Below are positions 1 to 64,000 of a stretch of 64,000 bases of DNA, in pieces. Positions within the stretch are counted from its first letter, which is position 1. Every line of letters starts with the position of its first letter. Under the pieces are notes generated by a model, which saw only the letters and a list, made by a program, of their open reading frames with translations, was not told the origin of the DNA and ran no database searches. This DNA is from an uncultured Prevotellaceae bacterium (lineage in GTDB: Bacteria; Bacteroidota; Bacteroidia; Bacteroidales; Bacteroidaceae), in the NCBI GenBank assembly GCA_946411565.1, contig CAMKEM010000005.1:1-64000 (forward strand), given 5' to 3'. The position numbers were made by a program, and so were the translations under genes.

Positions 1-43
<43 letters not shown>

Positions 44-302
44 AATTTCTTTATATATGGACTCCACGAAAAAAAACGCAGAGAACCTTTGTCTTGCTCG
101 GGACGACTATCCTTAATCTATTAAGAAGTCTTATCTCTTTACCCTCCATTAAGAGGGCGAATTGATCGGTTCGTTTATTACCCAAGTGATCTCTCACTTG
201 CTTCTTGTACTACTACTTTCTGTTTATGTAAATCTTGTCAAAGAACTCTTGTTTCCTGCTCTCTTTCAAGCGGTGTTTGGTACCGTTTTCCCGAAAGCGA
301 GT

Positions 303-335
303 GCAAAGGTACTGCTTTTTTCCGAACTGGCCAAA
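303..335 (-). promoter_or_regulatory. Bacteroidota-type promoter for the rRNA operon
   Basis: Minus strand TTTGG-N19-TACCTTTGC upstream of 16S. Confidence 0.7.
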
Positions 336-566
336 TTTTTCGTGAATTATTTTTAGAAAAAGTTGCTTTTTATGGGTTTGGATGACTAAAATCAAGGCAA
401 ATCGGCAATACACGGACAATATGAGCGGATTGTTGCGAAAATGGAGGATTCTGGGTGTTAATAAGACATTTGGAAGAAATGACAAAGGAAGAGGGAATAC
501 AGAAGAGTACAAAGAAAAAGACTTTACCATAAGCTATGATAAAGTCTTTACTGAAAATATATTTGA

Positions 567-1913
567 TTAAAGCAATTCCGGGAGTTGGAAAAGTTTTATA
601 CCATTTGACCCTTTGATCAGGATATACTCACCCTTTGGTGGGTTGGCCGCAATTTTCTCTTTTACCTGATCCACATCATCAAACTTTCGATAGTCGCAAT
701 CAGTCTTTGCAAATTCAGGACCAACAAGCCATACATTCGTGATGTCTGTTTGCTTGAGGAAATCGACAACCTTCTGATGTTCCTCTGCACTTACCTCCCC
801 CAACTCACGCATATCTCCAAGAATAGCCATCTTAGGAGAAACCTTCATATCACGGAAGTTCAGCAAAGCTGCATTCATACTCGTTGGATTTGCGTTATAG
901 GTATCAACGATGAGCTTATTGGATGAAGTTATTGTGAGTTGAGAACGGTTGTTACTTGGAATATAGTTGGCAAGCGCATGATCAACCTGCTCATCGGAAA
1001 CTCCAAAATGCAATCCAATAGTGGCAGCCGCTAACATATTATATATATTATATGAGCCAATAAGGTGAGTATTCACATTATGAACAGGAGCATTAGAGCC
1101 TGCACTCAATTTTTTCCAAGAGAAGGAAAGGAATGGGGCGCACTCTGTCACCTCGCCAAAGACGGCGAGATCAGAAGAAGGAGTTGTGCCATATTTAATA
1201 AGGGAAAGATCATGGGAGATGCCAAGAAGATGCTCGTTGTCGGCATGGATGTAAACTTTAGGGGACTCATACGACTGACCATTTGGCAAAGATACTGTAT
1301 GTTTCTTTGCAGAACGAAGGAAATCATAGAGTTCACCCTTTGTACGGATAACGCCTTCAAAAGAGCCGAAGCCTTCAAGGTGCGCCTTACCAACATTAGT
1401 GATTATACCGAAATCTGGTTCTACGATATCAACAAGAGTCTTTATCTCACCAGGGTGATTTGCTCCCATCTCAATAACAGCAATCTCATGCTCCTTAGTA
1501 AGACGAAGCAAAGTCTTTGGAACACCAATATGATTATTGAAGTTACCCTGAGTGAAAAGAACATTATACTTTTCAGAAAGAACAGCAGCTATAAGTTCTT
1601 TGGTCGTAGTCTTTCCATTAGTTCCAGTAACACCAATTACAGGAGTGCCAAGAGCCTTGCGATGATAGTTTGCAAGAAGCTGAAGAGTAGTAAGAACATC
1701 ATCAACAAGAATACAACGAGAATCTGTTGCATACTCAGCCTCATCAATAACGGCATAAGCACAACCAAGCTCAAGAGCCTTCTGCGCATAAGCATTACCA
1801 TCAAAGGTCTCACCCTTTAGAGCAAAGAATATACTATCAGCAGGACAGTCACGACTATCAGTAGTAATGACAGGATGCTTAAGAAAAATATCGTATAAAG
1901 AAGATATTGACAT
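567..1913 (-). CDS. murF: UDP-N-acetylmuramoyl-tripeptide--D-alanyl-D-alanine ligase
   Basis: 448 aa; Mur ligase ATP motif GVTGTNGKTTTKEL and VIEMGANHPGEI. Confidence 0.95.
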   Translation of the reverse strand: MSISSLYDIFLKHPVITTDSRDCPADSIFFALKGETFDGNAYAQKALELGCAYAVIDEAEYATDSRCILVDDVLTTLQLLANYHRKALGTPVIGVTGTNGKTTTKELIAAVLSEKYNVLFTQGNFNNHIGVPKTLLRLTKEHEIAVIEMGANHPGEIKTLVDIVEPDFGIITNVGKAHLEGFGSFEGVIRTKGELYDFLRSAKKHTVSLPNGQSYESPKVYIHADNEHLLGISHDLSLIKYGTTPSSDLAVFGEVTECAPFLSFSWKKLSAGSNAPVHNVNTHLIGSYNIYNMLAAATIGLHFGVSDEQVDHALANYIPSNNRSQLTITSSNKLIVDTYNANPTSMNAALLNFRDMKVSPKMAILGDMRELGEVSAEEHQKVVDFLKQTDITNVWLVGPEFAKTDCDYRKFDDVDQVKEKIAANPPKGEYILIKGSNGIKLFQLPELL

Positions 1914-1981
1914 AATAATATATATTTAGAAAAGAGAACAAGGCGGTAATACCGCCTTGAACTATATAGAAGTCTGAAAAA

Positions 1982-3223
1982 TTAAGGACGAATCTGACCG
2001 TTACCCTCAATAAGCCACTTATAGGTAGTAATCTCCTCAAGAGCCATTGGACCACGAGGACCAAGTTTCTGTGTAGAGATACCAATCTCAGCACCAAGCC
2101 CAAACTGAGCACCATCTGTGAAACTTGTCGGAGCATTAACATAGACACAAGCCGCGTCTACCTGTGCCTGGAAAACAGATGCTGCTTCCTTATTGTCAGT
2201 TATGATACACTCACTATGGCCAGAACCATTCTCTGTAATATGAGAGATAGCAGCCTCCAGAGAATCTACAGTCTTGATTGCCATTGAATATGCCATGAAC
2301 TCAGTTCCGAAGGATTCCTCCGTTGCATGGAATAGAAGTTCATCGTTATATTTTCCAGAAAGAGCAGCATAAGCAGCCTCATCAGCATATATCTTCACAT
2401 TACTCTTGACAAGGAGCTCACAGAGAGCAGGAAGATCAGCGATTCTCTCCTTATTAATAATAAGACAGTCGAGAGCGTTGCAGACACTAACACGACGGGT
2501 CTTGGCATTATTCACAATACGCTTACCCATCTCGATATTACCGTCCTTATCAAAATAAGCATGAACAACACCTGCACCGGTCTCAATCACAGGAATCTTT
2601 GCTGTGTCGCGCACAAAATTGATAAGACGACTACTACCACGAGGGATGCAGACATCAATATATCCTACGGCATTAAGCATCTCGGCTGTAGCTTCATGAG
2701 TAGAAGGCAATAGAGCCACCACATCATTATCCACGCCAAACTTATCAAGCACGCTATGGATAAGGGCAATGATAGCTCGATTTGAATCATCAGCATCCTT
2801 ACCTCCCTTCAGAATACACGCATTACCGCTCTTGAAACAGAGAGAGAATACATCGAATGACACATTTGGACGAGCCTCATACACCATACCAATTACTCCA
2901 AAAGGTACAGAAACACGACGAAGACGCAGACCATTCTCGAGAGTCTTATCCTTCAGAACTCGGCCAAGAGGAGACGGGAGGGCTGCAACATGACGCATAT
3001 CAGAAGCAATATCGGCAAGACGAGCCGGAGTAAGCTGCAGACGGTCATAAAGAGGGTTAGACTTATCCATTCGTGACAAGTCCTTTGCATTAGCCTCAAG
3101 AAGAGAAGCCTCATTTGCAAGAATGGCATCAGCCACCGCAAGAAGGATCTCATCACGACGAGCATCTGGGATTAAAGCGAGAGAACGACTCGCTACCTTA
3201 ACTTTCGAGAAAATTTCAAGCAT
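1982..3223 (-). CDS. proA: Gamma-glutamyl phosphate reductase
   Basis: 413 aa; [26 protein letters not shown] and [13 protein letters not shown]; next to proB. Confidence 0.96.
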
Positions 3224-3235
3224 ATTATTTTTGTT

Positions 3236-4003
3236 TTATTTTGGTAGGAACTCTGTATGAACAGTCTCTTCTGGGTTCTCCAACAAGAGACGAAGGATAT
3301 CAGGACGATTACCATTTGCAATGATAACCTTGATACCGGCTTCTGCTGTCTGACAAGCAGTATTGTACTTAGATTCCATACCGCCACGACCAGCCGAACT
3401 CTTTGAAGGAAGAATGTACTTATCAAGACTTTCACCCGGAGCAACAGAACGGATAACCTCAGACTCCGGATCAGAAGGATTGCCCGTGTAGATACCGTCG
3501 ATGTTAGAGAGAAGAATGAGAGCCTCAGCCTTCATCATCTGAGCAATAAGGCCAGAAAGCTCATCATTATCCGTGAACATCAACTCTGTGACGCACACGG
3601 TATCATTCTCATTCACTACAGGAATAACTCCATTCTGAAGCATAACCTCCATACAAGCCTGCTGATTACGATACTGCTCTGGAGTCTGGAAATTGGACTT
3701 CATAGTCAGCACCTGACCAATATGGATATTATATTCACGGAAAAGGTCATAATATAGGTTCACCAACTTGACCTGTCCCATTGCAGAGAAAAGCTGACGC
3801 TGCTCCACAGAGTCAAGATGATGGTCAACCTGAAGTTCACGACGACCACAAGCCACCGCACCAGAGCTAACCAATATCACCTCATACCCATGCCAGCGTA
3901 ACCAGGCAATCTGGTCAACGAGCGACGACATACGAGTGATGTCAAGCTTACCAGAGTCAGTGGTGAGGACATTAGAGCCTACTTTTACTACAATTCTTTT
4001 CAT
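3236..4003 (-). CDS. proB: Glutamate 5-kinase, short form without PUA domain
   Basis: 255 aa; MKRIVVKVGSNVLT, amino acid kinase fold; adjacent to proA. Confidence 0.94.
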   Translation of the reverse strand: MKRIVVKVGSNVLTTDSGKLDITRMSSLVDQIAWLRWHGYEVILVSSGAVACGRRELQVDHHLDSVEQRQLFSAMGQVKLVNLYYDLFREYNIHIGQVLTMKSNFQTPEQYRNQQACMEVMLQNGVIPVVNENDTVCVTELMFTDNDELSGLIAQMMKAEALILLSNIDGIYTGNPSDPESEVIRSVAPGESLDKYILPSKSSAGRGGMESKYNTACQTAEAGIKVIIANGNRPDILRLLLENPEETVHTEFLPK

Positions 4004-4042
4004 ATCATATAAGCGACTAAATCGCTCAAATAAGGCGAATGT

Positions 4043-4822
4043 TTATTTTAAGCCAGCCTTAAGGCTCTTGATTACAGCAGAGTTGAAGCCACAATGATCA
4101 AGTTCGTTAAGTCCCTTGATCGTTACGCCACCAGGAGTCGTAACCTTATCGATAGCCTCCTCTGGATGCCAGCCAGTCTCCTTGAGAAGAGAAACTGCAC
4201 CCTGCATTGTCTGCAAGGCAATCTGCTTTGCCTGTTGTGGATAGAAGCCCATCTCACAACCGCCCTCCATCTGAGCACGGATATAACGCATGACATAAGC
4301 GATACCGCAACTTGCCATCATCATACCAGGACCTACAAGATTCTCTGTAACAACGAGAGTATCACCACAAAGGTCATAAAGAGCCTTTACCTTTGCAAGA
4401 CTATCATCAGATGTATCCTTGCCCTTTGCTATGAAACTCATACTTGCGCCGAACTCAGCAGCAATGTTTGGAATAACATAGCAGAACTGACCAGAAGTGC
4501 CCAACTGCTCAGCGAGTTTGTCTGTCGTAAAGTTAGCTGCATCAGATACGACAATCTGCTTGTCAAGATCCAATGCAGGCTTGATCTCATCAAGCACAAC
4601 AGGCATAAGCCAAGGCTTAACCACAACCACAACGATATCAGCACCCTTTACAGCTGCCACATTGTCAGTTGTTATATTGATAGAAGGATATTTCTCCTTG
4701 AAACTTGCGAGAAGAGCCTCGTTCTTGTCTGAAATGGTGATAGTGGAAAGTTTTCCACTCTTTGCCCATCCATGAATCAAGGCACCACCCATGTTTCCAG
4801 CTCCGATAACTGTAATATTCAT
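4043..4822 (-). CDS. proC: Pyrroline-5-carboxylate reductase
   Basis: 259 aa; N-terminal GAGNMGGALIHGW and C-terminal TTPGGVTIKGLNELD signature. Confidence 0.95.
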   Translation of the reverse strand: MNITVIGAGNMGGALIHGWAKSGKLSTITISDKNEALLASFKEKYPSINITTDNVAAVKGADIVVVVVKPWLMPVVLDEIKPALDLDKQIVVSDAANFTTDKLAEQLGTSGQFCYVIPNIAAEFGASMSFIAKGKDTSDDSLAKVKALYDLCGDTLVVTENLVGPGMMMASCGIAYVMRYIRAQMEGGCEMGFYPQQAKQIALQTMQGAVSLLKETGWHPEEAIDKVTTPGGVTIKGLNELDHCGFNSAVIKSLKAGLK

Positions 4823-4856
4823 CTTTTATTCTTTAGTTTATGTTGTTTTCCCAGAC

Positions 4857-5996
4857 TTAGAGCACAGCCTTGAAGCGTGCAATGAAGTCGTCAGCATCTG
4901 CCTTTGAGATGCAGAGAGGTGGAAGGAGACGAATCACGTTTGTACCAGCACAACCAGTAAAGCAATGCTGCTCCTTGATGAGACGTGTACGAGGCTCCTT
5001 GTATGGAATATCAAGTTCTATGCCAATCATAAGACCTTCACCACGAACATCAATAACATGAGGCAGATTACCAGCTTTCATCTCTGCAGTAAGAGTTTCT
5101 ATGAGACAAGAACCAACCTTATTGGCATTCTCTACAAGATTCTCCTTCTCCATAATGTCGAGCACAGCAATAGCACCAGCACAACCAAGGTGATTTCCGC
5201 CGAATGTTGTTCCAAGCTGACCATATACAGGCTTGAACTTAGGAGAGATAAGTACACCAGCCATTGGGAAACCGTTACAGATACCCTTTGCTACAGTTAT
5301 CATATCCGGCTTTACATCAAGCCATTGATGAGCGAAGAACTTACCAGAACGGCCATAGCCACATTGAATCTCATCACAGATAAGAACTGTATTGTACTTA
5401 TCACATAAAGCACGAATACCTTGAATGAACTCCTTGCTGACCATGCGAATGCCACCAACACCCTGAATACATTCAAGGATTACGGCACAAACATCACCCT
5501 TGCTAAGCTCAGCCTCCCAAGCAGGAAGGTCGTTGATAGGAAGATATGTTACATGACCATTAGCATTGATAGGAGCTATGATCTTCGGGTTGTTTGTTGC
5601 CTCAACAGCAAGAGATGTACGACCATGGAAAGCCTTCTCAAGAGAGAGAATGCGAGTACGGCCATTATAGAAAGAAGAAAGCTTCAAAGCATTCTCGTTA
5701 GCCTCAGCACCTGAGTTGATGAGGAAAAGCTGATAGTCCTCATAACCGCAAGCCTTGCCAAGACGCTTTGCAAACTCCTTCTGAAGAGGGTTCTGAACAG
5801 AGTTTGAATAGAAACCAAGCTTTGCAACCTGATTTGCGATAGCCTCAACGTAATGAGGATGCGCATGACCTACAGAGATTACGGCATGACCACCATAGAG
5901 GTCAAGATATTCCTGACCTTCCTCATCCCATACATGACAACCCTTGCCATGGTCAATTGCTATATCGAAAAGTGGATAAACGTCAAAGAGTTCCAT
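4857..5996 (-). CDS. argD: Acetylornithine (or succinylornithine) aminotransferase, class III
   Basis: 379 aa; LYGGHAVISVGHAHP, CDEIQCGYGRSGKFFAHQ, TFGGNHLGCAGA. Confidence 0.92.
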   Translation of the reverse strand: MELFDVYPLFDIAIDHGKGCHVWDEEGQEYLDLYGGHAVISVGHAHPHYVEAIANQVAKLGFYSNSVQNPLQKEFAKRLGKACGYEDYQLFLINSGAEANENALKLSSFYNGRTRILSLEKAFHGRTSLAVEATNNPKIIAPINANGHVTYLPINDLPAWEAELSKGDVCAVILECIQGVGGIRMVSKEFIQGIRALCDKYNTVLICDEIQCGYGRSGKFFAHQWLDVKPDMITVAKGICNGFPMAGVLISPKFKPVYGQLGTTFGGNHLGCAGAIAVLDIMEKENLVENANKVGSCLIETLTAEMKAGNLPHVIDVRGEGLMIGIELDIPYKEPRTRLIKEQHCFTGCAGTNVIRLLPPLCISKADADDFIARFKAVL

Positions 5997-6065
5997 TTAC
6001 TTTTATTGTTTTTTTCGCGAGCTTATTTGAATAGTTTCAAAGACCTATGAAACACCGATTTCTGG

Positions 6066-6110
6066 GAACGGACTTGAAACGGATTAGAAACGGACCTGAA
6101 ACGGACCTAC
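6066..6110. repeat. 11-bp-period array (GAAACGGACCT)
   Basis: GGAACGGACTT/GAAACGGATTA/GAAACGGACCT/GAAACGGACCT between argC and argD. Confidence 0.8.
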
Positions 6111-6154
6111 ATCTACCTTGAAAAACTCACATTATTTTCATTTGTTTTATTTAC

Positions 6155-7171
6155 TTAGAATGCTGCAGCCTTCAGGTTAAGACCAGCTTTCTCGTCAAGA
6201 CCGAACATGATGTTCATATTCTGGACAGCCTGACCAACTGCACCCTTCAGGAGATTGTCTATCATAGATGTTACGACAATTTTACGACCGAACACCTCTA
6301 CATGAAGCAGGCACTTGTTTGTGTTCACAACCTGCTTGAGGTCGAGAGCCTTGTCTGAATAATGAGTGAAAGCCGCATCCTTGAAGAAGTCCTTGTAAAG
6401 TGCAACGACAGCATCCTTATCCTGAGCCTTGTCACAGGTAATAACCTCTGTACAGAAGATACCACGGGCAAAGTCACCACGGTAAGGGATGAAATCTACG
6501 GTTATGCCGTCAGCTTCAAAGCCCTCGTCAAGTGTATCAATAGCACGAGGAGCAGATTTTGGGCGAAGCTCGTTCAACGTCTGGCATATCTCATGCAGAT
6601 GCTGATGAGTAAAGAGCTTATAGACTGAGAAGTTATTGTTACGCCAAGAGAAATGGGTTGTTGCGCCCGGCTTCTGACCAGCACCTGTAGAACCCGTAAT
6701 AGCATTAACGGCAATATCGTGAGTCAAAAGACCTGCCTTTGCAAGTGGAAGAAGACCTTCCTGAATGCAAGTAGCAAAGCAACCAGGGTTAGCCAGATGC
6801 TGACACTTGGCAATCTCCTCGCGATGAGTCTCAGGCAAACCATATACATAGTCGTGGTCGCCCTTGATGCGGAAGTCCTGAGCCAAGTCTATGATCTTCA
6901 CATTAGAAGGAATGGTATGTTCTTTGAGGAAAGCCTCACTCTTGCCATGACCGAAACAGAAGAACACAACATCAACCTTATCAAAAGGCATCTCACTTGT
7001 GAATTCAAGTTCGGTATCACCAATAAGTCCCTCGTGAACATCAGACACCTTATTGCCAGCGTTTGACTCGCTATTAGCGAATACAATCTCAGCCTCAGGG
7101 TGATTAATCAATAATCTTATAAGTTCACCGCCAGTATAACCGGCAGCTCCAAGAATTCCTACTCTTACCAT
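6155..7171 (-). CDS. argC: N-acetyl-gamma-glutamyl-phosphate reductase
   Basis: 338 aa; GILGAAGYTGGELIRLL, LANPGCFATCIQEGLLPL. Confidence 0.95.
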   Translation of the reverse strand: MVRVGILGAAGYTGGELIRLLINHPEAEIVFANSESNAGNKVSDVHEGLIGDTELEFTSEMPFDKVDVVFFCFGHGKSEAFLKEHTIPSNVKIIDLAQDFRIKGDHDYVYGLPETHREEIAKCQHLANPGCFATCIQEGLLPLAKAGLLTHDIAVNAITGSTGAGQKPGATTHFSWRNNNFSVYKLFTHQHLHEICQTLNELRPKSAPRAIDTLDEGFEADGITVDFIPYRGDFARGIFCTEVITCDKAQDKDAVVALYKDFFKDAAFTHYSDKALDLKQVVNTNKCLLHVEVFGRKIVVTSMIDNLLKGAVGQAVQNMNIMFGLDEKAGLNLKAAAF

Positions 7172-7277
7172 ATTTATTTAAAGTATCCACCTGCCTTATT
7201 TCTTTTGGGAGTAAAAGACACATGGATATGTAAATCAATTAGAATCCCTCCATTGAAGGAGGGATATATATTATTAA

Positions 7278-8480
7278 TTAATCTCTTTCACCTGGGTGAG
7301 CAAGATAGTAAGCACGAAGAGGAGTTGATGTAACCTTGATAAAGCCCTTTGCATCCTCAGATGTCCAAGCCTTAGCAGTCTCACCATACTCACCGAGCTT
7401 ATTCTTAACAAGGTCGTTAGGAGAGTCAACACCAACGGTCTGGAAACCGAGTGGACGAAGCTCAAGCTCTACGACACCTGTAACGTTACGCTGAGAAGAA
7501 GTAAGCATAGCCTCGATATCTGGCATTACTGGCTCAAGATACTGAGACTCGTGGAGGAACATACCGTACCAGTTGCTTACCTGATCCTTCCAATACTGCT
7601 GCCACTTAGAGAGTGTGAACTTCTCAAGGAATCTGTGAGCGCCGATGATAAGCATAGGAGCTGCAGCCTCAAAGCCTACACGTCCCTTGATACCGATGAT
7701 AGTATCACCAACGTGACAGTCACGACCTATGCCGTAAGCAGCACCGATCTCCTCAACAGCCTGAATAGCCTTGATCTTATCGTCATACTCAACGCCGTTT
7801 ACAGAGCAAAGCTCACCCTTATTGAAGCCGAGCTTAAGAGTCTCAGGACCTTCCTTTGTAACGTGCTTAAGATATGCAGACTCTGGCAAGCCCTGCTTAG
7901 AGTCAAGAATCTCACCACCGCAGATAGAAGTTCCCCAGATACCTACATTATATGAATACTTCAGCTTTGTGAAGTCAGCGAAATAGCCATTTGCGTTGAG
8001 GTAGTCAACCTCTTCCTGACGGCTAAGGTTACGGTCACGGGTAAGTGTGATGATCTCAACACCAGGAGCCATAACGAGGAAAGTCATGTCAAAACGTATC
8101 TGGTCGTTACCAGCACCTGTTGAACCGTGTGCGATAGCGTCAGCACCAATCTCCTTTGCATAGCGAGCAATAGCGATAGCCTGGAAGATACGCTCAGAAG
8201 ATACAGAGATAGGATAGCAATTGTTACGGAGAACATTGCCATAGATCATATACTTCAGAGACTTCTCATAATACTCCTTAGTCACATCGAGAGTTACATA
8301 CTTAACAGCACCAAGTTTATATGCATTCTCCTCGTTTGCCTTAAGCTGTTCAGCACTAAAACCACCTGTGTTTGCACATGCAGCATAAACCTCATACCCC
8401 ATTTCCTTAGTGAGGTACATCACGTTGTAACTTGTGTCAAGGCCACCACTGAAGGCAACCACTACTTTCTTCTTAGCCAT
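7278..8480 (-). CDS. argG: Argininosuccinate synthase
   Basis: 400 aa; VVVAFSGGLDTSYNVMYL, AHGSTGAGNDQIRFD. Confidence 0.95.
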   Translation of the reverse strand: MAKKKVVVAFSGGLDTSYNVMYLTKEMGYEVYAACANTGGFSAEQLKANEENAYKLGAVKYVTLDVTKEYYEKSLKYMIYGNVLRNNCYPISVSSERIFQAIAIARYAKEIGADAIAHGSTGAGNDQIRFDMTFLVMAPGVEIITLTRDRNLSRQEEVDYLNANGYFADFTKLKYSYNVGIWGTSICGGEILDSKQGLPESAYLKHVTKEGPETLKLGFNKGELCSVNGVEYDDKIKAIQAVEEIGAAYGIGRDCHVGDTIIGIKGRVGFEAAAPMLIIGAHRFLEKFTLSKWQQYWKDQVSNWYGMFLHESQYLEPVMPDIEAMLTSSQRNVTGVVELELRPLGFQTVGVDSPNDLVKNKLGEYGETAKAWTSEDAKGFIKVTSTPLRAYYLAHPGERD

Positions 8481-8503
8481 ATTTATTTTGTTTATATATT
8501 ATC

Positions 8504-9133
8504 TTAAAACTGAATACCTCTTAATGTAAGAGTCCTTATAACATCCTGGAAAACCTCACTCGGAGTAGGCTCACCAGTATGCTTCTCTGGGTCATAGAGC
8601 ATACCTGTACAGATACAGAACTTTCTGTTCTTTGCCATCAGAATATCATGATTGACACATCCCTCGCATCCACGCCAGAAAGCATCATCATCTGTAAGCT
8701 GATTGAAAGATACTGGAACATAGCCCAACTGAGTGTTCATCTTCATAACAGCATCTCCACTTGTAAGAGAGAATATCTTTGCATGAGGCCAACGAACACG
8801 AGCCAAAGTGAATGTATAGTTCTTGATACGCTTTGCAACACCCATGCCAAGATAGTCAGGGTGAACAATAAGACCAGAGGTTGTGACGTATGACTTATTA
8901 CCCCAAGTCTCGATATAGCTAAAGCCAACGAACTTATCCCCCAATTCAGTCTGGGTATCTGTGTCAACAGCAAGGATCGCCTTACCTTCCTTCATCTTGG
9001 TAGCTACGTACTCATGTGTACGCTCCGCAATACCCGTACCACGTTTTTTTGCAGCTGTACGAATAGTGTCAAGTATGGTATCTACATACTTCTCATGACT
9101 TGCGTCTGCAACCAAAACCTTAATATTTGCCAT
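8504..9133 (-). CDS. GNAT-family N-acyltransferase in arginine operon
   Basis: 209 aa; GNAT core (VHPDYLGMGVAKRIKNYTF); between argR and argG; Cys-rich C-terminal half. Confidence 0.8.
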   Translation of the reverse strand: MANIKVLVADASHEKYVDTILDTIRTAAKKRGTGIAERTHEYVATKMKEGKAILAVDTDTQTELGDKFVGFSYIETWGNKSYVTTSGLIVHPDYLGMGVAKRIKNYTFTLARVRWPHAKIFSLTSGDAVMKMNTQLGYVPVSFNQLTDDDAFWRGCEGCVNHDILMAKNRKFCICTGMLYDPEKHTGEPTPSEVFQDVIRTLTLRGIQF

Positions 9134-9167
9134 TTTCTACTTTAAGGAATTTTCTGTATTGTACTTT

Positions 9168-9644
9168 TTACTGATTACTTTTTAATGCTGCGGTAATATT
9201 CTCTGACACCTGCTTGATAGGTATCTCCTGATTTATCACCACAAAAATCGTGTCGTCTCCGGCTATTGTTCCAAGCACCCCCTCAGGCATAGCAGAATCC
9301 AAATGATATGCTATACTGCCAGCATGTCCGGGCTTGGTCTTTATTACCCCCATATTACCAGAGAACTGCATAGAAACGAAACCAGGGACAGGAGGATTAT
9401 CAACAAGAGTATATGCCTGATACACACGCTTATAAAGAGTTTCTTCTGGCAAAAGATATATTGATCTGCCATCAGAGACCATCTTCTTCACAATCTTTAG
9501 CTTGTTCATGTCTCGTGAAAGAGTTGACTGAGTAACCGTGAACCCTTCAAGAGCCATAGCTTGTATAACCTCCTCTTGCGAACTCAATTCCTTGCGAGCT
9601 ATAACAGCCCTCAATGCCGCCATTCTGTCATTCTTTTTCATCAA
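9168..9644 (-). CDS. argR: Arginine repressor
   Basis: 158 aa; winged-helix ...TQSTLSRDMNKLKIVK and C-terminal GTIAGDDTIFVV. Confidence 0.93.
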   Translation of the reverse strand: MMKKNDRMAALRAVIARKELSSQEEVIQAMALEGFTVTQSTLSRDMNKLKIVKKMVSDGRSIYLLPEETLYKRVYQAYTLVDNPPVPGFVSMQFSGNMGVIKTKPGHAGSIAYHLDSAMPEGVLGTIAGDDTIFVVINQEIPIKQVSENITAALKSNQ

Positions 9645-9671
9645 TATGCAGGAATTATTCTGTTTCGGGGT

Positions 9672-9704
9672 GCAAAATTACAAACATTTCTGCATATATC
9701 CAAA
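9672..9704 (-). promoter_or_regulatory. argR promoter with TGCATAT motif in the spacer
   Basis: TTTGG-N19-TAATTTTGC on the minus strand; spacer contains ATATATGCAG. Confidence 0.6.
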
Positions 9705-9797
9705 TTTTATTCAGAAAATATGAATATTCTTGTAATAAAATTGCATATCCGCCATATTATCAATGCATATTACTGCATATAGTTGCATATTGCGTTT

Positions 9798-10472
9798 TTA
9801 TTTAGCGAATGACTTTTCTATCCAACCTGAATACGTATTCATTTTTATGCAAATCCTATCCCCCATAGCATAATCCTTCAACGGAATGCTAAGATATACC
9901 GTCTGAGTATAGTATTCAGGAATCGAGCCTTGATCGTGGTGAAAAGTGAGACAATAAGTCTTACTGCCATCTACCGTTGTCTCCACAGTATCAACGGAAA
10001 GTCCTAATTTATGAACAGCCTCATCATCCTCTGCATTACCAACCATAAGTCCGAGTGAAAGATTCAAGTAAGTGTCATTCTGTGCTTTCCAAGCACTAAC
10101 CAACTTTACAGGATCATCATTAAGAGTCAATGAGGACTGCTTATCGGAAGGTTTCATAACATAAGCACGTCTCAGAGATTTCAATTCAATAGGTTTGTTT
10201 CCCTCCTTATTATAATATAGCATCATGCGATACGTAGTGTCCCTATGCTCCATATTCTCAGGAAGCACATACGAAGACGACATAGAAAGCCGTTCGTCAG
10301 CATCGGTCACAATACTCCTCACTTCCCTACCTACAACGTGCATATCAACCATTTCCGCCTTTAGGTAAGAAAGGGAGGTGTCGCCCGACTCGTATGGTTC
10401 AATAGTACATGAAACCATAAGTCCAAAAGTAACTACGAGCAACCAGAAACTATATGACCACGAGTATCTCAC
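9798..10472 (-). CDS. Uncharacterised lipoprotein
   Basis: 224 aa with lipobox-like GLMVSC near the N-terminus. Confidence 0.6.
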   Translation of the reverse strand: MRYSWSYSFWLLVVTFGLMVSCTIEPYESGDTSLSYLKAEMVDMHVVGREVRSIVTDADERLSMSSSYVLPENMEHRDTTYRMMLYYNKEGNKPIELKSLRRAYVMKPSDKQSSLTLNDDPVKLVSAWKAQNDTYLNLSLGLMVGNAEDDEAVHKLGLSVDTVETTVDGSKTYCLTFHHDQGSIPEYYTQTVYLSIPLKDYAMGDRICIKMNTYSGWIEKSFAK

Positions 10473-11644
10473 CCTTTACAAGATATTGCATTAAGATAAT
10501 TACGAGCTGGGTTCGAATACATGGCAAGCAACCTCTCACGAAGAAATGCCATATCTGGGTTTGGAACACGAACCTTTGAAAGCCTCTCGGCAATATAAGC
10601 CTCGAATACCTTCACGTCAGCCTCGGTATATTTATCGCTATGAGCCTTTGGAGTTCCTTCTATCTCATCAAGAGCAATCCAGTTTCCAGGATAGAGTTTA
10701 TAGCGACGGTGAATCTCTTCATCAATATGTTTTGCAACAGCAGCAAAGACCTCTTGCTTTGGCATATCAGCAGGCAAGGTGTCAAGCCATGCGTCAATAC
10801 AAGGAGCTGCCTCATAATGCAGATGACCTTTCTGGCCAAAGATACCAGTCTTCATATTGTCGAGGTCATCTTGTTTGCTCTTCTTCCAGCCCACAACATC
10901 CCTCTTGAACTGAAATTCCTCAGCCTTGAGATAATCGCAAGGATCATACTCATAGGATATTGAGAGAGGAACAATATGCAGATGCTTCAGACGGTCAATA
11001 ACACTACCCTCGCCTCCCATAGCGAACATCTTCAGCACAGCCTCCTGAGTCCTATCATCAGAATCCTTAGCACGACCTTCACGTTGGGCAATCCATACAT
11101 TCTCGCCCTTCTCATTCACGGCAAAGTGGATATATTGGCTCATAAGGATGCTTGAACGAAGCATTTCCTTTGGCGACAAACCTCTGCGGACGGTGAACGA
11201 TTTGTTCAGCCTCACGAATTTCTTTATCCAAGGATAGATAAGCAAGTTGTCGCCAATGCCAATCTCACAGGTATGGGCAAAGTCATTCTTGATGAGCAAC
11301 ACGTCAAGGAATGCAGAGTCTAGAACGATATCACGATGGTTTGAAAGGAAGATATAATTACCATTCTTATCGAGACTCTTGTCAAAACCGAAACCGCTTG
11401 ACTTGGTTGTCTTGAATTTGACATAATTGACAACAGGCCTCATAAGCCTCATCTGGAAGTCCTGCGAGTTCTTCACCCTCCAGAGAAGCATTCGTATCAA
11501 TCCGTTACGCAGCGACTTAGGCAACCAAGGCACAAGTCCCTTCAGCACCAAAGAGAACTGCCTGTCCTCAAGCAGTTCATCAATGACGCCAGGAATCTCC
11601 TCAGGTTCATAAGGACGGATATCATCGAAATCGTGAATTGTCAT
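10469..11644 (-). CDS. 1-acyl-sn-glycerol-3-phosphate acyltransferase-like protein
   Basis: 391 aa; NHRDIVLDSAFLD (HX4D) and EGRAKDSDD. Confidence 0.8.
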   Translation of the reverse strand: MTIHDFDDIRPYEPEEIPGVIDELLEDRQFSLVLKGLVPWLPKSLRNGLIRMLLWRVKNSQDFQMRLMRPVVNYVKFKTTKSSGFGFDKSLDKNGNYIFLSNHRDIVLDSAFLDVLLIKNDFAHTCEIGIGDNLLIYPWIKKFVRLNKSFTVRRGLSPKEMLRSSILMSQYIHFAVNEKGENVWIAQREGRAKDSDDRTQEAVLKMFAMGGEGSVIDRLKHLHIVPLSISYEYDPCDYLKAEEFQFKRDVVGWKKSKQDDLDNMKTGIFGQKGHLHYEAAPCIDAWLDTLPADMPKQEVFAAVAKHIDEEIHRRYKLYPGNWIALDEIEGTPKAHSDKYTEADVKVFEAYIAERLSKVRVPNPDMAFLRERLLAMYSNPARNYLNAISCKG

Positions 11645-11660
11645 TATCTCTTTTTGCTTA

Positions 11661-12662
11661 TTAGAACTGATTCTCTACGATGTCACTCAGCACATCCTTG
11701 ATGTCAAGACCTGCAGCACGTACCTGCTGTGGAATGAATGATGTAGCAGTCATGCCAGGTGTGGTGTTGATCTCAAGCATATTGATTTTGTCTGTACCGT
11801 CAGCCTGCTTTGAGATGATATAGTCGATACGGATGATACCATTAGCATGAAGGATGTCATAGATTGCAGATGTGATCTTAGCTACGCGCTCAGATGTCTC
11901 TGGAGCCAGACGAGCAGGAGTAATCTCCTGTACTTGACCATTATATTTTGCGTCATAATCAAAGAACTCATTCTCCGTAACAACCTCAGTAGCAGGAAGT
12001 ACGACAGACTTTGTCTTTGTCTTATAGCATCCCTGAGAAATCTCTGTTCCTTCAAGATAGCTCTCTATCATAACGGTATCACTCTCCATGAATGCCTTAC
12101 GAAGAGCAGGAGCCAACTGATCAAATTCCTTCACCTTACTAACTCCGAAGCTACTACCATCAGCAGCAGGCTTTACGAAGCATGGGAAGCCGACAGCCTT
12201 CTGAAGCTGCTCCTCTGTAAGTGATTCCTCATCACCACGACGAACGAGAACGCTCTCTGCCACAGAAACGCCAAAGCCACGCAGATAGTTGTTCAGTACG
12301 AACTTGTCAAAGGTAAGAGCCTCAACAAGCACACCACTTGTAGAGTATGGAAGATGAATCAGGTCAAAGTAGCCCTGAAGCAAACCATTCTCACCAGGAG
12401 TGCCGTGGATAGTAATGTAAGCATAATCCACAACAACAGTCTTGCCATTATGACGGAAAGAGAAGTCATTGCGGTCAATAGGAGCAATTGTTCCGTCAGG
12501 GAAATCCACATGCCAGTCCTGCCCTTTGATATCTACGATATAAAGATCATACTTTTCCTTGTCAAAGAAAGAATACAAACCCTGAGCAGAGCGCATTGAC
12601 ACGTCATGCTCAGAAGAGTCGCCACCACAAACGATGGCTATTGTGCGTTTGATATTTGCCAT
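11661..12662 (-). CDS. ddl: D-alanine--D-alanine ligase
   Basis: 333 aa; GGDSSEHDVSMRSA, HGTPGENGLLQG, MLEINTTPGMT. Confidence 0.95.
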   Translation of the reverse strand: MANIKRTIAIVCGGDSSEHDVSMRSAQGLYSFFDKEKYDLYIVDIKGQDWHVDFPDGTIAPIDRNDFSFRHNGKTVVVDYAYITIHGTPGENGLLQGYFDLIHLPYSTSGVLVEALTFDKFVLNNYLRGFGVSVAESVLVRRGDEESLTEEQLQKAVGFPCFVKPAADGSSFGVSKVKEFDQLAPALRKAFMESDTVMIESYLEGTEISQGCYKTKTKSVVLPATEVVTENEFFDYDAKYNGQVQEITPARLAPETSERVAKITSAIYDILHANGIIRIDYIISKQADGTDKINMLEINTTPGMTATSFIPQQVRAAGLDIKDVLSDIVENQF

Positions 12663-12682
12663 TTTTTATAATGTTTTTGTCT

Positions 12683-13771
12683 TTATTTCTCGTTAAGAAA
12701 GGCATTTGCGCCATTCACATAGTTTCTCCATTTCTCTATGAGTGCCTTGAAATCCTCTGGCCACTCACTCGTGAAGTCCATCTGCTCGCCGCTTACAGGA
12801 TGCACGAAACCAAGCGTCTTTGCATGAAGAGCCTGACGCGGACAGAGCTTGAAGCAGTTCTGTATGAATGCCTTATAGGTAGAAGAACGTGTGCCACGAA
12901 GAATCTCCGAACCACCATATCTCTCATCACAGAACAGCGGATGACCGATATGCTTCATGTGCGCCCTGATCTGGTGTGTGCGTCCCGTTTCAAGGATGCA
13001 CTCTATCAAGGTTACATATCCGAACTTCTCTATGACCTTCCAATGTGTAACGGCTGGTTTGCCAATACCAGAGTCAGGTGCAGTCACCGTCATCCTCATC
13101 CTATCCTTTGGATCACGGGTGATATTACCTTCTATCCTACCCTCATCCTCCGTGAAATGCCCCCACACGAGAGCGTGATAAGAGCGATGTGTAGTCTTGT
13201 TGAAGAACTGTTTACCAAGAGCAGATTTAGCCTCTGGTGTCTTAGCCACTACGAGCAATCCACTCGTGTCTTTATCTATACGATGTACAAGTCCCACCTC
13301 TGGAGAATTCGGATCAAACTCAGGCACATCCTTCATGTGCCAGGCAACAGCATTGATCAGCGTACCGTTGAAATTGCCAGCACCTGGATGAACTACCATA
13401 CCAGCCTCCTTATTGATGACCATGAGGTAATCATCCTCATACACCACATTGAGCGGAATATCCTCTGGATAGATAGTCGTGTCATGCTTCGGACGAGAGA
13501 GCATCAGCGTCACCACGTCACCAGGACGAACCTTATAGTTACTCTTCACAGGCTTGTCATTCACATGAATGTAGCCTGCCTCAGCAGCAGCCTGTATGCG
13601 ATTACGAGAAGAATGCTGCATGTGCTCGAAGAGGAACTTGTCGATTCTCAACTTCTCCTGACCTGCATCAGCAACGATACGGAAATGCTCATAGAGCTGT
13701 CCGTCTTCTATCTGAGCATCATCAACTTCCTCGATATCTATATCGTCGAATATTTCTTCCTGTTCTTTCAA
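12683..13771 (-). CDS. rluD: Ribosomal large-subunit pseudouridine synthase, RluD family (TTG start)
   Basis: 362 aa; S4 domain plus VGLVHRIDKDTSGLLVVAKT. Confidence 0.9.
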   Translation of the reverse strand: MKEQEEIFDDIDIEEVDDAQIEDGQLYEHFRIVADAGQEKLRIDKFLFEHMQHSSRNRIQAAAEAGYIHVNDKPVKSNYKVRPGDVVTLMLSRPKHDTTIYPEDIPLNVVYEDDYLMVINKEAGMVVHPGAGNFNGTLINAVAWHMKDVPEFDPNSPEVGLVHRIDKDTSGLLVVAKTPEAKSALGKQFFNKTTHRSYHALVWGHFTEDEGRIEGNITRDPKDRMRMTVTAPDSGIGKPAVTHWKVIEKFGYVTLIECILETGRTHQIRAHMKHIGHPLFCDERYGGSEILRGTRSSTYKAFIQNCFKLCPRQALHAKTLGFVHPVSGEQMDFTSEWPEDFKALIEKWRNYVNGANAFLNEK

Positions 13772-13773
13772 AA

Positions 13774-13802
13774 TTCCTTATTGTTACCTGTTACTTGTTA
13801 CC
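13774..13802 (-). repeat. 36-bp GTAAC repeat (PASTA-rluD gap)
   Basis: TTCCTTATTGTTACCTGTTACTTGTTACC. Confidence 0.85.
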
Positions 13803-13809
13803 ACTTGTG

Positions 13810-14469
13810 CTACTCAACAACCTGGAAGTTATCAACCTCACCTCCATTTACATCACCACGCTCAGGCATATTCTCATACACAGCATCAGTAACAATGAGC
13901 GAGTCATTGGCATCACGCTGACCGCTACCCACCTGAAGCACGATCTTGTCTTCAATGGAAACTCTGTCTCCAGCCGCCAGACTCTTGCCATTGCACTTCA
14001 CGCCATACACCCAATCCTTCTCACCCGTGATATACTGCGGTTCGCCAATAAGGAAACCCATAGCCGTGAGCTTTGCCTGAGCCTCACGGAAAGAGCAGTT
14101 GTCTATCACGTCAGGCATGGTAAGCACAGGGGAGTCAGAAGCATTTATCGTAAGATAGATAGTACGACCGGTCTTCACCTTCTGACCAACCTCTGGTGAA
14201 AGTTCCAATACGGCATCGGCAGGCAATGTCTTAACATAACCAGTATCCACCACCATCACATTGAAGCCGAGACTATTCAGAATGCGCTCAGCCTCATCAA
14301 ACGAGCGACGACGCACGTCTGGTACAGCGATAGCCTCTCCATGATGTGTATATGTGTCAAGCCCGAACTTAACGCCCATCACGCAAATGACGACAACCAA
14401 CGCCATCGCCAGAAGATTCGCCCACAGAAAGCTGCTTTTGAACTTATTCAAGAATTCTTTACCATTCAT
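13810..14469 (-). CDS. PASTA domain protein
   Basis: 219 aa; one TM segment and repeated VPDVxxxSFDEAERIL-type PASTA units. Confidence 0.85.
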   Translation of the reverse strand: MNGKEFLNKFKSSFLWANLLAMALVVVICVMGVKFGLDTYTHHGEAIAVPDVRRRSFDEAERILNSLGFNVMVVDTGYVKTLPADAVLELSPEVGQKVKTGRTIYLTINASDSPVLTMPDVIDNCSFREAQAKLTAMGFLIGEPQYITGEKDWVYGVKCNGKSLAAGDRVSIEDKIVLQVGSGQRDANDSLIVTDAVYENMPERGDVNGGEVDNFQVVE

Positions 14470-14552
14470 TGTCTATGTGCATATTTTGGTACAAAGTTAA
14501 GACAAACCGACCAAACTACAAAATTTATCGCGCACTTTTTTATAAATATAAC

Positions 14553-14591
14553 AAAAAAGGCAGTCTTCCATAACTGAAAGACTGCCTTTTT
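14553..14591 (-). terminator. Rho-independent terminator of rpmH
   Basis: AAAAGGCAGTCTTTCAGTTATGGAAGACTGCCTTTTTT on the minus strand. Confidence 0.85.
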
Positions 14592-14609
14592 ATGACTCAA
14601 GAGCCATAA

Positions 14610-14765
14610 TTACTTACCGTGGTTCTCAGAGCTAACAGTAAGCTTCTTACGACCATGTGCACGACGAGAAGCGAGTACGCGACGACCGTTCTTAGTTGCC
14701 ATGCGAGCGCGGAAACCGTGCTTGTTCACGCGACGGCGGTTGTGTGGCTGAAATGTTCTTTTCAT
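14610..14765 (-). CDS. rpmH: 50S ribosomal protein L34
   Basis: Not in the supplied ORF list; minus strand translates to [51 protein letters not shown]. Confidence 0.96.
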
Positions 14766-14833
14766 TGTTGTTCTATTTTATTTGTTATTTTGATTCTTAC
14801 CTTACTAAAAAGCACTTTTGCGCAATTCAGGGT

Positions 14834-14866
14834 GCAAAAGTACTCATATTTTTTGAATTAACAAAG
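14834..14866 (-). promoter_or_regulatory. rpmH promoter
   Basis: CTTTG-N19-TACTTTTGC on the minus strand. Confidence 0.55.
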
Positions 14867-15009
14867 AAAATTCACCTTTTTAGCATCAAAAAAGCGTAAT
14901 TTTCTTTATTTCGAGTAGTTTTTTTGTTAAAAATAGGCGTTTTTTGCCGAAAATATAGTAACTTTGCACCAAAATAAGTAAAAACAAATTTCATAACAAT
15001 AAAATTACA

Positions 15010-15576
15010 ATGATTAATTCACAGGACATTAAGAAGGGTGTAGCAGTTCGTATGGACGGCGGCATCTGGGTGTGCATTGATTTCCAGCACCGCAAGCCAG
15101 GTAAGGGTAACACAATCATGATCATCAAGCTGAAGAACGTAACTGACGGTCGCGTACTTGAGCGTCGCTTCAACATCGGTGAGAAGCTCGAGGAGGTTCA
15201 GATCACACGTCGCCCATACCAGTATCTCTATAAGGAAGGTGAGGACTACATCTTCATGAATCAGGAGACATACGATCAGACTCCTATCGCTTCAGAACTC
15301 GTAACAGGCGTTGAGTACATGAAGGAGAGCGACATCGTTGAGGTTGTTAGCGATGCTGATACAGATACAGTTCTCTATGCAGAGATGCCAGTTAAGACCG
15401 TTCTTCGCATCGCTCACTCTGAGCCAGGCGTAAAGGGCGATACAGCTACAAACACTCTCAAGCCTGCTACTCTTGAGACTGGTGCTGAGATTCGCGTACC
15501 TCTCTTCATCAACGAGGGCGACCTCGTACAGGTAGATACCCGCGACGGTAGCTACATCCAGCGCATGAAGGAGTAA
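15010..15576 (+). CDS. efp: Elongation factor P
   Basis: 188 aa; QDIKKGVAVRMDGGIWVCIDFQHRKPGKG. Confidence 0.95.
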   Translation: MINSQDIKKGVAVRMDGGIWVCIDFQHRKPGKGNTIMIIKLKNVTDGRVLERRFNIGEKLEEVQITRRPYQYLYKEGEDYIFMNQETYDQTPIASELVTGVEYMKESDIVEVVSDADTDTVLYAEMPVKTVLRIAHSEPGVKGDTATNTLKPATLETGAEIRVPLFINEGDLVQVDTRDGSYIQRMKE

Positions 15577-15615
15577 TCTCCCCCACTCCATATATTAGGT
15601 TTTCCTAATAAATAT

Positions 15616-16653
15616 ATGAAATATAGCATTATAGTACCAGTATATAATAGGCCTGACGAGGTTGACGAACTGCTTGACAGTCTCACCCGTCAGGCTTATT
15701 CTGACTTTGAGGTCATCATCGTAGAGGATGGTTCTGCCATTCCCTGCAAGGATGTATGCGAGAAATACGCAAACAGCCTTCCTCTCAACTATTTTCTGAA
15801 GGAGAACTCCGGCCCAGGCCAGAGCCGCAACTACGGCGCAGAACGTGCCAATGGCGACTACCTCATAATCCTTGACAGCGACGTAGTCCTTCCCGACGGC
15901 TATCTAAAAGCCCTCGACCAAGAACTAACCGCAAACCCTTGCGAGGCTTTCGGCGGAGCTGATGCCTCACACCCATCATTCACACCTGTGCAGAAGGCTA
16001 TCTCCTACTCCATGACCTCGTTCTTCACAACAGGCGGAATACGTGGAGGCAAGGCAAAGCTCGATAAGTTCTACCCACGCTCATACAACATGGGCATAAA
16101 GCGTGAAGTCTATCAGCAGCTCGGTGGATTCTCTAAGATGCGCTTCGGCGAGGACATCGATTTCTCATACCGCATCGTGGAGGCTGGTCACAAATGCCGA
16201 CTATTCCCTACGGCATGGGTATGGCACAAACGCCGTACCGACCTCAGAAAGTTCTTCCGACAGGTGTATAACAGCGGTATAGCGCGTATCAATCTTGAGA
16301 AGCGTCACCCTGGCACCATGAAACTGGTACACATGCTTCCTATGGTATTTACCGTTGGCGTCATCTCGCTCATCCTAATATCAATGGTAGGGCGACTCCT
16401 AATGCACTATGACGATCCGCACAAGTGGTACTGGTTATGCGCCGCCCCCTGGTTGCCGATTTTGCTCTACTCGTTGCTTATCTTCATCGACTCAACAATA
16501 AAGAACAAGTCGCCTCGCATCGGCTTTATAAGCATAGCAGCCGCCTTCGTTCAGCTCATGGGCTACGGCTTCGGATTCCTTGAAGCATGGTGGAAAAGAT
16601 GCGTAAGAAAGCAGGACGAGTTTCAGGCTTTTGAGAAGACTTTCTATAAATAG
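15616..16653 (+). CDS. Family 2 glycosyltransferase
   Basis: 345 aa; MKYSIIVPVYNRPDEVDELLDSL, ILDSDVVLP; C-terminal TM segments. Confidence 0.88.
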   Translation: MKYSIIVPVYNRPDEVDELLDSLTRQAYSDFEVIIVEDGSAIPCKDVCEKYANSLPLNYFLKENSGPGQSRNYGAERANGDYLIILDSDVVLPDGYLKALDQELTANPCEAFGGADASHPSFTPVQKAISYSMTSFFTTGGIRGGKAKLDKFYPRSYNMGIKREVYQQLGGFSKMRFGEDIDFSYRIVEAGHKCRLFPTAWVWHKRRTDLRKFFRQVYNSGIARINLEKRHPGTMKLVHMLPMVFTVGVISLILISMVGRLLMHYDDPHKWYWLCAAPWLPILLYSLLIFIDSTIKNKSPRIGFISIAAAFVQLMGYGFGFLEAWWKRCVRKQDEFQAFEKTFYK

Positions 16654-16734
16654 CCCCTCACCCGTCACTATGTGACACCCTCTCCCCAAGGGGCGAGGGG
16701 TAAGTTAGTAATTAACATCATAATCTAATCGCCT

Positions 16735-17595
16735 ATGTGGAGAGTAAAAGAATTCTATGAGCCTGAGGATTTTCCCAAAGAGGAAAAGAAGGCTGAAAAC
16801 ACAAATAGTTCTGAGCAAAACGAAGCTCATGATACGGAATGCCCATCGCGCTCCGGCTCCCTCCCTACGGGGGAGGGCGGGGGGAGAGGCCAGAAAGGCT
16901 CCAGCCCCGCATCATCCTTCCCCATCACCTCATGGTCAGAGGATGACCGTCCTCGCGAAAAACTCTCACGCATAGGAGCAGAGAACCTATCCAACGCCGA
17001 GCTACTTGCCATCCTCATAGGCTCTGGCAATACGAAGGAATCGGCTGTTGACCTGATGAAGCGAATCCTCAAGGATTGCGACAACAACCTCGGCATACTT
17101 GGTAGAAAGAGCATCGCCGAACTAACGGAATACAACGGCATAGGAGAAGCAAAGGCCATCTCAATACTTGCTGCCTGCGAACTGGGCAAGCGACGCGAGC
17201 ATGAGGAGACACGACAGCGTATCGACCTCGGTTCGCCTGACGGCATCTACAAGCACCTATTGCCGAAGATACGCGACCTTGACGTGGAAGAGGCTTACAT
17301 AGTGCTGATGAACAATAACTTCAAGCACATCAAGACCGTGCGACTATCTCATGGCGGCATAACCGAAACTGCCGTTGACGTGCGCCTTATCATCAAGGAA
17401 GCCGTACTTTGCAACGCCACAGTCGTAGCTCTCGCCCACAACCACCCAAGCGGCAACATTCAGCCAAGTGGTAATGACGACCAGATCACCCGACAGGTGC
17501 AACGTGCCTGTGACGCTATGCGACTGCATTTCCTCGATCATGTCATCGTGACTGACGGAGCTTACTTCTCATATCACGAAAGTGGGAAGCTGTAG
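16735..17595 (+). CDS. radC: RadC/JAB-domain DNA repair family protein
   Basis: 286 aa; LSNAELLAILIGSGNTKESAVDL and AHNHPSGNIQPSGNDDQIT. Confidence 0.93.
   Translation: MWRVKEFYEPEDFPKEEKKAENTNSSEQNEAHDTECPSRSGSLPTGEGGGRGQKGSSPASSFPITSWSEDDRPREKLSRIGAENLSNAELLAILIGSGNTKESAVDLMKRILKDCDNNLGILGRKSIAELTEYNGIGEAKAISILAACELGKRREHEETRQRIDLGSPDGIYKHLLPKIRDLDVEEAYIVLMNNNFKHIKTVRLSHGGITETAVDVRLIIKEAVLCNATVVALAHNHPSGNIQPSGNDDQITRQVQRACDAMRLHFLDHVIVTDGAYFSYHESGKL
16847..16891 (+). repeat. 45-bp G/C-rich element inside radC
   Basis: CGCGCTCCGGCTCCCTCCCTACGGGGGAGGGCGGGGGGAGAGGCC; same sequence (about 1 mismatch) in inverted copies at 55716-55857. Confidence 0.85.
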
Positions 17596-17705
17596 CCACT
17601 TTCCCCACTTCCCCCTGCATAGGGGAAGAGCCGGAAGATTAAAAAGTCTCCCTATGCAGGGAGATTTAGAGGGTCTGGTAATTTGAAATTAATAATAATA
17701 TATAT

Positions 17706-18026
17706 ATGACACAAGAAGAACGTACACAAATAGAAGAGCGCATCGTTGAGGTGCTCAAGACGGTCTATGACCCAGAGATTCCAGTAAACATCTATGACCT
17801 TGGTCTCATCTATAAGATTGACCTCAACGATGAAGGCGCACTCGACCTTGACATGACATTCACCGCTCCTTCATGCCCTGCGGCTGACTTCATCCTCGAA
17901 GACGTGCGCACAAAGGTTCTTGCCGTTGAAGGCGTAACAAGTGCCAACGTAAACATGGTCTTTGAGCCTGAATGGGATAAGTCAATGATGACAGAAGAAG
18001 CAAGGGTTGAGTTAGGATTGGATTAA
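17706..18026 (+). CDS. DUF59/MIP18-family Fe-S assembly protein
   Basis: 106 aa; VLKTVYDPEIPVNIYDLGLIYKI and TAPSCPAADFI. Confidence 0.9.
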   Translation: MTQEERTQIEERIVEVLKTVYDPEIPVNIYDLGLIYKIDLNDEGALDLDMTFTAPSCPAADFILEDVRTKVLAVEGVTSANVNMVFEPEWDKSMMTEEARVELGLD

Positions 18027-18189
18027 AGACCCACCCCCTTACCCCTGACACATACTCCGATGTTATCAACATCGGACTTCCCATAAAGGGAGGGGAGTAG
18101 GATGTATCATACACAAAACAACTTCCTAACGTAAATTCGACCATTTTTCATATAAACATATTTTTTGTGATTATATTGAAAAAAATAAT

Positions 18190-18283
18190 AAGGGAAACGG
18201 ATTTATCTGATGTGTCTGATAGCTGGCGCATTAAGTGCTAACAGGTAATCATCTTCAGATAAATCAGATAAATCCGCTTCCCC
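18190..18283. repeat. GGATTTATC palindromic repeat, copy 1
   Basis: AGGGAAACGGATTTATCTGAT ... ATCAGATAAATCCGCTTCCC with TAGCTGGCGCA core. Confidence 0.8.
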
Positions 18284-18322
18284 TCTTTCATCAAACTAAC
18301 GTTGTTTTATCATCACTAATTC

Positions 18323-19153
18323 ATGAAGGAATTTTCTCAGTCAGAAAAACTATCTACTCCCCGCCCTTTATGGGAGGGGCAAGGGGGAGGGTATATATAC
18401 TTTCTCTCCGACGCCCACCTCGGATCTCTCGCAGCAGAGCATCCACGCACTCAGGAACGCCGTCTCGTGCGCTTTCTCGATGAGATAAAGACAAAGGCTT
18501 CTGCGGTGTATCTGCTGGGCGATATGTTCGATTTCTGGCATGAATACAAGTATGTCGTGCCAAAGGGCTACACGCGCTTTCTCGGCAAGCTGTCGGAACT
18601 CACAGACTCCGGCATAGAGGTGCATTTCTTCACAGGCAACCACGACATCTGGGAATATGGCTATCTGGAAAAGGAGTGTGGAGTAATAGTGCACCACAAG
18701 CCTGAGACGCTCGAAATAAACGGCAAGACATTCTATCTTGCACACGGCGACGGCCTTGGCGACCCTGACAAGAAATTCAAGTTCATAAAGAAGATTTTCA
18801 CGAGCAAGAGCTGCCAATGGCTTTTCCGCAACGTTCTGCCAACGACATGGGGAATGAAGTTCGGTCTTAACTGGGCAAAGGCTTCACGCCTTAAGCGCAA
18901 GGACGGCAAGGAACCGCCTTACATGGGCGAGGACAAGGAGCATCTCGTCATCTATGCCAAGGACTACCTCAAGTCGCATCCTGACGTGGATTATTTCCTC
19001 TTCGGCCACCGCCACATAGAGCTTGACCTCATGCTCACCCGCTCTTGTCGCCTAATGATTCTCGGCGACTGGATATGGCAGTTCACCTACGCCGTATTCG
19101 ACGGAGAAATGATGTGCATGGAGAATTATATCGAAGGAGAGAGCAAGGTATAA
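18323..19153 (+). CDS. lpxH: UDP-2,3-diacylglucosamine diphosphatase-like metallophosphatase
   Basis: 276 aa; YIYFLSDAHLGS, LGDMFDFW, FTGNHDIWEYGY, FGHRHIE. Confidence 0.85.
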   Translation: MKEFSQSEKLSTPRPLWEGQGGGYIYFLSDAHLGSLAAEHPRTQERRLVRFLDEIKTKASAVYLLGDMFDFWHEYKYVVPKGYTRFLGKLSELTDSGIEVHFFTGNHDIWEYGYLEKECGVIVHHKPETLEINGKTFYLAHGDGLGDPDKKFKFIKKIFTSKSCQWLFRNVLPTTWGMKFGLNWAKASRLKRKDGKEPPYMGEDKEHLVIYAKDYLKSHPDVDYFLFGHRHIELDLMLTRSCRLMILGDWIWQFTYAVFDGEMMCMENYIEGESKV

Positions 19154-19337
19154 ATTCCCGCGAGTTCGACGAAAATTAAAAATTAATGCGATATTAACGT
19201 GTTATTCGTGGAAATTAATGTTTACTCACGGAGTAAGAACATATAATGACCATCAATGCCACATTAATACCGCATTAATTATTTTAAACGCAAAGACGCG
19301 GAGGTAATTTTGAATACGGAACTCAAAAACAAAGAGC

Positions 19338-19375
19338 ACACTATTTTTCCTTATTGTTACCTGTTACTTGTTACC
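19338..19375 (-). repeat. 36-bp GTAAC repeat
   Basis: Minus strand GGTAACAAGTAACAGGTAACAATAAGGAAAAATAGTG; one of 11 copies in the window. Confidence 0.85.
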
Positions 19376-19430
19376 TCGAGATGTGGCTCGACGAATTTCA
19401 TCTACACAGATTTATTTTAACAGTAAAAAA

Positions 19431-19522
19431 ATAATAAGGGAAACAGATTTATGCTGATAGCTAACGCAGTAATATTTTCCGCGATTTCATTTCAGATAAA
19501 TCAGATACATCCGTTTCCCTTT
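19431..19522. repeat. GGATTTATC palindromic repeat, copy 2
   Basis: AATAAGGGAAACAGATTTATGCTGATAGCTAACGCAGTAATATT...ATAAATCAGATACATCCGTTTCCC. Confidence 0.75.
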
Positions 19523-19560
19523 TCTTTTGAATTTATATTAGTTTATGCTTCTCTCATTCA

Positions 19561-19740
19561 TTTTATGCCTTATTGGCAATTTTAGGTCTATTGAAGACCA
19601 TTTTACATTTATTGGAATGACCATTCCGATAAATATTTTCTATTTTATTCGTTTATGAAAAGAAAATATTTGAATATGGGGACATATTCAAAATTGAAAA
19701 TTTGGCTCAATGCCCCTAAAATTGCCAATACGGCATAAAA
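19561..19740. repeat. 180-nt element closed by a 26-bp stem enclosing several hairpins
   Basis: 19561-19586 pairs with 19715-19740 (25/26); internal stems at 19585-19599, 19611-19630, 19631-19671, 19672-19689. Confidence 0.8.
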
Positions 19741-19927
19741 TAAAATATCAGAATTACCGTGGTCTGCGAGGGCAAGAATAGCCTGGAAGGCAGTACATAG
19801 CGAAAAGTAAAATCAGGTATAGCCCTCCAGGCTGATGAAGAGATGAGGAGATTCTTTATCCGAGGGCATCCTCTCCTTCGTCAAGTATGCCCCCGGTTAC
19901 TCATGGTATAGCCTTCCAGGCTTTTCT

Positions 19928-20018
19928 GAAAAACGGATTTATCTAATGTATCTAATAGCTGGCGCAGTAATATTTCGCTATTCATTTCAGATAAACCAGA
20001 TAAATCCGCTTCCTTTTT
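19928..20018. repeat. GGATTTATC palindromic repeat, copy 3
   Basis: AAAACGGATTTATCTAATGTATCTAATAGCTGGCGCAGTAATATT...ATAAACCAGATAAATCCGCTTCC. Confidence 0.8.
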
Positions 20019-20036
20019 CGTCGAACTCACGCTACA

Positions 20037-21113
20037 TTATTTCCAAACTTCATCTGCAATCTCACGAACCAATCGCAGCTTTGCCCATTGCTCTTCCTGA
20101 GTCAGTTTGTTGCCGATAGCACATGAAGCGAAGCCACATTGAGGTGAGAGCGAAAGGCGATCAAGCGGAATATACTTTGCAGCCTCACGGATTCGGTTGA
20201 TAATCTGCTGCTTGTCCTCAAGTTCTGGGCGCTTAGTAGTGATAAGACCGAGCACCACATGCTTGTCGGCACTCACCTTGCTCAAAGGCTCGAAACTGCC
20301 TGAACGCTCATCGTCATACTCAAGATAGAGCACGTCCACATTCTCACGGGCAAATACCCAGTCGGCTACAGAGTCATAAGCTCCGCTATTGAACCATGTA
20401 GAATGATAGTTGCCACGACAGATATGCGAAGCCACGAGCAAGTCATCTGGACGACCTTCAAGCGCAAGATTATTCACCTTGAGCAACAGATCCTTGACCT
20501 CATCGAGATTAGGGCTAAGACGCGCATAACGCTGTGCTGCAGCCTCACCAACTACCGCACCCCATGTACAGTCATCGAGCTGCAGGAAACGACCTCCAGC
20601 CTCATAGAACTGACGTATGAAGTCCTGATATACGACAGCAATATCATGTATTAGATCATTAAGGTCATTGTATATTGCACGTGTGCCAAGATAGTTCTGT
20701 GGAACAGTAAGTTGCTGGAAGAACTGTGCAGGAGAAGGGACAGTAAGCTTGGCTACACTCTGTGCATCCTCGTACTTCTTCACTCGTTTGAATGCCTCGA
20801 TGAAAGGGTGTGGCTTAGGTGTGAGCTTACCTGTGAGATACACCTTGTCAAGACGTGCCGTCTCACCATTAAACGTCACATCACCACCTGGCTCATGAGC
20901 CACGCCACCAAAGCCCCAGAAGAAGTCGAGATGCCAGAACGTCCTGTTAAATTCGCCATCGGTAATCACGTGGAAGCCTAATTGCTTCTGCTTGTCTGTC
21001 AATTCCTTTACAAGCTGATCGAGTGTGTTGTCTGAAAGATTTTCTGGACGGAGGAAACTACCTACGAAGTCGGCTCTCTGTGGAACCTGAATACCATTGA
21101 TTTCTTTTGCCAT
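20037..21113 (-). CDS. Cobalamin-independent methionine synthase-like (MetE C-terminal/YxjG family)
   Basis: 358 aa; GSFLRPENL, HVITDGEFNRTFWHLDFFWGFGG, LSLSPQCGFAS. Confidence 0.85.
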   Translation of the reverse strand: MAKEINGIQVPQRADFVGSFLRPENLSDNTLDQLVKELTDKQKQLGFHVITDGEFNRTFWHLDFFWGFGGVAHEPGGDVTFNGETARLDKVYLTGKLTPKPHPFIEAFKRVKKYEDAQSVAKLTVPSPAQFFQQLTVPQNYLGTRAIYNDLNDLIHDIAVVYQDFIRQFYEAGGRFLQLDDCTWGAVVGEAAAQRYARLSPNLDEVKDLLLKVNNLALEGRPDDLLVASHICRGNYHSTWFNSGAYDSVADWVFARENVDVLYLEYDDERSGSFEPLSKVSADKHVVLGLITTKRPELEDKQQIINRIREAAKYIPLDRLSLSPQCGFASCAIGNKLTQEEQWAKLRLVREIADEVWK

Positions 21114-21145
21114 AGTTGTTGTAATTATTATCTGTTTTACAGTTT

Positions 21146-21285
21146 AAGAAGTTCAAGGAGTACAAGTAGTTTCGCTCCTAAAGTCGCTTAAGTAGTACAA
21201 GACGATAGCATTTGTAGTTTACTTGAGTGCTTTAGACAATCGTCTTGAACTCCTTGTACTCCATGTACTCCTTGAACTCCTTACA
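21146..21285. repeat. 9-bp-period hairpin, AGGAGTACA family, copy 1
   Basis: GTTCAAGGAGTACAAG ... CGTCTTGAACTCCTTGTACTCCATGTACTCCTTGAACTCC; shares CGCTCCTAAAGTCGCTTAAG with the 32.1 kb copy. Confidence 0.85.
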
Positions 21286-21304
21286 TTATCTATAATTTTC
21301 GAGT

Positions 21305-21337
21305 GCAAAATTAATCACTCCGCCTCTTACAACCAAG
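21305..21337 (-). promoter_or_regulatory. Promoter of MetE-like gene
   Basis: CTTGG-N19-TAATTTTGC on the minus strand. Confidence 0.5.
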
Positions 21338-21341
21338 AATA

Positions 21342-21374
21342 TTTGGCATATTCAGAAAAATATACTACCTTTGC
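21342..21374 (+). promoter_or_regulatory. Promoter of Lrp-family gene
   Basis: TTTGG-N19-TACCTTTGC. Confidence 0.65.
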
Positions 21375-21415
21375 ACCGAAATAATCAACATTCACAGAAT
21401 ATTATTCGGCAAAAT

Positions 21416-21886
21416 ATGAAATACGAAGAACTTGACGAGACGGACCGCAAGATATTGCGTATCCTTCAAGAAGACTCCACTCTCACAGTAAAGGAACTTG
21501 CAGCAAAGGTGAATCTCTCTGCCTCGCCCACTTTCGACAGACAGAAACGACTGGAGCGTGAAGGCTTCATCAAAGGCTATCACGCCGTACTTGACCCAAA
21601 GAAGACGGGTAATGGGATAACTGTGCTTTGCAACATGCGCCTCAGACATCATTCGCAGTTGCTCATGGATGATTTCATGGAGACAATTCAGGACATAGAG
21701 GAGATAACGGAATGCTACAACACCAGTGGTGAGTATGATTTCACGCTAAAGATACAGACACGCGACATGGATTCATATCAGGAGTTCATGCGCAAGAAAC
21801 TCGGTAACATCGAGAGTGTCGGTTATTTTCATAGCATCTTCGTGATGAAGGAAGTGAAGAACACACATGGCGTACCTATCATTTAG
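21416..21886 (+). CDS. Lrp/AsnC family transcriptional regulator
   Basis: Start moved from 21371 because the promoter -7 lies at 21366-21374; MKYEELDETDRKILRILQEDSTLTVKELAAKVNLS. Confidence 0.92.
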   Translation: MKYEELDETDRKILRILQEDSTLTVKELAAKVNLSASPTFDRQKRLEREGFIKGYHAVLDPKKTGNGITVLCNMRLRHHSQLLMDDFMETIQDIEEITECYNTSGEYDFTLKIQTRDMDSYQEFMRKKLGNIESVGYFHSIFVMKEVKNTHGVPII

Positions 21887-21931
21887 CCGTTCCCAGTAAT
21901 TATCAACCACAAATCTCACAGATAATTATCT

Positions 21932-22071
21932 CAAACGCAGAGACGCAGAGTCGCAGAGTTTTCTTTTTTACGAACACAGAAGGCACTAAAGAAACGAAGT
22001 TTTTCGTCAATTCCGTGCTTTCCGTGTTCAGAATTAAAATCTTTGCGCCTTCGTGCCTTTGCGTTTAATAA
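21932..22071. repeat. Inverted repeat with short-period arms (ACGCAGAG)
   Basis: AAACGCAGAGACGCAGAGTCGCAGAG ... CTTTGCGCCTTCGTGCCTTTGCGTTT; nested GAACACAGAAGGCAC / GTGCTTTCCGTGTTC. Confidence 0.75.
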
Positions 22072-22080
22072 AATCACTAA

Positions 22081-22110
22081 TTTCCTTATTGTTACCTGTT
22101 ACTCGTTACC
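22081..22110 (-). repeat. 36-bp GTAAC repeat
   Basis: TTTCCTTATTGTTACCTGTTACTCGTTACC. Confidence 0.85.
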
Positions 22111-22131
22111 GAAGTTTAGTGATGATAAAAA

Positions 22132-22170
22132 ATAAGGGAAACGGATTTTGTCCGCTTCCCTTATTTCGTA
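22132..22170. repeat. GGATTTATC repeat, copy 4 (centre deleted)
   Basis: AATAAGGGAAACGGATTTTGTCCGCTTCCCTTATT retains both outer arms only. Confidence 0.7.
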
Positions 22171-22179
22171 TAATTCACG

Positions 22180-22401
22180 TTACATAGTATGCGTGATTTC
22201 TCTATACAAATCCACAGGACCGAGATGCCACATCTTCGTGTTTTCCTGCTCCATTTGCTTGTAGGTCTCTGACTTATACACTTTCTTTATAGCATCTATG
22301 ATACTCATATTGTCATACTCTTGCAGCATACTTGCCAGACAACTTACTTTTGACGGCAATAGCAAATAAAGATTCTCCTGAGTTATTTCTCCTATCATCA
22401 T
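22180..22401 (-). CDS. DUF3791-like small protein
   Basis: 73 aa; SKVSCLASMLQEYDNMSIIDAIKKVYKSETYKQMEQENTKMWHLGPVDLY; 4-bp overlap with upstream gene. Confidence 0.65.
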   Translation of the reverse strand: MMIGEITQENLYLLLPSKVSCLASMLQEYDNMSIIDAIKKVYKSETYKQMEQENTKMWHLGPVDLYREITHTM

Positions 22402-22883
22402 AGCCTTACCTCCTCTGCATCAATGAATTTCAAGCTTTCAAGTGACAGCTCCGTATGAAATAGATACTGATCAACCAATGTGTACGTGCGCAATTCAGCT
22501 ATGAGTGCCTGCTTGCTTATCACCTTTCCTTCATAAAGGGCAAATGCCGTATAAACATGATCGTTGGCAACAGGACCATACACAATATCATAATCATGCG
22601 TGAAACCTTTCTGTATTCGGTTCGCCATCACGAAATCCACCCATTCTTCCGTAGCCGTAGGGAAAGCTATACTCTTGCAGTTGTTCATTGTCTGTGGATC
22701 AAATTCATACACGTTGATATAACCCACATCCACCTTGCTCTCACGCATTCTACGACGCACCCACCTCTCTGCTTGTTCGCGCGAAGTAGTGGCATAGAAA
22801 CCGCTCCCATAGTCGAGGGTGCGCTGTGGCTGTCTTATTTCCGGATTGACAACCTTTTCAATACTTCCGTTATAGAGTTTCAT
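22398..22883 (-). CDS. DUF3990-like protein (putative ADP-ribosyltransferase-like fold)
   Basis: 161 aa; MKLYNGSIEKVVNPEIRQPQRTLDYGSGFYATTSREQAERWVRRR. Confidence 0.7.
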   Translation of the reverse strand: MKLYNGSIEKVVNPEIRQPQRTLDYGSGFYATTSREQAERWVRRRMRESKVDVGYINVYEFDPQTMNNCKSIAFPTATEEWVDFVMANRIQKGFTHDYDIVYGPVANDHVYTAFALYEGKVISKQALIAELRTYTLVDQYLFHTELSLESLKFIDAEEVRL

Positions 22884-23107
22884 CCTACCTCCTCCTTCCT
22901 TCTGATATTGATAAACTCATCAATGTCTTCCAATAGCCACTGGTAGCTTTGCGTATGGAGCACTTCAAAGTGTTCTTCCAGATATTCGAGCACACCATGT
23001 TTACCAAGAACCTGCATAGCCTGTTCGCCAGTCAGTCCCTTTGCCTTCTTATACTGCTCTATGCAGAATGAGATGAAATACGCTATGTCTTGCTGCTTTT
23101 TATCCAT
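22880..23107 (-). CDS. DUF3791-like small protein
   Basis: 75 aa; DIAYFISFCIEQYKKAKGLTGEQAMQVLGKHGVLEYLEEHFEVLHTQSYQWLLEDIDEFI. Confidence 0.7.
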   Translation of the reverse strand: MDKKQQDIAYFISFCIEQYKKAKGLTGEQAMQVLGKHGVLEYLEEHFEVLHTQSYQWLLEDIDEFINIRRKEEVG

Positions 23108-23130
23108 TTAGGATTGAATTGTTTACATCT

Positions 23131-23163
23131 GCAAAAGTACACAATTTTCCACACAACTCCAAA
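23131..23163 (-). promoter_or_regulatory. Promoter of the DUF3791/DUF3990 cassette
   Basis: TTTGG-N19-TACTTTTGC on the minus strand. Confidence 0.65.
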
Positions 23164-23260
23164 CATCTACATGTTTTATTGATAAGTGATGACAAAAGTA
23201 CAAGGGCTGAAATTTCAGCTGTCGTCATATCGTTGTAAATCTGTTCCCAGAAAGGGAGGC

Positions 23261-23290
23261 TTTTCCTTATTGTTACCTGTTACTTGTTAC
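23261..23290 (-). repeat. 36-bp GTAAC repeat supplying the stop codon of the adjacent ORF
   Basis: ORF ends ...EEVTSNR-stop, with GTAACAAGTAACAGGTAA read from the repeat. Confidence 0.85.
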
Positions 23291-24346
23291 TTCCTCATCG
23301 TGATAGAGGCAATTACATTGCTTTGACGGGTATTTCTTTATCAAATCCATATACATCTTTCTATCATTACGATGTAATTCATCAACAATAAGAACCTGAT
23401 ATCTCTTTTTCGGTGCTTTACTCTCCAACGCCAATGAAGTGTCAAGGAATTGGTGCGCCCATGAATAATCATAGGCCATAACTGCCTGAACAAATCTATC
23501 GACTTCACGCATTCCGCTACCTAACTTTCCTGCAATTATGGCATCTCTAAGTTTCTCAAGTTTCTTCTTGAAGAACGGATGTGGCCAAACTGCAATAGCT
23601 GACAACGCACTTTCTATATGAGGTTCTTCAAGATTAAAATTCTCCAATTCGGCTGCAATAAATTCCAAATCATTCGTATTATGGTATCTTGCCAATGCCA
23701 TCAGAAGTTCCTCGCATGGATGCTTTATATACAATTCACGAATACGATTATAATGAGCATCATCACTTGGAGGCATTTCCCTAAGTTTTTCCTTTAAGAA
23801 GTCATATATTGGAATATCAGGAGTGAACAAAGCGAGAGAGTCATTCATCAAAGAGTCTTGAACTGAGATATAACCTCTACTACGAGCACCACTAGCAAAC
23901 GAAAGGAACATACTTCCAGCGTGTTCTTTCCAGAAATAGTCATCACCTCCAACAGTCAATTTCGCAGTATCCTTATAATTGTCAAGAACCATCTTCTCCA
24001 AGCCATTATATCCCCTTGAGGCTAATGCCTTAAATGCAGTAACTCTTACAGCAGCACTATGACTCCTGTCATAAACAAGTTCTTTCAACTGTTCATCCGT
24101 ACAGAGGCTATCCAAAAAAGAAAAAGGTATCCTACGATGAACTCGCACTTTATTACCTTCATGCTGATACTCACTCAAATCTACCTGTTCAAGTATGCTA
24201 TCAACATTATAATTATGCCCATCCCTACTAAGATCAACGCAATTGTAATAATCCAGAATAAATAACATTTTGTCTAAATTACTTGGCTCATTACTACAAG
24301 CCGTTATCAAGAGTAATGATGATAATATTCCGAAAAGATTCTTCAT
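23273..24346 (-). CDS. Uncharacterised lipoprotein
   Basis: 357 aa; lipobox LLLITACS; helical-repeat-like composition. Confidence 0.65.
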   Translation of the reverse strand: MKNLFGILSSLLLITACSNEPSNLDKMLFILDYYNCVDLSRDGHNYNVDSILEQVDLSEYQHEGNKVRVHRRIPFSFLDSLCTDEQLKELVYDRSHSAAVRVTAFKALASRGYNGLEKMVLDNYKDTAKLTVGGDDYFWKEHAGSMFLSFASGARSRGYISVQDSLMNDSLALFTPDIPIYDFLKEKLREMPPSDDAHYNRIRELYIKHPCEELLMALARYHNTNDLEFIAAELENFNLEEPHIESALSAIAVWPHPFFKKKLEKLRDAIIAGKLGSGMREVDRFVQAVMAYDYSWAHQFLDTSLALESKAPKKRYQVLIVDELHRNDRKMYMDLIKKYPSKQCNCLYHDEEVTSNR

Positions 24347-24373
24347 TTGTCTTAGGTTTTGGTTTTATCAAGT

Positions 24374-24406
24374 GCAAAAGTAATTAAAAATCTTGACACC
24401 ACCAAA
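24374..24406 (-). promoter_or_regulatory. Promoter of the 24346 lipoprotein gene
   Basis: TTTGG-N19-TTACTTTTGC-type on the minus strand. Confidence 0.6.
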
Positions 24407-24428
24407 CATTTCATACAACAACCGACAG

Positions 24429-24465
24429 CCACTATTTTCCTTATTGTTACCCGTTACTTGTTACC
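24429..24465 (-). repeat. 36-bp GTAAC repeat
   Basis: CCACTATTTTCCTTATTGTTACCCGTTACTTGTTACC. Confidence 0.85.
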
Positions 24466-24494
24466 GCTCTGTATGATTGTCCGCAATTAGGTGG

Positions 24495-25154
24495 TTGCGC
24501 CCTGAAAGGGCAAGGTCTGCACTTAGCCCAGGGCATCGCCCTGTGGTATTATGTCCAACGCAATTCATTCGCCCTGAAAGGGCAAAAGCATTCAATCGGA
24601 TAAAACATACCTATCATCATATTCTACATTATATAGTCGTAAAAAGGTCAGATATTCATCATGGAAACTCAGTTTCTTGTGGTGCTCTGCCTGATTGGCA
24701 ACATATTCAACCACCTTATCGACTTGTGATTGGCTGACCGAAAATACAGCATAGCCACCTTGCCATGCAAAATGTTCGTAGCTTGAGGCTAATGCCTTTA
24801 TCCATCGGCTACTATTTCGTTTTACCTCTTCCACGAGATGTGCCACATTTTCATTCTTCGATAGCAAACACACTATATGAACATGGTCGCCTATACCACC
24901 AACACGAATGACTTTACAGCCGGTAGTATTGACCAATTGCCCTATATAACTGTGTACACGCTCCAAATGTTCATCGGCTATTTGTGGGCTGGTAGTCTTA
25001 ACGTGAAAGATGATGTGCAGATATATTTTGTATAGAGATTGTGCCATATTATTAATGCTTTTGCCCTTTCAGGGCGAACAAAATATCATTGGTCATATAA
25101 TACCACAGGGCGATGCCCTGGGCTATGTGCAAACCTTGCCCTTTCAGGGCGCAA
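24495..25154 (-). mobile_element. RAYT unit: IS200-like transposase flanked by mirror-image REP arrays
   Basis: Left (24497-24592) and right (25054-25152) flanks contain the same inverted set: GCGCCCTGAAAGGGCAAGGT, CCCAGGGCATCGCCCTGTGGTATTAT, TCGCCCTGAAAGGGCAAAAGCATT. Confidence 0.85.
24592..25047 (-). CDS. IS200/RAYT-type Y1 transposase
   Basis: 151 aa; HxH in GGIGDHVHIVCLL and catalytic-type Tyr in VVEYVANQAEHHKK. Confidence 0.88.
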   Translation of the reverse strand: MAQSLYKIYLHIIFHVKTTSPQIADEHLERVHSYIGQLVNTTGCKVIRVGGIGDHVHIVCLLSKNENVAHLVEEVKRNSSRWIKALASSYEHFAWQGGYAVFSVSQSQVDKVVEYVANQAEHHKKLSFHDEYLTFLRLYNVEYDDRYVLSD

Positions 25155-25188
25155 TCCGTCATTTTATTCATATCTCTTGTTGCGTTCT

Positions 25189-25221
25189 GCAAAAGTAGTG
25201 ATAATTTCTCACTCTTCCAAA
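25189..25221 (-). promoter_or_regulatory. Promoter of the RAYT gene, outside the REP arrays
   Basis: TTTGG-N19-TACTTTTGC on the minus strand. Confidence 0.6.
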
Positions 25222-25427
25222 TATATTTATTAATATATCTGTGTTTTTTTAGAATTTTATTTCGCCCAATTTTCTAATTGGGGATAAATGTCAACTTAAT
25301 CTTTTAAAGAAACAAGTAGTTTTGCATTTCCCTACTCTGATTTTCTGTCGAACAAGGGCTTATCACATACCTACCCTCAATTGAGCATACTCAGTTGGTG
25401 GTAGTTGCTTGTTCATAAGCCATACAG

Positions 25428-25464
25428 CCACTATTTTCCTTATTGTTACCTGTTACTTGTTACC
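25428..25464 (-). repeat. 36-bp GTAAC repeat
   Basis: CCACTATTTTCCTTATTGTTACCTGTTACTTGTTACC. Confidence 0.85.
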
Positions 25465-25466
25465 AC

Positions 25467-25640
25467 CTTCTGCCTCCCATGCAAGTCCTATGTAAGTCCC
25501 TTGTAACTCCCATTTCCTCCCATTCTAAGGAACGGGCATGAAGCGGATTTGAAGCGAAGGAGAAACGGATCTGGAGCGGAGGCACAACGGAGGCAGAGCG
25601 GAGGCACAACGGAGGGAGAACGGAGCCACTATGGCGGGGA
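25467..25640. repeat. 11-bp-period array
   Basis: CTCCCATGCAA/GTCCTATGTAA/GTCCCTTGTAA... then GAAGCGGATTT/GAAGCGAAGGA/GAAACGGATCT/GGAGCGGAGGC/ACAACGGAGGC.... Confidence 0.85.
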
Positions 25641-25653
25641 GAGCAAGCGGCCT

Positions 25654-25682
25654 CGGTAACAGGTAACAAGTAACAATAAGGA
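25654..25682 (+). repeat. 36-bp GTAAC repeat, opposite orientation
   Basis: CGGTAACAGGTAACAAGTAACAATAAGG. Confidence 0.8.
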
Positions 25683-25778
25683 TTTTTGTGAGACAGAATT
25701 TTACGGAAATATTCTAAGGAGTTTATATACCTTATTATATATAGAAATAATAAAATAGAAGAGCAGGTAGAACTGAAT

Positions 25779-25806
25779 TTCTTATTGTTACCCGTTACTT
25801 GTTACT
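25779..25806 (-). repeat. 36-bp GTAAC repeat
   Basis: TTCTTATTGTTACCCGTTACTTGTTAC. Confidence 0.8.
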
Positions 25807-25858
25807 GCAAACTAATGGCAACGGCGAAACGTGAATGAGGACGCACCTTGCGGTGCTG

Positions 25859-25966
25859 AACTGACAATAATTACCAATCTTACCAATCTTCTACCAATAA
25901 AAATATTTTGATAAGATTTTAACTGATGGATTAAGATTGTGAAGATTGGTAATTATTGTCAGTTAA
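25859..25966. repeat. 23-bp perfect inverted repeat with 9-bp-period arms
   Basis: AACTGACAATAATTACCAATCTT ... AAGATTGGTAATTATTGTCAGTT; inner TACCAATCT repeats. Confidence 0.85.
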
Positions 25967-26032
25967 AAAACAGCTTGCTGTTTGCCGTGCAGGTTATGGC
26001 CTACGCGATCATAATAGCAAATTATGCTTGCG

Positions 26033-26092
26033 GAATTACCACACTATTTCGGCAAATTACCACACTAATTATAAAGAATAGCACACTAATTC
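26033..26092 (+). repeat. Three iteron-like direct repeats, 21-22 bp phased
   Basis: AATTACCACACTATTT (26034), AATTACCACACTAATT (26055), AATAGCACACTAATT (26077). Confidence 0.75.
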
Positions 26093-26109
26093 AGCACATG
26101 GGGAAAAGG

Positions 26110-26142
26110 CTTGGAGGTACGGGGAAATTGTTGTAATTTTGT
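26110..26142 (+). promoter_or_regulatory. Promoter of DUF3987/VirE-like gene
   Basis: CTTGG-N19-TAATTTTGT. Confidence 0.6.
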
Positions 26143-26206
26143 AATCGTGAACGGGGCCGAGGGGCTCATAGTCGAACTCAAAATTATTAACTTTAACAAT
26201 TCAGCA

Positions 26207-28483
26207 ATGACACAGAGATTTACCAACATCGGTTACATGGATTCTTGTCGAAGCAAGACCATGAAGCGTCTTACTCCTGAGGCGCTTGAGACACTTACTA
26301 CCTCCAACGAGGTGAACAGCATCATGCGTCAGATTGAGGCGGAGGCTGATCAGGAGGCGAAAAGCAGGCTGAAGGGCAATCTGCCTGTGGTGCTCTTTGC
26401 TTGCCAGATGCCTGAGGATGGCGTGCGTCCAACGGCTGAGACTGCCATTCCAAGCGGGTTCTGCCTGCATGACTGGGATCACATCGAGGTGGATCCTCGC
26501 AAGCTCTACGATGAGCAGATTGCGGGCAAGGAAACGGAACTGGGCATCGTTCTTGCTCATGTCACTCCTCGTGGCGAAGGGCTCCGACTGGTGACTATCC
26601 TCCGTGAAGACGAGCGAATAACACAATGTCAGGAGAGGCTTGCAGCAACATTCGGGATGAGCCAGTTTGCCGACCGGAAGATCAAGGATCTGTCGCGCGT
26701 GTCATTCCTTCCCAGCAAGGACTACATGCTCTTCGTTGACAATGACAGGCTCTTCAATCATGTTCTCGAGGAGGGGAATAAGGATGAAGGGATGAAGGAT
26801 GAGGGGATGAAGGATGAGGGGATGAAGGATGAGGGGATGAAGGATGAGAGCCAGAATGCAGTTGAGGTGAAGGTGAGCGACAACTTCAACTATCAGGGCA
26901 TCAAGTTCAGCAGCATCATCGAGGCTCTGCTCCGACGAATAGCCACACAGGGTGAGCCTCGCGAGGGTGAGCGCAACGACGACCTCTTCATACTTGTGCG
27001 TGAGCTTCGCCACATCTGCGACTACAACTTCAACACGCTCTACATGCTCGTGGCTCCTTACTTCCCCACCCTTCCCGATGCCGAGATTCGTCGCACCATC
27101 AGCAACGCCCTTGCCACCAACGGTCGCACGATAACGCCCGTGATGAGAGGTGTGATTAGCGAGCTGAGAAACGTGAGCAACGCTTCTGACGAGACCGACA
27201 TCCAGCTGCCTCGTCTGCCTAAGCTCTCAGCCGTGGAGGAGATGATTCTCGCACACTACCCCAAGCATCTCCGTTCGCAGGTGTATATGGCTATGCTGCC
27301 AATCTGGGGCGTGTATGGCACACACATCCGCTTCAACTACATGGACGGCCGTGAGAACTCGCTCTCGTTTCAGACAGCCGTGGTGGGCAAGAGCAGTAGC
27401 GGTAAGGCATTCGCTGCGCATCTCTTCGACCTTATGACGAAGCGCATCCGCATTGAGGACAACATTGAGCGCCAGAAGGCTGCCGAGTATCTCGCCATCT
27501 GCAACAAGGCAAGCGATGCCTCTGAGAAGCCTGACGACCCTCGTCCGCGAGTGAAGCTCTTCGGCGACGACATCACCACAAGTCAGATGCTGGAGTATCT
27601 CGACAATCTCGACGGAGAACATGCCATTCAGTTCACGGAGGAGGTGGCTCGACTCTCGAAGGCGAAGAAGACGGTGTATGGCGATAATGACGACCTGCTG
27701 TGCAAGGCTTTCGACAACGCCATGGGCGGTAAGGAGAGCAAGAGCCATCTGACGCGCAACATACGCATACCTATCTATCTGAACTGCCTCTACTGCGGTA
27801 CTCCGGGCGGTATGCATAAGTTCTACAACAACCCTGAGGGTGGTCTTAACAACCGTGTGCTCTTCGCCTTCATGCCATCGGTGAGGATAAAGGGATTTCC
27901 GCACTATGAGAACCTTACCGAAGCGGAACAGGCACAGTTTGACGAGGCTTGCGACCTGCTCAGCGAGGCAGGCAAGGACGGAAGGAAGGTGGAGCTGCCT
28001 TGGCTTGAGAAGACCATCACGATGCTGAAGAACAAGTGGGACAAGGAGGATGACGAGAACCCTGACGAGGTGTGGTATGACCTGGGCAAGCGTGCCCTTG
28101 TGGTGGCTATGCGAGCAGGTGTGCTGCAATGGTATCTTCGCAGCTGTCCTACTGACGAGAAGCAGATTCGCGACATAGCGAAGGTGGTGAAGTGGACTGC
28201 CGAGGCTCACCGACTTGGGGTATATACCTTCTGTGGCAAGGACTACGAGGACATCAACGACATCGACAACTCTCTCATGCAGAAGCAGGGACGAATGTCG
28301 AAGAACAAGAAGCTGTTCTCTGTGCTTCCCGACCATTTCAGCGTGCAGGAGCTCATTGCCCTTCGTGTGCAGAATGGTGACAGCGCCAACGTGAAGATGG
28401 TGATAAGCCGATGGGTTGCTGACGGACTTATACGTAAGGTGTCGGAAGGATGCTACGAGAAGGTGCTGCAACTGGTGGCGTAA
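26207..28483 (+). CDS. DUF3987-containing / VirE N-terminal (BT4734-like) primase-associated protein
   Basis: MTQRFTNIGYMDSCRSKTMKRLTPEAL..., GKSSSGKAFAAHLFDLM P-loop-like motif; C-terminal winged-helix-like. Start moved from 26111 because the promoter overlaps it. Confidence 0.75.
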   Translation: MTQRFTNIGYMDSCRSKTMKRLTPEALETLTTSNEVNSIMRQIEAEADQEAKSRLKGNLPVVLFACQMPEDGVRPTAETAIPSGFCLHDWDHIEVDPRKLYDEQIAGKETELGIVLAHVTPRGEGLRLVTILREDERITQCQERLAATFGMSQFADRKIKDLSRVSFLPSKDYMLFVDNDRLFNHVLEEGNKDEGMKDEGMKDEGMKDEGMKDESQNAVEVKVSDNFNYQGIKFSSIIEALLRRIATQGEPREGERNDDLFILVRELRHICDYNFNTLYMLVAPYFPTLPDAEIRRTISNALATNGRTITPVMRGVISELRNVSNASDETDIQLPRLPKLSAVEEMILAHYPKHLRSQVYMAMLPIWGVYGTHIRFNYMDGRENSLSFQTAVVGKSSSGKAFAAHLFDLMTKRIRIEDNIERQKAAEYLAICNKASDASEKPDDPRPRVKLFGDDITTSQMLEYLDNLDGEHAIQFTEEVARLSKAKKTVYGDNDDLLCKAFDNAMGGKESKSHLTRNIRIPIYLNCLYCGTPGGMHKFYNNPEGGLNNRVLFAFMPSVRIKGFPHYENLTEAEQAQFDEACDLLSEAGKDGRKVELPWLEKTITMLKNKWDKEDDENPDEVWYDLGKRALVVAMRAGVLQWYLRSCPTDEKQIRDIAKVVKWTAEAHRLGVYTFCGKDYEDINDIDNSLMQKQGRMSKNKKLFSVLPDHFSVQELIALRVQNGDSANVKMVISRWVADGLIRKVSEGCYEKVLQLVA
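26784..26849 (+). repeat. In-frame 15-bp tandem repeat encoding (GMKDE)n
   Basis: GGGATGAAGGATGAG repeated about four to five times. Confidence 0.85.
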
Positions 28484-28490
28484 GAGGGGC

Positions 28491-28526
28491 GGTAACAAGT
28501 AACAGGTAACAATAAGAAAAATAGTG
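28491..28526 (+). repeat. 36-bp GTAAC repeat
   Basis: GGTAACAAGTAACAGGTAACAATAAGAAAAATAGTG. Confidence 0.9.
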
Positions 28527-28535
28527 TAGAAGAAA

Positions 28536-28568
28536 TTTTGTGGGGTGCAGGAATATTGCTATCTTTGC
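28536..28568 (+). promoter_or_regulatory. Promoter with inverted repeat over the -7 region
   Basis: ATTTTG-N19-TATCTTTGC; GTGGGGTGCAGGAA (28540-28553) / TTCTTGCACCCCAC (28583-28596). Confidence 0.6.
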
Positions 28569-28661
28569 AAACGCATGAGGTGTTCTTGCACCCCACGGAA
28601 AGAAAATCTAAACATGGTGAGTTAGACGGATTAATTTTCAAGACTGCGAGGGCTGAAAGCC

Positions 28662-28833
28662 CGACACCTAACAGGGCAGTCCGTGAGGGCTGTCAATACG
28701 ATAGGTATATGGTGAAAGGAGCGCTGTAAGTGCGACACCTGTAAACTATGACTCTAGGTGTCGGTCCTACAGACCTCATTCCATAAATATCGACAAATAC
28801 AACAGCCCTTACGGACTGCCCTTTTAGGTGTCG
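28662..28833. repeat. 32-bp inverted repeat with nested GACACCT hairpins
   Basis: CGACACCTAACAGGGCAGTCCGTGAGGGCTGT / ACAGCCCTTACGGACTGCCCTTTTAGGTGTCG (30/32 complementary). Confidence 0.8.
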
Positions 28834-28881
28834 CACCTACGGCGCTCTTTGTCGATTTTAATCTATAGAAAATCTATAAAA

Positions 28882-29904
28882 ATGTCATCAACTCACATTA
28901 AACAAACAATAAATATGAAAGAAAATATATTAAAAGACATACTGAATCGTTTTGACCACTTTATAAAGAATGTGGATTTCGACAATCTGCCTGAACGGGA
29001 TAGTGAGGACTATCGCGAGCTGCTGATGCAGACGGCTAACGACGGGATATTCTGCGATGGAAGATACAGCGCGAACACGGAATATACGCTTGAGGTATTC
29101 GAAAACCCTGACTATGCAAGCGAGAGCCGTAGTCTGGTTGCTATCAATGCCCTGAGCGAGAAAGACCGCGTGCGCTTCAGGTTCTATCTGGATCTGAAGG
29201 ATATGTGCTATCCTCTTTTCCGTGGCAAGAAGACAGACTGGTCGGCATGGCCTTGGAACATGGCAGACGGCGAGAGCAGCTTGGACAACAAGGAGCTGTA
29301 TGCCTTCATAACCGACTGCAAGTGGCCGAACCTGTCGGCAGCCATCCTGTATGACATTCACATGCTGATGATGAACGATGAGGAGAACTACACCAGCGTG
29401 GCTCGCAACGAGGTTTCGATGCACGTGTTCTATGGCATAAAATCGCACTGGGGAGGACATGACCAGTCAGAGGAGAAAAAGAAGAAACTCGTTGCAGCCA
29501 TAGGCAAGTGCGCCGACGACCTGTGGGCTGTAGAGAACCACATGAAGGTGGGAAGGCTCGTGTGCAAGGATATGCTCGAATTGTCGCTCTATGACGCTAT
29601 GGACACCTTTATCGACTCTACGTTCCGCTATCAGCAGGTGCTCATGGCGAGTGAGATGGCTGCATGGATAAGGGAGAACTGGACCATAGGCGAGAGACAT
29701 CCTGAGAAGGCAAAAGAGAAGGCGTTGTGGGCAAAGCTTGATGAGCTGAAAGCAAAGTATGACGTTAAGTCGCCAAACATGAACCACACCTGTCTCATCA
29801 TCGCCATTGACATACTCCAGATGTCGATGTTCTCGGAGGAAGAGGAGAACTTCGATGATGAGGATGAATGGATCGACGAGTCTGACGAAGATAAAACAGA
29901 GTAA
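28882..29904 (+). CDS. Uncharacterised protein, acidic C-terminus
   Basis: ORF of ~340 aa; start at 28882 or 28915; no family recognised. Confidence 0.65.
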   Translation: MSSTHIKQTINMKENILKDILNRFDHFIKNVDFDNLPERDSEDYRELLMQTANDGIFCDGRYSANTEYTLEVFENPDYASESRSLVAINALSEKDRVRFRFYLDLKDMCYPLFRGKKTDWSAWPWNMADGESSLDNKELYAFITDCKWPNLSAAILYDIHMLMMNDEENYTSVARNEVSMHVFYGIKSHWGGHDQSEEKKKKLVAAIGKCADDLWAVENHMKVGRLVCKDMLELSLYDAMDTFIDSTFRYQQVLMASEMAAWIRENWTIGERHPEKAKEKALWAKLDELKAKYDVKSPNMNHTCLIIAIDILQMSMFSEEEENFDDEDEWIDESDEDKTE

Positions 29905-29907
29905 GGC

Positions 29908-30399
29908 GTGGAGTGGGAAGAAGAAATATTTGAGCCTCGGCCGAAGAAGGCGGTTGGGCGACCTGCGAGGAATCCTTTTCATACCGTAGAGTGTGAAGAG
30001 GATTTCATACGTCGCTGTAGGAATATGGTAGAGAGATATTATCACCCCACGCCTAACACGTATTCGGATTTCGTGTTTGCAGCAAGGAAGAAGACAAGCA
30101 AGTCGTGCTTCTGGGCGATGATCTTCATCTACTATATGGAAGAGAAAGGCATGGATGAAAATTATTCAGGCTTCATAGAGCGCGTGGTCAGCACGCTCGG
30201 CAACTCGGTGATATGCGACCGCCCTACTTTGAGCCGCACCATCGGGAGATTGCAGAATCTCTACATCACCATTGACGATGCCCGACTGACGGATATGGAT
30301 AATGACATAAGCATTTCAGAAGCTGACATGAAGGCTCGCAGAAAATACAGGAAGCAGTATGTGGATGTGGTGAGGTACTGGGAAGAGTGCCTGGGGTAA
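29908..30399 (+). CDS. Uncharacterised protein with AT-hook-like motif (GTG start)
   Basis: 163 aa; KKAVGRPARNPF; 3 nt after the previous gene; stop codon lies in a GTAAC repeat. Confidence 0.65.
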   Translation: MEWEEEIFEPRPKKAVGRPARNPFHTVECEEDFIRRCRNMVERYYHPTPNTYSDFVFAARKKTSKSCFWAMIFIYYMEEKGMDENYSGFIERVVSTLGNSVICDRPTLSRTIGRLQNLYITIDDARLTDMDNDISISEADMKARRKYRKQYVDVVRYWEECLG

Positions 30400-30430
30400 C
30401 AAGTAACAGGTAACAATAAGGAAAATAGTC
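30395..30430 (+). repeat. 36-bp GTAAC repeat supplying the stop codon
   Basis: GGGTAACAAGTAACAGGTAACAATAAGGAAAATAGTC. Confidence 0.9.
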
Positions 30431-30477
30431 TTGCTCGTTGTATAAACATGTACTTATTGCTGAAAAATCCCGTAAAA

Positions 30478-30510
30478 TTTTGTTGATTCATTTTTTTGTT
30501 GTACCTTTGC
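30478..30510 (+). promoter_or_regulatory. rtcB promoter
   Basis: TTTTG-N19-TACCTTTGC. Confidence 0.65.
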
Positions 30511-30516
30511 AACCTC

Positions 30517-30756
30517 ATTTGTAATACATAATTATTTTTAGTTTAACAAATACAGAATAGAGTAAGCAGACTCACTTGACAAAGATGTAATAAAAAATAC
30601 CTGCATATTTAAGCAAGGCGCAGATGCCAAGTTGATGTTCTTGTCGCAAAACCAGAACAGGAACATTGTGACTATGGCAACGCATTTTACAGACAGCCCT
30701 TATTGTGTCCTCGCGTGAGCGAGCAAGGGTTTTATATTCACAAAAAATATTACATC
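30517..30756 (+). promoter_or_regulatory. Long structured 5' leader of rtcB
   Basis: About 240 nt from predicted TSS to ATG at 30757; nested stems TGCCA/TGGCA, ATGTTC/GAACAT and CCTCGC-GTGA-GCGAG before TTTTAT. Confidence 0.5.
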
Positions 30757-31959
30757 ATGTTAGAACTAAAAGGAAAGTATTGCAAAGATTGCAAGATTTT
30801 CACAGATAATATAGAACAGGATGCACTCAGCATGATCTATCATTTCCTTGACCAGGCAATGTTTGATAATGCCAAGATTCGCATCATGCCTGATGTCCAT
30901 GCAGGCAAGGATATAGTTGTTGGCTTCACCGTGCCATTCTCTGATCATGTCAATCCCGACCATGTTGGTGGCGATATCGGTTGTTCAGTAAGCACTACTA
31001 TCACAGACCAGAAGGTCAGTAAGGATGAATATCCTACTATCGAGCGTAAAATTCGTGAAAATGTGAAGTTTGGCATGACAATTCACGAGAATGCGAAATA
31101 CGAATATCGTGAACTATACAGTTATCTTAAGAACGCGCATCAGAAAGCCCGTAAGCAATGGCCTGAGATGGTGAACGACATCGATATCAGCGAGAAAGGG
31201 ATTACCGAATTTCTTAAACGAGTGGATCAAAGCGAACACATGTTCTATCATAGCATCGGTACTGTAGGTGGAGGAAACCATTTCGTTGAGATAGGAACAA
31301 CACCTGATGGATGCTATGCTTTCACCATCCATTGTGGTAGTCGTAATCTCGGTCAGAAAGTGTGGAAATACTGGAAGATGGAGGCAGGCAAACTGACAGG
31401 TATCACTAACGGGTATCTTGTAGGTGAAGCAATGAAGGGGTATCTCACAGATATGGTTATTGCTCAGGCGTATGCTGAATTCAATCATAAGATTATCGGC
31501 AAACTGATTCTTGAGTCCATATGTTATGCAAGTGGGAAGCCTGTGCATGTCAAGGAGGTTGTTCACACCACTCACAACTATGTTGACTTCCAGATGAAGA
31601 TGCTTCGCAAGGGTGCTGTGGCGGCTCCTGAAGGTCGTAGGTTAGTCATTCCATTCAATATGCGTGACGGTCTCATTATTTGTCGTGGCAAAGGCAATGA
31701 TGACTGGAACCAGAGTGCTCCTCATGGTGCTGGCAGACTTATGTCACGTGCCATGGCAAAGGAACTTATTGCCCTTGAAGACTTTCAGGTGGTTATGCAA
31801 GGCATCTATTCCACATCAGTATGTACAGGTACTATTGACGAGAGTCCGATGGCATACAAAGATCCTGAAGAGATTTTGCAACTCATAGCCCCAACGGTAG
31901 AGGTTGAGTATTTCATTCGGCCTATTATAAACCTGAAGGCGACAAGTAGTTATGAGTAA
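30757..31959 (+). CDS. rtcB: RtcB-family RNA ligase
   Basis: MPDVHAGKDIVVGFTVPF, GGDIGCSV, GTVGGGNHFVEIG, HCGSRNLG. Confidence 0.92.
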   Translation: MLELKGKYCKDCKIFTDNIEQDALSMIYHFLDQAMFDNAKIRIMPDVHAGKDIVVGFTVPFSDHVNPDHVGGDIGCSVSTTITDQKVSKDEYPTIERKIRENVKFGMTIHENAKYEYRELYSYLKNAHQKARKQWPEMVNDIDISEKGITEFLKRVDQSEHMFYHSIGTVGGGNHFVEIGTTPDGCYAFTIHCGSRNLGQKVWKYWKMEAGKLTGITNGYLVGEAMKGYLTDMVIAQAYAEFNHKIIGKLILESICYASGKPVHVKEVVHTTHNYVDFQMKMLRKGAVAAPEGRRLVIPFNMRDGLIICRGKGNDDWNQSAPHGAGRLMSRAMAKELIALEDFQVVMQGIYSTSVCTGTIDESPMAYKDPEEILQLIAPTVEVEYFIRPIINLKATSSYE

Positions 31960-31980
31960 ACAAAAGGTAATAATAAACAG

Positions 31981-32012
31981 AAAACCATCGTCGATTTTTG
32001 ACGGTGGTTTTC
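31981..32012 (+). terminator. Terminator of rtcB
   Basis: AAAACCATCGTCGATTTTTGACGGTGGTTTT. Confidence 0.8.
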
Positions 32013-32060
32013 ACTATATAGAGATGTCAAACAAAATATGAATCTACTGAATTATCTGTC

Positions 32061-32096
32061 AGTAACAGGTAACAGGTAACAATAAGGAAATTAGTG
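32061..32096 (+). repeat. 36-bp GTAAC repeat
   Basis: AGTAACAGGTAACAGGTAACAATAAGGAAATTAGTG. Confidence 0.85.
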
Positions 32097-32100
32097 CAAT

Positions 32101-32250
32101 TGAAGGAGTGAAAGGAGTACAAGTAGTTTTTCTCTAAGGCTCAACAAGCTACGCAAGTTCCGCTCCTAAAGTCGCTTAAGGAGTACAAGACGATAGCTTT
32201 TTATCGTTTATACATCCGTCTTGCACTCCATGTACTCCTTGTACTCCATA
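32101..32250. repeat. 9-bp-period hairpin, AGGAGTACA family, copy 2
   Basis: AAGGAGTACAAGTAG ... CGCTCCTAAAGTCGCTTAAGGAGTACAAGACGATAG ... CCGTCTTGCACTCCATGTACTCCTTGTACTCC. Confidence 0.85.
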
Positions 32251-32255
32251 TAAAA

Positions 32256-35207
32256 TTACTTCTTCGGTGTACTCATCGTGTTGAAGTTCCATTGCAGATG
32301 CAGCATGGCATAGCGAGGAAGGGTGTTGGTAACGGTTTCGTATCGTCCCTGAGCATTTACATAGATATTGGTGTTGGTAAGCTGATGAAGGATGTCGAAC
32401 ATCTCCAGACGCGCGGTGAGCTTCTTCTTCAGGAACGAGCGGGCAATAGAGGCATTCCACACAAGGTTATTGGTGTTGAGGTCGCTTGAAGCATAGCCAC
32501 GACGAGAGTACATCTTTATGTCGGTTGCAAGGGTGAAGCCTGTACGGAACACGCGCCACATACCGTTGAAACCGTATGAGAAGTTAGTGGCGTTAACCTC
32601 GTTGAAGTTCGCCTGATCTGATGTGCTGTGTCGATACTCAATCTTACCACTTATGCCGAGCGAGAGACTATCACCAGTACGATAAGTGAGAGAAAGATTA
32701 TCGTTCCAGATATTGTTGTGCACCTTACTAAGAGAAGAATTTGTCTGTCCAGTCACAGCCACCATATCCACACTCTGCGAGAAGTTATAGCCGAGGTTAT
32801 TGTAGAAGTTGAAGCGTTTCTCCTTACCGAAGTCCATGCCAGAACCCGAGTTTACACTCCATGACCAGTTGCCATTAACATTGACAGGCTTATATGTGCG
32901 TCCACCAGTTGAGGAATCCACGGTATAGCCTTGCGAAACGGCATTCTGGGTAGCATCAATATTGGCATTAAGATTTGCCCATACGGTTACGGTATCGCCT
33001 CCTCGCTCCCAACGCTTGTAAGCATTAAAATACATGTTCTCATTCCATGAAGCCTTGAGGTCTGGGTTTCCGAGACGGATGTTAAGAGGATCTGAACTGT
33101 TGGTGACATCAATCGTATTCAAGATGTTAGGCTGACTATTCTTGACACTATAGCGAGCGTTGAAGCCTATCTTCTTCTTTACGTGACGGTAATAAACATA
33201 ACCCTGTGGTGAGAATTTAGTATATTCACGAGTACGGAATGCCTCTATATAGCCGTGATAGCTATATCTCTGCTTGACATTAGCAAGTCCCAATGTCATA
33301 TATGCATAGAAGTTCACGCTATCATTATAGTTCTGATACATGGTCATGAGGTTGGCACCATAATTCTTGGTCATGTCTGTACTGCGATAGCTGTTGTTCT
33401 TATCAATGTGTGCGAGAATAGAGTCGTTGCAGCTTGGAAGTTCGCCCAAAGGATGCTCGTAACCTATACCCCACCCTTCAATGTCGTGGAGGTTATGGTA
33501 TTGCTGGGTGTTGTTACGATAGTCCTGATTATAATTAAGATAGAAACGTAATGAAAGATGCTCATTCGCATTATAGACATATCCAGCATCAAAGCCATAG
33601 CCATAGTTATGGTTAGGAGATGTGGTATATTTATTCTGATACAGGTCGCTGTTCTCAACACGGAAATAGTTGACATCCTGAATACTATAACTCTTGTCCT
33701 TTGTATTGCCATAGTTGCCCCAAATAGTACCCTCGATATAGTCACCAGAACTGAGCTTAAACTCTACATTCATATTGTTATTGGCATTAAAAGACTTATA
33801 GTTGCCGAGAGAGGTGTCCTTGCGACGATTGATGAGCTGTGCCTGAAGCTGAGGATTGAGTTGGGTAGAGAAGGTAGAATCAAGGCTCTGCTGAACATTT
33901 CCCCAACGATTGAATTCCTCATCGGCAAGCATACTGTGAGAAACGTAGTCGTTGTTGTTCTCCTTGTAATTGATGTATGTGTAGTTATACAACCAATATG
34001 GCTTTCTAACGTAAAACATATTGGTGAGTCCAATACTCTTGCTATGAGAAATACGTTCGCTCATAGAGCGTGAATAGTTGTTTCCCGTACTTAGGAACTG
34101 CTCATTATTGTTCGTGTTCTCATCAACAGACTTATCCCATGAGAACTCTACGTTTCCTTGCTCTTCCCAGCGTTGTTCTTTCTCTGAGATCTGGAGGTCA
34201 AGACCAGCCTTACGAGTGGTACGAGAGCCTTCCGGCTGATTGGCAGGATCCCAGTCGCCATCACGTCCCGGCTTGCGGTTCTCGTTGACGTTGTTGGTAT
34301 TGGCATAGACAGAGAGACGGGAGCAGTCGGTATAGCGTAATGCGAAGAGACGCGCCATATAACGGTCTTCCGTACCACCAGCAACTTCTACGTTTCCGAG
34401 GAAGCCTTTGTTGTACTGACGTTTGAGCTGAACGTCCATTGTGAACTTCTTCTCTTCTTGCTCACGACCAGCCCATTTACTCTTCTCCGAACTTTTATGA
34501 TACACTTGTATATTCTTCACCGTGAAGCTTGGAAGGTTTTCGAGCATGACCTTCTTATTGCCCTTGAAGAAGTCTTTGCCGTTGAGGGTAAGTTCCTCTA
34601 CCTTCTCGCCATTTACGGTTATTTCGCCTTCGCTGCTGAGCTTGGCACCAGGCAACTGACGGACAAGGGCATCGAGCATACTGCCTTCTTCAAGTGGAAA
34701 GGCATCGGCATTATAGATGATTGTATCGCCATGCTGAACCATCTTAATCTTGGTAGCCTTGACAACCACCTCATCAAGCATTACGCTATCGGGAACACCA
34801 ACCTTAACTGGGCGCATATATATGACAGGCAACTCGAACCAGCGGTTACGAGCCACCTTCTTGATTTCATAGTCAATGGTGTTGGGATAATAGCCTGGTG
34901 CCTTTGCCTTCAGAATGAACTTTCCTACGGCAGAATCAGCAGGAACCTTGAGCTCATAGTATGTACGGTCGCGCATATTCCAGCGGCTCTTTTCATACCT
35001 ATGACAGGTCATAGTGTCGATAACAGTACTATCGGCACGCATGAGAGTTACAAACACGCTATCAGGACCCGCCTTCGTCTTTGCATCGATGACGTATCCG
35101 CATAGCTCAATTTTCTTCTCTTTCTTTTTCTTTGCGTTTTCTGCATAAGATGATACTGAAGTAGCCAACATTACCATGACTACCAGTAGGTTAACAAATT
35201 TTTTCAA
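32256..35207 (-). CDS. Outer-membrane beta-barrel family protein with N-terminal carboxypeptidase-regulatory-like and plug domains
   Basis: 983 aa; signal peptide; LDALVRQLPGAKLSSEGEITVNGEKVEELTLNGKDFF plug; aromatic-rich barrel strands. Confidence 0.85.
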   Translation of the reverse strand: MKKFVNLLVVMVMLATSVSSYAENAKKKKEKKIELCGYVIDAKTKAGPDSVFVTLMRADSTVIDTMTCHRYEKSRWNMRDRTYYELKVPADSAVGKFILKAKAPGYYPNTIDYEIKKVARNRWFELPVIYMRPVKVGVPDSVMLDEVVVKATKIKMVQHGDTIIYNADAFPLEEGSMLDALVRQLPGAKLSSEGEITVNGEKVEELTLNGKDFFKGNKKVMLENLPSFTVKNIQVYHKSSEKSKWAGREQEEKKFTMDVQLKRQYNKGFLGNVEVAGGTEDRYMARLFALRYTDCSRLSVYANTNNVNENRKPGRDGDWDPANQPEGSRTTRKAGLDLQISEKEQRWEEQGNVEFSWDKSVDENTNNNEQFLSTGNNYSRSMSERISHSKSIGLTNMFYVRKPYWLYNYTYINYKENNNDYVSHSMLADEEFNRWGNVQQSLDSTFSTQLNPQLQAQLINRRKDTSLGNYKSFNANNNMNVEFKLSSGDYIEGTIWGNYGNTKDKSYSIQDVNYFRVENSDLYQNKYTTSPNHNYGYGFDAGYVYNANEHLSLRFYLNYNQDYRNNTQQYHNLHDIEGWGIGYEHPLGELPSCNDSILAHIDKNNSYRSTDMTKNYGANLMTMYQNYNDSVNFYAYMTLGLANVKQRYSYHGYIEAFRTREYTKFSPQGYVYYRHVKKKIGFNARYSVKNSQPNILNTIDVTNSSDPLNIRLGNPDLKASWNENMYFNAYKRWERGGDTVTVWANLNANIDATQNAVSQGYTVDSSTGGRTYKPVNVNGNWSWSVNSGSGMDFGKEKRFNFYNNLGYNFSQSVDMVAVTGQTNSSLSKVHNNIWNDNLSLTYRTGDSLSLGISGKIEYRHSTSDQANFNEVNATNFSYGFNGMWRVFRTGFTLATDIKMYSRRGYASSDLNTNNLVWNASIARSFLKKKLTARLEMFDILHQLTNTNIYVNAQGRYETVTNTLPRYAMLHLQWNFNTMSTPKK

Positions 35208-35345
35208 CGTTATAAATTGTTTTGGTTATTTTTACTACAATGTTCGTCTGTCGTAATCTCAGTATAAAGTTAGTTTTCTCAGTCAAAAAAGTGAGAGAGT
35301 GAGGGGACAAGTCAATCCCCTCACCAAGTGTCTCATATTGTGTTA

Positions 35346-36137
35346 TTACAGATTACCTCTTTCCTTGTCAAGGTAGTACTTGTATGTACCTACCGTAAGC
35401 TCATCACATGCAGGCTCATCGCATACCACGATAGAGTGTGGGTGCATCTGGAGCATAGAAGCTGTCCACTTATGGCTTACAGAGCCGTCAATGATGTGTT
35501 TGAGGGCACGTGCCTTGTGATGCCCGTTGCAAACAAGCAGAACCTCTTTTGCTGCCATTACTGTGCCGATACCTACGGTAAGTGCCTGTGTAGGTACAAG
35601 GCTCAAGTCACCATCGAAGAAACGGGAGTTGGCGATGATTGTATCTGTGGTCAATGTCTTGATACGTGTCTTTGAAGAGAGTGAAGAACCAGGCTCGTTG
35701 AAAGCAAGGTGACCATCAGGACCTACACCTCCCATGAAGAGATCGATACCGCCTGCAGCCTCGATTGCTGCCTCATAAGCCTCACATTCTGCTATAAGGT
35801 CCTTTGCATTTCCGTTGAGTATGTGTACGTTCTCTTTCTTGATATCGATATGAGAGAAGAAGTTTGTCCACATGAAAGAATGGTAGCTCTCTGGATGATC
35901 CTCAGGAAGATTTACATACTCATCCATATTGAATGTGATGACATTCTGGAAAGAGATTTCACCAGCTTTGTAGAGATTGATGAGTTCCCTGTAGAGGCCG
36001 AGAGGTGAAGAGCCTGTTGGGCATCCCAACTTGAATGGCTTTTCTGGAGTAGGATTAGCCTCGATGATACGCTTGGCAACATAGTTTGCTGCCCACTTCG
36101 ACATTTTGTCGTAGTTTGGTTCAATAATTACTCGCAT
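35346..36137 (-). CDS. nagB: Glucosamine-6-phosphate deaminase
   Basis: 263 aa; LGCPTGSSPLGLYREL, FNMDEYVNLPEDHPESYHSFM, GVGPDGHLAFNEPGSS. Confidence 0.95.
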   Translation of the reverse strand: MRVIIEPNYDKMSKWAANYVAKRIIEANPTPEKPFKLGCPTGSSPLGLYRELINLYKAGEISFQNVITFNMDEYVNLPEDHPESYHSFMWTNFFSHIDIKKENVHILNGNAKDLIAECEAYEAAIEAAGGIDLFMGGVGPDGHLAFNEPGSSLSSKTRIKTLTTDTIIANSRFFDGDLSLVPTQALTVGIGTVMAAKEVLLVCNGHHKARALKHIIDGSVSHKWTASMLQMHPHSIVVCDEPACDELTVGTYKYYLDKERGNL

Positions 36138-36254
36138 ACTTTTCTTGTTATTGGTTGTTTAAGTTTTAGCGCCTGAAGACCTGCTACCAAAAAGTGCAAA
36201 AGGAGGGGTTTCCTCAGACTATATTTCTTTATGTTTCTATTCTTTAAACGAGAT

Positions 36255-37835
36255 TTAAAGTTCGATATTACAAGCCTGAACATCACGCTCTCCATCTTCG
36301 TCAAGAGCGGCATTCCATTCAGCCTCTGCCTTCTCGCCTTCTGCTATTAGAGAAGCCTTATCTGAAAGGTCGAAATGAGCGGCTGCCCAGTTGTATTCGT
36401 ACTGAGCAATAAGTGGCTCTACATCCTCAAACGACTTGCCTGCCTCAAGTGCAGCTATCATTTCTGCCTTTGGTACGAGCATACCTCCGAAGTCTGTCCA
36501 CTCTCCAGTTCCTTCAGATGATGCTGTCATGCCTTCACTTGCCTTAAGCACCTGTGCAAGATACATCTTCACAGCCTGATTATAGAGAGCAATACCACGC
36601 TCGATATGCTTTGGCGAAATAATACACTTCTTATATTCCGTAGCTCCTTCATTCTGCATCTTCTGAAGCACTTCTATTGCCTTCAGAATAGAGGCGATAG
36701 TATAAGGGCTAAGCATTGAAAAATTGAGGAGGTCACGACGTGTTGCCTTACCCTCTGTTCGTTTGTCACGCTTTGGCCATTTAAGAGCATCACGACGTGT
36801 ACCTACGCTTCGGAATGCCTGTGCAGGAATGATATGTGTATATCCATCTCTACCCTCTGTGATGAGCGAGAATGGTAGTTCACGGAGATCCTGATGCCCA
36901 ACATGGTGCATAATGACTGTGCTGAACGCACCTATCTGCATAGGCCAATATACATAGCTGCTGCTACCGAGCTTTGCACCACGAAGGAGCTGACCGTATT
37001 TGTTAGGTCCCATCTTGTATGAATGGTTGCTCTGGTTACTTCCAGAACCTGCATTGAAGAAACTTGTCATACAAGCAATCATAAGCGTTGCCTTATGGTG
37101 GCTCACGCTATAAGGACCTGCAAAATATGCACACGCCTCGCCATTCTCGAAATGACAGTTGGCGAAGAACAAAGACTGAGTAGCCGAGTACATACGACCA
37201 ATATGACAACCTTGTCCAACAAAGCAGTTATCAAGCTGGGCAGCATCAATAATATGGCTATCTGAACCTACGATTACGTGCTCCATAATCACATTAGCCC
37301 CTACTCCACTTGGTGCTTCTGTCAAGGAATTAATACTAACGTCAACAAGACGAGTTGCACCTGTGACATGAGCCTTAGGACCAATATGAACGTCCGTCAA
37401 CTGAAGACAATTCTTCACAACAGCACCTTCTTCTATTATGCTACCGTCAGACTCTATCTGCTTAGCATAGTCAAATGCTTTCTGCTGAAGCTTATTTACA
37501 AGCTCAGGATGTGCATAAGCCTCCTGTACTTCAAAGGCAGCCTCCATACTGGTAAGGTTATCATGAAGAATGACTTCAAGTCCGCCATCTTCCTTCATTA
37601 CACCCACCTCTGTACCATTGGCAAAAGATGTCTTGCCTGTTGTTCCGAGGTCAGAAATATCAACGAGAGTTATTCCGGACGAGAGATATACCCGACCTAT
37701 GAAGTTGACATTACTTATATGATAGTTAGAGAAATCTGTTACGACAAGGACATCGTCCCAGTTAGAAGCGGTTGAACCTGCGGATTGCAGTTTCAGTATT
37801 TCGTCTTCAGTAAGTTTGCGATATTTATTTTGCAT
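36255..37835 (-). CDS. DUF4954 family protein
   Basis: MQNKYRKLTEDEILKLQSAGSTASNWDDV; left-handed beta-helix-like middle. Start moved from 37859 because a promoter -7 (37856-37864) overlaps it. Confidence 0.8.
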   Translation of the reverse strand: MQNKYRKLTEDEILKLQSAGSTASNWDDVLVVTDFSNYHISNVNFIGRVYLSSGITLVDISDLGTTGKTSFANGTEVGVMKEDGGLEVILHDNLTSMEAAFEVQEAYAHPELVNKLQQKAFDYAKQIESDGSIIEEGAVVKNCLQLTDVHIGPKAHVTGATRLVDVSINSLTEAPSGVGANVIMEHVIVGSDSHIIDAAQLDNCFVGQGCHIGRMYSATQSLFFANCHFENGEACAYFAGPYSVSHHKATLMIACMTSFFNAGSGSNQSNHSYKMGPNKYGQLLRGAKLGSSSYVYWPMQIGAFSTVIMHHVGHQDLRELPFSLITEGRDGYTHIIPAQAFRSVGTRRDALKWPKRDKRTEGKATRRDLLNFSMLSPYTIASILKAIEVLQKMQNEGATEYKKCIISPKHIERGIALYNQAVKMYLAQVLKASEGMTASSEGTGEWTDFGGMLVPKAEMIAALEAGKSFEDVEPLIAQYEYNWAAAHFDLSDKASLIAEGEKAEAEWNAALDEDGERDVQACNIEL

Positions 37836-38039
37836 ATTTACGGGTTTAGGTTTCTGCAAAGGTACAATAAATATCTTATATTATAAAATGTTTATCAATT
37901 TCACTTTCTCGTTTTTGTTATTTTTAACAAATGCAAAGTGAACCTTATCATAAGATCTTTTGAAAATCAACTATTGCAATCTGCCTATAAAACCTTAATT
38001 CAACGAATCAACAATCTACAGATAAAGCGCAAAAGTACG

Positions 38040-38170
38040 CTCTATGTAACTCCCAAGTAGCTCCTATGTAAGTCCCTTCTTCCAAGGGACCAAACTCGGT
38101 GAAAGTCCGTTCCAGAAGCGGACTTAGAAGGGACCTTCACCGAGTTTGGTTCGGAGAAACAACGGAGGCA
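38040..38170. repeat. 11-bp-period array with central hairpin
   Basis: TATGTAACTCC/CAAGTAGCTCC/TATGTAAGTCC...; ACCAAACTCGGTGAA / TTCACCGAGTTTGGT. Confidence 0.8.
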
Positions 38171-38265
38171 AAGTGAATGACCAGGGAATATAATGCACCT
38201 TCATAATAATAATCTAACGTTGATTATAAAATAACGAGAGGGAATAGCCAACTTTAATATAAAGA

Positions 38266-38298
38266 AAAAGCGTATCCCTCAAGAGAGATACGCTTTAT
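38266..38298 (-). terminator. Terminator of the six-gene envelope operon
   Basis: AAAGCGTATCTCTCTTGAGGGATACGCTTTTTC on the minus strand. Confidence 0.8.
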
Positions 38299-38306
38299 AT
38301 CTTGCA

Positions 38307-39995
38307 TTAAATTGGTCTATGTTCAGCTCTCATACGAGCAGCAGTCTTTGGCTGACCCTTTGCACATGCATTGAAAATCTGATCTCCAATGCTATATGTC
38401 AAATCAGAATCCATCATATAGAGGGCATACTTCATAGCACTTTGATATTCCTTATTGTAGAAGTGGTACATGCCAAGATACTGAGCAGCAACAGCCCAAT
38501 ATTGTTCATCAGCAGCATCACGACTAGGGTTAGCAGCCTCAAGATTGAACAGCTTGGTAAACTGATTAAGAGCCTTACCAGTTCCAGGATTTTCCTCAGT
38601 CTGAGAAAGCATATACGCATGGTTGTAATAGATCTTACAAACTGTAGGATCTGTAGGGAACTCCTGCTCAATCTTTGTGAACAAATCCAACAGTTCACGC
38701 TGTGCAATACTCTTCTCTGTAGAATCTTCAGCCTTTTGATACTTCGTTAAGAGAATCTCTGTCAAGTTCAGCCAATCATCGATTGTTACATCATTAGGAT
38801 TCTTCTTACTCTTCTGATATTCACGGATATGAAGTGCTTGATCAAACTTTCCTTGCGCCATTAAAGCACTAACAATCTTACCAATATCACCTCTCATTGT
38901 ATTATACTGAGCTGCAGCAAGATCACGCTGTCCCATAGTGATACCCAAATCCTGTGAAAGATCAAGACCAACATCAAGACCTTCTTGCAATTTATCAATA
39001 GCAGCCTCTAATCCTACATTACCAGTACTAAGACTATCTATACTCTCCAATGAGAACATTGAAAGTGCTAGATAACGATAATCGTAAGGCATATAATGAT
39101 AATGAAGCTTAGCTGTATCTGCACTCTGGAAAAGCTCATTAGCATTCTTGATAGCATCCTGATAACGCTGCAAGCCATAGTTTGCAGCAAGCATTATACT
39201 AAGGAATCGAGGATCAGTAACCTCCTGTTCATGTGCAAAAGTAGCTACACTAAGAATCTTTTCACGATAGAAATCCTTCTCATCAGGTTGCTTAGACAGG
39301 TCAACTGCATAGTCCAAAGCATTACAATAAGCGTTGAGTTCATCAAGTGAGAGATTCTCGTTGCCCTGTTCTTCATAGGTATAGATACCTTTCTTAAGAA
39401 GAGCCAACTTTGTACCGAGTGTATCAGCAGGAGCTTTCTTTGCAATAGCAACCTGAAGAGCAGCTATTGTACCACCGATCTTGAGGTCAGGACGCTGATC
39501 GCGAAGCAAAAGGAACTGTCTCAATACGCCCTCAGGATCCTCTGATGACTTCATTGCAGCATAATATTCATAAGAGTCAGGATAAAGAGGATTGACCTCC
39601 ATCGCCTTCTTAAAATAGATGAGAGCAGTATCTCTGTAAGCAGAATCTCCATAGTGATCAAACTTATACTGACAATGCCTACCGAGAAGCACGTATGAAG
39701 GAGCGAAGTCTGGCTGAACCTCAAGAGCCTGCATTGCATACTTCTTTGTCTTATCAAAGTCCTGGTTCATATTGTAAGCCTCGGCAATACCAAGAAGAAC
39801 TGTAGGGTTCTTACGGTTTACAATTGCAATACGATATGCAAGTGTATCTGCATAGTTTGCAAACTCTCTGATAGTCTCAGCGAGCGCACCAGTAAGTGCC
39901 TTTACATCAGTCTGTGCATTAGCTGGAGCAGCAAATGCTCCAAGCAGAAAGACTGAAAGGATGATATGTTTGAAAAATTTCATTCTATTATGCAT
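38307..39995 (-). CDS. TPR-repeat periplasmic protein
   Basis: 562 aa; signal peptide; TPR-like units (KKYAMQALEVQPDFAPSYVLLGRHC...YFKKAMEVNPLYPDSYEYYA). Confidence 0.8.
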   Translation of the reverse strand: MHNRMKFFKHIILSVFLLGAFAAPANAQTDVKALTGALAETIREFANYADTLAYRIAIVNRKNPTVLLGIAEAYNMNQDFDKTKKYAMQALEVQPDFAPSYVLLGRHCQYKFDHYGDSAYRDTALIYFKKAMEVNPLYPDSYEYYAAMKSSEDPEGVLRQFLLLRDQRPDLKIGGTIAALQVAIAKKAPADTLGTKLALLKKGIYTYEEQGNENLSLDELNAYCNALDYAVDLSKQPDEKDFYREKILSVATFAHEQEVTDPRFLSIMLAANYGLQRYQDAIKNANELFQSADTAKLHYHYMPYDYRYLALSMFSLESIDSLSTGNVGLEAAIDKLQEGLDVGLDLSQDLGITMGQRDLAAAQYNTMRGDIGKIVSALMAQGKFDQALHIREYQKSKKNPNDVTIDDWLNLTEILLTKYQKAEDSTEKSIAQRELLDLFTKIEQEFPTDPTVCKIYYNHAYMLSQTEENPGTGKALNQFTKLFNLEAANPSRDAADEQYWAVAAQYLGMYHFYNKEYQSAMKYALYMMDSDLTYSIGDQIFNACAKGQPKTAARMRAEHRPI

Positions 39996-40003
39996 CTAAA
40001 GGT

Positions 40004-43000
40004 TTATCTAAGAGTATAATGAACACCTAAGTTGATAGTCTGCATCAGAGTTGAGCGTCCCATGAAGTGATGCTGTCCACCACGATTCAAGATATAGATT
40101 GTTGGCTGACAGAATGCAGCAAAACGATCAGCAATCTTACGAGAGATACGGATACCTGCATGAGCACCAATACTTATGTCCTTTGCTCTAAAGTCAGCAT
40201 CAAGACCTCTAAGTTTGTCAGCATCCTGGAAATATACAGTAGGACCAATAAATATGTCGTACTCTGTAGTACGTGGACGGAAACCACCCATGAGAGTTGT
40301 AAGGTTCGCATTGAAACTAGCAGAAAGAAGTCCCAAATTTACAACCCTTGCAGATTGCATATCGCTTCGTCCAACAAGCTCATAAGTCAAACGACCTGCA
40401 AAATATTCTGTGAAACGATATTCACCGAAGAGCATACCCTGACCACCAGAAATGAAGCCCTTAGAACCAACAGCTCTAGAATTGTGACCACGATAACTAT
40501 GGAACATATTGAAACCACCAGCAATACCAAAACGCATACGAGATGAAAGCCATGGCTTGAAATCGTACATAGCGCTGATATCACGCATCTCACGATATTT
40601 CTCTGTACGGAGGTTCATACCAAAACCAAGCTTGATTGAGTGACGTCCCTGATTATTGTCATCAAACACCCATGATTCATATACAGGATCTTGTGGTCTT
40701 GTAGAACTTGCTGTAGAATAGAGATATTCAATAAAGACATTCACGTCATCACTAAGCTTATACCAAGGATGAATACCAAAGTTTAAGTTTGTGATATTCT
40801 GTCTCAAAAGGTTAAATCCATCATCTACAGGCTTCTTATTGATATTAGCAGAAGTCATAAATCTATGCATATTCTTCTTGCCAAAACCAATACCAACAAA
40901 GCCATAAACGCCCCATGGATCATCCCATGTAAAATCTCTGAAGAAACCCATTGGGTTTACAAGCAAATCAACTCTTCCACCAAGGTAGTTCTCGTTGAAG
41001 AACTCAGTTCCACTCATAAGAGGGTTATCGCCTTTATTGCTTCCCCACTCATAGTAGCCCCATTCAGTAGAACGACGGGTAAGTGTACCTCTGAAACCAG
41101 CAACCGGAGCGAACCACTTACCTACAGAAATACTACTTTCATAACCTATACCGAGTTTTGAACCTCCAACAGTAGGATCCTGATTCTCAGCAGAAGTCAT
41201 ACAGATACCAGATGAAGCCTCCACGAAGAGAGGGTCACGCCAACGCTCAATATCAAGAGAATCCTCGAAACTTGAGAGACGCTTAGCTGGAGCAAGTGCA
41301 TACTGAACACCAAGATTGAATGTCTGGAGTGACTGCCAATTACCACCCAACTTAGGTGCATGACTGCCATACTTAACATTTCTAAGAAGATATGCAGAAG
41401 GCATAAAGTAAACAGATGCCTGATTTGTAAATCTATAGCTCAAACGAAGATTAAGATTACCACCAAGCTTAAGATCACTATCTGTTACTGGAAGTTCAGG
41501 ATTTCCCAAAACAACCTTTGCAGTTTCACCTGTCAGCCAAGAAGCAGTCAAAGCAATACCACCATCTACATCCCACTTACGGTATGGATCTACACCACGC
41601 AAAAGGCTTGCAAGATGGAAAACTGGTCCTACATTAAATAATGACATATGTGATGAGTGCTTGATAGCATAACCACCATCCCATTTTGACTTCTGATTTC
41701 CTTCAACATCGCTTAAATTAACATATTCCATACCAATTCTGGTTGAGAAATAGTGATTAAAACGATATTCACCGAACAAAGAGAAACCACTTACATAAGC
41801 GTCTTTCTGCTCCCTAAGATATGGATAATATGTCTGTTGACGCTGAAGGTATGAAGCGCCCACACCAAGTGTCAAACGAGAAGCGACATTTGGATAAACT
41901 GGAAGTTCTTCAGGAAGATAAGTATCACGATACTTACGAGCCTCACTTGTAACGGTAAAACCAAGGTTTACATCAATATTATAACGCTTTGAGAGTCTAG
42001 CGATTCCTTCGTATCTTGTCACATGTGGCTCAACAAAGACCTGAACGCCCTTATCAACGCCGTACCATCCATGAACACCAGCCTCAAGATTGATTATATT
42101 ATGTCTTTCAAAAGAATTTACGCCCTTATATTTCTCAGAGCGACCAATACTCAAACCACCCAAAAGATAAGCTCCATACTTGGAATTCCAATCATAGTAC
42201 TTTCCAAATCCGAAAGGATTAATTATACCTTCTACACGAAGACCACCCCAAGAGTAACGATTTGACATCTGGTAACCATCTCCCTGATACGTCTTAATAT
42301 ATTCCGCATTACGACCAGTAAAACCTAATCGCATACCAAAAGCAGGTGAGAACCACTTACCGACAGCAACAGCGGTATTATGGCCACGATGACCAAAGGA
42401 AGCACCAGTCTGGAAATCAATGAAATAAGGATTTTGCCAAACGCGAAGTTTCTCTACGTCAGTCAAACCAGCATAATGCCATGAACTACGGATTCGATTC
42501 CAAGCCTCAGGACTATTATGATCACGAAGATAGTAAGCATAAGTACCACGAACGCCATAAAACAGGTCATACTTGTGCCAGTTACGCTTAACAGAATTAT
42601 CGATCTGGTCAGAAGCAACACCAACATATGGCTCTATAGAGAAATAGCTTCTTGGACCTCCATAAATACCAAGAGAAAGGCCAAAGTGTGCATTTACAGA
42701 GAACTTAGCACCTTTCATCTCATTTGCCAACCAATCTCCCTCTGCGTATGATGATTTAGTAAAACCAAATCCAATACCTCCGAATGCACTAATATTTACA
42801 GGACGCTGAGGATTATAACCTGCAAAGTATGTTGACAAATTATACATATAGTCAATGTTACCATTAACCATATAGAATCTTGAAATATTTCCAGAGTATG
42901 GACGTAATGCATTTTCCAGATTCACGTAAAAACGAGCACTACTAAGTGGAGTAAAGTTTTTACCAATACCAAGATGAGCATTCTCCATTACGTTGAGCTT

Positions 43001-43339
43001 GAATCCCTCAACTCCACCTATTTTCTGCAAGCCAAAACCACCCATAAAGTAGAAATGATCCCAAAAACTCTTGCTTGTAAACGTATCACCTGAAGGCAGG
43101 AAACGATCCTCAATGATATAATCATGAGCATTCAACTGTCCTTCCTGCTGAGCACGATTAATCTTACTCAACTTTGTGACATCTTTACTTGCAATGAATT
43201 CCTCCTCATCAATGTCAGTGGTATCAATGGCAGCAGTATATGCATCTCTAGAGGATAGAGAAGCCTTTGCTACCGCATTCACTGCGGCGCTACTAAACAG
43301 CATGGCTGCCAAAGCTATGATATATTTTGTCTTATTCAT
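40004..43339 (-). CDS. Large outer-membrane protein with repeated beta-barrel units
   Basis: 1111 aa; recurrent blocks INPFGFGKYYDWNSKYGAYLLGGLSIGRSEK..., VNPMGFFRDFTWDDPWGVYGFVGIGFGKKN... and an N-terminal related block. Confidence 0.75.
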   Translation of the reverse strand: MNKTKYIIALAAMLFSSAAVNAVAKASLSSRDAYTAAIDTTDIDEEEFIASKDVTKLSKINRAQQEGQLNAHDYIIEDRFLPSGDTFTSKSFWDHFYFMGGFGLQKIGGVEGFKLNVMENAHLGIGKNFTPLSSARFYVNLENALRPYSGNISRFYMVNGNIDYMYNLSTYFAGYNPQRPVNISAFGGIGFGFTKSSYAEGDWLANEMKGAKFSVNAHFGLSLGIYGGPRSYFSIEPYVGVASDQIDNSVKRNWHKYDLFYGVRGTYAYYLRDHNSPEAWNRIRSSWHYAGLTDVEKLRVWQNPYFIDFQTGASFGHRGHNTAVAVGKWFSPAFGMRLGFTGRNAEYIKTYQGDGYQMSNRYSWGGLRVEGIINPFGFGKYYDWNSKYGAYLLGGLSIGRSEKYKGVNSFERHNIINLEAGVHGWYGVDKGVQVFVEPHVTRYEGIARLSKRYNIDVNLGFTVTSEARKYRDTYLPEELPVYPNVASRLTLGVGASYLQRQQTYYPYLREQKDAYVSGFSLFGEYRFNHYFSTRIGMEYVNLSDVEGNQKSKWDGGYAIKHSSHMSLFNVGPVFHLASLLRGVDPYRKWDVDGGIALTASWLTGETAKVVLGNPELPVTDSDLKLGGNLNLRLSYRFTNQASVYFMPSAYLLRNVKYGSHAPKLGGNWQSLQTFNLGVQYALAPAKRLSSFEDSLDIERWRDPLFVEASSGICMTSAENQDPTVGGSKLGIGYESSISVGKWFAPVAGFRGTLTRRSTEWGYYEWGSNKGDNPLMSGTEFFNENYLGGRVDLLVNPMGFFRDFTWDDPWGVYGFVGIGFGKKNMHRFMTSANINKKPVDDGFNLLRQNITNLNFGIHPWYKLSDDVNVFIEYLYSTASSTRPQDPVYESWVFDDNNQGRHSIKLGFGMNLRTEKYREMRDISAMYDFKPWLSSRMRFGIAGGFNMFHSYRGHNSRAVGSKGFISGGQGMLFGEYRFTEYFAGRLTYELVGRSDMQSARVVNLGLLSASFNANLTTLMGGFRPRTTEYDIFIGPTVYFQDADKLRGLDADFRAKDISIGAHAGIRISRKIADRFAAFCQPTIYILNRGGQHHFMGRSTLMQTINLGVHYTLR

Positions 43340-43399
43340 TTTCTTTATAAAGCTGGTTATATATCAGCGATTATGTAGTTTCCTGATTTATTTGACGAT

Positions 43400-46000
43400 T
43401 TAATTACCTTGCTCTGTCTTAGTTTCTGTATTATCCTGCGCAGGCTGTTGTCCAGCGTTAGGATCCGCAGCATTCGCAGTCTGATCAAGATTGAGATCAA
43501 CGCTCAAATCGTCATCATCACCTCCACTAACAGTAATGTCCTCTTCATTCTCAGACTTTCCATCATCTGATAGTACAACAAGATCATCGAAACGCTGCTC
43601 ATACTTTGCAAAATCTTTCTTCTTATAAAGATAAAGCTTTCGAAGATCATCACTTATCTGACCATCATTAAAGTAATAATACTTATAACTTGGTTCCAAC
43701 TTGAAAGAATGGTGGAAGTAAGCGAGATAATCAGGAATATAATTAGGACGGGCAACCTTCGTGTTCTTGAAACTCTCTGCACGAGCCGCCATAATACCCT
43801 TCATATACCACTTCTTTGCATTATTGTTATCCATTGCATTAACAAGGGAATCAATATGCTGCTGAGTGAGTCCCAACTGCTTAATTGTCATCAACTCAAG
43901 AGCTGCCTCTGTATAGAATACAGCATGATTATCTGCATGAGATGAAAGCACCTCCTCCATTTCCTGGAGGTATGAATTTGTCTCTGATGGAGACATCTGC
44001 TTTGTCACACACTTCATGAAACGATCCTTGAAATTGATAAACATACGAAGCTTAGCAACCTTTGGATCATTCTGCTCAGATGCCTTACCAAACCAGAAGT
44101 TCATATAACTCTGAGCACTATCACGCTCATCCTTCATATAATATGTAAGAATCTGGTTAATAAGAATCTCACGACGATTCTTCTGAGCGACATCAGTATT
44201 ACGAGCTGGTCTGCCCTGTACTCTTGAACTACGTGTGTTAATAAAAGGACGAAGGATGTTGAGATCAGGCGCACCCTCTCTCATCTTTAGAATAGCCATT
44301 CTGTTTGCACAATACATAGCAAACTTGACATTCTCATAACCCAAATCCTTTGTTACGTGTCTATAAGCAAGACGAGTAATAATATCCTGATCCTCCTTGT
44401 CCTCAATTACGTCAAAGAGGTTATAATAGTCACCATCAGAAAGATCCTCCTTGCCATCAATAAGATTCTGCTTATGCTCATAATAGAACGCAGCAACCTC
44501 AGCGCCATTCATAATGTGCTTACGCTCATAGCGGTAAGTACAACGCATACGACGCATTGACTCAAGGATTGGTACAATATATGTATCATAGAAAGGAAGA
44601 AGACGGATACTACTTTCACCAGATGTTATAGCAGTACGAAGCGAATCTGCCTTATCCTTGTTTCCCTCACTATCAAGTTCCTTTGCAACATCATCCCAGC
44701 TATATACTCTTGGAGCCTGTTTGTTGAAACTTACATCAGCCTTACCAAGACCATTGCGAAGAATATTGTAAGCTACATCAAGACGACCAGAAGCAAGTTT
44801 ACGGTTAGCCTCATAACCACCATCAGGAGAAGCTGTAGCTTCAATTGAAACCTGCATCAAAAGATCACCATACGACTTCAACTCTTCAAGGAATGTATCA
44901 CGAATAGAGTCGTTCTGGGCATCTTGTATAAGAACAGACTTACCAACCTGGAAACGAAGTTTGATATCCTGATTCTTTGTCTCAAAGTTCTCATCAGCCT
45001 GAGTCGCAAACTCATCAAGATCCATATCTGCCTGAGAAACTGCGAGATTAAGGAACTTATAATAATTTTTCTTTGTACAAGAAGATGTACTTGCCCAGTC
45101 TGCCAAATAGATATGATGATAGTCCGCTACCTCAAGGAGATAAGGGAACTTATAGTCCATACTTGGGGTACGCTTCTTATATATTACAGTAGTATCAATA
45201 TCCACACGATTATGGATATTCAGAATGATGTTACTAGAATAGTAATCCTTCAACTTATCGTTTTTACGATAGTTGTAACCCATTCGACGATCCTGAAGCT
45301 CATGATATTCAGCACCCTCATAGCAAAGACCTTTTACGAAATCAACAGTATCACCAGTCTCACACTCCACAGCATAAGGCTGAATAATAAGACGAGAGTC
45401 TTCAGCAACCATGCCTGCAGGAAGATGCACAACAATTGGAATATAACAATGTACACCATCATCAAGAGCTGGAGCTGCAACAAGACTCAAAGTATCACGG
45501 CTCTGTCCCTGTACCTCAACGTTACTAAGAGTGTGATTTCCCTTGAAGTCAATCTTCTTCTCATGAACATGGATATACTCTGTCTGACCTGCAACAGTCT
45601 CAATTACAATGAAGTCAGCACCATCAGAGGTAAGGTCATCGTCTGGATCAAAAGAAGTCACAAGCAATGCCATACCAGGATACTGAACACGGACATTGAA
45701 AGTACCATTAGCCTTTGACTTCTTGAAGTTCAGGTTATACTTAGTGACAGCTTCATCAAAGGCAAGAGGATTAGTACCATTTGTTATCTCTGGCATAGTA
45801 GCCTCAAGAATAGCCTTAATATCATTAGCTTTCTTCGATGTCTTGAAGAGAGCATAACGAAGTGGCTTGGTGGTAATCTCATCACCAGTCTTGAACTGAA
45901 CCTTGACACTAGCAGTAAATGGCTCATCACCTTGTGCCATAAGTGTATTACTTATAGCAAAAAGCAACATTGTCAAAAGTATAAATAATTTCTTCATCAT
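43400..46000 (-). CDS. 866-aa envelope protein with OmpA-like segment (DUF3868-like architecture possible)
   Basis: Signal peptide; VSIEATASPDGGYEANRKLASGRLDVAYNILRNGL matches the OmpA C-terminal pattern. Confidence 0.65.
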   Translation of the reverse strand: MMKKLFILLTMLLFAISNTLMAQGDEPFTASVKVQFKTGDEITTKPLRYALFKTSKKANDIKAILEATMPEITNGTNPLAFDEAVTKYNLNFKKSKANGTFNVRVQYPGMALLVTSFDPDDDLTSDGADFIVIETVAGQTEYIHVHEKKIDFKGNHTLSNVEVQGQSRDTLSLVAAPALDDGVHCYIPIVVHLPAGMVAEDSRLIIQPYAVECETGDTVDFVKGLCYEGAEYHELQDRRMGYNYRKNDKLKDYYSSNIILNIHNRVDIDTTVIYKKRTPSMDYKFPYLLEVADYHHIYLADWASTSSCTKKNYYKFLNLAVSQADMDLDEFATQADENFETKNQDIKLRFQVGKSVLIQDAQNDSIRDTFLEELKSYGDLLMQVSIEATASPDGGYEANRKLASGRLDVAYNILRNGLGKADVSFNKQAPRVYSWDDVAKELDSEGNKDKADSLRTAITSGESSIRLLPFYDTYIVPILESMRRMRCTYRYERKHIMNGAEVAAFYYEHKQNLIDGKEDLSDGDYYNLFDVIEDKEDQDIITRLAYRHVTKDLGYENVKFAMYCANRMAILKMREGAPDLNILRPFINTRSSRVQGRPARNTDVAQKNRREILINQILTYYMKDERDSAQSYMNFWFGKASEQNDPKVAKLRMFINFKDRFMKCVTKQMSPSETNSYLQEMEEVLSSHADNHAVFYTEAALELMTIKQLGLTQQHIDSLVNAMDNNNAKKWYMKGIMAARAESFKNTKVARPNYIPDYLAYFHHSFKLEPSYKYYYFNDGQISDDLRKLYLYKKKDFAKYEQRFDDLVVLSDDGKSENEEDITVSGGDDDDLSVDLNLDQTANAADPNAGQQPAQDNTETKTEQGN

Positions 46001-46067
46001 TCTTATATCTGCTCCTAAACTGACAGACGACTATTATTGATTATACGAAATTGTATATGAAAACTGT

Positions 46068-46631
46068 TTACTTTAAAACGTACGAAATGGAAAGTCCGAT
46101 TCGAGTTGGAAGAAGATAGTATCCATTAGCGTTTGCCTTGGTAATACCCTGTTCTGGTGAATCCTGATCATAATGAGCATTTATGAAATGCTCCTTCTGG
46201 TTGTAGTATATTGCACCATAACCAGCATGGAAATCAAGACTAAGACGACGAGTAATGTTATAAACATAACCAAACGTTAAACCAGCACCAACTGCATCGC
46301 CCCTATAGGTTTTGTTCTTCCATTCAATATTATAACGTCCACCTATAGCGCCAAGTCCCATGAATATTCCATGCACTGGTCGATGAGAAAGATAGTAACG
46401 GAATTCAGGCTGAACGACTGTCGCCTCGATATTCTTTCCCATTCCCTTCCATGCATAGATAAAATTCACGCCAAAAGAGGTCTTATTGCCTGTAACAATT
46501 TCCATACCAAGTGATGGAGCCATAAGAGCATCCATTGCAAGGTCTGTATTTACAGCTACCATCTGAGCCTTAACACCCAGTGATACCACAATAGCACATA
46601 CTATAGAGAGTATTTTCTTCATTCTTTTCAC
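46068..46631 (-). CDS. DUF3575-like outer-membrane beta-barrel protein
   Basis: 187 aa; MVAVNTDLAMDALMAPSLGMEI...PEFRYYLSHRPVHGIFMGLGAIGGRYNIEW. Confidence 0.75.
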   Translation of the reverse strand: MKRMKKILSIVCAIVVSLGVKAQMVAVNTDLAMDALMAPSLGMEIVTGNKTSFGVNFIYAWKGMGKNIEATVVQPEFRYYLSHRPVHGIFMGLGAIGGRYNIEWKNKTYRGDAVGAGLTFGYVYNITRRLSLDFHAGYGAIYYNQKEHFINAHYDQDSPEQGITKANANGYYLLPTRIGLSISYVLK

Positions 46632-46635
46632 TTAA

Positions 46636-47538
46636 TTAAAATGTAATATCTCCAAGTTTAATGACACTACGATTCACGCCATTGTCATCTTGACCATCAA
46701 CTACTGTGTAACGAACAGTCTTCATCTCTGGAGCCGTTGATTTATCCGCATTCAAATAGCGCACATAGATATTTGCAGTACCATTCTTCGAAACGCCAAG
46801 AACTATCAAAGATGATTTAATTTCTCTTTCTCCACCCTTCTTTATTCCATTATAGGTAAGTATGCCCTTTAGCTTTTTACCTCCAGCGACGGAACCATTT
46901 GGACGCTTTTGCGCTACAATATCGCATATCTCCACATAGATTTTATCGATATAGTTAGTTGCCTTAATTGTTCCAGAAACAAGATAATCCGTCGTTAACG
47001 TATAAGGCTTTTCATATGAAACATTTACATCTTGCCCCAACTTAACATCAACCAACTTGGTTGAGTCACCACGAAGAACACCTCCACGAAGTCTTGCATA
47101 CTTACCAGAAAGAACTTTCTTGACTCCTTCATCAGAAATATTAGTCAGTTCCTCTGTCTTATGTGCAATTATCACATCGCCATAATAAAGACTATCATTA
47201 GGAAGTTTATTAAAATTCAAATTAGCATAGTCAAAATCAGCTTCATCCTTATTAACGGCATAGAACTTATATTTACCTACAGGAACTTCTCGTAGTATTT
47301 GCCCATTCAAACTACAAATGAAAGCCTTATTATAATTTCCAGTAGTATTTGTTGCAAAAGCAACTGGGGTGCCTTTCCAATCAGGATGCATAGTTAATGT
47401 CACAATAGTAGCTTTCTTCTGCTCAGCAAGTTCTTCTTCAGAAATAGCATCAACTTGCGAACATGAAGCAAATGAGGCTGAAACCACAGCTACTGACAAT
47501 ATATGTTTAAATATTTTATTCATTTTGTCATTCTCCAT
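46636..47538 (-). CDS. DUF5119-like lipoprotein
   Basis: 300 aa; lipobox SFASCSQ; TLTMHPDW...GTPVAFATN...ILREVPVGKYKFYAVN. Confidence 0.65.
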   Translation of the reverse strand: MENDKMNKIFKHILSVAVVSASFASCSQVDAISEEELAEQKKATIVTLTMHPDWKGTPVAFATNTTGNYNKAFICSLNGQILREVPVGKYKFYAVNKDEADFDYANLNFNKLPNDSLYYGDVIIAHKTEELTNISDEGVKKVLSGKYARLRGGVLRGDSTKLVDVKLGQDVNVSYEKPYTLTTDYLVSGTIKATNYIDKIYVEICDIVAQKRPNGSVAGGKKLKGILTYNGIKKGGEREIKSSLIVLGVSKNGTANIYVRYLNADKSTAPEMKTVRYTVVDGQDDNGVNRSVIKLGDITF

Positions 47539-49304
47539 TATTTATTTTCCTTTGCAGCCTTGGCAGCAGCTTTCGCCTCTGCCTCAGCCTTCTTCTTTGC
47601 TTCCTTTTCTGCCCTAGCAGCTTCCTTTGCAGCTTCCTTCTCAGCCTTTGCTCTTGCCTTAGCCTCTTCCTGTGCCTTCTTCTTTGCATCACGATCAGCC
47701 TTAGCAGCCTCGGCCTTAGCATCAGCATCGTCCTCGTCTACATCATCATTGTCATCATTATTATCATAATCATCATCGTCGCTATTGAGCATCTGACTTT
47801 GCTTCTTCAGTTGCTCAGCGCGTTTCTTCTTTGCTTCCTTTTCCTGCTTTTCGAGAGTACGCTCCCACTCCTTCTGCTTGGCGATACGTTCCTTCTCCTT
47901 AGCAGCTTCCTGAGCATCACGTTCCTTCTGGAGAGCCTTCTGCTGAGCATCGTACTTTCTCTGTTCTGCATAAGCCTCATTCATACGCTTACGCTTCTCT
48001 TCCTCGTACTTTCTGTTTTCCTCAGCCATCTGCTTCTCCATAGCCTTTTCTTCTGCGCTCTTCTGCTTCAAGAGAGCCTTCTCTTCTGCATCAAGAGCCT
48101 TCTCAAGCTTACGTTCCTCAGCAGCCTTCAACTTGTCAGCCTCAATCTGTTGACGAACCTGTTCCTCCACCTTACGAGCATTAGCCTTATCTACGAGAGC
48201 AATACTATCCTCCTTAGCCTTCTGCTCCTGAGCCTTTATACGCTCTTCACGCTGTTTCTCACGAGCCTGCTCCTGAATCTTACGAGCCTGCTCCTCACGA
48301 GCCTTGTCAGCCTTACGTTTCATATCACGGGTATCTGCCAACTTCTGGTCAAGAACACTCTCGTGATTTCTCATATTAATAATAAGGAGAGAGTCATATT
48401 TGTTCTGGTAGAAACGATAAATTCTCAGGTAGTCCTGATCTCGCTTACGCAACTCTGCACGATAGTCGAGTTCAGCAAGTACCTTTTCCTGATATGCCAA
48501 ATCTACGTCATATCTCCAACGATACTTATTATATATATTAGCCTTGCCAAGACGATACACAAGTCCGACACGTGCCTCAGTCAAGATTGGGAATGGCACA
48601 ATTGTCAAACCAGACTTAGGCTCAGTAATAGTATAAGTCGAAGTCTGACTATCATGGCTAAACTTTTCATAGTCCGTAAGACAGAAACCTGCGCTGAAGC
48701 CAAAATCAAGGTCAACGCTCTTTCCGCTTGGGAATATATAAAGAGGGCGAATCACACCATACTGAAAACCCAAGGTATATGCCTGTCCCTGTATTCCCTC
48801 CTTACCGAAAAGGAAAGAATAGTCATCATACGCCAAATAAGCACCACGATACCAAGTAGTACGAGGATGCTTTGGACGACGACGACGGCCTGAGAAGATT
48901 TTCTCATAGGTATGACGGTGTGGGCCAAGATCGTTGGTAGTCTTTCGGGTACGCCAATAGTTACGGAATTCTGCGCGAACCTCGAACAAATTATACACAA
49001 CGCCTGGATTATAGGTATGCTTTGTATTCCAATTACCCCTGACATTAAGTCCAATGGCATTACGACTCCAGTTGTATCTACCAAGATCAACTTCGATACC
49101 GGCATTGGCCAAAAGCATCATCCAGTCGAAACCATTTGTACGAAGGGAAATACGATCGCTAAATGTAAGCGAATCGAGCTTATGATCATCTGCCATCTTC
49201 TTCTGTGCAAAAACACATGAAGATGATGCAAGCATCATAAGCAGCACGCAATATTTCAGCCCTTTTAAATTCACTGTTTTAATCAAAACTTTAATATATA
49301 ACAT
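47538..49304 (-). CDS. DUF3575-like beta-barrel fused to ~300-aa K/E/A-rich coiled coil
   Basis: 588 aa; N-terminal barrel; C-terminal EEQARKIQEQAREKQREERIKAQEQKAKEDS...AKAAAKAAKENK. Confidence 0.75.
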   Translation of the reverse strand: MLYIKVLIKTVNLKGLKYCVLLMMLASSSCVFAQKKMADDHKLDSLTFSDRISLRTNGFDWMMLLANAGIEVDLGRYNWSRNAIGLNVRGNWNTKHTYNPGVVYNLFEVRAEFRNYWRTRKTTNDLGPHRHTYEKIFSGRRRRPKHPRTTWYRGAYLAYDDYSFLFGKEGIQGQAYTLGFQYGVIRPLYIFPSGKSVDLDFGFSAGFCLTDYEKFSHDSQTSTYTITEPKSGLTIVPFPILTEARVGLVYRLGKANIYNKYRWRYDVDLAYQEKVLAELDYRAELRKRDQDYLRIYRFYQNKYDSLLIINMRNHESVLDQKLADTRDMKRKADKAREEQARKIQEQAREKQREERIKAQEQKAKEDSIALVDKANARKVEEQVRQQIEADKLKAAEERKLEKALDAEEKALLKQKSAEEKAMEKQMAEENRKYEEEKRKRMNEAYAEQRKYDAQQKALQKERDAQEAAKEKERIAKQKEWERTLEKQEKEAKKKRAEQLKKQSQMLNSDDDDYDNNDDNDDVDEDDADAKAEAAKADRDAKKKAQEEAKARAKAEKEAAKEAARAEKEAKKKAEAEAKAAAKAAKENK

Positions 49305-49434
49305 TTTTAACCCCGAACATGTCTACCACACATAGGAGTGTTCTTACTTTCTCATTATCTCCTAACTAACTGAAATAGTAGCAGTTACAACCAACTCCAC
49401 CAACAGAATCAGTATGAAGACCCTAAAACTGCCT

Positions 49435-49467
49435 GCAAAGTTAAATATTTTTAATTGATTATGCAAA
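49435..49467 (-). promoter_or_regulatory. Promoter of the six-gene envelope operon
   Basis: TTTGC-N19-TAACTTTGC on the minus strand, ~130 nt before the first gene. Confidence 0.6.
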
Positions 49468-49596
49468 CAAATTCTCAACTTTTATATTTTTTTTAACATA
49501 TCTATTAACATTCGCTAATTTTACAAACATTCGCAAAACAACACTTTTTTGTTGACGGGCATACTCCCATCCGTTATTGCTTCTATTAACAAAAAA

Positions 49597-51690
49597 TTAT
49601 CTCCGTAGAAATTTCTTTCCTTTTACCATCGCAACGCCATTGTAACTTTTACTTACAAGTTGGCCATTGAGATTGTATAGTCTGCCATTTCTGATACCCT
49701 CAGAACAACCAGTTTCTACATTCTTTATCATAGTAGAAGCTCCAACGGTTGTCTTCGGCTGATAAACACCACTTGAGTAGTAATATTCTCCTGCAGAGAT
49801 CGTATACCAAACATACCTGACAGAACCATCCGCTGTCGGGGTATATTTACCATCTGACGATAAAGTGCTTGAAGGTTTTGTCTTCTCGATATCTTCATAA
49901 CACTCAAACTTCACATTCACCCCTTCCAGCGATGGGGCATCCTCTGCAAGCGTACCCGACAGATAAGATTTCAGCGTATTATATGCATTTGCTATTGCAG
50001 CCTTCGGGGCATACTTATATGCCCATACTGGCACTCCGCTATTACTTACACAGCTAATACACAACGCTGGCATATCCGCAAGTCCATCAATATTCTGCTC
50101 TGCAGCCACGCCATAATAAGAAACACCAGAAATTGTCATCTTTACGAACGACTTTCCTTCTTGTGTAAACTCCCATGTGCCTGTCTTATCTCCAGAAATC
50201 TTTCCATCTTCAGTAAGTGTCACCGTTACAAGAGTTGCTTCTGCAAAACTTGCATGATTCAGTTTATATGGATGAAGCAGCAACTTATAAGTTCCTGCAA
50301 CATCTTCATTTGCGTAAAGACGAGCAGACTCAATCTGTGCCTGAGTAGTTTTCATTCCTGTATATCTGAACGGAGAGGCAACAAGCCAACCATATTCATT
50401 CTGGAACAACTGACGAACTCGCACCTGATGGTGAATAGTTCCATTATTGAACTTTGTATGGTACACGACAAACGCATTACCATCTGCATCCACACAGGCA
50501 GAATTATGTCCTTCCGCACACTCGCCTACCGTCATCGTTCCCCAGTTGTTGAAAGCGCCCAAGAGTTTCATGCCTCTATTAGTTACAGCCTTTGGACCAA
50601 AATTCAACTGATAGCTATTGAATATCGCCGAATTACCTGCTGCATCCTTATACGGACCTATTGGGGAAGTAGAACGGAACACGCGCATCTCATAACCTCC
50701 ATCTGGTGCATATCCACCATAACTCATAAAGAGATAATAGTAATCTCCTATATGCTGGATATAAGGTCCTTCTCCTGACACATAATATCCTCCAGCGATC
50801 TTCTTTCCGAAATACTGATCGGAAGTAGCATTAGCATCAAGCGTAGTACCCGAATATGTATAGGTATAGTCACGAAGTCCTGTATTCTTATCAAGCTTTA
50901 GCATGAAGATACCTCCCGACCACGAACCATACGCAAGCCACAACTCACCTTCCTCGTCATAGAAGACACAAGGGTCAATGCAGTTCGGATAGTACGTTCC
51001 CCACTTGCTACCAGCACTTGAGAAACGAGCAGGAAGACTATTTGAACCTGTCACAATATTCATATCCGTCTTTGTCACGTCCACTTTCTTTCCAGAATAA
51101 GAAACGTTGTTAAATCCTCCGAATACAATCGGCGCTTCATATTTAAAAGGACCTGTCGGACTATCTGCCGTAAGAAGCACGATGACCGAAGCCCAGTTAT
51201 CTCCATTAAGCGAAAGATACATGCACCACTTATTCATCTGCACATTATATATAATGTCGGGTGCCCACATATCCCCAGAAATCCATTGCGAAGCGTTAGA
51301 GGCATATATAGAGCAAAAGGCACCTGCATCAAAAGAGCCTAAGGTTTCAGTAACTATCTCCGAACCTCGTTTCACCTTCACCTCATGAGTAGGACAAGAA
51401 GAGAAAGCCGTCTTATAGCTCTTGCCAAGGAATGCGGAATGCTCATTGCCAGTATTAATCCCTGACCAGTTGACCATATCCTTTGACTTTGCCACGCCTA
51501 TATGCGAACCTACTATATAATAATAGGTGTCCGAAGGATTATATACAACCGACGGATCATGAACCGCAACATTACTATACGTCTTTGACTTTTGCATATT
51601 CTGCAGTTGCGAAGACGTCAGCTTTGTCTGTGCACAGATAACTGCAGGCAACAGAAACAGCGACAAGGAAAAGAGCGATTTCAGTTTCAT
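49597..51690 (-). CDS. Family 43 glycoside hydrolase (arabinanase-like) with C-terminal sorting-like tail
   Basis: 697 aa; HDPSVVYNPSDTYYYIVGS, GYYVSGEGPYIQHIGDYYYLFMSYGG; C-terminal GRLYNLNGQLVSKSYNGVAMVKGKKFLRR. Confidence 0.85.
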   Translation of the reverse strand: MKLKSLFSLSLFLLPAVICAQTKLTSSQLQNMQKSKTYSNVAVHDPSVVYNPSDTYYYIVGSHIGVAKSKDMVNWSGINTGNEHSAFLGKSYKTAFSSCPTHEVKVKRGSEIVTETLGSFDAGAFCSIYASNASQWISGDMWAPDIIYNVQMNKWCMYLSLNGDNWASVIVLLTADSPTGPFKYEAPIVFGGFNNVSYSGKKVDVTKTDMNIVTGSNSLPARFSSAGSKWGTYYPNCIDPCVFYDEEGELWLAYGSWSGGIFMLKLDKNTGLRDYTYTYSGTTLDANATSDQYFGKKIAGGYYVSGEGPYIQHIGDYYYLFMSYGGYAPDGGYEMRVFRSTSPIGPYKDAAGNSAIFNSYQLNFGPKAVTNRGMKLLGAFNNWGTMTVGECAEGHNSACVDADGNAFVVYHTKFNNGTIHHQVRVRQLFQNEYGWLVASPFRYTGMKTTQAQIESARLYANEDVAGTYKLLLHPYKLNHASFAEATLVTVTLTEDGKISGDKTGTWEFTQEGKSFVKMTISGVSYYGVAAEQNIDGLADMPALCISCVSNSGVPVWAYKYAPKAAIANAYNTLKSYLSGTLAEDAPSLEGVNVKFECYEDIEKTKPSSTLSSDGKYTPTADGSVRYVWYTISAGEYYYSSGVYQPKTTVGASTMIKNVETGCSEGIRNGRLYNLNGQLVSKSYNGVAMVKGKKFLRR

Positions 51691-51805
51691 ATCTTTCTTT
51701 TTTCCGAATATAAGGATTAAGGAATGGTAGTTTTAACGTATTTTAGCAAACGAGCTTTCCCCCTTATCCAATCATCATTATTCATGTTGATTGGCTTTTT
51801 GCTCG

Positions 51806-51838
51806 GCAAAATTACAATTTATTTTTCACAACTGCAAA
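51806..51838 (-). promoter_or_regulatory. Promoter of GH43 gene
   Basis: TTTGC-N19-TAATTTTGC on the minus strand. Confidence 0.55.
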
Positions 51839-51947
51839 TTTTCAGCGATTTTTTTGGCAAAATGCACGATTTTTGGTTTTTTATTACTATATTTGCAGAA
51901 AGTTTTCGACTAAAACATCATACTAACTATATTATTTCAAAAGAAAC

Positions 51948-53939
51948 ATGATTAATAAGAAACTATTTCTGGCATCTCTTGCCATGGTCAGCTTCCTCGG
52001 CTCATTTGCCCAAAGCAATGAGATGGTCATCCAGACCAAAAAGCCTGGTGCTGCTATCCAGAGTACTATGTATGGCATTTTCTTTGAGGACATCAACTTT
52101 GCTGCTGACGGCGGTCTATATGCCGAGATGGTGGCAAACCGCTCCTTTGAATATCCTAACAGCTTTGCTTGCTGGGACATATCTGGCAAAGTAAGCATAA
52201 AGGATGACGGTCCTTTCAACAAGAACCCTCATTATGTCCGCCTTACCCCTACAGGGATCAACGATAAGCACACCATGATAGAGAATCACGGATTCTTTGG
52301 CATGGGTGTAAAGAAAGACCAAGAGTATCGCTTTACTGTCTGGGCTCGCTGTCCAGAGGACGGCAAAGCAAAGATATGGGTTGACCTTGTTGATAATGCC
52401 ACTATGACCGACGACCAGAAGTTAGGTAATGGAGGTATAGACATCAGCGGTAAGGAATGGAAGAAATACACCCTTATCCTCAAGGCAAAGAAGACTATTG
52501 ACAAGGCTCACCTCCGCGTATGGAGTGATAGCAAAGTCACAACAGACCTTGAGCACGTCAGCCTCTTCCCCGTTGATACTTGGAAAGGTCGTGAGAACGG
52601 TATGCGTAAGGATCTCGCACTGGCTCTCAACGACATGAAGCCGGGCATCTTCCGTTTCCCTGGCGGATGTATTGTCGAGGGTACCGACCTCGCTACACGC
52701 TATCAATGGAAGAACACCGTAGGACCAGTAGAGAACCGTCCTCTGAACGAGAACCGCTGGCACTACACATTCACCAACCGATATTATCCTAACTACTACC
52801 AGAGCTACGGACTTGGTTTCTTTGAGTTCTTCCAGCTCTGCGAGGACTTCGGATGTGACGCCCTCCCTGTCCTTAACTGTGGTATGGCTTGCCAATATCA
52901 GAATCCAGAGAAGACCGACCAGTATGTCGCCCTTGACGATCTTGATCCATACATTCAGGATGCTCTCGACCTTATCGAGTTTGCCAATGGCGATGCAAGC
53001 ACCACATGGGGTAAGGTACGTGCGGATATGGGCCACCCAGAGCCTTTCAACCTCAAGTATATGGGTATCGGAAATGAGCAATGGGACTATAAGGATAATC
53101 CAGCATTCACATCTCGATTGAAGAAGTTCCTTGATGTCCTCAAGGCAAAGCATCCAGAGATCAAGTATATAGGCACGACAGGTCCCGACTCTGAAGGATG
53201 GAAATTTGATATGCTCCAGCCAAAGATGAAGGAACTAAAGGTTGACCTCTACGACGAGCATTTCTATCGTAATGAGCAATGGTTCACAGACTCTATCAAC
53301 CGCCATCGCTATGACAAATACGACCGTTCAAAGGGTGCTCCAAAAGTATTCGCAGGAGAGTATGCCTGTCATGGTAAGGGCAAGAAGTGGAACCACTTCA
53401 ACGCAGCCCTGCTTGAAGCTGCCTTTATGACTGGTTATGAGCGTAATGCGGATGTTGTTCAGATGGCTACTTATGCCCCACTCTTTGCTCATGTAGAGGG
53501 CTGGCAATGGCGTCCTGATGCTATCTGGTACGACAATCTCAACTCATTCAAGACCTGTTCTTACTGGGTACAATATCTCTATGCCCACTATAAAGGCACA
53601 AACGTACTCCCACTCACTATGAACAATAAGGTGGTGGCAGGTGATAGCGACCAGAACGGACTATCAGCTTCGGCTGTTATCAACAAGCCAACAGGCGAGA
53701 TCTATGTCAAGGTTGCAAACATCAGCGACAAAGCCCAGAGCATCAAGCTCAACCTCAAGGGCATCAAGGCTCTCACAAGCGGTAAGGTTATAACCCTCCA
53801 CTCTGACAACCCAATAGCAGAGAACTCTATCCAGAGACCAGACGCTATCCAGCCTATTGAGAAGGACATTGAGGTCTCAGGCTCTGTACTCGACACAGAA
53901 GTACCAGCAAAGACCTTCGCTGTATTTGTTCTGAAATAA
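51948..53939 (+). CDS. Family 51 alpha-L-arabinofuranosidase
   Basis: 663 aa; GIFFEDINFAADGGLYAEMVANRSFEYP, FRFPGGCIVEG, YMGIGNEQWD. Confidence 0.92.
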   Translation: MINKKLFLASLAMVSFLGSFAQSNEMVIQTKKPGAAIQSTMYGIFFEDINFAADGGLYAEMVANRSFEYPNSFACWDISGKVSIKDDGPFNKNPHYVRLTPTGINDKHTMIENHGFFGMGVKKDQEYRFTVWARCPEDGKAKIWVDLVDNATMTDDQKLGNGGIDISGKEWKKYTLILKAKKTIDKAHLRVWSDSKVTTDLEHVSLFPVDTWKGRENGMRKDLALALNDMKPGIFRFPGGCIVEGTDLATRYQWKNTVGPVENRPLNENRWHYTFTNRYYPNYYQSYGLGFFEFFQLCEDFGCDALPVLNCGMACQYQNPEKTDQYVALDDLDPYIQDALDLIEFANGDASTTWGKVRADMGHPEPFNLKYMGIGNEQWDYKDNPAFTSRLKKFLDVLKAKHPEIKYIGTTGPDSEGWKFDMLQPKMKELKVDLYDEHFYRNEQWFTDSINRHRYDKYDRSKGAPKVFAGEYACHGKGKKWNHFNAALLEAAFMTGYERNADVVQMATYAPLFAHVEGWQWRPDAIWYDNLNSFKTCSYWVQYLYAHYKGTNVLPLTMNNKVVAGDSDQNGLSASAVINKPTGEIYVKVANISDKAQSIKLNLKGIKALTSGKVITLHSDNPIAENSIQRPDAIQPIEKDIEVSGSVLDTEVPAKTFAVFVLK

Positions 53940-53960
53940 CATCCACACATAACAAACAAC

Positions 53961-54008
53961 TAAACTCGGTGGTATTCCTATCATATAAGGATTACCACCG
54001 AGTTTTTG
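53961..54008 (+). terminator. Terminator of GH51 gene
   Basis: AAACTCGGTGGTATTCCTATCATATAAGGATTACCACCGAGTTTTTG. Confidence 0.8.
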
Positions 54009-54074
54009 TTTAAGCATATTTGAGTCACAATCCACATTGTCAGTCTCACCACATACATTGCCTAATATACCCCA

Positions 54075-54185
54075 AAATTTCAATTATTTCAATAATTTCA
54101 ATTAAATTTGGGCACACAATACTGTGATTCAGCTTTGATATGCGCGTCTATTTTTTATTGAAAATATTGAAATAATTGAAATTCT
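54075..54185. repeat. 9-bp-period hairpin, ATTTCAATT family
   Basis: ATTTCAATTATTTCAATAATTTCAATT ... ATTGAAAATATTGAAATAATTGAAATT. Confidence 0.85.
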
Positions 54186-54281
54186 CGATGAAATGAGATG
54201 AGTGAAATCAACTATAAAACCACAATTTTTGCCCTTGCAGTATAACAATATAGCGGAGTATGTGATTCCACAATAACTCCG

Positions 54282-54328
54282 CTACAATTCCTATCCAAGG
54301 CCTATGCAAATCCCTACCAAATCCCATT
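54282..54328. repeat. 11-bp-period array
   Basis: CTACAATTCCT/ATCCAAGGCCT/ATGCAAATCCC/TACCAAATCCC. Confidence 0.7.
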
Positions 54329-54377
54329 TTTAGGATGGGCGATTCATAGAAACTTATCTAATTTCAATTTCCACCTA

Positions 54378-55709
54378 CTATCTGCACAATTTGCAGCCTT
54401 CGCACTTATTCAGTTCACCCCTGAAACGCTTCTCTACAAGATGACGAAGACGATCACGGAGTGGTTCTACCTGTATTCTGTCTATTACCTCACCAATAAA
54501 GGCATTCTGAAGCAGGGTACGAGCCTCCTCAAGTGATATGCCTCTCTGCTGCATATAGAACAATGCCTTGTCATTCAACTGACCAACAGTAGAACCGTGG
54601 GCACACTTGACGTCATCTGCATATATCTCAAGCATAGGCTGGGTGTACATACGGCATTCCTTCGTTGCACAAAGGTTCTGGTTGGTCTCCTGAGAAGTGG
54701 TCTTCTGAGCATCCTTTCTGACAAGCACCTTACCAGCAAATGCACCTACAGCCTTATCATCAAGAACGTATTTATAAAGCTCGTGAGAGTCACAATGAGG
54801 CACCTTATGGTCAATAAGGGTGTTGTTATCCACACGTTGCTCCTTATCTGCTATCACGCAACCGTTCATATAGCACTCAGCACCCTCACCAGAGAATACA
54901 AGGTCTGTGCGGTTTCTTGTCACGCCATTATGCAAGGTGATGACATTATGATCAACACGTGAATTTGCCTTCTGGTCAATATACACGTTGCTAACACGTA
55001 CATTCTTGTAATGTGTCTCCTCAAGACAGGTCATGTCAAGATGTGCATTCTCCCCGACAAACACCTCAACAACCTGAGTTGCAAGGAAGTTACGGTCATC
55101 AGCGGCATGGTCACAGAACAGTATCTTTGCATCAGCACCATGTTCAAGAACAACGAGCACACGACGGTTTACCATCAGTTCTACATCAGAACGCAGGATA
55201 TTGATCACCTGAATGGCACGATCCACCTTTACGTTCTTAGGCACATAGATGAGAAGGGCATCCTGGGCAAGCATAGTGTTAAGAGCCGTGATACCATCCT
55301 CTGAGCTATCTGCAAGCGTGCCATAGAGTCCTTTAGCCTTATCCTGGGCATCAGCCAACCTACCGACATACACGCCATCTGGCAACTCTGCCTTTGGAAG
55401 AGCCTTGCTATAGAAGGCATCATTAACCACGAAATACAATGATGTACTCATATTTGGTACATCACACTTGAAGGCATCATAAGGGTTTACCGGAATCTCA
55501 AGACGAGAGAGGTTAAGTCCATAGTCAGGCGCAAAGAGTTCCGCCATATTGGTATATTTATACCTCTCCACCTTCCTTGACGGGAAGCCCAGACGCTTGA
55601 AGTCCTCAAACGCCTTTTCACGCACAGAGTTCATCACCTCATTGCTATGCCCGTTGATCATGTCACGGCACTGCGCATAGAGGTCTATATATTGCTTTTC
55701 GCTTTCCAT
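54378..55709 (-). CDS. sufD: Fe-S cluster assembly protein SufD
   Basis: 443 aa; CAHGSTVGQLNDKALFYMQQRGISLEEARTLLQNAFIGEV; adjacent to sufC. Confidence 0.93.
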   Translation of the reverse strand: MESEKQYIDLYAQCRDMINGHSNEVMNSVREKAFEDFKRLGFPSRKVERYKYTNMAELFAPDYGLNLSRLEIPVNPYDAFKCDVPNMSTSLYFVVNDAFYSKALPKAELPDGVYVGRLADAQDKAKGLYGTLADSSEDGITALNTMLAQDALLIYVPKNVKVDRAIQVINILRSDVELMVNRRVLVVLEHGADAKILFCDHAADDRNFLATQVVEVFVGENAHLDMTCLEETHYKNVRVSNVYIDQKANSRVDHNVITLHNGVTRNRTDLVFSGEGAECYMNGCVIADKEQRVDNNTLIDHKVPHCDSHELYKYVLDDKAVGAFAGKVLVRKDAQKTTSQETNQNLCATKECRMYTQPMLEIYADDVKCAHGSTVGQLNDKALFYMQQRGISLEEARTLLQNAFIGEVIDRIQVEPLRDRLRHLVEKRFRGELNKCEGCKLCR

Positions 55710-55715
55710 AATAAC

Positions 55716-55857
55716 GGCCTCTCCCCCCGCCCTTCCCCGTAGGGAGGGAGCCGGAGCGCGAAAGGCTATTCAATTATTCTTTTTTTTACAATTTCATTAT
55801 TTTTCCGATGTTGGCATTCCGGCTCCCTCCCTACGGGGGAGGGCGGGGGGAGAGGCC
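55716..55857. repeat. ~40-bp G/C-rich element pair, inverted, between sufC and sufD
   Basis: GGCCTCTCCCCCCGCCCTTCCCCGTAGGGAGGGAGCCGGA / TCCGGCTCCCTCCCTACGGGGGAGGGCGGGGGGAGAGGCC. Confidence 0.9.
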
Positions 55858-55860
55858 TCA

Positions 55861-56610
55861 TTACTTCGCTTCTGCCTTTATCCAGTCATAGCCACGTACC
55901 TCAATCTCCTTGGCAAGCTCAGGACCGGCAGTCTTTACAATCTTACCATTCCAGAGCACATGGATAACGCTTGGCTTGATCATGTCAAGCAAACGCTCGT
56001 AGTGAGTGATTACGATAGTGCTTGTTTTCTCGGTGTGGAGCATATTAACACCCTCTGCCACGATGCGCATAGCATCTACATCAAGACCAGAGTCTGTCTC
56101 GTCGAGAATAGAGAGAGTAGGCTCAAGCATAGCCATCTGGAATATCTCATTACGCTTCTTCTCACCACCAGAGAAGCCCTCGTTTACAGAGCGGTTGGCA
56201 AGTTTTGCATCAAGCTGAACAATCTCACGCTTTGCCTTCATCAACTTGATGAACTCAGAAGCAGAGAGAGGGGCAAGACCTTGATACTTACGCTTTTCGT
56301 TGATAGCAGCCTTCATGAAGTTGGTCATAGAGACACCAGGTATCTCCACAGGATACTGGAACGAGAGGAAAAGGCCCTCGTGAGCACGATCCTCAGGCTT
56401 CATTTCAAGCAGGTTCTTGCCATTGTACCATACCTCGCCTTCCGTAACCTCATAGAGGGGATTACCAACGAGAACGGCACTAAGAGTTGACTTTCCGGAA
56501 CCGTTAGGTCCCATAATAGCATGAACCTCACCATCACCGATGGTAAGGTTTATGCCTTTAAGAATTTCCTTGTCGCCTATACGGGCGTGAAGGTTTTTAA
56601 CTTCTAACAT
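55861..56610 (-). CDS. sufC: Fe-S cluster assembly ATPase SufC
   Basis: 249 aa; IMGPNGSGKSTLSAVLVG, FSGGEKKRNEIFQM, LDETDSGLDVDAM. Confidence 0.96.
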   Translation of the reverse strand: MLEVKNLHARIGDKEILKGINLTIGDGEVHAIMGPNGSGKSTLSAVLVGNPLYEVTEGEVWYNGKNLLEMKPEDRAHEGLFLSFQYPVEIPGVSMTNFMKAAINEKRKYQGLAPLSASEFIKLMKAKREIVQLDAKLANRSVNEGFSGGEKKRNEIFQMAMLEPTLSILDETDSGLDVDAMRIVAEGVNMLHTEKTSTIVITHYERLLDMIKPSVIHVLWNGKIVKTAGPELAKEIEVRGYDWIKAEAK

Positions 56611-56628
56611 TTTGTTTAATTATATTTT

Positions 56629-56730
56629 TGGAGTACAAGGAGTACAAGACGATAGTTAAATACATAGTTCTAAGCAGTAAAGACATTCGTCTTGTACTCC
56701 TTGAACTCCTTGTACTCCTTCTAACTCCTT
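56629..56730. repeat. 9-bp-period hairpin, AGGAGTACA family, copy 3
   Basis: GGAGTACAAGGAGTACAAGACGATAG ... ATTCGTCTTGTACTCCTTGAACTCCTTGTACTCC. Confidence 0.85.
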
Positions 56731-56735
56731 AAAAA

Positions 56736-57410
56736 CTACTCCTCACCGATAGCCTTCCATGTACATGCAGCAAGAGCAGCACCGATGAATGGGCCAACGA
56801 TGAATACCCAGAGATCTGTGAGAGCAATACCACCCTCGAAGAGAGCAGGACCGATAGAACGTGCTGGGTTTACGGATGTACCTGTATAGTGAATACCTAC
56901 AAGGTGAATGAGTATCAAAGAGAGACCTATAGCGAGACCTGCAAAGTTGCCAGCCCCCTTCTTTGCGTCTGTAGTACCAAGCACTACAAGCACGAAGATA
57001 CAAGTAAGGACAATCTCAACAATCAGACCACCAATCTGACTACCGCCACAACCATCACAGGTATTTGCACCTGTGAGAGTTCCCTCGAAACTTGCCCCTG
57101 AGAACTGTGTGAACACATAGAGCACAGCAGCTGCGACGATAGCACCAGCCGTCTGAGCAATCATATACCAGGTAGCATCCTTGCAGCTTATGCGCTTTGT
57201 CATGAGACAACCGAGTGTGATTGCAGGGTTGATGTGGCAACCGCTGATACCACCTATGGTATAGGCCATAGCGATAACAGAAAGGCCGAAAGCCATTGCT
57301 GTGCCAACTACTGATGCAGTGTCAGAACCACATGCGAGAGATACGGCTGTGCCGCAACCAAGAAGTGTGAGAACGAATGTTCCAACTGCTTCTGCAAGAT
57401 ACTTTTTCAT
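56736..57410 (-). CDS. Aquaporin / MIP family channel
   Basis: 224 aa; ISGCHINPAITLG and GTSVNPARSIGPALF (two NPA motifs). Confidence 0.94.
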   Translation of the reverse strand: MKKYLAEAVGTFVLTLLGCGTAVSLACGSDTASVVGTAMAFGLSVIAMAYTIGGISGCHINPAITLGCLMTKRISCKDATWYMIAQTAGAIVAAAVLYVFTQFSGASFEGTLTGANTCDGCGGSQIGGLIVEIVLTCIFVLVVLGTTDAKKGAGNFAGLAIGLSLILIHLVGIHYTGTSVNPARSIGPALFEGGIALTDLWVFIVGPFIGAALAACTWKAIGEE

Positions 57411-57534
57411 TGTCTTAGAGTTTTAGTTTATTAATTATTAGTTAATCAACGACAGCCAACCAAGGTCAGCATATCAGTTTTATGTTTAAGGTCGTATAAT
57501 AGATAGAGCTTATGATTTGCTCTGAACAATTTTC

Positions 57535-58974
57535 TTATCCTACAGTACCTTCAAGACTCACGCTAAGCAACTTCTGTGCCTCAACCGCAAACTCCATAGG
57601 TAGTTTCTGAATCACCTCCTTGGCATAGCCATTGACAATAAGACCTACAGCCTGTTCCATAGGAATGCCTCTCTGCTGACAGTAGAAAAGCTGATCTTCT
57701 GAAATCTTTGAGGTAGTAGCCTCATGCTCAAATATTGCCGTGTCATTATGCACATCCATATAAGGGAATGTATGCGCACCACACTCAGAACCGAGCAACA
57801 GCGAGTCACATGAAGAATAGTTACGGGCATTATCCGCCTTTGAACCAGCCCTCACAAGACCTCTGTACGAGTTCTGCGAATGTCCCGCAGAGATACCCTT
57901 AGAGATGATCGTTGACTTTGTATTCTTGCCAAGATGTATCATCTTCGTACCTGTGTCCGCCTGCTGATAGTTGTTTGTAACAGCTACGGAATAGAACTCC
58001 GCAACTGAATCATCACCTCTCAGCACGCATGACGGATACTTCCAAGTGATAGCCGAACCTGTCTCTACCTGTGTCCAAGATAGTTTTGAACGCTCACCGC
58101 GCAACTCACCACGCTTTGTCACGAGATTAAGCACGCCTCCCTTACCGTTCTCATCACCAGGATACCAGTTCTGTACGGTTGAGTACTTCACCTCTGCCCT
58201 ATCATTTACGATAATCTCCACGATAGCGGCATGAAGCTGGTTCTCATCACGCATAGGAGCTGTACATCCTTCGAGATAAGACACATACGAATCATCATCT
58301 GCCACAATCAAAGTACGCTCAAACTGTCCTGTATTAGCCGCGTTGATACGGAAATAAGAACTAAGTTCCATAGGACAACGCACACCTTTTGGTATATAGA
58401 CGAAAGAACCGTCAGAGAACACGGCTGAGTTGAGAGCAGCAAAGTAGTTGTCACGATAAGGGACAACTGTACCCAGATACTTCTTGATAAGGTCTGGATG
58501 CTCCTTGATAGCCTCGCCTATTGACATGAAGATGATGCCCTTCTCCTTCAACTTGTCCTTGAAGGTTGTCTTCACAGACACAGAGTCCATGATAGCATCA
58601 ACAGCCGTACCACTCAATGCAAGACGCTCCTCAAGCGGAATACCGAGTTTGTCAAAGGTCTTCTCCAGTTCTGGATCAATCTCCTTGTTCTTCGGTTTCT
58701 TTGCCAGAGGATCAGCATAGTATGATATAGCCTGATAGTCGATAGGCGGTATGTCAAGATGCCCCCATGTAGGCTGCTCAAGGCCCTCCCAGTAATGGAA
58801 GGCCTTGAGTCGGAACTCCAACATCCAATCTGGCTCGCCTTTCTTTGCAGAAATCAGTCGAACCACATCTTCTGTCAGTCCTACAGGTATTATCTCAGTA
58901 TGTACGTCAGTAGTGAAGCCGAACTCATACTTCTGTTCAGCAACCTTCTTGACGAATTCATTTTTTTCAGACAT
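57535..58974 (-). CDS. sufB: Fe-S cluster assembly protein SufB
   Basis: 479 aa; [50 protein letters not shown]. Confidence 0.96.
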
Positions 58975-58988
58975 TTATATTCCTTTGA

Positions 58989-61862
58989 TTACAGAGTCTG
59001 CTTAACCTCGATCTCAGTGAAGGTCTCGAGGATATCGCCCTGCTGAATATCATTGAAGTTAACGAGTGAGATACCGCACTCGAAGTTGGTAGCAACCTCC
59101 TTGACATCATCCTTGAAACGCTTGAGGGCGTTGATCTCGGCTGTGTGAACCACAATACCATCACGGATGACACGAGCCTTGTCAGTACGGTGAACCTTAC
59201 CCTCGACAACCATAGCACCGGCAACAGTACCGACCTTGGAAATCTTGTAAACCTCACGTACCTCAACCTGACCGGTAACAACCTCCTTCTTAACCTTATC
59301 AAGCATACCCTCCATCACAGAAGTGATATCGTCGATAGCATCATAGATGACAGAGTATGTATTGATCTCAACGCCGTGCTGCTCTGCAACCTTCTTAGCC
59401 GCAGCAGAAGGACGGACATTAAAGCCGATGATGATAGAGTTCTCAGCAGCAGAAGCAAGCATTACGTCGTTCTCTGAGATCTGACCTACGGCACCCTGTA
59501 TCACATTCACCTGAATCTTCTCAGTAGAGAGCTTGATGAATGAGTCAGAGAGAGCCTCGACAGAACCCTGTGTATCAGCCTTGACGATAAGGTTGAGAAC
59601 GTGGAACTCACCAAGAGCGATACGGTGAGCGATTTCCTCAAGACCGACAACCTTAGTCGTTCTGAGACTCTGCTCACGCTGCAACTGCAAACGCTTGTTG
59701 GCAATATCCCTTGCCTCCTGCTCAGTCTCCATGATATGGAATGAGTCACCTGCACTTGGAGCTCCGTTAAGACCGAGAATGATAGCAGGCTCTGCAGGAC
59801 GAACATTGTCTATTCTCTGGTTACGCTCGTTGAAGATAGCCTTCACACGACCATAGTATGTACCAGCAATCACAATATCACCCATCTTCAGAGTACCATT
59901 GCTTACGAGCATTGTAGCCACATAGCCACGGCCCTTGTCAAGAGAAGCCTCGATAACAGAACCAGTAGCCTTACGGTTTGGATTTGCCTTGAGGTCAAGC
60001 ATCTCAGCCTCGAGAAGAACTTTCTCAAGAAGCTCTGCAACACCTGTACCTTTCTTGGCACTTATCTCCTGACACTGGTACTTACCACCCCACTCCTCTA
60101 CAAGGAGATTCATGGCTGCAAGATCCTGACGAATCTTGTCTGGGTTAGCACCAGGCTTATCGATCTTGTTGATTGCGAACACCATAGGAACGTTAGCTGC
60201 CTGAGCATGGGCAATAGCCTCCTTGGTGGTAGGCATGATAGAGTCATCAGCGGCAATGATGATAATCGCGATATCAGTTACCTGAGTACCACGGGCACGC
60301 ATAGCGGTGAATGCCTCGTGACCTGGAGTATCAAGGAATGTGATCTTACGACCATCCTCAAGCTTCACGTTATAAGCACCGATGTGCTGTGTGATACCAC
60401 CAGCCTCACCAGCGATCACGTTTGTCTGACGGATATAGTCAAGGAGAGAAGTCTTACCGTGGTCAACATGTCCCATCACAGTTACGATAGGAGCACGACT
60501 TACGAGATCATTCTCATCATCCTCAGCCTCCTGAACAGCCTCCTGTACCTCGGCACTTACATACTCTGTTGTAAAGCCGAACTCCTCAGCAACGATGTTG
60601 ATAGTCTCAGCATCCAGACGCTGGTTGATACTTACCATAACGCCGATTGACATCAGAGTACCGATAAGCTTGGTAACAGGAATATCCATCATAGTAGCAA
60701 GCTCTGAAACAGTAACGAACTCGGTGAGCTTCAGTACCTTCTCGCCCAACTCCTGCTCGAGAAGTTCCTCGTCACGCTTTTCAGCAGCAGCATCACGCTT
60801 TTCCTTACGGTACTTAGCACCCTTCTTGTTCTGGCTTGACTTAGAAGTCAGACGTGCGAGGGTTTCCTTTACCTGACGTGCTACATCCTCTTCGTTTACC
60901 TCCTGAGGCTTGTTATTCTGCTTATTCTTGTTCTTATTCTTCTTGCCCTGATTATTCTTGTTCTTATTGCCCTGAGGCTGGTTAGCAGCGGCATTGATAT
61001 CCACGCGTTCCTTATTCATACGGTTGCGCTTCTTCTTCTCGCCGTTAGCCGCCTTCTGAGCATCACGAGCCTGCTGAGCCTTTTCCTCACGTTCCTTACG
61101 GCGCTCCTCCTTAGTCTTCTTCTTCGGACGAGTGCTTTGGTTCAAGGCATCAAGGTCAATCTTACCCACCACGTTCATCTTCTGACCGAGCATCTTACGC
61201 TCGTTCTTTGTGGTGAATACCTCAACCTCCTTCTCCCAAGGCTCTTCTACCTTCACCTTTTCAGGCTCAGCCTTCTTCTGCTCCTGCTTTGGAGCCTCTG
61301 CCTTCGGAGTTTCAGCCTTTGGAGCTTCCTTTACAGGTTCTGCCTTCTTCTGCTCTTGCTTTGGAGCATCATTCTTTGGAGCCTCAGCCTTCTTCTGTTC
61401 CTGCTTTGGAGCCTCTGCCTTTGGAGTTTCCTTAGTTGGTTCAGCTTTCTTTTCTGCCTTCTGATCTGGCTTCTTCTTACCGTTCAGGGCATCAAGGTCT
61501 ATCTTGCCAAGAGGCTTGAACTCCTGACGTGTCTCCTTCTTCTCTACCTTTGGAGCAGCCTCAGCAGCCTTGGTCTCCTTAGCTTGTTTCTGCTCCTTGG
61601 ATTCCTTAGCCTCCTTGTGCTCCTTCGGCTTCTTCTGGAAGAGTTTCTCTGCCTGAGTGCGGACTTCCTTATCCTTTGCAAAGGCAGCAGAAAGAGCCTT
61701 GTACTGCTCATCGCTGATCTTGCATGAAGGATCGGACTTCACCTCACCCAAATCAGGTCTCTTTTCCAGAAACTCAACAGCAGTTCCTAAACCGATGTTA
61801 AGTTCACGTATTGCTTTATTTAATCTTATACTCATTAAAAACTTACCAAGCCATCCCGTCAC
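58989..61862 (-). CDS. infB: Translation initiation factor IF-2
   Basis: 957 aa; [22 protein letters not shown]; repetitive [13 protein letters not shown]-terminal region. Confidence 0.96.
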
Positions 61863-61914
61863 AAAATCGGGTCAAGTCCTGGATTTTTTCTATTTGTTAT
61901 TCAACTTTCACTTT

Positions 61915-62046
61915 GCTCAAGTTGAAGGTTTTAAGGTTTATCGGTTTTCTGGTTCTCTGGTCGGAATGCCATTACCAATACGACCTCTTAACCTTAATAA
62001 CCTCATAACCTGATAACCCATGAAGTTGAGCTTACGAAACTTCAGT
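61915..62046. repeat. AGGTTT/AACCTC inverted-arm repeat, copy A
   Basis: GAAGGTTTTAAGGTTTATCGGTTTTCTGGTTCTCTGGTCGGA ... CGACCTCTTAACCTTAATAACCTCATAACC...CCCATGAAGTTGAGCTT. Confidence 0.8.
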
Positions 62047-62051
62047 TACTT

Positions 62052-63320
62052 TTACTGTTCAAACTCTGCTCTCAGAACTTCCAGTACCTGATCAACAGTT
62101 TCCTCCTCGAGGTCAGCCTTTGAAATAAGCATCTCACGTGGAGCATTGAGCACAGCCTTAGCTGTATCAAGACCAATACCCTTGATTGCATCAAGAACCC
62201 ACTGGTCAATCTCATCGTTGAACTCGTCGAGATAGATATCGTCTGAATCCACGTTACCATCCTCACCAAGATCACGGAATACGTCGATTGTGTATTCTGT
62301 AAGCATAGAAGCGAGCTTGATGTTCTGACCACCACGACCGATAGCCAGACTTACCTCCTCTGGTGAGAGGTAAACCTCTGCCTTGTGGTTCTCGTCATCA
62401 AGCACGATGCTGTTGATGCGGGCAGGAGCAAGGGCACGCTGAATGAAGAGCTTTGTGTTTGCTGTGTAGTTGATAACGTCAAGGTTCTCGTTGCAAAGCT
62501 CACGAACGATACCGTGAACACGACTACCCTTAACACCTACGCAAGCTCCAACTGGATCGATACGCTCATCGAAGCTCTCAACAGCAATCTTTGCACGCTC
62601 TCCTGGAAGACGAGCAATACGACGGATAGTAACCTGACCTTCTGCAATCTCAGGAACCTCAGCCTCAAGCAAACGCTGGAGGAAGAGAGGACTTGTACGA
62701 GAAAGGATGATCTTAGGATTGTTATTCTCGTTGTCCACACGCTGGATAACAGCCTTAACGGTCTCACCCTTACGATACTGGTCTTGTGGAATCTGCTCTG
62801 CCTTTGGAAGGATAAGCTCGTTGTTCTCGTCGTCAACGATAAGAACCTCACGCTTCCAAGTCTGGTAAACCTCACCAGAGATAATCTCGCCCACACGATC
62901 CTTGTACTTGCTGTAGAGGCTATCGTGCTCAAGCTCGAGAATCTTACTTGCAAGAGTCTGACGAAGGTTAAGAATGGCACGACGACCGAACTTAGCGAAG
63001 TCAACGCGCTCTGACACGTCCTCACCAACCTCATAGTCAGCCTCAATCTTCTGAGCCTCTGTAAGAGCAATCTCCTTGTTCTCATCAGTAACCTCGCCAT
63101 CAGCTACGACAACACGGTTACGGTAGATCTCGAAGTCACCCTTGTCTGGGTTCACGATTACGTCAAAGTTCTCATCACTGCCGAAGATCTTAGCAATGAC
63201 ATTACGGAAACTCTCTTCCAATACGCTAACCAAAGTAGTACGATCGATGTTCTTGGTGTCCTTGAACTCCTTGAACGTCTCAATCATATTTGGCTGTAAA
63301 ATTACTTCTTTCTTTGCCAT
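62052..63320 (-). CDS. nusA: Transcription termination/antitermination factor NusA
   Basis: 422 aa; RNLRQTLASKI, VGACVGVKGSRVHGIVREL, LAIGRGGQNIKLAS. Confidence 0.95.
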   Translation of the reverse strand: MAKKEVILQPNMIETFKEFKDTKNIDRTTLVSVLEESFRNVIAKIFGSDENFDVIVNPDKGDFEIYRNRVVVADGEVTDENKEIALTEAQKIEADYEVGEDVSERVDFAKFGRRAILNLRQTLASKILELEHDSLYSKYKDRVGEIISGEVYQTWKREVLIVDDENNELILPKAEQIPQDQYRKGETVKAVIQRVDNENNNPKIILSRTSPLFLQRLLEAEVPEIAEGQVTIRRIARLPGERAKIAVESFDERIDPVGACVGVKGSRVHGIVRELCNENLDVINYTANTKLFIQRALAPARINSIVLDDENHKAEVYLSPEEVSLAIGRGGQNIKLASMLTEYTIDVFRDLGEDGNVDSDDIYLDEFNDEIDQWVLDAIKGIGLDTAKAVLNAPREMLISKADLEEETVDQVLEVLRAEFEQ

Positions 63321-63329
63321 TATATTGTT

Positions 63330-63797
63330 TTATTTAAAATTTATCAAGTATTTGCAGTATTTCACCTCGTCCATTGAGAACTGCTTCTCAACCTCAACGA
63401 GCTGTGGACGCTTCTTGCCTTCCACCTTCTGCTTCTCGCTGACAGTCACGACGAACTGCCTTCCGTCAACCGACTTCAGCACACCTTCCAGTTTCTTACC
63501 GTCGGCAGCAAGCACCTCCACATTCTTTCCGATGCAGTTGATGTATTGCTGCTCCACCTTGAATGGCTGACCAATACCTGCGCTACCCACCTCAAGTTCA
63601 TAATCCTCTTCGTCACGGTTAAGGTGATCCTCAATGAAGCGGCTCAAGGACACGCAATCCTCAATCCACACTCCATCAGCATGGTCAATCTCCACTACGA
63701 TACGGTCATCTGTGCTAACCTCGATGTCAACCAGGAAATACTCCTTGTCCTGGAGCCATTCCTCTACTACTGTCTTAACGACGTTCTTGTCTATCAT
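63330..63797 (-). CDS. rimP: Ribosome maturation factor RimP
   Basis: 155 aa; CVSLSRFIEDHLNRDEEDYELEVGSAGIGQPF; upstream of nusA. Confidence 0.92.
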   Translation of the reverse strand: MIDKNVVKTVVEEWLQDKEYFLVDIEVSTDDRIVVEIDHADGVWIEDCVSLSRFIEDHLNRDEEDYELEVGSAGIGQPFKVEQQYINCIGKNVEVLAADGKKLEGVLKSVDGRQFVVTVSEKQKVEGKKRPQLVEVEKQFSMDEVKYCKYLINFK

Positions 63798-63833
63798 TCT
63801 CTCAATTTAAGTAATTCAACTCTCGCATGGCTC

Positions 63834-63990
63834 AAGTAGAGGTTTTATGGTTTAAAGGTTTTCTGGTTCTCTGGTCGGACTTGCTTTAGCTTGGTGAACT
63901 TGCGAACAATGTCATTATTGACACGACCTCATAACCCTACAACCTCACAACCTATAACCCATGAAGTCGAGCTTGTGAGACTTCAATTAT
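63834..63990. repeat. AGGTTT/AACCTC inverted-arm repeat, copy B
   Basis: AGGTTTTATGGTTTAAAGGTTTTCTGGTTCTCTGGTCGGA ... CGACCTCATAACCCTACAACCTCACAACCTATAACCCATGAAGTCGAGCTT. Confidence 0.8.
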
Positions 63991-64000
63991 GTAATAAAAC

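Follow-up and report, generated by a model that had tools for sequence, protein, structure and literature searches.

Organization and conservation of the six-gene locus

Six open reading frames, here called g1 to g6 in order of transcription, lie on the minus strand between positions 38267 and 49467 of the window, the 64,000-nucleotide stretch of DNA that was analysed. All six are present, with gaps of -1, 4, 67, 60 and 8 nt between neighbours. A search of the window for the Bacteroidota promoter pattern TTTG-N17-21-TANNTTTG gave 12 matches compared with 1.4 expected, and one of them (49436..49467, minus strand) precedes g1, with TTTG at -33 and TAACTTTG at -7. This promoter block is nearly invariant in seven relatives (alignment A8). 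At the other end, an intrinsic terminator (38267..38296, minus strand) with a 13-pair stem and a T-rich tail lies about 10 nt past the g6 stop codon. Simple sigma-70 and terminator scans of the whole window were overall not above shuffled sequences. Taken together, the reading frames, gaps, promoter pattern and hairpin agree with the single envelope operon proposed in the first-pass annotation. Purifying selection acts on each of the six genes (dN/dS 0.05-0.32), indicating that they are real and in use. The fastest-evolving gene is g2 (omega 0.25-0.32 versus 0.05-0.18 for most of the others), which fits an exposed surface part.

The 5′ leader between the promoter and the g1 start (49305..49435, minus strand) is strongly conserved in the same alignment of seven relatives and contains a possible GGAG/CTCC hairpin, and the first g1 codons are conserved even at wobble positions. 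A consensus fold of the leader showed almost no covariation, and comparison of the leader with Rfam gave no match.

The synteny search showed that the order of the block is kept in about 65 loci of the genus, so the lack of conservation that would have counted against the first-pass annotation was not seen. For these comparisons, the genes of relatives were taken as mechanical ORFs and their lipoproteins were recognized by a simple lipobox pattern; the ORF filter concealed some of the g3 genes, and these were checked afterwards. The window genome is a Prevotella-lineage MAG that is 84% complete, and many of the compared genomes are drafts. The nearest named relatives of the window genome are rumen MAGs. 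Synteny of the block holds in these relatives, where identities are mostly 64-94% for g1 and g3 to g6 and 53-71% for g2. In one relative (L032) the block is kept while its upstream neighbours differ, and g2 is absent between g1 and g3.

Envelope proteins of the conserved module

The g1 product (47538..49304, minus strand) consists of a DUF3575 barrel at about residues 49-223 (PF12099, E=1e-8) and a tail of about 320 aa that is rich in K, E, A and R and varies in length among homologues; g1 opens the block in most of the loci that carry pilins. A second DUF3575 protein is encoded by g3 (46068..46631, minus strand, GTG start; PF12099, E=2e-35), and g6 (38307..39995, minus strand) encodes a secreted TPR protein with a signal peptide (TPR_17/TPR_14, E about 3e-6). 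In most relatives g6 adjoins the block, and in some it lies upstream of g1. These assignments bear out the barrel with a long charged segment, the DUF3575-like barrel and the TPR protein that had been read from the letters. The DUF3575 companion that is a feature of type V pilus loci is present as both g1 and g3. In canonical pilus loci of the same genus, DUF3575 proteins pair with DUF3868 proteins, and in B. theta DUF3575 and OmpA-like/DUF3868 companions occur near an Mfa1 C-terminal-domain gene (BT4227-BT4236; PMC10434189). The search for literature on DUF3575 itself returned mentions in expression tables only.

Further DUF3575 arrangements were seen outside the block. In the window genome, a third DUF3575 match falls in a 503-aa protein (L081, 1562-3073, G000:C25), the N-terminal part of which resembles the OmpA-like part of g4 and the gene for which adjoins one encoding 2873 aa. 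In another genome (L080, G043:C19), two divergent proteins, each with OmpA-like and DUF3575 segments, lie amid many lipoproteins and are fused versions of the g3-g4 pair.

The g4 product (43400..46000, minus strand) is a secreted, probably periplasmic protein of 866 aa. Alignment A1 divides it into an N-terminal region, an OmpA-like domain at about 335-490, a long C-terminal region and an acidic tail. The OmpA-like segment fell below the Pfam cut-offs in the window copy and is weak in a homologue (PF00691, E=1.3e-3), and a search with PF12984 (DUF3868) gave no match to g4 or anywhere in the genome. The g4 profile nevertheless aligned with the DUF3868/OmpA proteins of canonical loci over 266 columns (hhalign probability 91.6, E=8e-7). 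These results suggest that g4 is distantly related to the DUF3868/OmpA-like companion of DUF3575 in canonical loci, and the OmpA-like segment proposed earlier can be kept on the strength of the homologue and the profile comparison, not of a Pfam match in the window copy. Designed TIM barrels in the PDB that matched the g4 profile were discarded as spurious repeats. In two relatives (L034, 9229-11875, and L207) g4 is found in two overlapping frames of 505 and 384 aa, reflecting either a real frameshift or an assembly error.

OmpA-type domains use an Asp and Arg pair for diaminopimelate. Positions assigned by motif alignment showed that in g4 the Arg is kept (R406, invariant) and N399 is conserved, whereas the usual Asp is replaced by Ser (S391) in all nine aligned homologues. 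The peptidoglycan binding that had been assigned to g4 is therefore doubtful.

The 1111-aa product of g5 (40004..43339, minus strand) is predicted to be a multi-barrel outer-membrane protein. A self-BLAST of g5 found no repeats, but repeat HMMs found five of about 190 aa each, of two alternating types (X 85-290, Y 300-477, X 488-689, Y 699-920 and X 936-1110), in agreement with the repeated barrel noted in the first-pass annotation. In the AlphaFold2 model, which is of moderate confidence (pLDDT 68, pTM 0.52), DSSP assigned 40 strands, that is, five sets of eight. Both results would fit separate barrels in one chain. Within the genus the family follows the formula X-(Y-X)n with n from 1 to 4, giving three, five, seven or nine repeats.

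That g5 forms one giant secretion pore, a barrel with about 40 strands, in place of five small barrels is very improbable. The top Foldseek matches of g5 were indeed large single barrels (LptD and TonB-dependent receptors), but with TM scores of about 0.1 they are uninformative and amount to no global match. Moreover, the homologous units of about 190 aa carry eight strands each and are gained pairwise, and in one homologue (L020) four OMP_b-brl matches fall in four separate stretches. Weak matches of g5 to single-barrel proteins of about 380 aa in the genus and the order were taken as background similarity among outer-membrane proteins. In three loci (L021, L155 and L177) the g5 repeats are split over two adjacent genes, as if repeats could work as separate chains.

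The variable pilin slot

The g2 gene (46636..47538, minus strand) encodes a 300-aa lipoprotein (lipobox ..SFASC) with a predicted pilin fold. In relatives, the interval between g1 and g3, referred to here as the pilin slot, holds zero, one or three to five lipoproteins, several of which score above the cut-off of PF13149 (Mfa_like_1), a fimbrillin family (best E=2e-15). Seventeen relatives with four lipoproteins between g1 and g3 were compared position by position, and pilin profiles split by position were built from these loci. The pilins of position 1 match DUF5119, one above cut-off (L174, E=3e-7) and three others more weakly.

Direct searches with g2 (Pfam, NCBIfam, PHROGs and PDB sequences) gave nothing useful, with no Pfam match. 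In an hhalign comparison of g2 with a mixed Mfa_like_1 set or with 422-aa single pilins, the signal peptide alone was aligned, a problem resolved by splitting the profiles by position. The split profiles showed that g2 matches the position-1 pilins over 283 columns (hhalign probability 98.6, E=4e-15), does not match those of positions 2 and 3, and matches those of position 4 weakly (E=8e-6). The position-1 profile likewise fits the lone lipoproteins of 422-432 aa seen in other loci (E=9e-28). The AlphaFold model of g2 has a pLDDT of 67, mostly 80-94 from residue 180 on. Foldseek returned 11 PDB matches with E below 1e-3, all of them Bacteroidota pilin or adhesin entries, with modest TM scores of 0.27-0.42; the second was the P. 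gingivalis Mfa2 anchor (5nfi).

Judged by profile and position, g2 corresponds to the pilin at position 1 of the four-pilin loci, which is DUF5119/Mfa2-anchor-like, and the Mfa2 match suggests that position 1 may be that of the anchor pilin. The lipobox, the Foldseek matches with their modest TM scores and the position-1 match thus identify g2 as a lipoprotein pilin with a FimA-superfamily-type fold. The DUF5119-like character given to g2 earlier is supported through its positional family in relatives, which hits DUF5119 above cut-off, whereas the statement that no fimbrillin, anchor or tip gene is visible does not stand, since g2 itself is a pilin and curated fimbrillins occupy the slot in relatives. 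Shaft, anchor and tip are not found together in the window block: the only pilin in its slot is the anchor-like one, and shaft and tip pilins are missing from the linked genes. Fimbrillin-type genes, unlinked to the block, are present elsewhere in the window genome.

It could be supposed that the block is a degenerate pilus locus heading for loss and without present function, given that one pilin remains and that L032 has no g2. This is quite improbable, as every gene is under purifying selection, the promoter is conserved and g5 is longer than in four-pilin loci.

A large pilin repertoire was observed in one genome of the same genus (G024; L076, L077, L078 and L083), where a single contig carries 12 DUF3575 and DUF3868 pairs. 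In the pairs that were read, lipoprotein pilins follow, and an ORF of 307-311 aa stands ahead of several.

The g3-g4-g5 core and its relation to type V pili

Homologues of g5 with E below 1e-40 were found in about 73 of 398 genomes of the genus, and in an order-wide sample strong g5 matches were confined to the genus. The surroundings of nine weaker matches in other families were read, and eight of them showed adjacent DUF3575, g4-like and g5-family barrel genes. These trios in other Bacteroidales families mostly lack pilins, g1 and g6, and most have five to eight repeats. Because the trio stands alone there without pilins, g3-g4-g5 appears to be the oldest recognizable core. Pilin-free loci also occur inside the genus, in an 18-row clade and elsewhere. 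In a g4 tree (FastTree; several long branches, branch order uncertain, root not inferred), the window clade is placed among pilin-bearing lineages.

The comparison of loci showed that the conserved module, as predicted from their genes, consists of two DUF3575 proteins (g1 and g3), OmpA-like g4, multi-barrel g5 and the TPR protein g6, and that the pilin slot between g1 and g3 varies in content. The pair g3-g4 corresponds to the DUF3575-DUF3868 pair that precedes the pilins in canonical loci. On the grounds of the conserved order, the pilin slot and this homology, we consider the window block to be probably a pilin-locus variant, namely a reduced member of the Prevotella-lineage, type V pilus-related pilin loci, encoding an outer-membrane platform for export, anchoring or assembly. 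The first-pass annotation had described a trans-envelope system of unknown function that shares parts with fimbrial loci. Its parts list is borne out by the gene contents, and the sharing by DUF3575, the OmpA-like companions and the pilins in the slot of relatives. Its view of an undescribed system gives way to that of a locus not unrelated to pili, and its verdict of unknown function, partly right otherwise, yields at the level of locus type. A match to a fimbrial locus was found at family level, but no characterized locus with g1, g5 and g6 was found.

As to how such a platform might work, g3, g4 and g5 could together form it in the outer membrane, while g4, g6 and the long g1 tail in the periplasm may link it with the cell wall or act as chaperones for its cargo. 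The platform would bring pilin-type lipoproteins to the surface and keep the appendage fixed at its base. Since the window block has the base pilin alone, its product might be an adhesin complex that forms a stub on the surface, or else a base that receives pilins from other parts of the genome. We further advance, tentatively, that g3-g4-g5 is an undescribed outer-membrane machine, widespread in Bacteroidales, for the export or anchoring of pilin-type lipoproteins, and that the barrel count (three to nine) determines how large it is.

Since the core occurs without a linked pilin both in the genus and in other families, pilins are dispensable to it, and it may serve a different purpose. The pilin-free loci therefore make a general scaffold the main rival: g3-g4-g5 would be an array of barrels that stabilizes the envelope, with g4 and g6 linking it to the cell wall and with pilins as optional passengers that attach to it. 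The pilin-free trios of several Bacteroidales families favour this idea, and a barrel number ranging from three to nine in the genus and from five to eight outside suits an array better than one pore. Longer g5 proteins were also seen only where the slot holds zero or one pilin; when this link was tested on the g4 tree, however, long g5 had at least two origins and the link, comprising two independent events only, was not significant. In relatives that bear pilins, the operon itself accommodates them, in the interval from g1 to g3, and the window clade falls among such lineages. We therefore regard the scaffold as rather unlikely, and an outer-membrane platform for pilins as the preferred interpretation.

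These loci bear on the way in which type V pilins arrive at the cell surface and on what holds them at the outer membrane. The conserved gene order links the pilins with particular envelope proteins, one of which carries three to nine barrels in a row, making the question of a pilin platform testable by single-gene deletion, and the loci also supply a genomic context for multi-barrel outer-membrane proteins. If the proposal for g3-g4-g5 is true, the trio would be a dedicated outer-membrane platform for a class of pili thought to have none.

At the outset type V pilins are surface lipoproteins, and the set consists of anchor, stalk and tip (PMC12632263). Protease-mediated strand exchange and visible filaments are further marks of such pili. 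The window group resembles the type V pili of P. gingivalis (FimA/Mfa1), B. thetaiotaomicron, B. fragilis and B. ovatus in its lipoprotein pilins of predicted FimA-superfamily fold, and the canonical loci of the same genus in its DUF3575 and OmpA-like/DUF3868 companions. It differs in adding a second DUF3575 protein with a charged tail, a protein of three to nine barrels and a TPR protein, and the window block contributes just one pilin, of the anchor-like type. For the type V pili known so far, chaperone and usher are described as absent (PMC5954841), so that a dedicated platform would break with that pattern. Compared with OmpA-like peptidoglycan-associated domains, g4 has an OmpA-like region with N399 and R406 but, by motif alignment, S391 in place of the usual Asp. 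Several barrel domains in one chain were proposed by Solan et al. (2021), as cited in PMC8592465; as far as that citation describes them, g5 shares with such proteins the several predicted barrel domains per chain, but varies by added Y-X pairs within one orthologous family and is encoded in a pilin locus.
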